Shown: positions 1-64,000 of the stretch, piece after piece
How positions within the stretch are numbered: the first letter of the stretch is position 1
Layout: every line of letters begins with the position of its first letter
NCBI RefSeq assembly: GCF_964204645.1
Contig: NC_134035.1
Coordinates: 9,176,501-9,240,500, forward strand
Source of the DNA: Tubulanus polymorphus
Lineage: Eukaryota > Nemertea > Palaeonemertea > Tubulaniformes > Tubulanidae
Length of the DNA: 64,000 bases
Direction: 5' to 3'
Made by a program: the position numbers and the translations under genes
The notes under the pieces: generated by a model
Database searches by the model: none
What the model was told of the DNA's origin: nothing
The model's input: the letters and a program-made list of their open reading frames with translations, nothing else

Positions 1-75
1 TGATGCCGTTGAAGAGACCAAACAAAACCGTTCCAACTTTTTCCGGCACTAGAAACGCGTCGGGATTTATCATCT
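1..75 (-). CDS. TRPC: TRPC exon 10 (partial): start of S6
   Basis: After acceptor ttttgcag the frame reads MINPDAFLVPEKVGTVLFGL, matching the TRPC region just before and into S6. The exon runs off the left edge of the window, so the TRP box is not seen. Confidence 0.88.
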
Positions 76-3000
76 CTGCAAAATAGAGAGGACTGTGCAT
101 AATGTTTATACTTAACATTCTACAAATTTTTCAGCGAAATGTTTTCACGATTTGTAGAAGTCATTATTTTAATGATATAAGTAGTCAATCAGAATTGGTA
201 AATTTGGGGAAGTATATCCAATCGGGATTTGATTATATTTAATTTTATGCTTGACTTATATTGTACAGTACGCTATGTCCTATGCACTCTTTCTTATAAA
301 CATTTTTGTAATCCTAGTATTGTATATATGTATTATATTGTTTTCTTCTAATTCGCTGTTCATTGACGATCATGTCTTTTGATTATGATGAATAAACAAA
401 CTTGAAACTTGAAACTTACCGGAATTACTGTCGCGATAGACGTCGGATACTTCCAGATCTGGAGCAGAAGATTCAGCCATACCGAATAATGACCAAAACA
501 ATGTACCCATCGAACTGACCTGCCTATACCACGAAAGAATAGAAAATTAAAATCGTACATGAAATATGATAGTCTTAAGCCCAACGCACACGACACAGGG
601 AAACAGAAAACAGAAACACGTTTTCTAGTAGTTCCCTGTTAGTATTGTGTGCAATTTTGAGAAACGAGAGAAACATGGTGTTTCCGTGTTTTTTTCCTGT
701 GTCGTGTGCGTCGGGTCCAGGAAAGAATAGGAACTGGTAAATGAAACGTGATATTGATGCGTACGATGGGAAAGATTGCGTCATCTGAGATGTCGTCATA
801 CGACCAGTCGATTTGTCAAAACTCTCCACGTAGAAACTATAGAATGTGTAGAGATTGCGGATACCACTGAGAAACGCCACGAAAAACTGAAATTAGAAAT
901 ACGATCCAAAGGAAATCTCATTTTTCACCTTTAATGGAATCTATACTCGGAATTTATTTAACACTGATAAAGGCTTTTTGTGAAGTTCTCTATTGTAAAA
1001 AAAAAGTAATTTACTTTCAATCAAGACATACCATAAGAAACATCGTCAGAAACCTAGCGATATCACCAACCATCCGGGAAGCAGATATCTGCAGAGGACC
1101 TAAACTCTCCGAGGCTGGTAGAATGTAAACGGACAAACGGGTGAATGATAAAACATTCGCGATAGCGAAACAGGCCTCTGATATAATCATCGGGTCATAC
1201 GTGTCCCAAAGCGCTCGACCTAAAGAAAAAGACGTAGATTTGATGATATAATCGGGCATTGGTAATGCGTCATTAGGATAAGGACAGGATTGACCGACAC
1301 AACAACGACGATTTAACCGAGTTTTCGGGCTTTTATGGAAATTGCTGATACACATCCAGCATATTGAGAACTTTTTAGCTTCTACGTACTAGAATAGAAC
1401 AAAACGTTGGAGTGGTTTCACGTCGACTAATCTAAGGTAAGAATAAATCTCACTTACTTCCTCGGATATAATATGAATCAGGTTGTGAGAACAAGTGTGT
1501 TTCTAACGCATGAAGGGTTCTCGTCCCATTTTCCGAATTCATCAACTCGCGGTTATACATTATATCACGAATTTGCTGTAGCGGAACCGCGTATTTATCG
1601 GCGACTGCAGCGACCTCTTGCTGCACCAGAATTCGCAATGAAGCCCATACCAAATACAGAGCAGCTGTCAACATGTCGACTAAGTTATAGCCAGAACGGA
1701 AATACTCGAGAACGTTCGTCTTAGACATCAGAATCAGTTGCAGACATTCTGTCCTTAAAAAACCTAGAAATCAAAACGGAAGTAATAAATCTTGGAGTAA
1801 TCAAGAAATATCAAAACAAACAAACTAACAACACTTAGGTATAGAGAGTCCAACACTAATATAGCAAAAAGTCTCATTTAAGCTGATAGTTTATCGATTC
1901 GACGTTTCAACTAGAATGAATCAATTATTTAGGTACAATCGAAACATCGAATCAACAAATTATCAGCTTAAGGAAACATTTCTGATATCTTTCTCGTTAT
2001 AACAGTGCGGTATTCTCTATATATCGTCACAACACGTTCATTAGTGTTTCATCAATGGTTAAAACAACATCAATAAAGTGATGTAGTCAAATGCCGATAC
2101 TCGCCTAATACAAATGCAAATACTATCCAATGAGAAATAGTCATGTAATTGTAACTTGCTGTTCTGAATTTCATCCGATAAACATGGCCGATAACTTCAT
2201 GCCACGATTCACCGGACTGTACGTCCTCTGTATTGAATGACATTACACCCAGCAATACGAGGAATACCGCATTGAAGAATGTGTGATTCAGAAATTTAAT
2301 CACCGGTGACCTCAGAAAATCGATCAGACACATCTCTTTAGCCTAAAACAGGTAAAACGTAAAACTTCTTTTTAAAACTTTCAACAAGAAGATCACTAAC
2401 AACGCAACGCATCTCTGCAAATACGATTCGAATGTGGAGAAAATTAAATTGTTCACTAGATTACTTAAAGCATTTGTACTTACGTCATTAAAAAAGTATC
2501 CTTGAAGTTGCATCAAACCTTTGACCATCTTTTTACGTGCAAATGTTTTGACAATTCTCATAAACAGTAAACTAATCACGGAGAACAAGAGAACCGGAAC
2601 CCAGGCGTAAATAACGCGTATAGACCCGTAAAACGACGAACTAAGGTAATTCTGACAAATTGGATGAGCTATAAACTGAAAAACAATAAGAGATAACAAG
2701 GTCCTATGATAACTCAGAGCTACTGTACACTTTCACCCAGTCCTGAGAATTGCCAGTTCCTGGAGCTCCGTATACTGCCTATACTAAAGAGCTCGCGTGA
2801 ACCATATACCACTGACACTAAGCGATATACCACTGACACTAAGGTTCTCAGTGAACTGTACACTGAGCTGGACCAAGAGCTTCAAATTTGTGAGGAATAA
2901 GTGAAATCGATATCCATACTTACAGACTTCGCATTTTCGGCGAAGGCTCTGTTGACGACTGCTGGATATCTGGCATCATCTTCGTGGACATTCGCCGCTT

Positions 3001-4525
3001 TATCTGCATCGGAATGAAGGATATCTTCAACTTCTTTCAGGCTGCTGCAGTGGTCGAGCATACTACATGCAAATTCTTCGCATTGATTTACCAGTTCCAG
3101 AAACTCCGACTGAAAAATGGTACGTACATAAATATGAGTTTCAAAAATGTTCACATTCGTGTATTCATGGAAACGCGTTCACCTTGAATTCTTTTCGTTC
3201 TTCGACATATCGCAGAATCTTAGAGCGAATATCCAATGCAGTACCTATCGGATCTCTTTGTGTAAGACTCAGATACGCCGGACTTGCCTGCGCTCGCATC
3301 AATTCTAAGTAGTGTTTTTGTTTCTTTAATACATCGCTCATAGGCAATTGCTCGAGTAGTTGAAAGCGTTTAGCGTCGTCTCCTTCGATATTATAGACGA
3401 GTTGGACCATTAACAAGTTGTTTTCGCGAGCTGCTATTGTCATTGCTGTGCGCTGTATTTCAGACTTATCCATCGACTTGTACTTAGGATGAGTTAGAAT
3501 GAATTTTACCACAATTGCATTATTGCTTTGGATGGCAAACTCGATGCAGTCTAGTATATGATTCACGCTTAGATAGCGGCCTTCCAGCACTCTTTCTAAT
3601 ATGTCAATGGCGCCGTGTTCGATAGCGTAAAATAGCGCTGGTTTTGCAAAGATTGTTCCCTGGCTGTACATGAAACATTTTATTATTCCCTCATACGCCA
3701 TCTCTCTCAGGTCGTCTTGAACGAGAAAATCGAAAAGTTTCAGATTGTACTTAAATGCATCAATATCTATATTGAAGATCGCTCGTCTTAATGCTTCACA
3801 TAGTTTGCTGATACAAGTTCTGTCAGACGGGTCGATGCAGTCATCAGGCACGTCGAAAACGACCTGAAAAAAAAACAAAGGACACGTCTGTCATCATCGC
3901 TGAAACCAATAGCCGCTCATCATTGCTTGGAGAGTTTCTGGGGGCTAAATCAGCCCCGCCACTGTTATTGGAGCGGTCTGGAAATAAAACGATTCAGATA
4001 TTTCTAAATGAGCTGGAAAACTTAAAACAGCAAGGCTGGAATTCACCGAAGCATTTTTGCCATCGTTCAAGACAGTGATGTTCGCATACATGTGCTTACT
4101 ATCAGAACATGGCATCATCTTGCGTGCGGACGACAAGCGTTTTTACGAACAAAAGAAAACTTAATCGGCGGTGAGGGCATGTTTATCTCCGTGACTAAAG
4201 CATTGATCATGTAGGATACTTTGGCCATTTCGAAGAAAGTCAGTGATGGTCGGGATAGTTGCTTTCGTCCGCGGACAACGTTAGTCTATCCAGCGTTTAT
4301 GAGATAATCGGTATGCCTTGGTGAATTCCTGCCAAACCCATTACTCACGTCATCACCAGAGAGCCCTTCGTCGCCTACATAACTAAATAAGTTCTGATAA
4401 GATGTTGAGCTACGGAGGGTCTCGCACGTTCGCTCCACGTCCATATCACAACTGGCTACATTCTGAGAAGATGTTGATGATCTACGGACAACTAGAGACT
4501 CGTACGTCCGTTCTACGTCGTCCAT
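1..4525 (-). CDS. TRPC: TRPC-type cation channel gene, 5' ten exons (3' end outside window)
   Basis: Encodes a canonical transient receptor potential channel, a plasma-membrane non-selective cation channel usually gated downstream of phospholipase C. Ten exons join in one frame: 4525-4349, 3863-3183, 3109-2924, 2675-2484, 2342-2105, 1763-1458, 1219-1032, 886-765, 514-420, 75-1, giving about 753 residues. In order: a variable N-terminus, an ankyrin-like helical region (60-250), the TRP_2 segment ASPAYLSLTQRDP (about 252), the HPICQ pre-S1 motif, hydrophobic segments S1-S5, ASESLGPLQIS after S4 (closest to TRPC3/6/7 as I remember them), the pore-helix motif LFWSLFG (702-708), and the start of S6. 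The TRP box and C-terminal tail are missing because the window ends. The first ATG in frame is at 4525; the open frame continues to 4540, where an AG could be an upstream splice acceptor, so a further 5' exon is possible. Family is certain, subtype is not. Confidence 0.93.
361..416 (+). repeat. Short (CTTGAAA)n tail, retroposon-like
   Basis: An aataaac signal is followed by two and a half copies of the heptamer cttgaaa, ending at the exon 9 donor of the TRPC gene. The pattern (poly-A signal then short tandem tail) is typical of 3' ends of non-LTR retroposons, but no body is recognised upstream. Confidence 0.35.
420..514 (-). CDS. TRPC: TRPC exon 9: pore helix
   Basis: Reads SMGTLFWSLFGMAESSAPDL. 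LFW in the pore helix is the TRPC signature. Two acceptors lie five bases apart (at 520 and at 515); only ggtcag at 515 keeps the pore frame with exon 8. Donor TTCCG|gtaagt. Confidence 0.9.
577..718. repeat. Foldback element in TRPC intron 8
   Basis: Inverted arms at 577-600 and 696-718 (core acgcacacgacacagg) surround a GAAACA-rich centre. The flanks on each side (534-572 and 720-757) are themselves similar, so a stretch of intron was duplicated with or around the element. Related sequence lies at 49155-49377. Confidence 0.7.
765..886 (-). CDS. TRPC: TRPC exon 8: end of S5 and outer pore
   Basis: FFVAFLSGIRNLYTFY is the end of S5, as in TRPC, followed by a hydrophilic outer-pore loop. Donor CCATC|gtacgc leaves two nucleotides, completed by T of exon 9 to give serine. 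Confidence 0.85.
1032..1219 (-). CDS. TRPC: TRPC exon 7: S4 and S4-S5 linker
   Basis: Contains WDTYDPMIISEACFAIANVL and ASESLGPLQISASRMVGDIA, the best conserved block of TRPC channels (S4, linker, start of S5). Acceptor tttttctttag; donor ATG|gtatgt; ends in phase 0. Confidence 0.95.
1458..1763 (-). CDS. TRPC: TRPC exon 6: S3 region
   Basis: Reads FLRTECLQLILMSKTNVLEY, then FRSGYNLVDMLTAALYLVW, which matches the TRPC W-N-L-x-D helix (S3), and a 60-residue extracellular-side loop. Acceptor tttctag; donor GGAA|gtaagt leaves one nucleotide that completes a serine codon with exon 7. Confidence 0.92.
1878..1971. repeat. 94-bp foldback hairpin in TRPC intron 5
   Basis: Arms of about 31 nt at 1878-1908 and 1941-1971 (ends ttaagctgata / tatcagcttaa) pair with a few mismatches. 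Probably a small non-autonomous foldback element. Confidence 0.6.
2105..2342 (-). CDS. TRPC: TRPC exon 5: S1 and S2, with a GC splice donor
   Basis: Begins AKEMCLIDFLRSPVIKF, matching the TRPC segment leading into S1, then FFNAVFLVLLGVMSF (S1) and ISHWIVFAFVLG (S2). The only donor that keeps frame is TTAG|gcgagt, a GC-AG intron. It rebuilds the glycine of the conserved V-x-G motif across the junction. Any GT donor nearby breaks the frame in exon 6. Confidence 0.88.
2484..2675 (-). CDS. TRPC: TRPC exon 4: pre-S1 hydrophobic segment
   Basis: Residues 349-412. Starts FIAHPICQNYL, equivalent to the HPNCQ motif of TRPC pre-S1 elbows, then a hydrophobic segment VPVLLFSVISLLFM and a basic stretch. 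Donor GAC|gtaagt; phase 0. Confidence 0.92.
2804..2843 (+). repeat. Two tandem copies of a 21-bp unit in TRPC intron 3
   Basis: atataccactgacactaag occurs at 2804 and again at 2825. The surrounding intron (2706-2880) also shows weak inverted similarity around gtacact and ctgagaattgcc. Confidence 0.6.
2924..3109 (-). CDS. TRPC: TRPC exon 3: TRP_2 / linker helices
   Basis: Residues 287-348, reading SEFLELVNQCEEFACSMLDH and ending in AFAENAKS. This matches the TRPC helix pair that follows TRP_2 (C-x-x-F-A-x-x-L-L-D pattern). Acceptor tttttcag and donor TCT|gtaagt are both good; phase 0 on each side. Confidence 0.93.
3183..3863 (-). CDS. TRPC: TRPC exon 2: ankyrin-like region and TRP_2 start
   Basis: Residues 60-286. 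The acceptor is a T-run followed by cag at 3864-3866; the donor is AAG|gtgaac. The first two thirds are helical repeats of ankyrin type (for example ALFYAIEHGAIDILERVL). The end carries the conserved TRPC stretch ASPAYLSLTQRDPIGTAL, matching the TRP_2 domain. Confidence 0.93.
4349..4525 (-). CDS. TRPC: TRPC exon 1: N-terminus with internal duplication
   Basis: Residues 1-59 from ATG 4525, ending at donor GAC|gtgagt in phase 0, which fits the phase of the next exon. The exon contains a tandem duplication: DVERTYESL...RSSTSSQN is followed by DVERTCETL..RSSTSYQN, at about 70 bp spacing. This Ser/Thr-rich segment is not part of any TRPC domain I recognise. The exon is assigned by splice phase and position rather than by homology. 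Confidence 0.65.
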
Positions 4526-5910
4526 ATCCGAATAATGCACCTGATCGTGAGGTGAGCGCGTTTTAAGCCGCGTGATTTAACACGAGTTGCTGCTCAAACT
4601 GAATTGAAGTATTGAAGTGTTTAACTAGTTGCAATCCATGTAACGAGTTGTATTCATATTACGGCCAGTGGTGGTATGCAGGTCCTCACGCCGATAGTGT
4701 ACGGAATATTGAATACAGCCTTGTTGGCTTGCGCTTTATCCCTCCTCATAACCATCCATATCATGTAATGAAGGATAATGGTTATTCGTTGTATTGTATG
4801 TATTGTGTTATGGTTAACGAAATAAATATCGTATTACTGATTTCCTCTACTACACCGAGCTTGTTGACTTCAAAAACCCACATTTTATACTATTCATGTC
4901 GTATTTTATTGCTTGTGTATCTCCTATTATGTATATACTTGATTTTACTGAAACTGTATCAGTTGCATACAATGTTTTTTTTTAAAATATTTATGCTGAA
5001 TAAAGTTTGAATTGAATTGAATTATCAGATTAGGGAAAAACGTTTTAGAAACGACTGTAATACGTTTTCTATCTTTGACTGTGAATTATACTCCGTATAT
5101 GCAATCAAATGAATCCATTTTACGGTAAGTGTTTTTTCCGAAATATTGAATGGAAAATAAAACCTTAAGAAATGTTGCTGCCTCGGACAAAACTGTCTCC
5201 AGGAAGCGACGTAATGATATACTTCGAATATTTTGTCGGCTTCGAGTAGAATTAAAAAAAAAACGAAAAAAAGTGTTCACATTTCATATTCAAGCGGCGG
5301 GAATTTGAATTGCGCAATGTGCTGCAATTCTAGATGGATATATGATTGAAAGGTCGCTGAATACCTGGGAACAAAACCCGGCAACGACATCAAAATGTCA
5401 CCAAATAAAATGTTGCTGATGGTTGCTCGCTTGATCGCTTTTATTTGATCATTTTTATGATAATAAATAAAAAGTTTTTTGGTAGATGAAGTTCTATAGA
5501 GTAGGTTTCGTTGAGTTTATGGAATTTCCCAGATTGATTTTGTTCTGCAAGTGCCCTTCGAATCTCTTACTCCGTATCAATGCAGCATTCATTTGGATTA
5601 GACCTCAGCGGGAAGAACGAGTCTGCAGATAGTCGTAGGAGGTAGCATGCGATGAAATTTGACACAATATGGATTGACAATAGATTTTCTAGGAACCCAG
5701 ACATGCATGCCTTGAGAAGTGTGCAATGTGATACCATCAAGATCGGGCAAAGGCGTTGATTATGCGGTGTTATTTGTCGTCGTCTATGATACGTTCGTTA
5801 ATTGTACTCATATTGCATTCGTAAGACCTTCGTATTGTCTTTAGAAAACCTCGAAGTTTACTTTCAAACTTTGAGGCGAGAAGATAAACAATATACGTGT
5901 AAGGTGGATG
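4526..5910. other. Region upstream of the TRPC exons
   Basis: No gene or promoter I can support. 4880-5024 looks like the 3' end of a retroposon (see separate entry). The rest is AT-rich single-copy-looking DNA. Confidence 0.5.
4880..5024 (+). repeat. Retroposon-like 3' end with (TTGAA)n tail
   Basis: T-rich sequence ends in gctgaataaagtttgaattg and a short pentamer tail. The same ending, aataaagtttgatttgattt, occurs at 11318-11339, so both are probably 3' ends of related non-LTR retroposons. No reverse transcriptase is present. Confidence 0.5.
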
Positions 5911-6052
5911 GCGAGAGAAATCCCACAATGATTCAGTCAAAGATGAAAAATTCCGAATTGAAGAGATTTATTTCGAGCAACGTTTCGGCTAAACACTATT
6001 TGCCATCATCAGGCGTACTTGGACTGAATCATTGCGGGATTTCTCCCGTCAT
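5911..6052 (-). repeat. Palindromic Penelope-like repeat with hammerhead-like core
   Basis: Arms of about 28 nt (5916-5943 and 6020-6047, core aatgattcagtc) are almost perfect inverted copies. Between them the minus strand reads CCTGATGATGGC, a 12-nt loop, then GCCGAAACGTTG. CUGAUGA followed by a short stem and GAAA is the conserved core of hammerhead ribozymes, which are known in the terminal repeats of Penelope-like elements. No coding part of such an element is seen. Confidence 0.55.
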
Positions 6053-9000
6053 ACTTGAAAGTTGTTTTTTGAAACAGCGGGGATTGAGATAACCCAGCCA
6101 CTCGTTGCTCGGCGGCGAACGCTCTCACTCTCGTCAATAACTCCTTATTTACAAGTCGCCGATGGCGGGAATTATCGCAGGAAATGCGTTTATCATTTTA
6201 TTTGGCGGAGAATTGAACCGTAGATTTCCAGCGACTGCGACCTGTTCTCTATCGCTGACGATATCTACAATCCTGCTTCCTATGCGCGCCGTAACTCTCT
6301 CTTTCGAAATTGTATTTACTGTTTTCTACATTTCGCGTATTACTGGCCTTATATAAACGTCAATTGGGCTGATGACTTATTCGAAAAATATATTACGTAT
6401 CCTTATACACATATCGGTAAATATGGTAGCGGAATTATTTTTGATTAAGCCGTTTTATCGCGCTAGGAATCGCGGGATCTTAACCCACGCGCTGTACTAT
6501 ACAGTTCGGTTGACAATATCGCCGTGTCTAAAAACAGATCCCATTTTCAAATATTTATTTAACGAAATTAATGACCATCATTTTGAGTTCGAAATAAACT
6601 ACGCCGGAGATTGCGATGCTTTTCGCGTCGATTTAGTCATGCGCCTCATCCGGAGAAATGACATGATGATGCTTTAATACGTAGCCGAGGGCTATCGACG
6701 GTGTAAACACAAATTGCCAACATCCTAGTCGAACTAACCGAGGTTTAATGTCACTGTTCGTTGATGTGAAGAAATATAAAAGGAACCACGCTTTGCATTG
6801 AGCCGAAATAAAGAACATCCACGAGTTGCACCGCGAGACACGTGGTAGTTTTTCGTAGTATATATAATCATTTACGAAAATAGGTCTCGACGAATGAAAC
6901 GAAGCGCCGCGCGGAAACAGATTAAAATTGCTGAAATTGAGGTATTAGGCGTTCGTCGTTATGGCTGATAATCTGTAAATAGCGAGTAGATGACTTTCTG
7001 AAGTTATTACGCGTCTCGTAATCACCCGTCAACGAGTACCGTGCGCCTATACGAAGCATTTCATTATACTCCAGCATTGCAGGACGGATCCAGAGGCGCA
7101 GACTGTGACAGGAGCACAAAGGAATGCATAGGGCATATATACTGAAAAAGTGCAAGTTAAGTTTCTATGCAGCCAATAAAAGGGTATCTGGAACAATTTT
7201 GAGATTTCACTGCATTTTCATGCAATTTCTAGCGTTTGAGGAACATTTGATAGTATATGAGCTAGATCTTGCGCTGCAGACTGTTGTCTTATTAGTTGCG
7301 GGAAAAAAGTCCCCTGAAAAATATTGTCAATGTATATTGATAAATGCCGGCCTTGTTAATAGAATTCAGCTCGTCCAAAAACCGTGCTGCTGGAATAGTA
7401 ACCCTTACTCGGTAAAGAAAACGCATTAAACCACTGTTGGCTTCCCGTCACTAGCTCCGTGTACAATCGCGAATCGAATATAGAATTATTCTTGTGTTTA
7501 AGTGTCTAAACCTGGCGCCTTGTTATATACAAGATTTGATAGTTCCACATGTACCAGCACGTCCACTCTGATTCAGCGCTGGCAATGTTATGTCCCCGCA
7601 TCTTTCTTGCTTCCGATCCTATTGCCTCATTTGGAATCAGAAATTTGGGAAATCGATGATCAAAGCACATCTAAACACAGTTTGAGGCATCCTGCTTTTC
7701 TGTCAAGGGTATGGACTCAGCTTTCACTAATCTTAAAGCGCTCGTGAACATTTTCTAAATGAAACAATTGCTATATAAATTTTTAGATTATCATCATTAT
7801 TATCATTAAACAAGGGCACAGGAACGGAACGCGTGCTCTTGTGCTCCCGTCTCGATCCAACTTTACTTTCTACCGGATAATGTTCGGCTGAAAATAATGT
7901 AATGTATTCGATAGAAAATTATTTCAGTAATAATAACAGCAAAAGCTATGAAAAGTTCGAGGGTATTTTATAATAGATGAAAGTAAGGACTCCCTTTCAG
8001 AAAGCATCTTCATATTTTGCCTAATAATGTTGAGTTGTTTGATGTGAAGTTAGAATTCTTTTAACCTCGAGTCAGATGTTCCTTTGAAAACTATTATCAT
8101 AAGATTTCTTGATTGAGTTTTTGCAGAAATTCTGCCATTTTTTTCTTGTTCGATTAACGTCAGAAATAATCATTTCGTCGACGTGTCGTGTGAGTTAGAA
8201 CATATCAGTTGTTGTGTCTCGCCCGGCGCTGAACTGGAAAATAATTGATTTGAAGTTAGTTGTACCGGTAACCCCGCGGTTTATCACCTATTAAACGGAT
8301 GATCGCTCATGGGAAGCCCATATAATGTAGAAACAATAAAAACGACAGGGTTTCATACCAGATATAGCAATAATAAAATAATAATCAGAAATCGGTGCCG
8401 GGTGAAACCAGTGTAAAGAAGAAGCAGGGGTTGACGCCCGCTTTCTGCATCTTCGCTTGCCAGAGTTTGATTTCCTCCCGCTGAAGCTCATGCCAACACA
8501 AACCCTGGCCGCAAACCCTTCGTTTGTCTATTACATTCCAAGAAATATTGGACGGACGGGTTGCGGCTAAGCGGCCACCAGTTTATATATCTAGCCAATC
8601 AGATGCGTTGTTTCAGATTCGCTACCATGGTAATCAAACCCTGGCAAGCGAGGATGGCTTTCTGAAGCGAAACGATACAAGTATAGCACGTGTCATCAGC
8701 AATGTAGAGAACACTGAGAAATTACACGCTGAAATTAACGACACTACGATTTAATTTTCGGCATTTAAGAATAATTTCTCATCATAAAAAAAAAATTTCA
8801 GGCGTATAAAATAACGAAGAACCACCATCGAAAATACCGATGTGATTTCGGGCAATTCTTTGGAAACAAATCGCAATATCTATAAATCAAAAAGCCATTA
8901 GCTCCCCAGTCTTTGAGTAATGCCTCTGTGAGATCAAATTAATATATGGCTTTAAGTACTATAATATATTTATCACTTTTATTAGAACTGTGTGTCGCGG

Positions 9001-9896
9001 CGCTAATATTTTACATGATATTCACAACTTTTAAATCATTCAATATTACAACCGATACACATGTTAATATAATGCGTTTTGCAACCATATTCCATCCGAT
9101 CCATCGAGCCCGTGTGTTCTTAAAACTGTGTTGTTTTTTGCCTTGAACGAGCGAAATGGGCGCGCATTGAAAATGGAACCGTTTATACGATTTAGTTTAT
9201 CATATATACGGCGGGTTTTGAACAGCTCGACAATAAGCCGGTGGTGATCGTTGATTTACACACGCGAGCAAAACACGAGTTCCTATGCGTACGTGTCTGT
9301 AATTAGGCGTCCATGCATCATAATCACAACAACTTTACTTTAGTTACTTCGACACTTTCTAAATTTTCCGTAGACGCGTGGAATCGATTTTGAGAAATAT
9401 TTGCCGCTACGAAAAATTACAAAGCACAAAGTACAATGATATGTAATATTACCATACTCGTTTTACTATATAAACATATATTCGATTTATCTCATGTGGT
9501 TTAACAATATTCTAACAGACAGAAAATATCATATTTTACATCTTGAAGCTGTTGAATTATGTTTTTTTTTGTCGCCATATTTTTGCCAATGTGAGAGAAT
9601 ATATTATGTACCCGCGCCTTCGCCATCGATACAGAACAGTCGTATATGACGGAGAGTTAACGGTCACGGTTGGGATATCATTACCGCTCGACAACATTTC
9701 GAAAGGGGATATAAGTGTTTGTGAATCAATACATGGTCTATATTTCATATATTGCTGGTTTCTATATATAGTCTTGCTCGTGATGCCGGTTGTTTTTACG
9801 TCCGATTTTCGTTTTTACGATACACAGTCCTAGCCGAGGCAAGGTGTTACTGAACGATCTCTATAACGACAGTTCGCCCTGAAATCTCAGCTCTGA
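6053..9896. other. Intergenic region between TRPC and the neuropeptide gene
   Basis: No open frame exceeds about 100 codons and none resembles a known protein. The 3' UTR of the FMRIamide gene should lie in the part next to 9896, but I see no clear poly-A signal within a few hundred bases on the minus strand. Confidence 0.5.
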
Positions 9897-10865
9897 TCAA
9901 CCGATGCGCATGAACGACGCTCTTTTATCGTTTTCTACGCGTCGTTCGTCGTCGTCGTCGTCGGCCAAACGTTTGCCGATTCGCATAAACGACCCGCGTT
10001 TGCCGTCGGCGTCGGCAAAATTCTTTTTGCCTATGCGCATAAAACTGCCGCGTTTGCCGCTGTCTTCCGAAGTCAAGTCGTCGATGTCGGGAAGTTGCTC
10101 GTGTTGTTTCTTACCAATTCGCATGAACATCGCTTTCTTCTCCTGGCTCTCTTCTTCGTCGTCGGCGGCCGACGATTTTTTGCCGATGCGCATGAACGAG
10201 CTCGACCCGCGCTTATCGCCATTCTCGTCGTTACGACCGATTCTCATGAAACTCGCGCGCTTGTCGGCGCCGCTTTTACCGATGCGCATGAAACTTGGCC
10301 TTTTTGGTAATTCTTCGTCGAAATCTTTCCTGCCAATGCGCATGAAGCTGGCTCGCTTATCATTCATCAGGTTTGATTTCTTGCCAATTCGCATAAAACT
10401 TGCCCGCTTATCGTCGTCGAAATCTTTCTTGCCGATTCGCATGAAACTGGCTCGCTTCAGCGCTGCCGGGTAAATCGGCCGTTTTCCTATACGCATGAAC
10501 GACGGTCGCTTGTACGAAATTCGTTTCCCTATACGCATAAATGAAGCTCGACCAATGCGCATAAACGCCGGCCTAGCTGTCCTTAGATAACTCGGAACGC
10601 TATAAGAGTCATCGTCTTCTTCCTCGTCACCAGTTTGTGAACGTCCGATGCGCATGAAACTGCTCGGTCTGCCAATCCGCATAAAGGACCCGCGTTTTTT
10701 CTCGTCCAAACTCTCACAAATGTCCACGCAACGCTCTAATTCGATTTGCAAGTTTGTATTTTCGCACTCTTCCCGGCAGTCTAATTGTTGTGATTGAGCG
10801 CACTTATTGATGACGATTAACACGAAAATCACGCTCCAATGGAAAACGATACCGCGAATCTTCAT
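9897..10865 (-). CDS. FMRIamide (FxRIamide family) neuropeptide precursor
   Basis: Secreted precursor of 322 residues, cut by prohormone convertases and amidated to give SFMRIamide-type peptides that would act on G-protein-coupled receptors. ATG 10865 starts a signal peptide (residues 1 to about 25, hydrophobic core VIFVLIVIN). Then comes an acidic spacer with a Cx3Cx11Cx3C pattern (Cys 30, 34, 46, 50). Fifteen FMRIG copies follow, most as KR-ASFMRIG-KK/KR; Gly gives the amide. Variants are GSFMRI (3), PSFMRI (2), ASFMRI (6) and one each of PSSFMRI, PAFMRI, GSSSFMRI and AMFMRI. Acidic spacers separate the copies. Four copies rely on a single Arg after Gly, one on a single Lys; the last ends at Gly then stop, so it needs no endopeptidase at its C-end. 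The family (FxRIamide, S-Iamide) is known from molluscs. The coding region lies in one exon. Confidence 0.95.
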   Translation of the reverse strand: MKIRGIVFHWSVIFVLIVINKCAQSQQLDCREECENTNLQIELERCVDICESLDEKKRGSFMRIGRPSSFMRIGRSQTGDEEEDDDSYSVPSYLRTARPAFMRIGRASFMRIGKRISYKRPSFMRIGKRPIYPAALKRASFMRIGKKDFDDDKRASFMRIGKKSNLMNDKRASFMRIGRKDFDEELPKRPSFMRIGKSGADKRASFMRIGRNDENGDKRGSSSFMRIGKKSSAADDEEESQEKKAMFMRIGKKQHEQLPDIDDLTSEDSGKRGSFMRIGKKNFADADGKRGSFMRIGKRLADDDDDERRVENDKRASFMRIG

Positions 10866-10900
10866 TTTCGTGACTAATTTGATTTTTGAGATCTGGAAAA
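10866..10900 (-). other. Likely 5' UTR and splice acceptor of the FMRIamide gene
   Basis: The minus strand reads tatattttccag just upstream, with the exon starting at 10892, 27 nt before the ATG. The frame stays open further upstream but without a signal-peptide-like start, so a non-coding first exon further right is likely. Its position is not found. Confidence 0.5.
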
Positions 10901-11221
10901 TATAAGAAATAGATAGATATAGCATAAATTCTAATGCGGAGTCAGCATTTGCAGTCATACAGGGGAGAGTGTCTAATCCCCGCTGAATTGTCAAGTTACC
11001 CTGGCATTTAACGGAATAAAGAAAAATGCTAAACTGATACATAAAAAAGTTTAATTCATAAGCTTGTTCTCTTAATTTCTATGAACCTTATGAGGAGCTT
11101 TCTTTCGGGGGGTGCCCTTTCATATGATATGCCCTATTTGGGGATTGCACCCTTCTCTGAATCAAACCCTCGATCCGCCCCTGTTTTACAAATCAACTTC
11201 CTTGAAGTATGTGTACGAATG

Positions 11222-11340
11222 TAACCGTTTATTTTTGTTCTGTTTGTCGTTTTAATCTTTATCGTTTTATCTTTATTGCGTTCCTCACTGGAAAGTAATT
11301 TTTAGCATTATCGGTCAATAAAGTTTGATTTGATTTGATT
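11222..11340 (+). repeat. Retroposon-like 3' end with (TTTGA)n tail
   Basis: T-rich sequence ending in ggtcaataaagtttgatttg and a short tail; it shares the aataaagtttga ending with 5004-5024. No coding part is seen. Confidence 0.5.
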
Positions 11341-13309
11341 CAGCCTATCCAAGTATCATAATTTTTGATCGTGACTTCGAAACCGCACCCATCGTGACGT
11401 TTCACCTACATAATGTTAGATCACCCTTGAGTTACAGAGACGCCCAATAACTGCAGAATGATCTCAGCTGACCTTTGCATCAAATTCAAAGCGTAACTTC
11501 GTTTATGTGTAGGTTCAAATGAGACTAAAATTAAAGGTGAATGTCAACACAATACACACTGTCCACTTCCCACGCCGTCATCTTAGGTTTCCTGGTCGGC
11601 TTTCTGTAAGCAGATCAAACTGGTGACAAAGCCGTTTGCCCAGTTACGAAATAAAGAGATATCCTTGACAAAAGAACTCTATTTCTTGGAAAAATCTGTT
11701 TTTCACATAAGACATAAGATTTAGACATGATTTAATTAAATCATTGACGTATCTGCGATGTCATAGCTATGTGCGAACACGTGAACAAACCGGCGTATTC
11801 GAAGCTGAATCACTTACACAGTATACAAGTGATAATTTTGGAAAAAAAATTTTGAATTTGTCAACATCGACAACATTGACATTGAGAATGGAACTTGGGA
11901 ATTAGTCATCAGAAACCAGTATTTGCAATAAGCGAAAAAGCGTCACTTCGACTCGATAGATCCCATCATTAGTTCTTCGTTCTGTCACAAGTTATTATGG
12001 ACAGTCATTTAACTTCAATATATAAGATGTTTTGAAGTGCAATAAAAACACGACTGAACTGAATCGGAAAACGACGATAAATCACGAAATATTGCAATAA
12101 ACTATTTATAATCGGCGTTTATGTGAAGTTATGCGTGCATGTTACAGTGTTGGGCCACATTCGCCATGACGGGACAGAACGGATGACAGATTTCATGAGC
12201 TATTTATCTTTCCCATCGGAATTTGATGATGTATGACGAGTGTCCGTGGGATGGACGTGCGAAACAAGACCCGCTGCAGCTCGCTGTATGTATCTCCGTG
12301 TAAGAAGACGCTATCGAAATTATCTTTTATCTCGGCCTCTCTGCGGGACTGTGAGGGCCATCGAGTTGTATATTTTTTTTATAATTTCTGTTTATTTTAC
12401 CCATTCGTATCAATTAACGTTGAACTTGGCGCTGCCGCTCCGTTGACACGATTCCAGGGTAAAAATACTTCTGTACGGCTTTCCAGTTGTCGGTATGTTT
12501 TGCCCGCAAAGCTGTATGTTCAGTGACATAGATTCAAAACCATAATGCTGGTATCAAAGTCTTTGCAAATTTATAACTGCATCTTGAGATATCATATTTA
12601 TACTACCGCTGAAAGATATACTAAGTTTTATTCGTTCATTCTATCTTATCGTGCATTTTGTATTGCGCTGTAATGAGCGAAAATTATCCCAACAATCCCG
12701 CCCAAAATGGCGCCTAGAAACTGGAAACTGCTTTACTAATGATGTCTCGATGCTAGTCTCGATCCAGAACACAGGGTTGAGAAATAGACAGTACAATTGT
12801 ATTTTTAAATGAATATATAATTTTTCATTATCCAGATATTTGAATGAGTATAGCTATTTATTTCAATAAAGATGTTGCGATTATATTGGACGTTCTTATA
12901 AAGATATGGTACACGGAAGGAAATATAACAAGATATATGGACTGGGCCAGTTTACCTAAGTCTATATATCTTTCCTTATCCAATCTCCATCCATTTGGCT
13001 AAAAACTCGTGAACAATAATAAGAAAATCCAGAAGTGTAACAGCCCTGACCAAAAAATTAAAAAAAGAAATCTTCACACGTTATCAGGTATCCCCCCCCC
13101 CAAGCAGTATTAACCTAACCATCAATTAGTCTAGTATTTCCATTTCTATCTCCATCCCTGTATAGATGAATGCAATTGCAGCATGTAGCGCCTTCATTGA
13201 GTATGCGCGGAGATATTGTTACCACTATTTCTCTTCTTCATTATTTCTTTTCCCTTTCCTTCTTTACTTTTGTTTTACTTCTTTTTTCTCTTTTTATACT
13301 TGGCCGCAA
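11341..13309. other. No gene seen; poly-C tract
   Basis: Single-copy-looking DNA. A run of ten C lies at 13092-13101. No reading frame resembles a protein I know. Confidence 0.5.
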
Positions 13310-13463
13310 AGTGTTCAACCATTAGCTTGTCGGGGTCATTCATTGTGTAAAGATTGATAGAATATTCTATGATATTTATATCATTGATGATATAGATATC
13401 ATAAAATGTTCTCTATAGATTTTGACACAACGAATGACCCCGACAAATCAATGGCTGTGCACT
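13310..13463. repeat. ~150-bp foldback (MITE-like) element
   Basis: Arms of 33 nt or more at 13316-13348 and 13425-13457 share gtcggggtcatt and acaca ends, with only a few mismatches. The centre is AT-rich and itself palindromic (gatagaatattctat and variants). A short aataaattcatttattcatt tail-like stretch follows at 13481. Confidence 0.75.
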
Positions 13464-16400
13464 GAAACGATACGATGAAAATAAATTCATTTATTCATTC
13501 ATATCTAGTCGATAAGTCTCTCCAATGATTTAGCTGAAATAAGTTCTATTTCTGAAATGTGTTTACGAAGATTCCTCATAACAGACGATCACGTCATAAC
13601 AGACGGTCACGTGGTTGTTCTTTTTTGTCGGGAGAATATAAACAAACAATGTTGATCGATCGAACCGAAGCGACGCGTCGAATCGCAGCAAACTGATCTA
13701 TCTTTCGAGTTCATTGGTCATGTATATATTTCATATACAAATCATTACCTATGGACGTAAATTAAGCGTGTAAGATAATAGAAATTCGTCATCGTTATGA
13801 GCGATTGGGTTATATCATATAGACTAACGATATCTCAGTCGGTGGCGGCCAGCCAGTCGCCTGGCGATAATCATGATTTCCCAAACGGCGAATAAACGCA
13901 TACCGATACAAGCGATATACCTCGTGTTGATATCATTTTGCCCTCTATAATCGGCCCTCGACGGCCGCCCGACTAATGATAGTTAAATACGGTTACATTG
14001 GCGCAATCATCTACTCAAAATAATGCGATACTTGTCCGATACGTGACACAATTGACACTCTTGTTATTATTACTGATATTATGACGACGATGATTTCTAT
14101 ACTCTCAGCGATAAACGAAAACGAATAAACTGCGCATGCAGACGAGTCCGAGAAATAGCGTCGCTGTAATTCCGACCACGCTCGAATGATGGCGAATTTT
14201 CGCTACATTTGCCATATGAGGTACGCCTAATGGTCGACATAGTAGATGTGCCCGTATTCCCGTACAGCCCATACTAGCCGGCCAGGCCAAGCGGGAAATT
14301 GAACGTCGAAATACCGAAGAGCAACTTAATTGCGATGCACAAAGCAATTCAGTTATCTTGATAAATAACTCTTGATGCGTAATAACCTTGTGCTTATTGA
14401 GTTGCCGTGTGACGTCAGCTGATTTTCCATCCGCTAATTATCTAATGCGGAAATATTATTTATTGTTTTTTTATTAGTTCTGAAGGCACGTCGAGACGGA
14501 TGGCAATAATTGTTTTTGAACGATAGACCGACGCCAGGGCCGGAGTATCGTCCGTCGAAATTTTTTAGAATTTGATGTAGTACGTATTTAGCTATGCTAT
14601 TCGTTAACAGGATTTGGAATGATTTGTTCTGTAGAAGATTTGTTGACAAAGTACGCGGTTTCGAGTGGCCAGATTCTAGTTGCGAGTTGAGGTCTGACTT
14701 AATGAAAATAAAAGATCGAAAATCAACTTTATCATATCTTAACTTTTCTTTGTTCAATGTGGTTTTAATGCAAAGTACGCAGCAAATTTCATCGAAATGA
14801 TGAGTATGATACGTTTTGGGTCCCATTTTCTATGGATTCGCTGATGAAATATGAATGTATCACCCGTAGCCTTGCGAATAGAGGTTTCTTCTTGCTCAAA
14901 GACGACAAAAGATGACGAAACTAAATTTAGAAATGCGCACAATAAAGTTCACGTGTCACGTATACAATAAAAAATTAACCGAGAAAGATTCAATTTTTAT
15001 CATTGCGTAGAGAAGATTACAGAGTCACTGAGATTCATAGAAGGCGGGTCCGCTGTTCTTGCATCACAGTTTTTTCCGTATTTACTCGAACGAAAAAAAT
15101 CATTAAAATACGATAGCCTTAATCTTCTTGATATCGAGAAAATAACGAGCGATAAGAAATCTTCATAAGCTAGCAAAAACTGTACTAAAAACGAACGTAT
15201 TTCCATTCGGGAGATTGCCAGGCTAAAAGGTCAAGGCTGGTGGTATAGAAAGCATCCACCAGTACACAAAATGAATGCAGTTATAGTAATTTGAAATGAA
15301 TCAGCTTCAACTCGCCCAGAATTAAATCCAACTCGCTGAACTGGAGAAATTCTAAAATTTGTTTGGCTAAGATTTTGAATTAGTTAATTCACAATATTTT
15401 GATACAAACAACAAAGCACAAAACTATGGAACTTGGGCCTGTGTATTCTATTTCGGTAGGAATATTATATATTTCAAACGAAGGCAAGGTGGTTACCGCA
15501 GTACTAAGAAGCCGTGCGCCCGTATAGAAATTACATTGATACATTTTGTTTGAATAGTGTTACTTTCGTTGGCTCGGAATAGTCGAATCCTGGGAGAACA
15601 TTTTAGCGACGTGTTTACACCGGAAAGATTGGATTCATGCGGACGAAAAAGCCGCACTGAACTGCACGGTTTAGCCGCAGTTCTAGCGGCATGAACTCAA
15701 TCCGTATTATTGAATTTCGGTCAGTGACTGGAAATTACACACGCGCTTTTTCGAAACAACTGAGTTCTTACGTCTACTGTGTGTATGCGCTGATACGAAT
15801 CATCGACGGTTTTTGCGTAATTTCTTCTGGATTCACTATAGAAAAGTCTATTCAAAACCGACGAAGTTTCATTCGAATTTTCTCATCAAATGAGATGCGC
15901 TGTAAAAAGATGAACGCTGTTATTATATCAATGAATTGACAAGTGATCGAGTCGCGAATTAACGCTAGAAACAGATCAAGCCGTTGAGTGTCTGTTGCTT
16001 TCGAAATGTGGAATGAATTAAGATTTTTATAATCAAAAATTAAGCGCCGCAAACTCGTCTAGTTTAGAAGGGGGGGGGGGCAGGATAAACTTCGTTGGCG
16101 GTAAATCAATTTCTGTCATTCGGTAGATACTTGAGGACGATGTCGTACGTTGATTTGAAGAGCAGAAGACGCCACGTCGCGTAACAAACAGTTGTATTGA
16201 ATGAATTGCGATTGAGCGCGAATCCTGTCACATGAAAATTCGGTCGTCAATTGAGAGTCTGCGTGTGTCTTTTGTTTAATGCGATTTGAAACGGTTAAAT
16301 GAGGCGTCGAGTATTGTGAAGGCATTACTGGGCGATTCTCGCGTGTTTTTAGACGCGCACAAAGAGCTGTGTGTGATTAATTGAATCTGTGTCGCAGTTA

Positions 16401-17046
16401 ACACGTATCTACAATCCGTTCCGCTTCATCAGTTGGCTACACACAAATCTGCGCCCTCTCTCCATCTTCCCCCGCTGCTGCTGCTGATGATGATCGACGA
16501 ATTGAAATCTACTTCATTCGCCGCGTGAACGGAGCTGATATTGAAGCAGTAGTTTGCGTGTGAATCATCACTCTGTCAGTTTGTGCAGGGCTCCTCCGCG
16601 TCCTCGTCCGAAACAAACAAACTCAATAACATACAATATTCAACAAACCTAAACTGAATACAAAGCTTCTAGAAGTCAACGAGAAGTTTTTTGAAAAGCC
16701 TTCCGTTAATATTTGCGAGCTTGTAGTGATTTTATTAGTATATATCTTTATTTTTCGTCAGACGTTCGCCAAACAGACGGACGAGAGTTTGGGGAGAAGA
16801 TTTGTTTTTGATATCGTCTGCGATCCCACTCGCAGAAGTTACGACATACAAGTTACAAGAGTGTTCACAAAATGATAACGAAATTGTAGACTCGAACGTT
16901 TCATGGTCTCCAAGGACATATCATGTTTCATTATATTGAGTAAATCATGAATTATTATTTGCTAAATCCGCGAAGTTAAAACGCTCCGAATAATCATTGG
17001 AATCCGTCAAAATTTCACTGAATGAGTTTGTATCGTAGATTTCCAT
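13464..17046. other. No gene supported; CpG-rich stretch and G-run
   Basis: A run of eleven G lies at 16070-16080 and a (CTG)n/(ATG)n patch at 16480-16496. The stretch 16300-16900 is CpG-rich with C/T-rich patches and could be a promoter or 5' UTR, but no exon can be assigned. Confidence 0.4.
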
Positions 17047-17427
17047 TTTTGGCGCCGTAAAAACCGTTACAATAATGTTCATATGCATTGATACCTAGTA
17101 TGTTCACTACGTCATCGAAATTGGCGTTTCAAAATAACAATTACAATATTGTTAATTTTGGCGGTTATTTCTTAATTAGATATATTTCATAACTCTTATT
17201 TAATTTTTATGATGAATTGTGATAATTATTTTTGGATGTGCACTACGTCATCAATACATCGCGTCTGGACTGGTTGCCGGTCAATTCAATTCAATTATCC
17301 ATATTCAAAAGCAAAATTACTTTATTGATCCTAATTCAATATTATATTATTCATTGTCGCGACTATATTTAGCATAATGTGTGTTATTTTTCGAGGAGTC
17401 AACAAGTTAACAAGTTAGTTTTCTTGT
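17047..17427 (+). repeat. Dispersed ~400-bp repeat, copy A
   Basis: Starts gcgccgtaaaaaccgttaca and ends caagttagttttcttg; aligns over its length with copies at 44775-45191 and 47655-48083 in the same orientation. Each copy has two cactacgtcatc motifs (here 17105 and 17240) and the block gttgccggtcaattcaattc. No coding frame is shared. Confidence 0.85.
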
Positions 17428-20400
17428 TTTTAATAACGAAAGCTAGCGCTATATCATTCATTTGAACGCGATTAGAATTAAAACCGAACGCCACTTTGAT
17501 TTCGTGACTCGTAGATTCCTAGGGATTAACATTTCTGATTTTTCTAACAGTTGCCGGGATTTCGTCGATGAGATTCGGCCGAGGTTGGTTTTTTTTTCTT
17601 GTCGTTGTAAATTCGGTCTCAAGTCGCGCTATGGTTAGATTGATTACAGTCGCTACCGCGGGGGTTTAACAGCGTTTTAATACTTGCCGTATTCACGTTT
17701 ATACTTCTTCGTGTCGAGGGGAAACGTTTCGGGGCGAATGTATCGAATGAATCAAATTTCCATCAATCTTTCGGAAAGAAGTTGTAAAAATGTAATCATA
17801 TTTTCTAATAAATATCGAAAGCGAGTTTTACACGCGTGTCGACGAGACAGGTGCGATAGAGCGGTGTCAACAGTAACGCTGCTTTTGTAGACTGGCAGTA
17901 TTCACTTTTTTGACAACATTGCACTTTTTTCGAACGGAATATGATATTCCATGATTTTGCGAAAATTTCGGATTCTTATGTTTAGTTATTCTTTCCTGCA
18001 GCATCGACCACGTGATCAGTGACGACAACAATGGTGCGGACGGCATCGGAAGTCGTACCGGACATCTTTTTGATGTTAGAATACGGATTCTCAATAAAAC
18101 TCAATAAAAAATGAACTCAGTTTGCTTCGGATTAAATCTGATACCAGTCTATGAAACCTGTTCCATACTTTTAGTGAATTCCTTTACACCGACCATATAC
18201 AAATGCGTCATTGATTTTCAAGGATTTCGATTAAAAAAGCAATTTTTCCAGAGGGCAATAAATCGAAAACATTAGTTAGTTATTGGGGACAATTAGTTCC
18301 TTGGGCGATGCACAAGATTCAGTTAAGTCGAAAGTGCGAAGCGGTGAAGCAGTGATGTATCGACGATGGCAGCGAATTACAAGATATTCTATACCTTCCT
18401 CGTTATCGACCTGAGGAATGGGGAACTATACCGCCCTCTTTACCTCAGTTGATCCAAAATATCGCAACCAACATTTCTCGATTATGTCTGGGTCTAGAGC
18501 TAAATTGAGTAAATTTTCAATGAGGATTTTCCTAAAGGTCTAAGACATCCGAGAACTATAGACATTATGTCCTACTTTGTTGTGTCCTACTTTTGCACGC
18601 GTTGCAATATTCATAATTTCATAAACAGGTCAAGTTTGCGAAGATGGTGACCATTGAAGAGAGATTCGATTATTGACCGTCACGATCTAAGACGAAATGA
18701 GCTTATTTCTTACCGGTCACCAACGCGTCTATAGTCGATCGTAAGATCAACCGGACGGGTAATTACAGATGGGTGTTTAAGCATTCAGCAGTTGCGTTTT
18801 TCAATCTGATTGCCGTGCCGAGCACAGTCCATCCACTGATTCGCATCTCGACGACGACGACGGCGCGGCCATGACGCAAACATAATGATGTCCAGTACGA
18901 GCGGGCAAAATGAATTAACTAAAGCCAGGTCACAGTTGTAATCCATTCATTACTGTTTCATTATCGGCGACCTGCGCGGGTGTCGACCGGACACGATTTT
19001 TCCACCGATAGACGCAGTTGATAATTCCACGTACAGAAACTAAATCAAGAGCTATTATTTCGTGTTCTAAAACGTAGCGACGCTTGTTACGCGATGTTTA
19101 CTAATCAATCTCACGTACACGGCTTTCCAAACCCCGGCCGCTCTCTCCCGCTCTCTGTCTCTCTCCGCGTGTGTTTAAGGGTCAATCGTGTTTACCGTAA
19201 AGCTATGAGTGAAAAAATAAGTAAGCAATATACGACTAAAAGATGTATCCCTCAGAGGAGCGTGACGTAATCAAATTCAAACCTTATTTCAGTTTTTAAA
19301 TCAGTCTGACCCCTCGAATTTCTAGTTCAATATGGGGTGAATAGCTGACCATTGATAAATGTTGTGACGATAATGTGTGACGATAATATAAAGTCCGTAA
19401 ACGTTTCGTTGAGCTTTAGTAGTTCATTCAATGTTTCGACTATATTCTAATAGTGATCTCCAGGAAGATGACTCCTCAAGGAAACATTTTCGGACTTGAT
19501 ATTATTTTTTCGTTATTATTGTGGGATTTCATACGCAATGGCGTGAATAGCTATTTTCGTGATGTACCACATGATTACTAGAGGGCATTCTACCTACGAG
19601 TCGAATAGGTCCGCGTATGTGGTTAAAAAGCACCATTCGTTATGATATGGATAGTATACATCTCGGCATCTTAAAAACTGATTTCTTCATTACATGAATT
19701 TATAGTTTCAGAGACGGATGTTTGAATAAAAGATAGATAGAGATAAAATGACTAAGTGAAATATGGAATAATTAATTTAGCCAAACGAAACATTGTTGCT
19801 ACACTTATGTACAGGTGATTTACGTCTTACGGAATTGCAGTGGCTACAAATTTCCTTTTAGTCGAAAATCGTGGCTGCAACACTCTCTCAAATGGGTGTC
19901 ATATAAGAAGAAGATATCTATTCTTCATGTAGCAATCAATGCGCCTGAATTTATTTATTAGCAAATGATGTGGTTGCAACATGTATGCGCGTTATAGGGA
20001 TAAGCATATTTTCGATATAGCCATTGGCACCGTCACGCTAAATAAGTGCATTTCGTCCGTACGAAGATGCGTGAAGTGTAAGATTTTTATGATGATTCTA
20101 TTGCAATCAACGTTGCCCGAATCTGCGAACATATTTTTTGTCGATGTGAATACGGTATTTTGAACATCTTATACACCGTAGTTAAGGAGGTTTGGTTCTT
20201 CTGCGCTACACCCTGTGGTACTATCGTATGTTCAGGCAGTCTGTCATTTTTTTTTCTTCTATGTCCACGTCGTCATAAATTGCAGAAAAATACGTTAAAC
20301 CACGAAGATATCGAATACACTTGTCTTTTAAAAATGGCTTCGTTGGTCCTCGTCGACTAGACTTTATTAGTAAAATGGCAAAAAAATATCGCGCGGAGTT

Positions 20401-23400
20401 TTTGTCTGCGTCGTTGATTATATCCTTCCCGAAGAAAAAAATGAAAATGTAGAATCCTCGCAGGTAAATACGAAACAACCCCGACACATCAGTAATTGGA
20501 GATCTCGTGCGAAGACGTCGTGAACATATATCTTTTTCACTGGTTGGATTCTAAGTCCCTCGACCCGTCTACGCTTACAAACGACCACTTAAAACATTCA
20601 CCGCTTGCGGATCGGAATTCGAATCGACGCCTGAAATTTTAGTCCATTTTCAATTATTCGACTCAATTCACAACTGGCTTCTGTAACGCACTGAAACCGG
20701 TATGCGAGTCTGATAGAGCGGTTGTAGAATGCCATCTTGACAATTTTGTCTCTGCATCTCACCGCTGTTATGGAGAAGATTGGTTTCAATTAATCTAGAT
20801 ATCAGAAGATGATTATTTCATGTGTTACAGTTCACTAGAGAACCGACCATTTGTGAATTGTTTCGCCGTTTCCAGACATTTACCGGGTCAAAAAATAACA
20901 AATAAAAATCTAAATTTACAAATCATAGAAAAAGTGTTTCGGTCTCAATGGTCTGACCTAAAAGGTCTTCGACACCGTGTCATTTTGGCCATCAAGATAG
21001 TGTCAACTGAGTTGACAATATGACGCTTGTAAACAATACTTGCGACGTCTGTGAATAACGTCTATGACGTCACATTACAGCGCCTCTATAGGCGAAGATG
21101 AAAACTATTTTTCAAAATCAATGTCAAATCTTTATGATGAAAACCAGGGGCAACTTCCTCAATTCAACTGCGAGACAATAATAAGGTCCTTTTCCCGTGG
21201 TTTGATCAGGATCTTAAAGATTGTGACTTGAGCCTGGACTAGGAACTCGAGACCAATTCAACTAATTCCCATGGATTTCGTAATTCTTGAGAACAATTTT
21301 CTAATTTCTTAGCGTCCTTTTGGATAAACAGCCTTTATGGCTCTGTTCAGGCTTTTGTATATGCACTTCATATATATACATATTTGTTTTTTTAATGAAT
21401 TGAATATTTCCATCAATGTATGAAGAATTTTTACATATTCATGGTGACATAATTGGATCAGAATTAACTATAAATCGAGAGGATACACAATATTTTATAT
21501 ATCGAAGTTACTCCCACCACGATAGAGCAACCGATTCGAGGATGAAGAAAGTTCATTCCCATCTACGCCACGCAGTGCCCTGAATGTAAATGGCGGTAAA
21601 TTCATGTTTATAAATCAGGTAAACGTCTTTGAACTGGTTTTTTTGTCCTCTCCGCTACCAGGACGCCATGATCTCAGCGGATCGCTATCATCCTCGTCAG
21701 CGAAAATAACAAGACAAAAGGTTTCTAATTTCACTTTGACACGACAATCATGAAATGAAATGCGATGCCCTTAGAATCTCATTTCTGCGAAACATTTTCT
21801 ATCCGGTTTCATGGGTATGAATAGATGTCATACAAGTATTACAATGCGCCGAAAGTCGCATAACCAAGCTTCAAGTTACGATCATTATATTCGGTTTTTT
21901 TTCTCAAATTTCAAAAACGAATTAAACGTAGATGAATGCGAAAAAATGCGCCGTAACAAGCGATGATCTAAACGGTAACTCGATACGCGTACGTTTACAC
22001 CTGGTGTCGCAGTCGCATTCTGCTGTAATTAAAAACGCTCGCAGGCCCCGGTAAAGTGGCTTTTGCGCGCATAACCGTCGGCGTTGATAGAGTGTTTTGT
22101 CCATGAAAGGTTTAGCAAAGAAGGCAATTTCAGAATTATGCGGAAAATCCATAGCAGAAAGCTATGCGGTAAGATTTTAGATAACTTGTCATCTTGTAAA
22201 GTAATCATACTGTCGCGCAGCGAGTTGTAAAATTGCATTAAATCTATTGACACCTTTAGGTGAGGTTTATCAATATCCTGGATAACACCGATACGAGTGA
22301 AATAGTTGATAAACGGCTGTCCAATACGGCACCATCAATCGGCTGTGTACCCTACCATACATTATAGATGGATTTTAACGGTTCGCGGCCAATAAAAACC
22401 GAAAATGATTGCTACGAATCAACGGGTCTGTTATTCCACGTAATAGCCTAGTCGATAGCTTGCAGATTCTAATTTTCACCGTCCGCATTGTTCCTTGTGA
22501 CAAAATCAATCGTGGAACTAGCGATAGTGATATTATACGCTAAATGATCGTCATTTCCTATTCGAATAGTCGTTTTCGTTTTGTAATGTCTAACGACCGA
22601 TGTTTCCAATTTGTAATTTCGTTGTCGGGACGTTGATTTTTATGGTAGAAAGAAATTGCCGAGAATTGAATATTTGAAAAAATACAGTTGCAAATACCAC
22701 CCACAACGCGGGATTAGATCCGTACGGATCTTTTTTAGTTATTCTCTTCCAGAATATCTTAGCTTTCTTTATCGGTATAGTCGGCGTAGCCCTGGAGCTT
22801 TTATCCGCGGATTGTTGACTTTGTATCGTGGTGGACATCCCCAAGTGCACAAGAAATATTCACTTCTCTGTTTCGAGCTTAGACTTTTGTTTTTATCGAC
22901 AATCAATTCAAAGTCGCGGCCGATTTAAGTGGGATACCTGGTCTCGATTTTGTCGGTATCGTTTCGACTCAAACGCTCGCCGACGGAAAACTAGATTTCT
23001 AAATTATCGAGGTTTTTTTCGGTAAAAGACTCGTTCGTTACATTTCGCCGTGAACACGGGCATTTCCTTTGAGGGCACCGGCTACCGATCGCACCGCGCA
23101 GAGTGACATTTCAGGTATTTTTTAAACGGTAAATTATCATTTCGTGGAAAGTTAAACAACAAAGAGACGAATAATGGAAATTCGTCCGTGCGCCTGAGCT
23201 CAATAGCTCTTTGAGACTTTCTTTTAGGTCAGAAGATTGTCGTTTTGGCCGCTCAAAATCCATTAAACGACCTCTTTGTTGTCAGAGGACGACATTAATT
23301 TTTTCCTGAAATTACTAATACATCTTTAAACACAAAACAAGTGATGTCATCCTCGTTCGACGACGCATTTCCATACGCGGCGAGAAACTGTCACGTATAA

Positions 23401-26400
23401 TCATAAAGATGTTACTCGAGATTGCCGGCTGAAGAGTATTAAATGAAACATGTGTGAATCGTGAACTGGGCAAGTGATACGGAAAAGTATTTACAGTAAG
23501 TATGTCGATACTCATCAGACAATCAATAATCATCAATTCACGTGTAAACATCGCTTGATTGAAACTGAATTCTTCTTGTCACATTCGCGTATAATAGATG
23601 ATATTTTGCCGAGCGACGGGAGACGAATCGTCGTTCGGTTTCATTCAAGACAACTATTGCTTATCGGGTGAGATATCACAGAGATGCGGGATGAGAGAGA
23701 CGGGGGGGCGAAGAGGATAAGTGGAAGGGTATATGCAAGATGGTTGAGTGAGTCGTATGATATGATAAGAATGTGGGGAGAATTGGCGAAGGGAGGGAAA
23801 GTGGAAGAACGACCAAAAGCAAAGAAGGGGAATAATGAGAGACAGAGGGAGGGAGAGAGAGAGTGGGTGAGGGTGGAGAAAATGAGGCCGAGAGTGGGTG
23901 ATGGTGAAGAAAATGAGGCTGTGAGATGCAGCTAACATGTCTGAAAGAGAGAATTCGATACATGAAAGGGAGGGAGGTTAAAAAACGAAATTCACACAGA
24001 CTACACTGGTCTGTCTACTTATACGAGTTAAGCGCAAAATCAGCCTCAAACAAACCAACATTTCTAAAGGCATTTTCATTTGCGTCTGAATGTTTTTCTT
24101 CTCTGATACGTTTGTTCTCCAGATAATCAGAACTTGTGTCTTTCGTATGTAAGTTATTATGTCGAGTAATTGGATCTTGTTCAAAAACAAAAACTCACTT
24201 AAATTTGGGTTCATTAAGTAATTCAAGTGTGGAATGTATCGTTCAAAAGACGACGGGTTTATCTGTCATATTGACCTTTCGCGCGAATTGATGTACACTA
24301 TATACTGTGACATCCAGGCAGAAATTTGAAATCGCAGAATAGACAACGAAACGAAGTCCCAAACAATAGAAGTGGAAGTTAAAAAATTCATCGACGCCAA
24401 AACATCTAAGCTTCAATATCATCTGTGATCTTATTTCAAACCACTGAGTTCTGTTAGTCGAAGCGGTTCTTTTTCATCTTTACAGATGAGTTAGGCCATC
24501 AAGAAGGATCTTTGATGATGAAATGCAAGTACGAGCAGGATTCGTACCCAGTGATACCTACGCTGGAAAATAGCCGACAATTTGACTTACTTCACTGAAA
24601 ATAACGTTGGCGATGATTCAGAAACTTGTCGACCTGTTTGCAAGCGTGTGCCGATGAAGGTAGTTCTTTCCCTTTGGAAAGAAACTCTATCAGATGAGAA
24701 ATAGTGAAGATTCATTCAGTCGCAATCAAAATGAAGAAAGACAATTTCTTTTTTTTAATAATTTGAACCGATTATGCGGACGAACATTCGAACCCCTTAG
24801 CGCGCCCATGGTTTGACCTCGTCCAGCGAAAATAACAGTGTCAAGGCGATCGCATTACTGGAATGCGTCTGCCCCCATGAAGAGCGGTATTCGAGGAAAG
24901 ACGATTCATGGCAACATTTACAGGTGTCTTGGGAGACACTCGCGCACTGCGTGATCTATCTACTGATAAATTAATTATATCGCGAAGTCTTGAGACATTC
25001 GTTAATTCATTATATAAATTCCTTATTGATAGCCATAATGGACCGCTTTATTTATGGTATTGTCAGCTGTCTGGGGGCGCTTGTCGAAAAATAAATGCAA
25101 TTTGTGCCAGAGCTATACTCGTTAATGTACTATGCAAGCCCTCTACGCTCGACCATCGTCGCCCATCTCCGAATAAGTACTAAGTAAGTCAAGAGTGACC
25201 GAAGGGGTCGTTATATGGCCAGGTCAGATAAGGTTCGGTACATTCATATAAATCTGGAAATTAAAGGTCCATTAGGGTGTCACGTAGGATGGATGTATTG
25301 AGGTATATCTGGTTGAATTGTCGGGGATCACCTCGTCGAATAAGATGAACTTACAATTGCGATTCAGCAGTCTACAACAAAGCCGCCGATACTCGTTGAA
25401 ACATCTGAAACCGGACGATCGATCAATTGTGTCACTATTCTGATTCAAATCTTCTCCGAGATGTCGAAAAGTGAATACGCGGTTCCGAATAATCGAATAA
25501 TGAATATAGAGAGAATTGCGTATATAGCATCAAAGAGACGTTTGACCAAGCAGTTATTACGATCATTATTAATTCGTCTTTAACGGAAGCGCGCGACTAC
25601 AAACTACCACTAACCACGTCCTTTCATGAGTGCCGAGTAAACTACGCCTCGGCCTTGGTCCTAATATTAATGACGGGCGCACGTAATATGTGGAAAAATT
25701 CATATTACTTCGTATTACTCATACTATCGCCCCGAGAGATCAGAGGCGTTGCGATGCTCTAATACACGAATTAACAGTTTTCGAAATCATTTTACAAAAC
25801 CGATATGATATTCAAATAATGCACTAATTTGTCTTTTCATACCAAGATAGTCACGGAAAAGCAAATTTACATTCGTTGAGTCTTAAACCGCAATGCGTGG
25901 GTTGGTCGAGCTCGGTTGTGCAGTTTTCGTGAACAGGGGATTTTACTTTAAACAGTCACCCGAGTCAATTTCACTGCACCAGAATCCTGATAACTGTCGT
26001 TTTTTTACAGGCGATCATCGTGATGATTCCTATGTCAACGAGTCCGGCGAATTATCAAGTTAATGTAGTTGGAATTGCGAGAAGCCGTAGTTTATTTCAT
26101 TTCGCGCACGTCGTCACCGAACGTGTTGCATATACAACGAGAGTTTTTTTAGAATATTTTCGGCGGCATCTTCGGGAATGAGTCGATATCTTTTTATGCC
26201 TTGTTTGTTTCCTAGCTCAGCGTTAAAGTCGTCTGAATGAAGCGGAAAACAGAAAATCAACGTGAAGCGTATTTAAAAAATGACGACCAATTTGTCGCAG
26301 ACGATTCGATCATTTTCTTTCTTCCGGTACACGTTCGGTTTATTCAATTCGGTAGAAACATAAAAATAGCTTTATACATCATTAAATTTCGGCAACGAAC

Positions 26401-27864
26401 TAAGAGGAAATTACCATTTGCAGATATAATAGAAGTCACTTATTTGGCTAATTTCGAGTTTGTATCGAAAGAGACAACAGAAATAGAAACACGTTTTCGA
26501 AAGTGGGATTCAGAGAAATTATCGTTAAATACCAGTTTCACAAAAAGATGAATTTTTGATAGCATCAAATCGTCGATTGCGGAGTTTTCATCGCACCGGA
26601 CCTCGCCGTGTCTTGTATTTCGAAAATCACGGCTTATAAATCATTAGTTTGATGGATTAGTTATAGTTATCTAACCATAACAAATAGAGAGACGGAGCAA
26701 AGCTTCGGCTTCGTGTGGAGAAGAGTCTCAATTACCAAATACATTAATTATGTATAACCGGTTTATACCGGTAGTTGTGGGTTTGTATTTGTGGACCGGC
26801 CCCAGTTCTAATATGCAAAGACGACGGTAATAACCGTTCATTATTCGCGTTTACAGGAAAACCTAAATTAAACAGCGCGCCATGTGGTCTGTGTCTCAAC
26901 CGTTCGTCGTCGTCACCTGCATATCATTTTACACGGTCAGTTCATCGCGCGTATTATATTCGCGTCATGCCCGGATTATTCATAACGATCATAACTTAAT
27001 TCGCCTGCTAATATTGAAATAAATATCACTCGCGCCGTCGCAATATTGTGACAGGTGATAGTTTCCCTACGAGTATCATCTTCTTCTTAAAACCCACGCC
27101 GCACGGTTCCCTCCTCTGCTTACATGGCGGTCGATTTAAACACGACAAATCATCTTAAAATTCAAATTCATTTTTTTCGCTATTACTTGTGTGCATGATG
27201 TGTGAGTGTGATGAATGTGGTGTGGGGTGTGGATGCTTCTGGGTGATACCCCTTAGATAGACTGTTTCAGTCTCTCCGTGTAGCCCCGTTATCCCGTTAC
27301 ATTTTTCTTCGTTTAACCATACTTATCATATCGTCTAATAATGTAACATTTTAATGAAAATAAATTTCAATTAACTCATGTAAGTACCGCACTAAATCTA
27401 CGACGAAGTATAATCACTAATTCCATAGTTCAGAATTGATGCCGATTGAATTCGACGCCGTTCAGTTCGGTTGATAAGTCTAGCTTCGAAATATACGGGA
27501 TGCGTCTTATTTGAATAATGAATAATACAAAGTTTTTCTATATAGCGCTATCCCGAAAAACCTTCGCTGTCTCTCCAAACGCTCTACACGGAATAACAAT
27601 AAGGGGCCATTCATTTATTACCTAGCCCTAAGCTTTTAAATGAGATGATGTCAACCAATATGTTTTCTGCTGGTTGCTGATTCCAGATGCTTGCACCATC
27701 AGAAGACAAAACTAACGGTCACCAAAATTGGGTTCTTGCAAAAGTTGTGATGTAAAATACAAGAACGGTTGACTGTATAGGCGTAGAATAAAACTACATT
27801 GGAAGTTCTGTTTCAATATTTAAGTATCGTTGGAAACTTAATCAAGGTACGTGGTTCTGAAACT
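17428..27864. other. Long gene-poor stretch
   Basis: No protein, RNA gene or long repeat that I can support in about 10 kb. Open frames are short and unconserved. A purine-rich patch lies at 23690-23930 (separate entry). Confidence 0.45.
23690..23930 (+). repeat. Purine-rich tract with a 31-bp tandem pair
   Basis: The plus strand is almost all A and G over about 240 bp. Inside, gagagtgggtga..gaaaatgaggc occurs at 23859-23888 and 23890-23919. The tract makes the long minus-strand Ser/Pro/Leu-rich frames seen here, which are compositional artefacts. Confidence 0.7.
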
Positions 27865-27944
27865 GCAGCCATATTCACAAAACCTTGCTAAGTTCTATAC
27901 CTTAACTAGAGAGTAAGTTAGTAAGCTTTCGTGAATACGGCTGC
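27865..27944. repeat. 80-bp foldback hairpin
   Basis: Arms gcagcc.tattcac..aa near 27865 and its inverse gtgaata.ggctgc ending at 27944 pair over about 30 nt. A small non-autonomous element or an RNA hairpin. Confidence 0.65.
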
Positions 27945-30258
27945 CGATTTTTGTAATGGCGACCGAACGACTATCAACAAGCAGGTGCGCGAGTCAGAAC
28001 GAAATATGAAAAACGTCTGTACGTTAATAATATGGAGACATCAGAAATTGGAAGTAAGATCTTCGGGGTATTTTCTCTCGGCTGCTCTCAGTTGTGGTAT
28101 TTACATTTAGAGTGGTCGATTATTTATTCAAATTGTCCACATTCTTTGCATTACAATTGATCTCAAAGTTCTGTTTGATATGTAAGTGAGAACCTCCCAC
28201 ATATCCTTAAGTTAAATTGGCCTTTTCGCTAAATAAACTTTATAATTCGTTTTATTTACTGTTGCCGCGAGTAAATCTTAACCCGAACCAGCCGCTCGCT
28301 GTACGTATCTTAAACGCGTTCGATATGGATTTCTAGTTTGGATACTTGAACCGGTGTGTCGGATGGGAGAGATGTCTATGGCACTCGTTGTTTACCCGGA
28401 CATCATCGAAAGCGCCAGGCCAATTTATCATTTATTTTAAATAGATCAGTCCAAAGGCTGACTTACGAAAAAAGGCTGAAGTGCGGCCGACCTGAGCCGG
28501 GATTACGATCGCGTTTGTCCTAAGTTGTGTCGGTATTCGTAGAGCGTCGCAACCCGACGTAATGATCTAGCCTTAAAAACCTCGAGAATAATTTTGATCT
28601 GAACCGCGCGTTTGGATTTATTTTTCCACGCAATAGGAACTGACAAGTCCTCAGAGAGTGTTTGACTCATGATTGCAGGTATAGGAACTGCAGCTGCAGA
28701 ATGATAACGCTACGAGACGGGATACTAGAAAACCGAACAGAATGCATCGTTCATCACGTAAGCAACGAATTGAAACATGATGGATCAGAATATTAATATC
28801 AACTTGTTGCTTGTTACGAGCGTGATTGTCAACGGTAGAATGAATTACTACTGGCCACCATCCCCCGATACTATTCCTCATCGTTATTCTATCTATGAGG
28901 TAATAGTGATATCTGTCGGTGATCTAGCATTAAGACGCGCGCATAGGGTTCACGACCAATGACAAATTACAATTTGATAAACTTGAAATTGCGACGGAGC
29001 CGGCTAATGAAGACTCGGCCCGGTCGCGCTAATCGAACTTCGCATTAGTCATCATAATACACAGATATGACGTTATATGCGTTTATGCATTACCTTCTTG
29101 ACACGTGACCAGGTCGCCGCCTTCGCAGACGTACTTAATCGGTTTTCTAGGCAATCATTTCGTAATTTTCATTCGCGAAGAAATAATTATACTCGAGAGT
29201 TGACGCCGCGTGTACGCCGTCGAGTTCCTTAAAGCTTTATCATAACAAACGAAGTTATACGATTCGTAATTGTCAGAAGCGCAATACTTCCCCGCTAGAA
29301 AACACGGCCTACAATTCGGTTATCTACACTCGTAGGTTTTACTAATTACGATATATTCCTCGGCGACATCAATAACGACGACGCATTAAAGAGGCAAAAT
29401 TCAACTGCGTTTTTCTCTTATCGCGGATAACACGACGGAGTTCATCTTTCGAAATACCGACAACGAATAGATATTGAATAACGAGGCTGTCATTCCGTAT
29501 GCACCAGTGATAGGAATACGATCATACAATAAAACTATTCCCTTTTTATCATATTTTCTATGAAAACGGGTAAAAAAAGTTTTATTTTCATGACGCATTA
29601 CATTTATCTATCCAGGGTTCATCGAAACAAAAAAGGAAACAATTTACTAAATGTCAGGAACAGATATTTCCTATTTCAGGGCCTCAAAATCTCCTTCTGC
29701 GCTAGAATCGTTTCGAAGTGTTGTTCATGTGTTGTTCCACGCGAAATGACAGACCTGGTCACATGGACCAAAACTGAAGTTTCGTATTCCGACACGTGTG
29801 GACAATACGGTGAAAACCGGACGTATATACTTATGACGGAAATTGCCGACATAGATTAAGTCATGTGCCGGAGATTTGCGATTTATCTTTGGGCCAAGCA
29901 CGGCTGTCCATCGATGAATCATCTTCTGAACAAAATGCCAAAATGTTTAAGCAAGGGCAACCAATCAAAGCGTTGTAGGTTATTCAAAGGTTAATAAATA
30001 TCATGATTTTTAGTTTGTCCGTGGAAAAAATATTATTTAGAATAGCCTTACGCACGCCATTTTGTCTCTTAACATGTTTTTGTAATGATTTTTTCGTTGG
30101 TGAATGTTCTTAATTAAAAATACCTTTTAAAAATATGAATGTTTGCATTATCCGTTATAGACTCGTGCCGTTTTAAAGATCAGTATAGATTACACATAAT
30201 AACCCGTGAATGGCTACTTGCAGTTGAATTCAGTTATCGCGGATGTTAAGAAAATATC
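27945..30258. other. No gene seen
   Basis: Nothing I can support: no coding frame with recognisable content, no repeat shared with the rest of the window. Confidence 0.45.
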
Positions 30259-30560
30259 AAATTAGGCAGCCAAGAAAATTCACCCCAACCAGTCGCTTGC
30301 CAGTTCAGACTGAATGGAAGATTGTTTGAATGAACCGGAACCGAATTTCCAATTATGTACTTCGATGTAAACAAAAAAAAGAAATTCTGTTAACTCGACC
30401 GCTGATCACACAACTATATCTGTACTTCGATTTCCAATTTCATAATCAAACCCCCTGTTTCGCTCTCGGCAGGTGTGGTGGGTCTGTAAGGGACACTCAA
30501 TCGAAAAATCAAACGACATTTACCAACCAAATAAACAAATAACGGGGACAATCCCTATTT
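30259..30560 (+). repeat. SINE-like dispersed repeat, longest copy
   Basis: Shares blocks with 38795-39016 (plus), 60612-60782 (minus) and 51468-51504 (plus). Marker blocks: aattaggcagccaagaaaat, aaccggaaccgaatttcc, caactatatctgtacttcga, and a 3' part with taagggacac and ataaacaaataac. A non-coding, dispersed, short element of SINE type is likely; a clear Pol III promoter is not visible. Confidence 0.75.
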
Positions 30561-33500
30561 TAAGATCGAAAGAAAATATCAGTACCACGGTAAACCGTCA
30601 CCTAAGATCAATCAATTCACGAAGGCTTTCTAATCATATCTCGCTGCTTAATGTCTTCAGGTGCAGAATAGTTCTCTATAGGCTTATAGTACCCCTAAGA
30701 GCTCGAACTTTCGACTTCGCAAGTTATTATTAACGTACCAAACGCAAGATTAATAATACATATATAAATAATACAGATATTAGGTTTAGCATATAAAGGC
30801 GATCTAAGAATAAAGACGATAAGAATATACCTAGTGATAAGTCTCATCTATGAAAATTGACCGCGCTGCTTATAAGAGCGCCAAGCGATCACCCAGATGA
30901 AAACCTTGGAGAGGGGGCTTTTAGACTAATTACATATAATCCATTGCGTCGTTCATTACGGTCAAATTACCCGATTGTACGTCAAATTGTGGACAATGGA
31001 CACGTCTGGATATGATGAACAACTTTCCACAAACTGGCAATTGACCGTAATTATTTTAGCCGGTTAATGTATAAATCTATCCGTGTATTTATCGATATTT
31101 ATGCACCAATCACTCGGTTGTGTTACCGTCCTCGTTATAATGGCTATACAAAGTACCGGCAGAGGGTGACTCGAGTGACACGAAACTATTATTTTGTATA
31201 TAACGCCAGGAAGAATATGGAATACGTATTCAAACGATGTATCAATTTCAACTCATCTAGAGAGGAAGTGGGTTTAAGTAGGCTTTGAATTCAAGGAGAA
31301 AAGGAAGATTCAGTTTGAAAGCTGAGTATTATCTCATTTGCATGAAAATGAATTAGTTAAAAAAGTATTGGTTTTTTCGTATATTCAATTTGATAAATGT
31401 TAATATTCACGAGGGTTCTACGCAACGGGTTGATTCAGCGAGATCGTGATCCCGACGGTTGCGGTTGTTGTTGTTGTTTTTTTTTTCGAATATGAGTCAG
31501 AGTCTGCTTCGGATGATGCGACGACGACGACGACGAGGAAATAAAGCCATTTCAAATAGAATATTCTCAGCACACATTGACAGACGTTTCCTCTGTAAAA
31601 TTAATGAAATACGTCGTTTTCAGCGGTGTCCTTCGATTCATAATCTCAAAACTTGCTGATGACTATATACGTCTTAATCCGGCGGCTTTGGATTCACGAT
31701 AAATCGCCGCAACGATCGACGACAAAGCGCTAGTGGCGAGAATCGTATTCCGCGCTCGTTCGCGATCCAAAAACGACATTCCGTTTCGCATATGGGAAAT
31801 GTAATTTTTCTACGACGCCATTTCCGTGTGTGGTGCTGAAATCATGAATTTGCCGTGGGGAGATATTTTCTTCTGAAAAATACTTTCCATTTCTAAAAAA
31901 ATAGTAGTCAAAATTATACCCCTTCGAAATTCCAGTTCGTCGTTTGACTTTTGATTGATATTTAGAATTACTGGGTCAGTAACACAGTCAAGGCTTAGAA
32001 TTAAGACCAGTCCAAGCTTATCTTGGTACTACAGCCGATCGAACGGTCATGTGAAGTTACGAATGTCGAACTGGGCCTTGCCAGTCAAGAAAGGAAACAA
32101 GCGGTAACGTGACCGGAAGTGCACACGAACGAGTCGCTACACCGCCCCCTCCCCGAGGGATTTCGCAATAACATCAACACTATTAAAGTTTAATACGTGT
32201 CTGATATTTTACGCATGGTCACATTGCTACGTTAGTAATTCATCATTGATAATTTCCGTGCAGCATCAGTTGGTATATCCCGTTGTCAAATACCGACCTC
32301 AACCTCAATTTACTTTCTGTAGCCGAAAAAAATTGTCTTGTCTTGAGAGAACTCATTACAGAAAAAAATGTGCTAATTCAAAAATTATTTAGTTCGAAAT
32401 GAATAGAAAGAGTTAGTAAATTAATCTAAAAAGATTTCAACTGAAGTAGAATTTGAAATGCAGATTGAACAAATGACTCGGTTAGTAGATAAATCGTATC
32501 TTAGGTTGAATACATTCTGATTTTATGATTCTTTATATAATACATAACTATATTACTTTATTCATTTTATAGAATATCAAACTGTAACAACACCTGACGA
32601 TGGTCTCTTGTGAAAGTACGAAACGCTAAGTCATTTCATCTTTGATTCCAACTCGTAATAAAATCTCTGTTTTTTTAAGCCTCATTCTGTGCGTATACAA
32701 TAGGTACAGTATTATATCATGCTTCATGTTGGAGAAAATCTATTTCAACAACGCTGAGCGTGATTCTGTAAAGTGGAGGATTGGAATAGCGTAGTTTGTC
32801 GCACCAATTCGGATTAACAGTTGTAAAAAGCCGTGTAAACATTTCTATCCCGATCCGATGGGAATTTCTGTATGAACTGTGGATTTAGACGCGAAATGCC
32901 ACCACGACTGGTTTTCGAGATGTTGGATGTAGTTTTTTTCTATGGTAACTCACGAATTTCTCACGAAGACCTTTGCAATATAATCGAACGCGGACCTTCT
33001 CGCCATTTTTTTCATAGATAAGAAAGGAATGCAATAAATGAAAAGCCAACGCAAAGATATTTCGATACTCAATGAAAGCTAGGTCCACTGACATGTATTT
33101 CCCAGTCAACCTATCGAATATAATCATCCCACTTAAAAACAAGATACACGGTCCAGATTGTACGATCAATGATTTTCAACATGTCACCGGATTCTAAATG
33201 GCTTTTGATATCTTGTACGGGCATACATCACCGCGTGTACTCAAGTTACGCGCGGCCTTCAACGAAAAAAGTCTAAACTCCGAAACAATTCTGGGATAGA
33301 TTTAAAAAAATCTAGCAACGGTAGAAACAGTTCTAAAACCTCTCTCGAAACCTCATTAGCAGCTGCCTATCTTCTATGAGTGAATAGCATAATTCATTTC
33401 ACCATTAGCGGCGTGTAGAGACGGTATTTCAGAAAAAAAGACCGTATCTCGCTTGACTCTTGAAACACATTTCAGAAATAATTGATGAAGCATCGCTCGG

Positions 33501-36266
33501 TGAACAGCATTTTCAAAACCGTTTTAAGGGTTTTCTTTTTCCCTCTGTATTTTTCGCGTATAGCTACAGGTTGACGTTACGTACTGGCTTCGTCGCAATT
33601 TTACCGGGAGTTTTCTTTTTTCAATGACTCAGTCAAAATCATAGCTGCACGCAATTTAATGATTTATTCATAGAAAAAAGGTTTCGTTAACAACGATATT
33701 CATGCCCGCCAATGATCAACGCGTACTTTCTATATTGCGCTTCCAAATACAGTATTATCAGACGATCTTATCTTGGAATATGTTCATCTTTTGTTCGAGT
33801 CAAAATTTCTAATTTTTTTAAAATTTGTGATTATGGCATCATATTTCATTCTTATTAATGCATAAACGTCTTCATATGATTCATTAATAATTACATGTCT
33901 TTTCAGGCCCACGCTTTTATCGAGGCGTATCTGCAATCTACTTTTTTCACATACGCTTGTATATGAAATTGTCGGAATATATACTTAAGCATTATTTGGG
34001 AATTGATATTGAAGATCGCGCGCGTGAAGATGGAGTAGTTCCCCGACATTTTGGAAAAGGATATATGTAAGCAAATAAAAGTTTATTAGCGTCGTTCATT
34101 TCTGCGCAATCACGATGGAGAACTGTATGCGTTCAGATAACGTTTCGTATAGATTAGCTCTACGTATCACCAGTCGTGTATTGCCATATTGTACACAAAA
34201 ATGTATATAATTAATTACTTGTTAGCGCAATGGGAAACGTTGAATAACACTTATGGCATCCTCGAATGATCTGAGAGTGAAAGCACACTTGAATCTCTGC
34301 TAATAAACTTGCCCTTGTAGACGTCTTGTTTTATAGCGATCGGTACGATAGGGTTGACAGCGGATGAACAGATTCTTGCCTCGACTTTACGGCCTATATT
34401 TCGTACGTCACCAGTCGACCATAAATTCACTATCTATCACTCGTTATTTATATACGCGGTTGTGATGCGGGACGCGTGAATGGCCTGCGTTGTTACGCGG
34501 ACAGGTTATAGCAACGACAAAGGCTATAGCTTTCACGAGCGATTCTCCAGTATTCTTGCTAAAAAAACCGTGGTCCCGAGCTGGTAAAAGCAGGAAAAAG
34601 CTATTGCTAATTGCTAGCTGGAAACCGTTCGTAAAAGCACGTGCCACGTTGAAGACGCTTTCTCGTATAGCGGGAACAATCTAGCCGGTAACCGCTTGCG
34701 AAAACCAGCCTTAATAGAAACGTTCTTCTAAACCATCGAAGAAGATCTGTGTTACTACTAACGACGAAGCTGAAGAACTTTCATAATAATTCGATAGAAG
34801 TCGCGTGTGAAGTAAGGTATCATTTCCGCGGGTGATTCCGATATTCGTCGAGTTTTCGTCGAATGTATTTTTCGTCGCGAATCGGCTGTGACTGAAACAA
34901 GGTTGAGAAATAAAGCCCCGAGACCCGCGTGAAAAACAACACACACAAACATTCTCTACAAACAACTCTTTTCACTTTTATAAACACAGGTTCTAATCTG
35001 GTTATAATCATTCAACGTAACCGAATGCGACATCTCGTCAAACCCGGCGGCCAAAATTACCAGTTTAGCGAAACCGATTCTGCGGCGTCTGAACAGCGAC
35101 GGGCGGACAGTAAGACACCCGTATTACTAATAGCGATAATAATACTGATAATAAACTTGATTCCATCAAGCAATATACGTCGCCGAATATCTTATGAGTA
35201 CAGAGACGAATTGTAAATTATCTTCGGCGTTTCTATTACTAATAGAACCGTTGTGCCGTTGGACGAACCCGTTACGAAATGTAGCGCGCGCATGAAATTA
35301 AATCACGGATACGGACTTCTATTATCTAATAAATACTAGATATACCGCCCGTAATGTTGGAGGACCACTTTAAGACGGTTAAACTTCCCCGAGATGTCTA
35401 CTTACACAACCAATCTATCAATTACACGAGAAATGCGTGATCATCCCACCTTGTGACGTAATCAATAGTACGCGTGATAGTCAGGTCCGAGTTTAAATCA
35501 GCACCCCATTGGGGCAAAGGTGTGTGTCACGATCATATTATCTTGAAAAGCGGTTTTCTTGACATGACCATAAATAAATTCAACAGTTTCTGGTTTTCAA
35601 TCTTGAGGTTAGGTTTTTTAAAATTCACAATTATGTAATTGGACTCATGGAGAGTGCGTGCGCGTATTTGACGGTGCGTTTCAAACGGGGTTTTTTCTTT
35701 CTATCACGAGAGATGGGTAATAAACACTTCAACGAACTTAGAACGTAGAGGTTTATAGTACAATACTCGACGACGTAATCTACAACACCGAGATGAAATG
35801 AATATGCCAATTCAATTACCATTTAAAACAAGAATAGTTGGGTCGAAATGTTTCGAAATTTAGATACAATTTTCATGTTTTTTGGAAGATGAAAAGTAAT
35901 CTATTCTCAAATGATGTATTCAGGTACCCGGGCACTTCATATTTAAGATCTGTCCATTTTCAATAGGAAAATGGCCATTTTCACTGCTCTTTTTCTTGAG
36001 ATAGAACTGCCCCTCAAAAGAAGCTCGGCACGGGCCTGGATCGGACACTCCTTAAAAAGGCCACCTTTAGACCTCGCGTCCGAAATTCATTTGTTTTTAG
36101 ATATCTGTATTTAGCAGGTCATTCTATTCATTAAGTCCTGCGCGTCTTATCGCGGTTCTTGTACACATTTGTAAATGAACACATTTGACGACAACCGCGT
36201 GATAATATTCTCACTTTCCTAATACGAATGATACCGATATAATGAGAAGCTGTATCATTCGGACTA
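30561..36266. other. Gene-poor stretch with a hammerhead-like motif
   Basis: No gene supported. (CGA)n lies at 31518-31537. The Penelope-like motif at 32594-32624 is listed separately. A 94-codon frame on the minus strand (32885-33169) has no recognisable content. Confidence 0.45.
32594..32624 (+). repeat. Penelope-like hammerhead core motif, locus 2
   Basis: CTGACGA at 32594 followed by 19 nt and GAAAC at 32620-32624. The same order and spacing occur at 47536-47566 and, on the minus strand, near 5970-6010. Flanks are degraded. Confidence 0.4.
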
Positions 36267-36338
36267 GTTCCATTGGTCTACTGGTTAGTCCGCGCGCTTT
36301 CTGCGCACGAGACCCGGGTTCGATCCCCGGCGGGTGCG
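36267..36338 (+). pseudogene. tRNA-Glu(TTC)-like sequence, degenerate
   Basis: 72 nt long like tRNA-Glu. The A-box region tggtctactggttag and the T-arm CCGGG-TTCGATC-CCCGG are intact, and an anticodon loop CTTTCTG would give TTC. The anticodon stem has four of five pairs. The acceptor ends pair at only about three of seven positions, so this is probably a pseudogene or a tRNA-derived retroposon head, not a working tRNA. Confidence 0.6.
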
Positions 36339-36387
36339 CGTTATTTCGCTGTCACTCTTCCAATTAATACATGAACTAGCGCATGTA

Positions 36388-36460
36388 TAGGTATCGGGAA
36401 CCACACGTGCGAGACCCGGGTTCGACCCCGATGAGTGCGCGTAATCTCACTAACACTCTC
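36388..36460 (+). repeat. Partial copy of the tRNA-like 3' half
   Basis: gcgagacccgggttcgaccc and the downstream flank gtgcgcgtaatctcactaac repeat the 3' half and flank of the preceding tRNA-like unit. A third, more decayed trace (gttacgggaaccacaccc) lies at 36483. The unit therefore duplicated in tandem with non-tRNA flank. Confidence 0.65.
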
Positions 36461-36520
36461 AGATGATCATGTTTGCGTATCGGTTACGGGAACCACACCC
36501 GTTCGAATTCAAGTCATCAG

Positions 36521-37508
36521 GCATTTAATTAATAGTTTAAATGAGATACGGGTATCATTTCGATAATTCGTGTTATCGTATGATGATCACGAACCTCGTG
36601 CGTTTTCGAAATTGTAGTCACGTCGAAAATAGTGCGTTTAATGATATTCATTCGAATCAGACGATGATCAACCTAAATAAACAGCAGGACGACGGCGTTT
36701 TGTTATTTATACAGTCGCAATGCGGTGTTTACGTTCCTACTTTATCAACCGTCGAGTTTAAATTCGAGTCGCTCTCTCCCTCTCTCTCTCTCTCTTGCTA
36801 TCATCCATACGTTTGACCCGTGATGAAATTTAAATTACCAATTACGGGTATATGAAAAACGCGAAGCGCGTTACGGAATCCGCCGCCTGTTGAAAACGCA
36901 CTCAACTCGCGCTAGAATGATCTACAAATATGTCGAAATATCTGAGTTTTTTTTCATATGTATATACGCGCGTGTTATTGTTTTCTTCTTTCGTTCGTGA
37001 ATTACCAATCCGTCCCGCAGATACTCGCGGTGTGCGTCTCGAGCAGTTTCAAGGAGATTCGAAAGGAAAAACATGTCTGATAAGACGAGTGTTTGGCGAT
37101 GCTTCGTTCACAAACGTATATATAAGGATTGTCGAACTCTTCATTTTCTACACAAGATGCTGCTTTCGAGTACTGAATCTTTCAAATAGATTGTAGTGAA
37201 ATTACTGCAGGTTTTAAAAACCTATATACATATAAATGTAATGGGATACTCGCAGCTTTACTGTGGCCATCGAGCATTGCAGGCGTATGGCAGGCGAGGA
37301 TCCGCCAGGTTCGCTCGTAGAAAATTGGTCATTCGCGTTCGATTTCTTCTACATTTCAAGTAAATCTATATGAACTTTTCTCATAAATGAATCAATTATA
37401 AAAACCTATACCGATATCCGAGTAGAAGAATGAAAGTATTGTATATTCGGTGGATGCTGTGATAATGGATTCGGAATTGAAAATGAACTACTTTTGACAA
37501 CGGATTTT
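36521..37508. other. No gene seen; (CT)n at 36771-36796
   Basis: A short CT microsatellite is the only clear feature. Reading frames of 88-91 codons have no recognisable content. Confidence 0.45.
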
Positions 37509-37560
37509 GACCTACTGCTCTTCACGCCATCTGGTGGGATAGCTGGTTTTGCGGGCACCC
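37509..37560 (-). repeat. 52-bp repeat shared with 47941-47991
   Basis: acctactgct..tcacgccatct and gggatagct.gttttgcggg match the inverse of a segment inserted in copy C of the 400-bp repeat at 47941-47991. Confidence 0.75.
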
Positions 37561-38794
37561 CCATTCTGTATTCTGTATCATTCCTTGCATTTCATTGTGA
37601 TTGAATATAAGAATTAAGAATGTTTATGTATCATCACCAGTAGTCGAATTAATTAGGGGCCTGCGTATCATATTCATGGATAGAATGTAATCTAAACCTC
37701 CAAATTATGCGAACATGGAACTGGGCCACAGAAGTTCTACAGCTCTGGCCCAATTCCAAAGATGGTCTTAAATCGTAAGACTGGTCTAAAGTTGCTTGAT
37801 TGACTATAACTACGAGGGTCTTAATTGGTTCTAAATGTCTTAGATTGGTTCTAAATCTAATTCTTGGACCACGTTCGACATCTAACCCGTATTTGATCAA
37901 TGTTATGTTCACAAGGCGATTGTTTAGTTTTGGAAAAGAAGCGATACGTGCTAATTGTGGAAAACAGATTTCCGAGAAACGCGTCGCAGAGAGATTTTGT
38001 ATAACAATCACCTGTGAGAAATTGCTAGGGTTTTACGTCGGCGAAGAGACGTATTCTTCACGAGCGACAGAAAATGTAGCCCAGCAAAATTATACTTGGG
38101 GAAAATAGCGGCTAATATGAATATCATTTCCTTCAAAATAGGACAAAAAACCACAAACAGAACATATACATATATATTTCATTTCATTTCACACATTCGT
38201 TATTCGCATGTGATGTTTTTTTTTTCGTCATAAAAAGTTTTTCAATGATCAGCTCGTCTCAAGTGACAGTTCGGCTTGCATGTCGGATTTCTTTGTTCAA
38301 AACCGAATCGCGTGTCGACTCTCAGTTCCCCCATCGCTCCGTCTCTCTTTCTCGAGAGAGTACGGTCGTGATTTTTTTTTCGAGCATTCAGCGAGTGTGA
38401 ACGCGTGAAGATCTAATTTATTTTAGTTTAATTCTAGTTGATCTTGATTCATTACGTACTAAGATACCGACTTATTCATCGATCAAAGAAAATTAAGTGG
38501 CAGTTACTCTTAGCTGATAAGCTATTCAATGTTGTTATTGCCAGCCGGTTTGGACCTGATGTTTTCCGCGAGTCTAATTCACTCATCGTACGGCAAAAAA
38601 CCCTTCGCTACTGGACACGTTTAAGAGAAATTTTCAATAATAATTTTCAATTCTCAATTATTGATCACCTGTTACCCGTATATAAGACACGTGGCAGTTG
38701 TAGAAACTATCGCCGAACGGTAATGAAATTTGTGAGCGACTTCGCGAATGAAATTGAAAACTCAATCACCGGCAAGACGGCACCACAGTTCATT
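37561..38794. other. No gene seen
   Basis: Short local duplications of ttggttctaaat at 37828 and 37850. No coding content recognised. Confidence 0.4.
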
Positions 38795-39016
38795 GTCGAA
38801 ATTTCCAATTATGTACTTCGATTTGAATAAAAAGAAAATGCGACCGGTGATCGCTAAACTATATCTGTACTTCGATTCCCGATTTCCGAATTCAAACCCG
38901 CTGTTTCGTTCCCGGCAGGTGTGGGGTGGGTTTGTATAAGGGACACCGAATCAAAGCAAAACGATCCAAATCTATTGCCATTCAAATAAATAAGTGGGAC
39001 AATCCTATTCTATGAT
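38795..39016 (+). repeat. SINE-like dispersed repeat, second copy
   Basis: Matches 30335-30560 block by block: gaaatttccaattatgtact, ctatatctgtacttcgat, cggcaggtgtgg, aagggacac and the tail ataaataagtgggacaatcc. Confidence 0.75.
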
Positions 39017-42000
39017 AAATAAATTATTGCGTTTTACTAGTAAATTGGACCATTTGAATGTACTTAATATCGGCAAGATTTAACACGAAACCAAAAAGAA
39101 CGCGCGTTCGAATTGTGAAATGTGACTTAGCGAATTCTGGAAGGGTGTGGTGTACCGGGCGTGTTTTATGTTTGCAGGCTGTTTTCTTAAGCATTAAATT
39201 CGTTTATCGTTCTAAGGATCTGTAATCTAATCTAATGAACAAAAAATTTAGAAAACTCCCATTAAACCGAATTACGAGTCTTTGAACATGTTTTCGAACA
39301 ACAATTACAAGCCACGAGGGTATAACTTTCATGTTCAGATAAAAGAACTATAATTGACGTTTCGACATTCAACATAAATTCAAAATTTTGCGATATACAT
39401 GAATAGATGTATTCCACTACTTGCTTTTTTTCGTACGCATGCAAATTAGCAAAAACAATGTCTCATTTATTCGAAACAATATTGGCTGTATAGAATATCA
39501 AGGTATATTGTCAGTAAAGCGTGTTTATAAAGATTGAATATAACTTACCAGCGACAAAGAATGAATTGTAAACTCCTTGAATATGAAGACAATTGAAGAT
39601 AAGTCCGGTTGATTCTGCGAGTGGACTTAAGTGCGACAACTTGATAGGATTGAGCAACCGAACTTACGAACATGTATAATTTGCGCGCACGAGTAGCTTC
39701 AGTGTTTCATCATAGCAGCCGCAATACTTGATACAATGTATGATTTATCTTTAAGTCCTTCTTATCTTCAAGTCTGCGGCAAATTATCTCAGCGTGGCGG
39801 AGGAGGCAGGGCTTACACGGCAGCGAAGTCAGGAATGAGGGTGGTCAATACTAAAGTTGAAGTGAAAACGACACTAGTGGAATACGCGCGTTCCACTCGT
39901 AGCCAACCGCCGCTTCAGACGTTATGACGTCATGCGCGAATCGACGTTGAAGCATCTTAGCGTTCGCGTATACGTCAACTGGAACTTCAACGTTTAAACG
40001 CCATTAATGCCGACACGTGGGTATTGTTTTTGTTAGTATCCGACAGAATATCAAAAACGATTAAAATTTTGTAACGGATATCATTATACTATAATGAAAA
40101 GACAACCGTTAATCACGAAAATTGATCACGTATATCTTATTAATATATTCATTTTATTTTAATTTTTCAATCAAAATATCCAGCAGTAATTACAAAGCAA
40201 GAATATCTACCACATTGGTTACTGATCTCCCTACTAGTACGTACGCATGACTGGTCAGTTGATAAAGTACGTAGCGATTGCAGCTGAAATCTAGTTTATT
40301 TTTCATCACTCACACAACAATGATATATGTGTATTTATTATACGATAAAGCATTGACGATTCACGCGAAACGGTATTTTTAGTACGCGGGAATCTAACAG
40401 CGAATCGTGTGGCTACGGAAATTTTCCACGTTCACCAGATTTAGTTGTTTCACTCAGAAATGACTTTAATACGCGTCATAGAACAGCGACTTCGTGCTGG
40501 CTTTCAGCCGTTGATTCCACCCGGGGGACGTTTGCCTGACTCCGATAGCGACACAAAGCCCCGGTTATCGGCGCCATTTATACCGATCCCACCACGATCT
40601 AAACCTGTCCTGCGGCATATTTCAAATCGTACGCCCTTTCATCTCGAATAAGGTTATGCGCGCCTTTTTTTTCTTGAAAAAAACGCTCGGTTTTGGTACC
40701 CGATGCAGATATATCATTACAGACGTTACATGCGAGGGACAAAACTCAACTCTGAATCTCATGTCGCCTATCATGTTTTATCGAAATCTAATACACTTTT
40801 GAAAACTTTCGTGTATTCAACGTGGGTCTCGTCAATGCGCTCATATAAAAGTGACATCTTCTGCAGATATTCCCGAGACGTGATGACGACGATGCTAGAA
40901 AAATATAGCCAGGCCGTATTCGGTATAACGCGTCGGTCTGTTGAACCGTTTTCTACGTGGAAACGATCGCATTAATCGGATGAAGAAGACGCCATTTCAT
41001 TAATTTGATATACACACCAGAAAGATAAAGAACAAATATTATTTCTGTAGAGAGATTGCCATCTGAATGTGTCTTCTTCGCTCTGGAAATGTCGGTCGTC
41101 TGCGAATAATCTGTTGTGGAGGCATCCGTTCAGAGACTATTTCCTGGTCTTTTACCGCGCTTCAACCGTCTTATCTGGGACGCTAGAATACGAGACTCTT
41201 TCTTTCTCTCTTTCACTCGCGCCTTTCGATGAATGATACTCATAAAAATGGGCGAATATTTATTGAATCAACTCAGGTTGCCGGATTTCGTTTAGGATGA
41301 AGCGTAATCGGAGTTCTCGCCCGATTCGGTTCGGTCTCCATCGATTCGTGGTAATATACCGTGGGAAGATTGCCATTATGGATTCTGTGTGCGCTGCGCG
41401 CTCTCGCCTAACTATCGCTACGTTAGCTAGAAAAGTTATCCGGCGTTTCTTTCCACTGACCATGAATTATCAGCAGAGGCGACTGACCCCCAAGAAAAGG
41501 GCATATCATATAAAAGGCTACCCCGAAAGAAAGCTCCTCGCGGAAAACATGTCATAGAAATACACACAACAAGTTTATGAATTTAAACTTTATAGGTATT
41601 AGTTAAATATCTTTCATTTTCTAATAAAACTTCAGGGTAACTTAACAGGGTCCCCTTGCATTCCCCGCTGCGGCATCATATATGAAAAAGAAATATCATG
41701 TATATTTCAAAGATTTCCATATATGGAAAATATCGCATTGCAAAACTTTATACAAATTTACGTAATGAACTGGAATCATCACATGAATATCGTGAAAATG
41801 AGCAAACCGCACGTGTGTCGGAATTCTATTACTGCGAATTCATTGAGTTCTATTTTGAAAATGAAGTTTTCAAAATGACACCATAGTTAGTTTGTCAAAG
41901 ACCTTTAAATAATCGCTATAAAAGACACCAAAAACGAAAAAAAGCTATGTTTATCGTATACGCTGACGCCTGTAAGAATAAAGTTTTGATATTTCATTCT

Positions 42001-42186
42001 AAACCTCGGGCAATTTTCATTCATCGCGTCAAGTATAAACTTTATATTCATAAATTAATGCTATACATTGATCGCGACGGGAACATTAGATATTCGGTAA
42101 TGAAAACGTCGATTTCGACGAGGAAATTCTGAAACTGAGAATAATGAGTAGGCGCATTTGAAGAAACAAACACTGCTAAAAAGACA
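39017..42186. other. No gene seen
   Basis: No coding frame, RNA or shared repeat I can support. Confidence 0.45.
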
Positions 42187-42481
42187 GTAAAAATATCCAT
42201 GGAATATTGAATTAAAAATGACAAATTGCGACAATTCTGCGAAGGAAGAACCGAGCGAATACTTGATATTTCAGGTATTATGAGTGTAAGTCGTTGAATT
42301 ATAAAATATGAAATTATTAAAGGGATTTGTAAAAATATCCATGGAATATTGAATTAAAAAGGACAAATTGCGACTGTTCTGCAAAAGAAGATTTCGCGTT
42401 GAACCGAGCGAATACGTGATATTTCGGGTATTATGCGTGTAAGTCGTTGAATTATAAAATATGAAATTATTAAAGGGATTT
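42187..42481 (+). repeat. Tandem duplication of a ~145-bp unit
   Basis: Unit 1 (42187-42328) and unit 2 (42329-42481) both start gtaaaaatatccatggaat and end gaaattattaaagggattt. They differ by few substitutions and an 11-bp insertion in unit 2, so the duplication is recent. Confidence 0.9.
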
Positions 42482-42568
42482 AAATGTATCTAATTGTTAT
42501 TATACGATGCAGATGTTTAGAATTAAGACAAAAAACGCATATTTTACTTCGGAGAACGCCATTATAGT

Positions 42569-42613
42569 CATCGTCGTCATCATCATCATCGTTATCATCA
42601 TCATCGTCGTCGT
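42569..42613 (+). repeat. (ATC/GTC)n microsatellite
   Basis: Imperfect trinucleotide repeat mixing cat and cgt triplets over about 45 bp. Confidence 0.85.
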
Positions 42614-43936
42614 GAAATCCTTTTGCCGATAATACGCGTTAATTTACTCTTCAACGTTCAAGAAAAAACGTAGAGACAAAATCGATAGACGAAACGCGAA
42701 CATTCGCGCGAATGTCTATAATTAAAATACATGAAATTACTCATTAGAAGTGTATGGCAGAAAGCATTTCTACTTTCTGTCGATTGATTCTACTTGTGTC
42801 GGATTGATGATCGTTCTATGAGACTATTGTCGAAAGACGGTCGTTTTTGGGCGAACTCTACTATAGATCATCGTCGAGCGAACATCGGGAATCAATGGCT
42901 AACATTATCCGGCAAATTGTAACGTTGAGTGATTTATCGGAAAATCATTGCTCTCTGACACGAAGGATAACACGTTGGTTATGGCCGGGTATCGTAAAAA
43001 TGGACTCAACTGCGACACGCTATCCGCCGCAGTCGTTAACTCTGACCGTGCAATGTCACCATAACCCACTCCGCACACATGTCCATGTCATCTTTATACG
43101 TACTTACTAATTTCCTAAAGTCTGATATTCAAATGAAGTATATTCCCGCGACTTGGAACAGGGAGGTAGGGAGCGATTTATAAAGTGTCGTGGAGTATGC
43201 GAGATTATCCCTAGTTCTAAATGGTGATAAAAATAGTCTAGACGGCGACCCCTTACAAGATATATTGTTATTTAAGGTGTATTCAGGTTTTATCATTTAT
43301 AGCTTAGCATTATAGATTTTCCAGAACAACACGACCAGATAACATTAATGAAATCTATTTGAATTGCGTATCGTTCTTTAATGCTTTTCGTGTGATTACA
43401 TGTTTACTCATCTGACGGAATTAAGTTACATAAAGTGAATTGTTATTTTTGGATAATCGACGATGATTGAAATGTGTATAATTCGAGTTCACATTTCTGC
43501 CGAAAGAAAACTTAGATTCAAAAAAATGCCAAAAGCCACCGCGTGCACGCAAGAAACGACGAAAATGAAAATTCAATAAAAAAACTGCTTATGAAACTGA
43601 ACTTCATAATTTTATCCACGCGGATACTGCGGGCTCATTCTCTATCGCCTGCAGAGATAATCACGCCCGAAACTCACAAAAAAGTTCTCAACAGGCGTCA
43701 AAAATTGATCTTTCTTTGAAACGCGAGGAAAATGCTGCTTATCAAATACAAATCGATTAATTTTGAATTTCAAAATACCAATATGCAATACAAAAGAAAT
43801 GTGTTTGTTTTAAAGAGCTCATCTTTGATCATCTATTTGAACGCAGTCAACTACCATTATTCAACTATATAGTGAATTTTGTTCGAGGCAATCTTAATCT
43901 ATATTTGAAAGCAGGCATCCCCTTTTTGCTTTCTCA
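42614..43936. other. No gene seen
   Basis: Nothing I can support apart from short unconserved frames. Confidence 0.4.
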
Positions 43937-44210
43937 GATATTCAGAATTTCACTGGGATAAGCCTCTAGGAACAATGCATCGGTGTCGAATTGAATTTGT
44001 TCGTTCAAAAAAGTCTATCCGAGGCTAAACTTTGATTCAAACGTTAGTCAATCCTAATCTAAATTCGTCGGATATTTCAGAATTTTACTACATAAGCCTA
44101 TTAAGAATACTGTACAATCTTTCATTTACTTCCAGTCCTTCTATTAGTTAGTCAAATATTGCGGAATTCCACTGGATTAAGCCTAGGAATAATGCAGCAG
44201 CATTGAACGA
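43937..44210 (+). repeat. Degenerate tandem repeat, three ~110-bp units
   Basis: tattcagaatttcactggga (43938), tatttcagaattttactaca (44073) and tattgcggaattccactgga (44157) each lead into a ataagcct / ttaagcct block and aagaat or gaa.aatgc. Old, diverged units. Confidence 0.55.
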
Positions 44211-44774
44211 AGCTCTGGTGCAGTTTTTTCTATCGTACGGTATATTCGTTTACATTTGTTCGATCACACGTGAAAGCAGGTTCCGGGTCGATCAAACGTA
44301 ACTTCTACTGACTGAAACTGATGAATATTTCAGACGGCATTCATTCGCGTGTGTTGACGCTTAACTCATCTTTTAAAGCGGATTTCATTCGAGTTTCGTA
44401 CGTTTGACAGTTCGAAATGACATATTTCTTGAAGTAACTGACACGGCCGTTTGAACGCCAGTCAATTATTCAGTTTTCGATTTAACCGGATTTTTAGATA
44501 CCGTTTTCACGTAATTGCGAAACAAAATACAAGCGAAGTTCTGTTCTGTGAACCTGAAACACAGCGCGTACTGTTTTATAGACATCGGCTACAGTTTATA
44601 CAGTATATTGTACATCCACGGTATTTAAAAAAAATATTAAAACCCACTAATTTAAATATTCAGATCAAAGAATAAGTGTTTATTGAATCATTCATGAAAA
44701 ATCGAAATAACAAACCAAAAGACTGGACGCGTTTTTATTTCTTTAGATTTGTATATACGTAGTGGGTATAGATA

Positions 44775-45191
44775 TTTTTGACGCCGTAAAAACCGTTACA
44801 ATAATGTTTTTATGCATTGATACCAAGCATGCGTTATTCAAGGAACTCTGTGTGAGTCGATGTGCACTACGTCATCAATATCGACGTTTCAAAAAAAATA
44901 CCTAAGATCGTCAATTTTGTAACTGACCATTTTTCATATCATTACTCTATTTCTATTGTTGATACATTTTGATAATTATCTTTGGGAGGATGTGCGCTAC
45001 GTCATCAAAACATCGGGCTCTAGACTAGTTGCCGGTCAATTCAATTCAATCATCGATATATTCAAATCCAAAATAACAGTGATTGATCCATTGTAATATG
45101 TAACTCATATCATATTATCTATTGTAGACAATATAGAGCAGTGTATTACCATTTCCCAAGGCATCAATAAACATTCAAGTTAGTTTTCTTG
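44775..45191 (+). repeat. Dispersed ~400-bp repeat, copy B
   Basis: Same start (gacgccgtaaaaaccgttac) and end (caagttagttttcttg) as copies A and C. The two gtgc(a/g)ctacgtcatc motifs lie at 44862 and 44992. Confidence 0.85.
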
Positions 45192-47400
45192 TTTATCTTT
45201 TTCTCCACGTCAGAGTGTTTATATTCTGCCGATGGGATCTTTTGTTTAACTAGGGAGGTTGTTTATTCTGAACATATATACGCAAAATTGATGAGGCTTT
45301 GAATATCGTGGAATCCTAAATGTCGGTCGTTGCGTGTTCGTATTCTGCATTTTGTAACAACAAGGCCTGCCGCGTGAAGCGCAGTGCGGCTTCGTCGAGA
45401 GCCTGCGCACGATTCATCTCTTATAGTATGAGAACATCAATTATGAATAGTTATCGGGGTTTTCTCGTCCATTCCAGTCAGTGGCGTCCTTGACAAAAGG
45501 TATCGTTTATGTCAGCTGAATGAAAATGCAAACTATCTTCGCGTGAATTCAACGATACTTACACCATTTTCGTACAGTAGAAATAATAGGATTGATATGT
45601 AATGAATGAACATCATGAAAACGTTACAGTGAAATACCAAAAGAGCGAGAAATACCCCAAGAGAAATACCACAAGAGAGCGACGTCCCTGGAGTACAGCG
45701 GTGTAGCGAAATTGAAAAGATATTTTGGGCGCTGAAACAAAGAAGTTTCCGCCGTGTTTACTGTTGATAACAGCTTTTTTGAATAGAAACGATTGATGAA
45801 AACCCAGCTGCGAGGTGATTTCAGCCGTGAAAAATTATCAATAAATGTAGAATATTAAATAGTGAGGATTATGAAGTGCGATTGAATCGGGCAGAATTCT
45901 ATGTTAGAGACCTGTCGCGTCGTGTATAAGAAGCTAAGAAGAACAAATCGGATTCGGAATTATTACAGAATTCATCGCAGAATATTAGCCACACACGTAT
46001 TCGCTCTCTCGTTATTTCGCGGATTAATAATCGTTAATTAGAATTAGATGAAAATGACGTGAAAATGTCGAAATACGTGTATGCGTATGTATATAATATG
46101 TATGTGTTACTTATTGTGTGGGTTCGTTCTGAGTTGAGCCGTTTTAGAATAAACTGAACGCGTAAGCAAAAATTACGAGTTCAAATGTGTGATATGACAT
46201 TTTTAGAGCGCGCAATCAAACACAAACAGTTCGATTATTATTAGATTGAAAACGAAATTATAGATCGTGATATTTCGATTGTAATCCTATTGAAGGTTTT
46301 AACTCTGTTATATGGAGATGTTGTGCCTTCGGGCGATGGAATGAATGAATCAGGCGACTGATACTGATTCTATACTGATTCTAGAATATCAACCTCTTCG
46401 GCTAACTTAAAATCGATGAAGTTTCCCCCGAAAAAGTTATCAACGCGTAAAACGTTTAACCTTTTTTATATAGAAAGTGGAAGTCGATATATTATTCATC
46501 ATAGGCGTTTCTCAGTTGAATAAAAGTCATTATAATCCTCAAACAACGAAGATCAATTAATGTGTGCTGAATAATTTATGGTTAAAGGCCATTTTCTTGT
46601 TTTTATTCGTTTCAATGCTTTGAAATTCACTCTAATCGATGAAACAACGCGTACTATTCTAACCGTCAAATCGGTTGCTTTCGAGTCTGATGAAGGTGAG
46701 CGATTCATTAATTTAGATGCAGTTCTGTGTAATGAAATTTGTATTATAAACCCCTTCTATCTTGTAATAGTTTATAATAAACCCCTTCTATCCTAGTAGT
46801 AGTACTATACTATATATGATGCATTTTCTATGAACTATTTCATTTGGACTTTCATGGTCTGAAGCAAATAAACAAATAAATAAGTTAATGAAAAATTATA
46901 TCACCATTTCGTCCTTTTTTCTATCTTCCGGGCCCCGAATCTTTCAGACTTCGACTTTCGAGATATGAAAACGAACTAGAAACACCAGACATTAGGTATT
47001 TACCAAATGTATTTCATCATTCAAAAACTGACAACTTAACTCCTAGGATTTTGAAAGTTGCGACTGTACGATGACGGGCTTTACTTATCGACTTGTAAAT
47101 TCATTAACTCCTTAAAAATGAAGATGTTTTTTTTGTGAACGCGTGGGTTAAAGAAATGAACGAGAGGTCAATACGTCTGCGCTGCCGTCTCCAGACTAAT
47201 CGGTACACGGGCATTTTTGAGTTATCAATTCGCTTCGATGATCGCGGAGAAAATTTCGTCTCCGATTCAATATCCGATGGCGAGTTCGAGTTTAAATCGC
47301 TCCTATCAGCTTTTTATTCACCGTAATAAAATATGAATTGGAAAACGCGAGTGAGATAAGCGTAATAACTAGCGGGACTGCAGCAACGTGGGGAAATTAT
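45192..47400. other. No gene seen
   Basis: A short duplication, ataaaccccttctat, lies at 46746 and 46775. No coding frame of note. Confidence 0.4.
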
Positions 47401-47535
47401 GACATTATGTTCTTATCGACGTTTGAAACTGTTTTCAGCCGTGGTTCCGTTGATTCATCCCGTTCTACTGCGTAGTAGAAGAAATTAAATTTAAGTGAAT
47501 TAAAATGTGAAACGCCGAGTGCAACGTTTCCACAC

Positions 47536-47566
47536 CTGACGATAGTCTCCAGTGACAGAACGAAAC
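47536..47566 (+). repeat. Penelope-like hammerhead core motif, locus 3
   Basis: CTGACGA (47536-47542), 19 nt, GAAAC (47562-47566). GAAACGT here can pair with acgtttc at 47524-47530. It lies about 90 bp before copy C of the 400-bp repeat. Confidence 0.4.
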
Positions 47567-47654
47567 GTCGTTCACGTTTTACTTCGTATTTTGAAACTTC
47601 TATGCTTGGTTTTGTGTATGTGCGCGCAGCTAGAATATCTAATATCAAGATTTC

Positions 47655-48083
47655 GTGACGCCGTAAAAACCGTTGCAATAATGTTTATATACATTGATAC
47701 CTAGTATGCGTTGTATAAGGAGTCGAGGTGCACTGTCTGAGTCGAGGTGCACTACGTCATCAAAATTGGCGTTTCAAAATAATAATTACAATTGCGAATT
47801 TTGGCATTTATTTTGAAATTTAATACATTTCATAACTCTCATTTCGTTTTAATAAATTTTGATGATTATTTTTGAGAGGATGTGCACTACGTCATCGATA
47901 TATCGGGGCTAGATTGGTTGCCGGTCAATTCAATTCAATGGGGTACCCGCAAAACTAGCTATCCCGTTAGATGGCGTGACCAGCAGTAGGTTGCTCGATT
48001 TCAAAATAAGTTGCATTGACGACAATATCAAGCAATATGTGTTATTTTTTAAGGCCTCAATTAAACCATCAAGTTAGTTTTCT
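47655..48083 (+). repeat. Dispersed ~400-bp repeat, copy C
   Basis: Full-length relative of copies A and B, with cactacgtcatc at 47749 and 47884. It differs by a 51-bp insertion (47941-47991) just after the caattcaattcaat block. Confidence 0.85.
47941..47991 (+). repeat. 51-bp insert in copy C
   Basis: Absent from copies A and B at the same point, and present in inverse orientation at 37509-37560. Probably a small mobile or copied segment. Confidence 0.75.
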
Positions 48084-49154
48084 CATTACGAAAACAACTG
48101 CAGCGACACCGCTTGGAACTAACGAATCTAGGCGCACGCATAATAATTGATGTGCTATGAAGTCAAGGCATCTTGACACCGAGATGCTATAATTGCTTTT
48201 TATGCGGATATCAAAGCGAATTTATGGCATTGATCGCTGTTAAATTGAGACACAGTCCAAAGCGCTTCTCTATATTCTGAGTGCAATTTCAATTTCCAAT
48301 TCATTAAGCGTTGCTTCGGAGCGCTGATTTCTCTAGAAGATGTTGACAAAGCTTCGGCAACAAATCATTATACGGACGTGTTGTCTTAATCTAATTCCAT
48401 TAAAAGTCGAACTAACACTAAGCGATATAACCGGCTCGACTGAAAACTTCTCCCATAGATAATCACGATGGAAATCTCGCTGCGGAACTACGTGTGAAAA
48501 TACGCGGATACGTATACGGCTTTCAAAAGACGAAGTTTGATTAATTTCGCGGTATTCAGACCATAACGCCTCCGTCTTTCTCTTCGAGGCGGTTAAAGCA
48601 ACATAATTAGGCAAGGCGCACTGGATCGCGGTTACTGAGGAACTGGATCCATGTATGACGGTATAAAAAGGAATCGCTTCCGTATTTGCGGGCTTGATTT
48701 GATTAAAATGGCATTCTACGTGACGGATCGACAATAACGCGACTGACCCCCGGGTCAGATTAGCTCTATTTCGGTAGCGTGCGATGTTCAGGTATATTCT
48801 ACTCGTCACTGTATTAAACGCGTTATCCTCGACGAGCGTCGTCGAACATTTGTTTGCGATGTAATTACCGTTTGGCGAAGACAACCGCGTAACAAAAAGA
48901 CAGTCGACCGCCTCTCCGGAGAGTAAAGACGATAATACGTCCCCGATTACCGATAACGCTGTTACTTATCAGCGCGCGACTAGCCGTCCTGCTGGTCGGT
49001 AACGTGATTACTTCTCTTGTTTAATCGGGGCTTGAATGCATTTGCAGCCGGAATTTGCGGCGGCAAACCGCTCGCGGAAAACAACCGCCGGGTCAAGCCC
49101 GCAACGCGAGCGTCGCGACGCAGGAAAAAATACGGAAACACGGAATCAAACGTG
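48084..49154. other. No gene supported; 183-codon open frame
   Basis: The longest single-frame stretch without a recognised product lies on the minus strand at 48333-48884. It has no signal peptide, domain or low-complexity pattern that argues for coding. CpG-rich DNA makes such frames common here. Confidence 0.4.
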
Positions 49155-49377
49155 CTTGATCTCGGAAACATTTTTCCCGAAACGGAAGCCCAATGCACAC
49201 AACGCCAGGAAACAGGGAAACACTGGAACAAATATATTTGATCTCGGAAACGTTGTTCCCGAAACAGTGTTTTCCGTTTCTCGTAAAGCCCAACGCCAAC
49301 GACTCGCGGAAACGCTCGGAAACATGTTTCTGTTTCCTGATTACGTGTTTCCCAGCTTCGCGTGCTTTGGGCTTTAC
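49155..49377. repeat. GAAACA-rich foldback element
   Basis: Perfect 10-bp ends gtaaagccca / tgggctttac at 49283 and 49368 form a hairpin. Upstream, tgatctcggaaac..ttcccgaaac occurs twice (49157 and 49240). The block gcccaacgc..cgac..gg.aaac also occurs in the TRPC intron element at 577-718, so the two are one family. Confidence 0.65.
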
Positions 49378-50626
49378 GCCAATACCCGCGCGGCAAAATA
49401 CATCGAAATCCGCGCACATCTTCTCGAGTTCAGAGACGAACGGAGTTAAAAAGTGGCCGCAAGAATTCTACCCTAAAAACACAACTGATATATTCTACTC
49501 GGACCCGGCTAATATTCACAGTAGCGCCAATGTTCGGCTTGTTAACACATCCCGCGGGAGAGGGCAGTACGGCAACCAATTACAAGCGATACCCGCGAGT
49601 ACGATTGCTCGATCTAATCAGGAGAACAGATTTACACCACATTTACTGAATTCGTTATGCAATTAATGTCAACATCGGCCACTAGTGCTAACGTAACGTC
49701 CCAGGTGAGATGATAGCGCGGGAGCGAGTGTGGCTGATCTGATCAAATGTTGATCCGCCCTCGTAACGATCCGTCCACGGATTATATCAATTTACGACAA
49801 CTTGTCCGAGTCAGCGGCCGACTTCATTATACGACTGGTCACATGTCATACGTACGAGTCGTTGAGTAATCAGGGATCCATTCCTTCTAAAAATCAGCTC
49901 CAGGATAGTAGGGCGATATTCCAAAAATGCTTCTTTGAAGACGATTTATGCGCTCGATCGGGGAATGGTTCAATAAAATGTAATTTTCATACAAAAGATC
50001 GGCGTCTATGTAAAACGGGACCATACCAGTCGAAGATCTATGGCGGCTGATTCGCGACATATCGATATTTTCTTTCGACCTACAAATAATCAACGCGAAA
50101 AAACAAATCTTTAGAGCGCACAAAAACACATATACATATTATATTCGAACGAAAAATATTTCAATCATTCCCACGAAAAGAAAATATTTTTCACACGTCG
50201 TGTCCCCTCCGGGGCTCCGTAAAATGGAGAGCATGCATGTAAAATTTTCAGAATTGAACTAACTCCGCAAATTAACATTATTCAACAGGGAAAATACATC
50301 GTAATTTCAAACAATTTCCGACAGAATCCACGCAAGGATGTAGAATAGAATTGTATTGTCGCTAGTTAAGGTTTTACCTCACTGAGGGATGGGTATGAAT
50401 TACTTTCTTTTGAATCGTAAGTTAATTTTTTTAAATGAAATGATACCGTCTTTCTTTAGTTTCACTCGCGATCATTATCATGTTCACGATCGTCGGCGCA
50501 TATTCGTGAATTCGAATTGCGAAACTGAAACAAAACAAAACAAATTCAAAACTTCATCGAGGTTATCGATATCATTTGGAGACGAACGCGAGAATGTCTC
50601 GCCTTGTATTCCCACTGCCTTGTTGG
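49378..50626. other. No gene seen
   Basis: Overlapping frames on both strands next to the preceding repeat reflect its composition. Nothing else supported. Confidence 0.4.
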
Positions 50627-50695
50627 ACCTACGAGCAATTATCTGAACTATTTAACTATTTGAACGAGCAATTATTTAGATAATTGCTCGTAGGT
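50627..50695. repeat. 69-bp hairpin with perfect 18-bp arms
   Basis: acctacgagcaattatct at 50627-50644 and its exact inverse at 50678-50695. The loop contains a further gagcaattat copy. Confidence 0.85.
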
Positions 50696-50929
50696 TGGAC
50701 ATTGCAGCCTGCCGTCGCCTGATATATATGGCCTCACACAGAAGCAAGCACTGGGTGAATTCGTTGACAAAGCCGCATTTTTCACCGAGTAATTAAAACT
50801 CAAGCTGTAATTTACATGCACTATAGTAGCGAAAGCTCGTGATTTGATAAAATCATTTACCCATGTTATATACTCTTTTTCGTTTATTAGATATATTTAA
50901 CAGTGTAGGTTTTCTATTGTTTTTAAAGG

Positions 50930-51060
50930 TTGAAGCTGGGTTCCAACCTAGGATCGCCCGGTCCGGCCTGTTTTATGCCCAAGCGGATCACTCGGGACCC
51001 TCGTCACGGATTCGAATCTTGGACACCACGGTTAATCCCCGCTTCAGTAACCGGGCCACT
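50930..51060 (-). repeat. tRNA-derived SINE-like fragment
   Basis: On the minus strand TGGCCCGGTTACTGAAGC (51058-51041) resembles the A box of tRNA-Ser/Leu and GATTCGAATCC (51018-51008) is a B box. The gap between them is about 10 nt shorter than in a tRNA, so it is not a working tRNA. A second B-box-like GGTTGGAACCC lies near 50945, and an A-rich stretch follows at the 3' side. Confidence 0.5.
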
Positions 51061-51467
51061 TAAAGTAAAATAATTTCTTCTGGTCAATAGTTGTGCTTCC
51101 AAGTTGTGCGTCCACATGTTCACAGCGGCAACATTGGACGGTTAAAATCTGGAGCTGATTGAAAACCGCGGTGGCATGCGAGTAATATGATAGTTCACAC
51201 TTTCACCGCTAATGGTTTGTAGAGCAGCAGCATGTTACGGAAGAAATCACACGCAGATCGATATTCCTACTCTAGCACGCGAGTAAGGAAATTAATTACT
51301 CGCTTGCCGCAGAAGGAATATGCCCAATCTAGTTAGTTCATATATTCAACGCTTATAGAATATATAGCGGCAGCACTTGACGGTTATCGACAAAATATTC
51401 GTATCTGTATTCGACAAAATGATGATTCAGCCTTGTAATGTAGCTATTTCCAAAATCTCGATGTATG

Positions 51468-51504
51468 AAATTAGGCAGCCAAGAAAATTCACCCCAACCA
51501 GTCG
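51468..51504 (+). repeat. 37-bp exact match to the SINE-like family
   Basis: Identical to 30259-30295; the rest of the element does not align well, so this is a fragment or a copied segment. Confidence 0.75.
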
Positions 51505-51683
51505 AGTTTCGATGGAATTAGAGAGCAAAAAACATTGAACCCAATCAGTCACTTGCCGGTTCAGACGCAAAATGTACCATGTTGATAGAGAATTGCTCAG
51601 TGTTTGGTACAGTACATAGCTAATATACAAAACAATATAACGGCATTTTAAGGGTCCAGAGGGCAAGGTCCAGCGGGTCAAGA

Positions 51684-51714
51684 GGGTAAGGGTTAGGGTC
51701 TAGAGGGTTTAGGG
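51684..51714 (+). other. G-quadruplex-capable, telomere-like tract
   Basis: Five GGG runs (51684, 51690, 51696, 51705, 51712) separated by loops of 3-6 nt, with TTAGGG at 51693 and TTTAGGG at 51708. Degenerate copies of the same words continue on both sides (51652-51735). Could be an interstitial telomeric remnant. Confidence 0.65.
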
Positions 51715-51735
51715 TAAGGTGAAGGGTTAGAGTAA

Positions 51736-51925
51736 GTTGTCAACTCTAGTCATCACTTATAAATACCTAATCAACATTTTTGAGATAGTTCAGAAAGTCC
51801 AGTCCAGTTCAGTTCAGATCAGATCAGAACAGGGCCGACCTGCGAGTCGTGAGCTCCGGATACTATAACGAAAAGGCCGACCTGCGAGTCGCGAGCTTTG
51901 ACATACATCAATAAATAATATTCAC
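51736..51925 (+). promoter_or_regulatory. Promoter-like block with duplicated 23-bp word
   Basis: A TATA-like cttataaatacc at 51767, a run of cagttcag words, ggccgacctgcgagtcg twice (51833 and 51875), then aataaataat at 51906. The order TATA box, repeats, poly-A signal would suit a long terminal repeat, but its ends are not defined. Confidence 0.3.
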
Positions 51926-51999
51926 GACAGGTCATCGAAAATATACTAGTTAGTATTTTCCTCGTCTGGATTCGGATTTTAAGAGACGTTCGACAAAGG

Positions 52000-54900
52000 A
52001 TCGCTTCCGATAGTAGAGCACGCCTCTTAAATAGTCTCTCTAAAACATACGCACGGTATCAACTGGTCGACCAGCACGAAAGGACACCTTTCTGCTGATC
52101 GTGGAATTGGACGAAAACACAGTTTAGGTATATTCGTTTCGGATTCCCTACAACCGTTTTTTGTTTGTGGAACGACGGCTAGGTACTATAGACTATCATG
52201 GACGTAAAGTAGTTTATACGTCCATATGAGTTTATCAAATGTTCCACTGCCAGGTTGAATACGCGCCTCTGTACCCAGCTCAACGATATCGAATTCCTGA
52301 GTCCCACGTCTTTGCGGTCCCAGATCCGACGCGAGTGGATTGAGTGCATGATCGAATAATAAAACCCCGGCAATAGACAGATTTAAATTCATAAAAAATC
52401 TTATTCAATTGAGTGGAGACATATTAGGCTTTTTAGATTACTTGCAGCAGCGTGGATCCTCTGGAAATTTTGCCAACAACTTCATTACGCTTACCACTCA
52501 TAATTTGAAAAAACCCAAATTTCTTTCTTTAATTATGATACTGGATTAAACGGTACATCATCATGTAAATCCAGGAGTCCATATTAAGAATTTCGTTCTT
52601 TGTTTTCAGTCTTAAAATGATAGTATCTGTTTTTCTCCAAAGTATTTTAAAGCCTGTTTGGTCAACGGATGGCTATAGTGACAATCAAAAAGATTGCTGA
52701 TTTCACAATACTCTTCGGCAGCTAAATACTTGCTTCTAACCGGTCAACTAGTGTCAGTGCGTCCGGTTTAAGCTGTATTGCCATTGATATAATCGCATCA
52801 TCATGTTTTCCGCACATCCTCGTCTCCGGACAATGCTGGTGGAAATATTGGGTTGAAAAAAGAGGTGGATTGCAATAAAACCACTGACTGGTCAACTAAC
52901 AAAGTTCAGAATAGCTAATTAACTAAACAAATAAAATAAAGAATTTCAAACAAACATATTTATTATCATACAACAATTATACAAAATGCCAGGTATGTGC
53001 TCGAGGAATTATAACGTACGTTCCTCAAACACGTGGACTGTATTTCAAAAACAGTCCAACCATGGACGCATAAACTATAAACTAGAGTTTATACAACCAT
53101 GGTCCAACCATAGACTCTAAAACGGAAATGTCTATGGGCCACAACCATGGGCTCTAAACTGTAAGAGTCCATGGCTCCCCGCACTAAAACCAGAGGTAAA
53201 CCTGGCCAATTACCCTGGAAAGCATAAGATTTAATGTTGAATCAATCTGATTTACATTTTTACTCTTAAAAGTTGACCCGGCCAGCCGCCTATCTACCTT
53301 ATAGGTGTTACTTTAAAATCATGATCAAGCTAACCATAACAGATTCGGCAGTTATAGAGATTAACTGATTACAAATATCATTGTTATTTACAAAATGACA
53401 GCTGGCCGATCAGGAAAAACAAGGTATAATTTTTAGCCTTATGATGAGCTATCCAAAAAATAAGATTACCGCACTAGCCTTTAACATCACAATTGCTACT
53501 GCAAGGTTTTTCAAGGTTTTTATTCACCAAAAACATTTCGACAACAACTGATTCAGAAAATTTGAATCAATAGGATAATAATAAAATAACAACGAATTGT
53601 AAACTTTGATCCATAAAACACAATTGGGACCAGTCTGAATGTCTAAGACTATTAATTTGACAATTCATGAAGTCACCAGGCATAAGTGACATTTGGCTAT
53701 TTCATGAAATATGAAGCATTTTACCATATCAACTCTTCAATATGACAATGTAAGATATATTTAGAATACTCTGTTTATGTATCATCAATCATCAAAGAAC
53801 TACATAACATATCTCCAACATATAAACATTAAAACTCCATAAATCCACAAATTCGCTCTCTCAAATAATCAATCTCTAATTTCATTTCATTAAACATTAT
53901 TCTTAAAAGAAAACCGAAATTTCGCAAACTTTGCTTTGTATTTTAGGAATTGTAAGTTACTCGTTAACACATGAGTGAACTGTATTCGAAAAACAGTTCA
54001 ACATAAAAGCATTAAAACTAATAATACCTACAGATTCAAACTGGAAAGCTTGAGATTAACTAATCAATCTTAATTTTTTCATGTCCATAAACATTATTTT
54101 ACAAGATAACTAGAGTTTTAAGTAAGATAGCTAGAGTTTTGCCAACCTTGCCTGAGGTTTTCAAACATTATCAATGTTATTTTCTCAACATTGTTATGTT
54201 TAATGCAAAGTATTTTGAAGGTGTTTTCAATTAAGATATATTGAGTATCATCGTATAGATATTTCATCTATCCATGTAAATTACAAATAACAGATCACTG
54301 AGATATCTACAATTAAGCTGATTTCGATAACTTTTTCGCGATCGGAAATGCATCACGCGCAGATTTGAATCGGGCCCCATATATTGTAAAACTGACAATA
54401 TAGCTATCAAAACATAGCTAGGACAATTTACTAATCAACACTGTTCATATTTCCTCATTTATAGAAAAGAATGCTCCTCTTCATTCGATAGGACCTCAGT
54501 TTGATGGTTGCTATAAACCTAACTAAACAGTCGAAAAATTTTAAGATGAATAATGAACACGTATGTGTCGTTTTATTCTCATGACAAAACCTTGCTAAAT
54601 GACAGGTATTTACGTACTCGTGGAATTATCATGTAAGTTCCTTGTTAACAAATGGACTGTATTTTAATAGTTCGACAGTTCGACATAAAAGCATTTAAAC
54701 AAGAGACAAAACCTACAAAGTCCTGCTTCCGCTGTCCCTCGTCTTAACTTATGATTTTCAAACATTATCAGTTCGCTCATCTAATACATTTAATACAAAG
54801 TTATTTGAAAACATGACAATAATTTTACTATCGATAACTAATCACGTTTAAAGCTGTTTAACATTCTTTCTAAAAAAGAGTAAAATGTAAAATCTCCCAG

Positions 54901-56640
54901 ATATTATCCCTAAAACAATCAACAGTAACAGCAGTGACAGGGTGTGCTATAGGTAAAAGGGCAGGTGATCTTTCATCAGTTATTTGAAGCATTCTATCAA
55001 ATCAGTTATTTTTTTAGTATGTTTGGTTTAATTAAGGTTTATGGTTATTTGTTTTGTTTATTACTAACTGTCCGATAGAATGCTTAAAACAACAATAGAA
55101 ATGATCATAAGAGGTTGGGAAACTCTAGAGAAGGTTGTTCCATGTGAAGAAGAACCTTTAATGATTAGGTTAAGTTAATTAAAAAAATTCCTGATGATGA
55201 TTATAATTATAGAAGTTAACTAATTGTTTGTTCGTTTTTGTTTATTTTTATTATTACTTATGATTTTATTTGTTTTTTTTTTAAATATTTATTTTGTTAT
55301 GTATTTTTTATTCATTGTTTTTTTATTTATTTACTTCTTTAATTATGTTCTATGTATTTTGTATTTTGTACTATTTTTTACTATTGACATCATCAGGAAT
55401 GTCTTACCGGTGGAAATATGGGCTCACTTTAAAAAAGTGCTACAAATTCACTGCTGCTCCTAAATAATCGTTTATCATTAAAAACCCCGATTTGGAGTTA
55501 AGCGATCATTGAAAGCAACTCAACCTTATGATATGGATGATGATGAGAGAAGTTAAAACAGCTATAAACAGAATTAAAACGATCAAAATTATTGCTGGCC
55601 ATTATCATTTATTCCTTTATATCACATTATTCCTAGCTATACCTCTCTTATACCTCTGTGGATACAATGTACTAAGATACAAGTTTTCATATACCTAGCT
55701 ATGATCATCTACATGGAAGCTCAATGCTAAAACCCTGTGAAAATCGAGATATTCTACTCATTAGTCAAATCGCTTTTATGGGCATTGGAAAAAAAATATG
55801 GCATCAACAAATACAACACTTTGGTATATAAACTTAGTATTTGTACACAGAACACTGCCGAACATTATAGTCTATGTTTTTCTTAACTACGTGATGATAT
55901 TCAAGGGCGTAGCCAGTCTATACTGAAGGCCCACTTTTTGGCCAAGGAATCATTTTCAAAACATCTTTATTCAAAGCCCATAAACTTGCTGGGCGAGTTT
56001 AACTAATCAGGTATCAACTTCCTTTATTGCGTTTAAAAGTTTCAACCGTTTAACTGACTACCCTCTCCCTTTTGAACATTCAGGCTATGCAAATCATTTT
56101 CACTCTCAGGAAATATAAAATGAATCACTGTTTCTAAGAGACCAAATTATGTCATTATTACAAATCATGCAAAGCTATGTTTAACTAAGTATGAAGATTA
56201 TCTGAACTATCCTGTTGATATCATATCTCAGTTTAGGTGTATTTCAACGGACCTCCGTCGAACCGTAACGCTGAATGCGATCAATACCATGAATTAATGG
56301 AGCGTAGATTTCATGAGACTCCAAGAAGGAACTTTCTGTCACATTACAAAGGACATGACACATCTGTTTACAAATCGAAAACAGTTTGCCTAATCAATAT
56401 GAAAGAATTAGGATGCCATTTTATTGAAATATTCAAATATGAATAGTTCCTTCTCAGGCCCAGAGCCCTAATTATCGAACCTCAATTTTCATTAATCAAC
56501 ATTAAAACTATTTCTTTATTTCCGCCTCTTCAAAAAGACAGTGCATTTTAAGACGCATTTTGAAACCCATGTTACACATCAGACTGGTTTGTAAAAAGGT
56601 AATACACAAAATAAATCAATACTTTACATATTCTACTGAC
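52000..56640. other. AT-rich, CpG-poor stretch, no gene defined
   Basis: Base composition changes here from CpG-rich to CpG-poor. Three diverged copies of a block occur at about 52981, 53945 and 54601 (shared words ggactgtatt / gaactgtatt, aacagttc.ac, ataaaagcatt.aaac). A T-rich tract at 55224-55385 makes a spurious hydrophobic frame. It may be intronic DNA of a minus-strand transcript continuing from the exon array. Confidence 0.4.
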
Positions 56641-56770
56641 GTTGCTGCTCCTGAACAAGTGTTTATAAGATACGCATTGTCTGTGCTGCTCCTGAATAAA
56701 TGTTCACAATATATATACATTGTCTCTGCTGCTCCTGATTAATTGTTTTTATATAACACACGCATTGTCT
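56641..56770 (+). repeat. Three tandem ~43-bp units
   Basis: Each unit starts tgctgctcctga and ends cattgtct (56641-56682, 56683-56725, 56726-56770). A single related ctgctgctcctaaataa lies at 55451. Confidence 0.85.
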
Positions 56771-57097
56771 CTGCTCCACCTGTAGAAGAAATCTGTCATT
56801 GGGCGATAAACCGCTGCTGGCTGAATTTCTCATCTGGACTTCTAGGCCTACGCAGTTGAATTCAAGTTGGACTCTTCTGTGGTAGTTGATGATTTCAATT
56901 CAAGTTAGAATCTTCTGTTGGCAGTTTTAATCAGTAGATTCTAGATAACGAGTTGATCTCAGGCTGAGCTTCTTCTTATAGATGTGATTTAGCTGAAATT
57001 AATAAAAGAAGATATCCTGTAACTATACAATATCTTACAATATACACAATTTTTCATATAGCATTAATCATAATAAATTCCATGTAAATCAACTTAC

Positions 57098-58353
57098 CTT
57101 TCAAGATAACTGGATTTAGTGTCGGCTAGGAGTTCTAAGTTAGTTGATTAGTAAAATTCAAGGTGCATTCTTCTGTTGTCTGTTCTAATCAGTAGATTCG
57201 AGATGGTTAGTTGATCTTAGTATGGACTTTTTCTTATAGATGTGATGTAGCTGAAATGCACAAAAGGAGATATCCTGTAATCACACAATATTTCATACAG
57301 CATTAATGAAAATGGATTCCATGTGAATCAACTTACCTTTCAAGTCGGTTCATGAGTTAAATTCGTTCTGTGGTAGTTGATGATTTCAATTCAAGTTGGA
57401 ATATTCTGTTGGCTATTCGAATCAGTAGATTTTTGACTAGTTAAATCTTAGGCATTTTCTTATAGATGTGATTTAGCTGAAATGAATAAAAGAAGATATC
57501 CTGTAATTAGACAATATCTTACAATACACACAATTCTTCATATAGCTTTAATCATACTAAATTCCATGTAAATCAATTTACCTTTTAAGATAACTGGGTT
57601 TCGTGTCGGCTAGGAGTTCTAAGTTAGTAAAATTCAAGGTGCATTCTTCTGTTGTCTGTTCTAATCAGTAGATTCTAGATGGTTAGTTGATCTTAGTATG
57701 GGCTTTTCCTTATAGATGTGATTTAGCTGAAATGCACAAAAGGAGATATCCTGTATTCACACAATATTTCATATAGCATTAATGATAATAGATTCCATGT
57801 GAATCAACATACCTTTCAAGATTGCTGCGTTAAGTATCGGCTAGGATCGTCTAAGTCGGTTCATGAGTTAAATTCGTTCTGTGGTAGTTGGTGATTTCAA
57901 TTCAAGTTGGAATATTCTGTTGGCTATTCGAATCAGTACATGTTTGACTAGTTAAACTTTGGCTGAGCATTATCTTATAGATGTAATTTAGCTGAAATGA
58001 ATAAAAGAAGATATCCTGTAATTATACAATATCTTACAATATACACTATTTTTCATATAGCATTAATCATAATAAATTCCATGTAAATCAATTTACCTTT
58101 CAAGATAACTGGGTTTAGTGTTGACTAGGAGTTCTAGGTTGGTTCTAAGTTCAAGTTGCATTCTTCTGTCGACTGTTTTAATCAGTAGATTCTAGATGGT
58201 TAGTTGATCTTAGTATGGGCTTTTTCTTATAGATGTGATTTGTGATAACTGGGTTTAGTGTCGGCTAGGATTGTCTAAGTCTGTTCTCTAATCGGCAGAT
58301 TTTAAACGAGTTGTTGACCTCAAGCGCGGCAGTTTCATATAGATATTATTTAG
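57098..58353 (-). repeat. Higher-order dimer part of the array, with one fused exon
   Basis: Units alternate between type A (105-nt intron, ttaatcataataaattcc) and type B (86-nt intron, ttaatgataatagattcc), so the repeat period is about 480-515 bp. The exon 58353-58097 joins two exon bodies: at 58241 gatgtgattt runs straight into gtgataactgggtttag, where an acceptor, intron and donor have been deleted. Confidence 0.75.
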
Positions 58354-58771
58354 CTGAAACGAGTAAACAAAGATATCCTGTAAATACAAATATTTCATTC
58401 AGAATTAATCGTAATAATTTCATGTATATCAACTTACCTTTAACGATTGCTAGGTTCGGTATTGGCTTGGATACTCGGTGTGTTAGGACATTAGTTTCGA
58501 ACCCCAACTGCCTAATTATTTGTTGTAGTAGTAGCATTCGTTCATCACTGTTCAAGATTAATGACGGACCGGATATATATCAGATCAGCAATGTGGACCG
58601 GTGCATAGATTTTGGTAATTAAATGCCTCTTCTTTGCGCTGTTCTCTAATCGGCAGATTTCAAACGAGTTGTTGATCTCAAGCGCGGCTGGTTCATATAG
58701 ATAGGATAAAGCTTAAACAGTTAACAAAGATATCCTGAAAATACAAATATTTCATTCAGAATTAATCGTAA

Positions 58772-59308
58772 CTAGTGGAAAGCCCGTGGAAACCACGGGT
58801 GATTTCTAAATGAAGAACTTCCCACTTATTATTTCGTTGCATGTTGATTGAGTATTTGGGCATTTCAAAGTGGCCTCATTTATGTGGTGTGATCAGCTGT
58901 GCCCATATAGAGACCATACGGGATCTCAGGACTCACTTGAGCTTCTTCCCATGGAGGCCCAAGGTTACAGAACTATAGATAGAAACAAATATGTAAAGTA
59001 CCGATATGATCATTTCATAATGTATGAATTTCATGACCCGGCAGCTGGGTCACAAAGGCAACAGTAGCTCGTACTGTATCAACAGTGACAACAGTGGCTG
59101 TCTCTAGTCAGTGGCTATGCCAGCAGACCCATGCACCCTCTGTGAACAGTAGGAGAGACTACAAAAATTTGGAAAGTGAATAATTTTGAATGGAAACCAT
59201 GCCCAAGCGATAAAAGACGTCGAGATCTACCGCCGGGCAAATTTTCAGGGCAATACATCCAGTAACGATGGAGCAGTCGGTGCAACAATTCAGTATCATT
59301 ATATAAGA
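58772..59308 (-). mobile_element. Non-autonomous Helitron, 537 bp, in an array intron
   Basis: On the minus strand it starts TCTTATATAATG at 59308 and ends with hairpin CCCGTGG-TTT-CCACGGG, seven bases, then CTAG at 58775-58772. It sits between A and T with no target duplication. TC at the 5' end, CTRR after a hairpin at the 3' end and A|T insertion are the hallmarks of Helitrons. Removing it restores cgtaataatttcatgtat, exactly the sequence of the sister unit at 58411-58427, and a normal 83-nt intron. No Rep/helicase is encoded; a 65-codon plus-strand frame (58870-59067) has no recognised content. Confidence 0.88.
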
Positions 59309-59612
59309 TAATTTCATGTATATCAACTTACCTTTTATTATTGCTTTGTTCGCTATCGGCGAGGATCTCCTAAGTTGGTTGGTTGATGTTGAGATCAATT
59401 CAAATGGCCCCTTCAGTGTGCTGTTCTCTAATCGGCAGATTTTAAACGAGTTGTTGATCTCATGAGCGGCAGTTTCATATAGATAGGATTTAGCTGAAAA
59501 TGAGTAAACAAAGATATCCTGTAAATACAGATATTTCATTCAGAATTCAGGCCCCTTCTGTGCGCTGTTCTCTAATCGGTAGATTTTAGATGAGTTGTTG
59601 ACCTCAAGCGCT

Positions 59613-59743
59613 CGTTTGACTTTGTAGCCGGGTCACATCGTACTGTATCAACTGTGACAACAGTGGCTATCTCTAGTCAGTGGCTATGCCAGCAGACCCA
59701 TGCGCCCTCTGTTTACAGTAGGAGAGACTACAAAAATTTTGCA
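59613..59743 (-). mobile_element. Fragment related to the Helitron interior
   Basis: About 110 bp closely matches 59058-59170 inside the Helitron (shared words gacaacagtggct, tagtcagtggctatgccagc, gtaggagagactacaaaaat). It lacks both Helitron ends and interrupts one array exon body. Confidence 0.75.
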
Positions 59744-60422
59744 AATGGCGCTGTTCCAGTTGGTCGATTTTGGAAAAGTAGTTGATCTCAAGCTGGGTTT
59801 TTTCTTATAGTTGCAATTTAGCTGCTATGATTAAAAGAAGATAGCCTGTAATGACAAATTATTTCATTTAGAATTCATCATTATCATTTCCATAAAATAT
59901 AAACTTACATTTCAAGTTTGCTGGGTTCCGTATCAGTTAAAATGTTCTAAGTTCATTGATGCATTTGATTTAAGCTTGAATTGTTGTGTGGGCTGTTCTT
60001 ATCGGTAGATTTATGATTTGTTGTTGATCTCAAGCTGGGCAGTTTGATGAAGATAGGATTCAGCTGAAGAGTAAACAAAGATATCATGTAATCACAAAAC
60101 ATTTCATTGAGAATGAATCGAAATAACTCCATCTATATTAAGTTACCTTTTATGATTGCTGGATTCGTTATCGGCGTGGATCATCTAAGTTGGTTGGTTG
60201 ATTCTAGTTTGCTATGCGCTGTTCCAGTTGGTCGATTTTGGACAAGTAGTTAATCTCAAACTGGGTTTTTCTCATAGTTGAAATTTAGCTGCAATGATTA
60301 AAAGAAGATATCCTGTAATGACAAAGTATTTCATTTAGAATTTATCGCAATAATTTCAACTATATTAAGTTACCTTTTATGATTGCCGGGTTCATTATCG
60401 GCGAGGGTCTCCTAAGTTGGTA

Positions 60423-60612
60423 GTCTAATTTTACATATCTTTTGTTGTTTTTTCTGTGTAAATAGTCCGAAAGTTTACAATGTTTGAATTTTGTCTAATT
60501 TTACATTTCTTTGCTTTTCTTTTCATGTAAATAGTCCGAAAGTTTACAAGGTTAAGATAATTTTGTCTAAGTTTTACTTTTTACTTTTGCTTTCTCCGTG
60601 TAAAGTTTTTTC
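60423..60612 (+). repeat. Three tandem ~71-bp units
   Basis: Units begin gtctaattttac at 60423 and 60493 and gtctaagttttac at 60565; two carry gtaaatagtccgaaagttta. The third is truncated where the SINE-like copy begins. Confidence 0.85.
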
Positions 60613-60782
60613 AAAATCGGAAATCGAAGTACAGATATAGTTGCGTGATCGGTGGTCCATTTTACATAAATTTTCTTTTCTTGAAATCCAAGCACATAAC
60701 GGGAAATTCGGTTCCGGTGCCTTCAATTAATCTTCCAACCAGTCTGAACCGGCAAGCCTCTGATTGGGGACTGCCTATTTTG
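60612..60782 (-). repeat. SINE-like dispersed repeat, minus-strand copy
   Basis: On the minus strand it carries cttgccggttcagactg, ccggaaccgaatttcc, gatcacgcaactatatctgt and acttcgatttccg, in the same order as 30259-30450. Confidence 0.75.
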
Positions 60783-61964
60783 ATACATCGATATTGGAAT
60801 ATCTATATTACAAGGCTGAAGATCATTTTGTACATTTTATGACTAGTTGATTAATAGTATCATATAGTGCAAACCTGCTAGTAAAATTGCCCCTATATAA
60901 ATTTCGATTCCCAGCTAAACTATGTTTGTATTATTAAATTAACTTCATCGCCAATTAATAGACTTTTAAGAGATATGTATTCTTCCCACAGACATCTGTG
61001 CCCAGTGAATGGTATTCTAATCCATTTCAGTAATTTTAAATATTGCTGGTAAAATATATACAATGATCTTATGATTATGATAATATAACTAGCTTAACGA
61101 ACCCAGAATTCCCCAAAACCTAACTGATTCAACAGATCCCACACACATGTGGCCCAGTTAGACGCAGACAACATTGCACGATACAGTCGTCTCATCCACT
61201 GCGCTATTTTTGATAAACTTAAATTCGTTATATTGAATTAATTCTAACTTATTTTCTGATATCTAAGCGATCCATTAATTAGTAATCATACTAGCCACAA
61301 TTAATTGTCAGTCGAACAATATTTATATGGAGCCTGAAAACCTACATGAGTAGAATTTCAGATGTGGTGAATTCATCACTATTTGAATTCATCAGAACTT
61401 AAGTTAAAATCACATTTTTAGTGGTAAATTAGAAATTCCCTTATACCCGAATTGCAATATAATCTTTATTTCCCTTTTACAGTACACTGTGTATAAGGAT
61501 CAAAAGACCTTGTTATGACCGGACCTCCCTGGTGCGGTGCAAGACATGATGCTGGAATATAGTTTGAAGGAGAGGGGTTAGTAAAAGAGAGCTATTAGCG
61601 AGAGGAATAAGACCTAAGTTCAGGATATCCTGTCAGAATAAGGCTCTCAATCTGACATACACAGTGATATTGAAATATTCCCCCTTCCAAATCCAGGAAT
61701 GTATATTTGTGCACAGATTTGTTTTATCTCCCTTCGATCGGAAGTAAATCTGCGTTAAATGATTTTGGCAATATGTATCAAAACTAATACAGCTGTATGA
61801 AGACGCAATAGGTTCACTTAGATACAGATAAATAAGTAATGTGCTCAGATACACATGTATCAGCTACATTTTTAATGTCAATGTACTTGAATTCAAAATA
61901 ATTTCACATCATTGAATTTACCTTAATTGTAGATATCTAAGTAGTACCTTAATGAATAATTCAC
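60783..61964. other. No gene seen
   Basis: AT-rich, CpG-poor DNA with only short unconserved frames. Confidence 0.4.
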
Positions 61965-62120
61965 CTTAGTTATATCCTTATTCATCCTCCAAGTTGTTTG
62001 TCCCGCGTGTTGACTAGGTAATGATGTTTTTGGAACGTCTAATGGTGCCATCGGACTCAGTCCCAGAGTCGGATTATGGATGTTGGTATCACCAGACTTC
62101 CCACCATCGGAGTTTGACTT
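61965..62120 (-). CDS. Possible internal exon of an unknown gene
   Basis: Between an acceptor cgctagccag and donor ACTAAG|gtgaat lies a 52-codon phase-0 frame. It begins KSNSDGGKSGDT, passes through GLSPMAPLDVPKTSLPSQ and ends NKDITK. The composition (Ser, Pro, Gly, Thr, few hydrophobics) suits a disordered protein segment. I recognise no family. It would join in frame with the candidate exon ending at 62797. It could also be chance. Confidence 0.3.
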
Positions 62121-62796
62121 CTGGCTAGCGAAATGACAAGATGAAGAGAGCATATTATATATTAAGTCAAAATGTTTGTCAGACAGAGCCTGACCACTGT
62201 GGTTTGAGAAAGCTTTAATTATCTCATAACCATCCCTATCATTAATAGTATTAACTATTATCGTGCCACAGATTTATGCCAGCTCCGTTCGTGTCTGGGT
62301 TAGGTACATATACAGCCAAACCATATACCTCTTCCCCACACGATAAGTGTTTTTTGAGAACACCTGTATTTTGGAATTAGTAAAAATCAACCCCTGATAT
62401 ACCACTATTGCCCCAAGTTTGCTTAAAATGAGCTGAAATTAAATAGTACATAATCATTAATCCACAAGACAAAAATTGCAACTATATCCAACTTTGATAG
62501 TGGATGATGAAAAAGATGAAAGGCCAGGATGAGGGGTCTGAATCAGAAATCGAAGATACAGAGTTTAGGATGTAATTGAAGTACACAAAAGATGCTCGAG
62601 ATTACAGAGTTCACGAAAACAATATAGACGATATCATCCGCTGCGACAAGAAAAATTGGGAAAGATTTTGATGGAAGGGGAAAGAACCTTGGATGAAAAA
62701 TAAAATTTACACAGTTTCACGGCTTAAATCGAAGTACAACCATATAGACGCTGGTAATACATAGTTTTAACAGCTTTACATCATATTTGATCTAAC

Positions 62797-62937
62797 CTGA
62801 GAGAAAGAAGTCAGCACAGAACCTCTGGCTGATAACAGCAAAGTCCGGTTCTCAGGGTTCCAACTGGCAGCGGCAGAGTCAGAGTTCTGTAATGTGGCCT
62901 CGTCCCAGCTAGTGGCGGGGTGCCAATGACACTGTGT
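62797..62937 (-). CDS. Possible exon upstream of 61965-62120
   Basis: An open minus-strand frame includes HPATSWDEATLQNSDSAAAS and ends LTSFSQ at donor CTCTCAG|gttaga (phase 0). The start is uncertain; an AG at 62938 is one option. Much of it lies in the left arm of an inverted repeat whose right arm does not keep the frame, which weakens the coding case. Confidence 0.25.
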
Positions 62938-63469
62938 TACTACGGAGGACCCGCAATCAGAGTAAGACGGGAAGCGACAAACAACTTCGGCTTTGGGGGA
63001 TATCCGATCTTCAAGCATCAACACCAAAAGACAACCGGCACCCAGATGAGAGAGAAAAACTGGGTGAACGGGGAGCCCAATCAGCAAGATGCCAATGGGT
63101 AGCCTTAGGCGAAGAAACCAGCTGATTCAGACTAGAATGGACCAAACTGGGGACCCAATTGAGAATTGAGCACACCACCTAAGACAACCGACACCCAGAT
63201 GACAGAGAAAAACTGGGTGAACGGGGAGCCCATCAGCAAGATGCCAATGGGTAGCCTTAGGCAATGAACCAGCAGATTCAGACTAGAATGGACCAAACTG
63301 GGGACCTAAAGATCCAACAACCCCCTCAGTCGAAGATTGCTACCGCTCCAATCTTATTCTGATCGTAGGTCCCCCGTAGTAACATCCGCATCACCAGCAC
63401 TCCGCCACTAGCTGGTAAGAGGCCACATTAGTGAACTCAGACTCTGCCGCTGCCAGTTGAAACCCTGAG
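62851..63469. repeat. ~620-bp inverted-repeat element with internal tandem duplication
   Basis: Arms of about 102 nt (62851-62952 and 63368-63469) share ctcagggtt.caactggcag, gccactagct and gttactacgg. Inside, a 127-129-bp unit is repeated directly (63028-63156 and 63181-63307; shared gagaaaaactgggtgaacgg and gatgccaatgggtagcctta) with a 24-bp spacer. It looks like a foldback-type non-autonomous element. Confidence 0.75.
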
Positions 63470-63632
63470 ATTGAGAGGGCGGGGGCGAGGGACGAATGAA
63501 ATGAAAGAAAAAAAAATGAAAAAACAAAAATAATATAGAAAAATAATGAAAAAAATAAAGATATAAAATATACCACACATTCATACGACACATATAAACA
63601 CCATTCACTCCTCTTGCACACACCACGCACAC

Positions 63633-63711
63633 AACTCCATCCACCGCACACATAACTCCATCCACCGCACACATAACTCCATCCACCGCACACATAACTC
63701 CATCCACCGCC
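63633..63711 (+). repeat. 21-bp minisatellite, nearly four copies
   Basis: aactccatccaccgcacaca repeats at 63633, 63654, 63675 and 63696. The unit is a multiple of three, so it gives periodic frames on the minus strand that should not be taken as protein. Confidence 0.92.
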
Positions 63712-64000
63712 ACCGGCGCCACGCCACCACTCCGAAAAACACCGCGCCACAAGATCGCCAGGAAAAACAGCAAAAGCTGAAGAGCTCGAGAGAACGCCAT
63801 CTGATCGTGTCAAAGACTAGTACTCGATTGAACGATTGTGGAGAAATTCCGCAGTATTACAGTATCAAATGCAAACATAAATGTAGATATTTTATTGAAC
63901 GGAATTGATTTTTCAGTTCACGTCAGTTGAAAACCCGTTTTGATCGATGTTTTAATGTTTATTTTAAATACAAATTAGATTTAAGACCTAGGATTATTGA

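Follow-up and report, generated by a model that had tools for sequence, protein, structure and literature searches.

A dispersed tandem repeat of Tubulanus polymorphus, built of exon-plus-intron units, keeps its predicted splice sites

Introduction

How should a tandem array be read in which the repeated unit looks like a whole exon followed by a short intron, while no reading frame is kept from unit to unit? The question is raised by a stretch of 64,000 nucleotides from the nemertean Tubulanus polymorphus, here called the window. A preliminary description, made from the letters alone, had seen such an array on its minus strand and had proposed that it is spliced into a long non-coding RNA made of repeated exons, with splicing itself under selection. 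The same appearance could be an accident of satellite DNA, the remains of a coding gene, the work of a selfish element or the mark of splicing that is still being selected. These readings are weighed below by comparing the units of the window with those found in the rest of the genome.

Architecture of the locus

The array occupies positions 56993-60428 of the window on the minus strand, as established with a unit profile and by reading of the sequence, and this confirms the earlier observation of an array of exon-plus-intron units. The profile places 10 donors (at 60373, 60146, 59908, 59331, 58437, 58096, 57812, 57581, 57336 and 57097), and their pairing with the AG|CT acceptors gives nine intact introns and a damaged one. 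Followed along the minus strand, the intact introns lie at 60289-60373 (85 nt), 60064-60146 (83 nt, with the acceptor CTTCAG|CTGAAT and a further AG upstream broken to TTACAT), 59822-59908 (87 nt), 58354-58437 (84 nt), 57992-58096 (105 nt), 57727-57812 (86 nt), 57477-57581 (105 nt), 57251-57336 (86 nt) and 56993-57097 (105 nt, the last of the array). The damaged intron, at 58712-59331, has reached 620 nt through inserted DNA and has TTTAAG as its acceptor. One unit, at about 59620-59494, keeps its acceptor and has lost its donor, so that the original statement that each unit keeps both sites around an intron of 83-105 nt was slightly overstated; it stands for the nine intact introns, but not for this unit or for the intron of 620 nt. 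The coordinates first assigned to the array (56780-60374) do contain one, but the transcript-like unit is bigger, extending from about 56.5 to 61 kb. The exon bodies drift, and the lengths of the nine window exons are mixed modulo 3 (four, three and two exons in the three classes), in agreement with the remark that no frame is kept.

For the comparison of splice sites, the acceptor of the preliminary description (CAG|CTAAAT) is termed AG2, and a second AG in the same register, located 24 nt upstream (TTACAG|GATATC) and termed AG1, was used as an internal control.

The array is accompanied on the same strand by gene-like parts. Just 5' of the first unit there is a block (60600-60860), common to diverged members of the family, that may act on the promoter side, and further upstream a second block (61085-61967) is 87-88% alike in the three diverged members L011, L020 and L023. 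On the other side, a predicted terminal exon with 43-bp repeats (56500-56992) carries AATAAA at 56520-56515. This exon can be aligned across eight loci, the window and seven others; among these seven, AATAAA stands at one common place in five and TATAAA in one, while the stretch fetched for the remaining one stops short of it. The AATAAA of the window lies about 30-40 alignment columns upstream of that of the other loci, the counts being raw ones for a hexamer in AT-rich DNA. Distant relatives present the parts in the order upstream block, promoter-side block, array, terminal exon and further 3' sequence, in a comparison for which some of the fetched stretches are too short to include all the parts. 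At L021, a 45-bp sequence that belongs to the promoter-side block (60815-60771 in the window) recurs 13 times upstream of the array, between 230 and 1934 of the reverse strand.

Elsewhere on the minus strand of the window, an animal gene at 9897-11078 encodes a neuropeptide precursor in which SFMRIGK/R is repeated many times (the peptides being, by eye, of the amidated FMRIG type), and a TRP-channel-like exon at 3165-3890, which bears ankyrin repeats, matches Pfam TRP_2 (E 7.8e-08).

A family spread over the genome

A 601-base probe gave 330 matches in the genome, and unit arrays stand at no fewer than 50 places among the matches listed. When the 3' part is also considered, the family comprises at least 73 loci among the matches listed, 50 of them recognized by unit matches and 23 by the 3'-part probe only, which does not imply an array at these 23; the tally was copied by hand and is to be taken as soft. 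Thirty-nine of the 73 listed loci are located in the outer 30% of their half-contig; the KS test gives p about 1e-5, with loci that are not independent when they are neighbours. The array of L011 is regular, with a period of 238 bp, 21.7 copies and 91% matches. What had been treated as a single locus belongs to a mobile family with dispersed copies. The testable core of the original interpretation holds.

Conservation of the splice sites

Units were collected from 27 fetched stretches, which correspond to 26 loci because two of them are the ends of one array. The 316 unit matches obtained comprise 229 core units, covering the whole intron and its margins, and 87 partial ones that were excluded from the core counts. 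GT was intact in all 229 core units, AG2 in 227 and AG1 in 190. When 200 dinucleotides were ranked by their intactness in these units, GT was first, AG2 second and AG1 65th. The pattern seen in the window array is above chance: in the alignment of the units, none of the 200 dinucleotides is better kept than the donor GT and AG2, as expected from the proposal that splicing has been selected. The partial units behave similarly, with GT in 34 and TT in two of the 36 that cover the donor, and AG in all 38 that cover AG2.

As the seeds of the profile had been picked by the AG2 motif, the test was repeated on loci that had provided no seed. Both GT and AG2 were intact in 123/123 of these units, from 17 loci, and AG1 in 95/123; GT and AG2 were again the top two of 200 dinucleotides, and AG1 ranked 67th. 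Many of these units are orthologous and hence non-independent, since 93 of the 123 come from 11 close copies; in the six diverged non-seed loci the counts were 30/30 for GT, 30/30 for AG2 and 15/30 for AG1. Site rates were also estimated on a tree restricted to units that are less than 93% alike (73 of them), a selection that removes most of the redundancy among copies. GT was the slowest of 239 dinucleotides, AG2 the third slowest and AG1 the 95th. Out of 200,000 random draws of two dinucleotides, 17 gave a pair that was equally slow; with the draws confined to columns 80-180, the number was 92 of 200,000. The refuting outcome named in the preliminary description, splice sites that mutate as fast as the rest of the unit, was not observed. 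The mean site rate was 1.15 in exons versus 0.77 in introns, the exons being the faster. No letters of the repeat are better kept than its splice sites, which suggests that splicing of the units into long non-coding RNAs still goes on.

Not all that is conserved in the unit, or free in it, follows the needs of splicing. GATATC, columns 67-68 and column 182 are nearly as fixed and have no obvious splicing need, and donor position +5, at which splicing usually favours G, is fast (rate 1.6), with C in 139, G in 69 and A in 21 of the 229 units; the close copies apart, C is the usual letter. Fixed boxes of this kind and a freely varying +5 would be natural in ordinary satellite DNA carried by a non-autonomous transposable element, in which the resemblance to splice sites is accidental and boxes, among them AAAGGTAANTT and CAGCTAAAT, are kept by protein binding or as drivers of exchange. 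Such DNA, however, gives no reason for GT and AG2 to be the best kept of 200 dinucleotides, in the correct order and at the spacing of an intron, when AG1, only 24 nt away, is not. Nor would it account for introns that match those of the host, since two introns of CCT-like genes, chosen by eye from gaps between the CCT-like exons and with their lengths counted, measure 85 and 83 nt and run from GTAAGT to TTTCAG, like the introns of the array in both their length and their type of acceptor. The recurrence of the terminal exon also argues against an accidental resemblance, and we regard this explanation as unlikely.

Changes that took place after the copies had dispersed were followed in the window and eight orthologous copies, with the copy on contig C2 and the second copy on C8 left out. 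GT varies at 0/20 sites, AG2 at 0/16 and AG1 at 4/20; variable sites amount to 384/1557 in the exon body, 80/433 in the introns, and 374/4000 and 272/2400 in the flanks of the element. Five of 202 column pairs are free of mismatches, GT and AG2 among them. The flanks offer the fairer null, because exchange between units can inflate the variation of exons and introns, and at their level (9-11% variable) the chance of finding 0/36 at GT and AG2 together is about 0.01-0.03. Selection would keep splicing intact across families and, on this weaker evidence, also after the copies had dispersed.

The largest array, at C6:8067000-8103000, contains 139 consecutive units and has been homogenised to a mean identity of 90% (1500 sampled pairs). 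Its 138 exons measure 151-159 nt and its introns 82-87 nt. GT is present in 139/139 units, tied with many columns and listed 32nd of 200, AG2 in 131/139 (115th of 200) and AG1 in 103/139 (161st). The modest rank of AG2 in this young array is a point in favour of satellite DNA. All eight units in which AG2 has become AA have an intact AG1, with ATTGCAG at that place, and none of 337 core units lacks both AG1 and AG2; AG1 may thus substitute for AG2 where the latter has been lost.

Coding potential

Stop-free runs were compared with those of 50 single-base shuffles. In the nine joined exons of the window the longest run is 118 codons, near the top of the shuffles (mean 81, maximum 121), and in the predicted spliced RNA of the C6 array (21.4 kb) it is 62 codons versus a shuffled mean of 123. 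The 138 exon lengths of that array are distributed as 86, 33 and 19 over the three remainders modulo 3. The copy on C5 has no stop-to-stop open reading frame of more than 129 codons, and Pfam gave no match for four open reading frames of the element and one composite frame. Rfam found no RNA family at gathering score in the window; two sub-threshold microRNA matches, with E above 1, were taken as chance. The array is non-coding, as had been proposed: exon lengths are mixed modulo 3, stops are present and the predicted spliced RNAs contain no long reading frame. A protein-coding gene with repeated exons was rejected on the same grounds, the frame not being kept and the stop-free runs being short.

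A coding past is a different matter, as one exon frame reads KFQL-EKTQLE-NYSSKIDQLEQRT- in many units and could descend from a repeated coiled-coil exon, with the splice sites left over from the gene to which it belonged. That frame is stop-free in only 10 of 150 listed genome matches (by eye), the exon lengths of the C6 array do not keep it, the rates display no clear third-position pattern and Pfam has no match for the composite frame. The coding-relic reading is close to refuted, and we give it very little credence.

A short antisense frame was observed at C5:22729016-22729168 on the minus strand (L003) and at about 55070-55220 on the plus strand of the window. With 51-71 codons, it occurs in the 11 close copies of the element and, weakly, at three other places; it looks HORMA-like by eye, its 14 matches are all at places of the family, and it has no Pfam match.

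The dispersed element

The array lies within an element of about 14 kb (~14.4 kb as a whole), because homology to other copies on the minus strand spans the window from 51567 to its last position, 64000, and continues to about C11:9242518, 2.0 kb past the end of the window on its own contig. Eight loci fetched from contigs C1, C3-C5 and C7-C10 have long flanks as well as the array region in common with the window, at 84-97% identity; the copy on C2 and the second one on C8 were matched by the array and 3' probes, which brings the close copies besides the window to ten. The end at 51567 is sharp and common to several places. It is formed by a 3' terminal inverted repeat (51567-51612, minus strand), whose counterpart, some 46 bp long and 85% alike, is found at about C11:9242518, and a 9-bp target duplication, GTCTGAACC, stands beside the inverted repeats of the window copy. 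Among the eight other copies read on the 5' side, the inverted repeat is present in that of C4 only, and no 9-bp-type target duplication was found in the flanks of the C4 copy. Direct repeats of up to ~515 bp are located near both ends of the element: one at 52136-52650 of the window (minus strand, ~515 bp), and a second, cut to ~280 bp in the window copy, near the 5' end beyond the window. The inverted repeat, the 9-bp target duplication and the direct repeats speak in favour of satellite DNA within a transposable element. An LTR retrotransposon was considered and rejected, because the direct repeats do not form both ends of the element; a leader is found 5' of the first one, and shared sequence continues 3' of the last one in the window, C4 and C10.

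On C8 the copies are arranged in head-to-tail tandem, and C1 holds what appears to be a recombination product between direct repeats. Introns are retained in every fetched array, so that the copies would have moved either as DNA or as RNA that had not been spliced. Penelope-like elements keep introns as well. Two observations concern the surroundings of the copies. Judged by eye, and with an 80% match, the element of the window (at about 51567 and at about C11:9242518-9242650) seems to be inserted in an older copy of the promoter-side block of the family, and near the C10 copy (C10:12446500-12476499, at 26.5-27.3 kb of the reverse strand) there is a tandem array with a period of about 68 bp.

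Splicing could also be real and yet serve only the element, which would rely on it either to produce RNA of its own or to be removed from the transcripts of the host, the constraint being exerted on source elements with no role for the host. The dispersed copies, the sharp end, the head-to-tail tandems and the arrays at 50 or more places are all consistent with selfish behaviour, and so is the want of coding capacity in the parts scanned. Against it, the small number of element ORFs that were scanned showed neither a transposase nor a reverse transcriptase, and the fixation of GT and AG2 in copies that differ by about 3% in their flanks implies a constraint that seems to act copy by copy. A purely selfish origin of the constraint is, in our opinion, improbable.

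Comparison with known systems

Satellite DNA and the internal tandem repeats of transposable elements consist of tandem monomers that are homogenised within arrays. The repeat described here is similar: its tandem monomers measure about 240 bp, have become alike within each array and are dispersed with an element. It differs in that a donor and an acceptor at the spacing of an intron are among the slowest letters of the monomer, and in that a promoter-side block and a terminal exon flank the arrays in diverged members. Introner elements are repeat families that carry splice sites around a genome, and a splice-site-bearing repeat family is dispersed here too; in contrast with them, the exon is here part of the repeat and the arrays look self-contained.

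In the human and mouse Firre genes, one repeat is present in 7 of 13 and 11 of 23 exons, respectively, and acts as a nuclear retention signal; it belongs to one locus, to which such local repeats are mostly confined (PMC4820808). As in Firre, one repeat would here constitute many separate exons of a non-coding gene, the exons being in our case predicted ones. The two differ because here the unit is the whole exon plus a short intron, with up to 139 units in a row, and because the family is not confined to a single locus but occupies dozens, with close copies in a dispersed element. Firre would be the nearest system in its way of working, and no membership of its family is claimed.

With Terminons (PMC6431247), the element shares a large size and head-to-tail tandems. 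It departs from them in what the searches showed: Rfam gave no hammerhead for the window at gathering score, and none for 51.5-61.0 kb when E was allowed to rise to 5, and a reverse transcriptase was absent from the small set of ORFs scanned. A limited search of the literature, in which relevance was judged by titles and the beginnings of abstracts, retrieved no matching system.

A proposed mobile family of non-coding genes

The explanation that we favour, and hold to be reasonably probable, is that the arrays are the bodies of non-coding genes, members of one mobile family with many loci; their RNAs would be composed of many similar exons and their splicing would be under selection. The original interpretation agrees with the strand, the non-coding nature, the recurrence of the terminal exon and the intron sizes. 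It is supported only in part, since transcription and splicing are deduced from constraint, the array is one of a dispersed family and donor +5 is free to vary. Transcription would proceed from the minus strand, starting upstream of the first unit. Each unit would provide one exon and one short intron, and splicing would take place unit by unit, from GT to CAG|CTAAAT, as the constraint on these letters indicates. The RNA would end in the family-wide terminal exon, probably at the AATAAA-type signal, and in its mature form would consist of similar exon modules joined one after another, of which the window copy would supply about 10 and the largest array as many as 138. Its likeliest use would be that of a multivalent non-coding RNA, in which the repeated modules bind one partner many times over, as proposed by analogy with the exonic repeat of Firre. 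Copies would have been spread as DNA or unspliced RNA, and the number of units would have been altered by unequal exchange.

In more general terms, and with a confidence that falls somewhat short of even, these loci could represent mobile 'exon satellites', whose monomer is a spliceable exon plus its intron, which are present at dozens of loci, with a preference for the outer regions of the chromosomes, and which are at present selected for splicing into non-coding RNAs of up to ~138 similar exons.

If the predicted RNAs exist, splicing itself would be the conserved trait, despite a drifting sequence and an absent frame, and satellite DNA, mobile elements and repeat-built long non-coding RNAs would be joined in one object. 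Moreover, the arrays of a single genome, with unit numbers that go from a few up to 139, would then offer a natural series in which the effects of exon number, exon-junction loading and RNA valency on a non-coding RNA could be followed.
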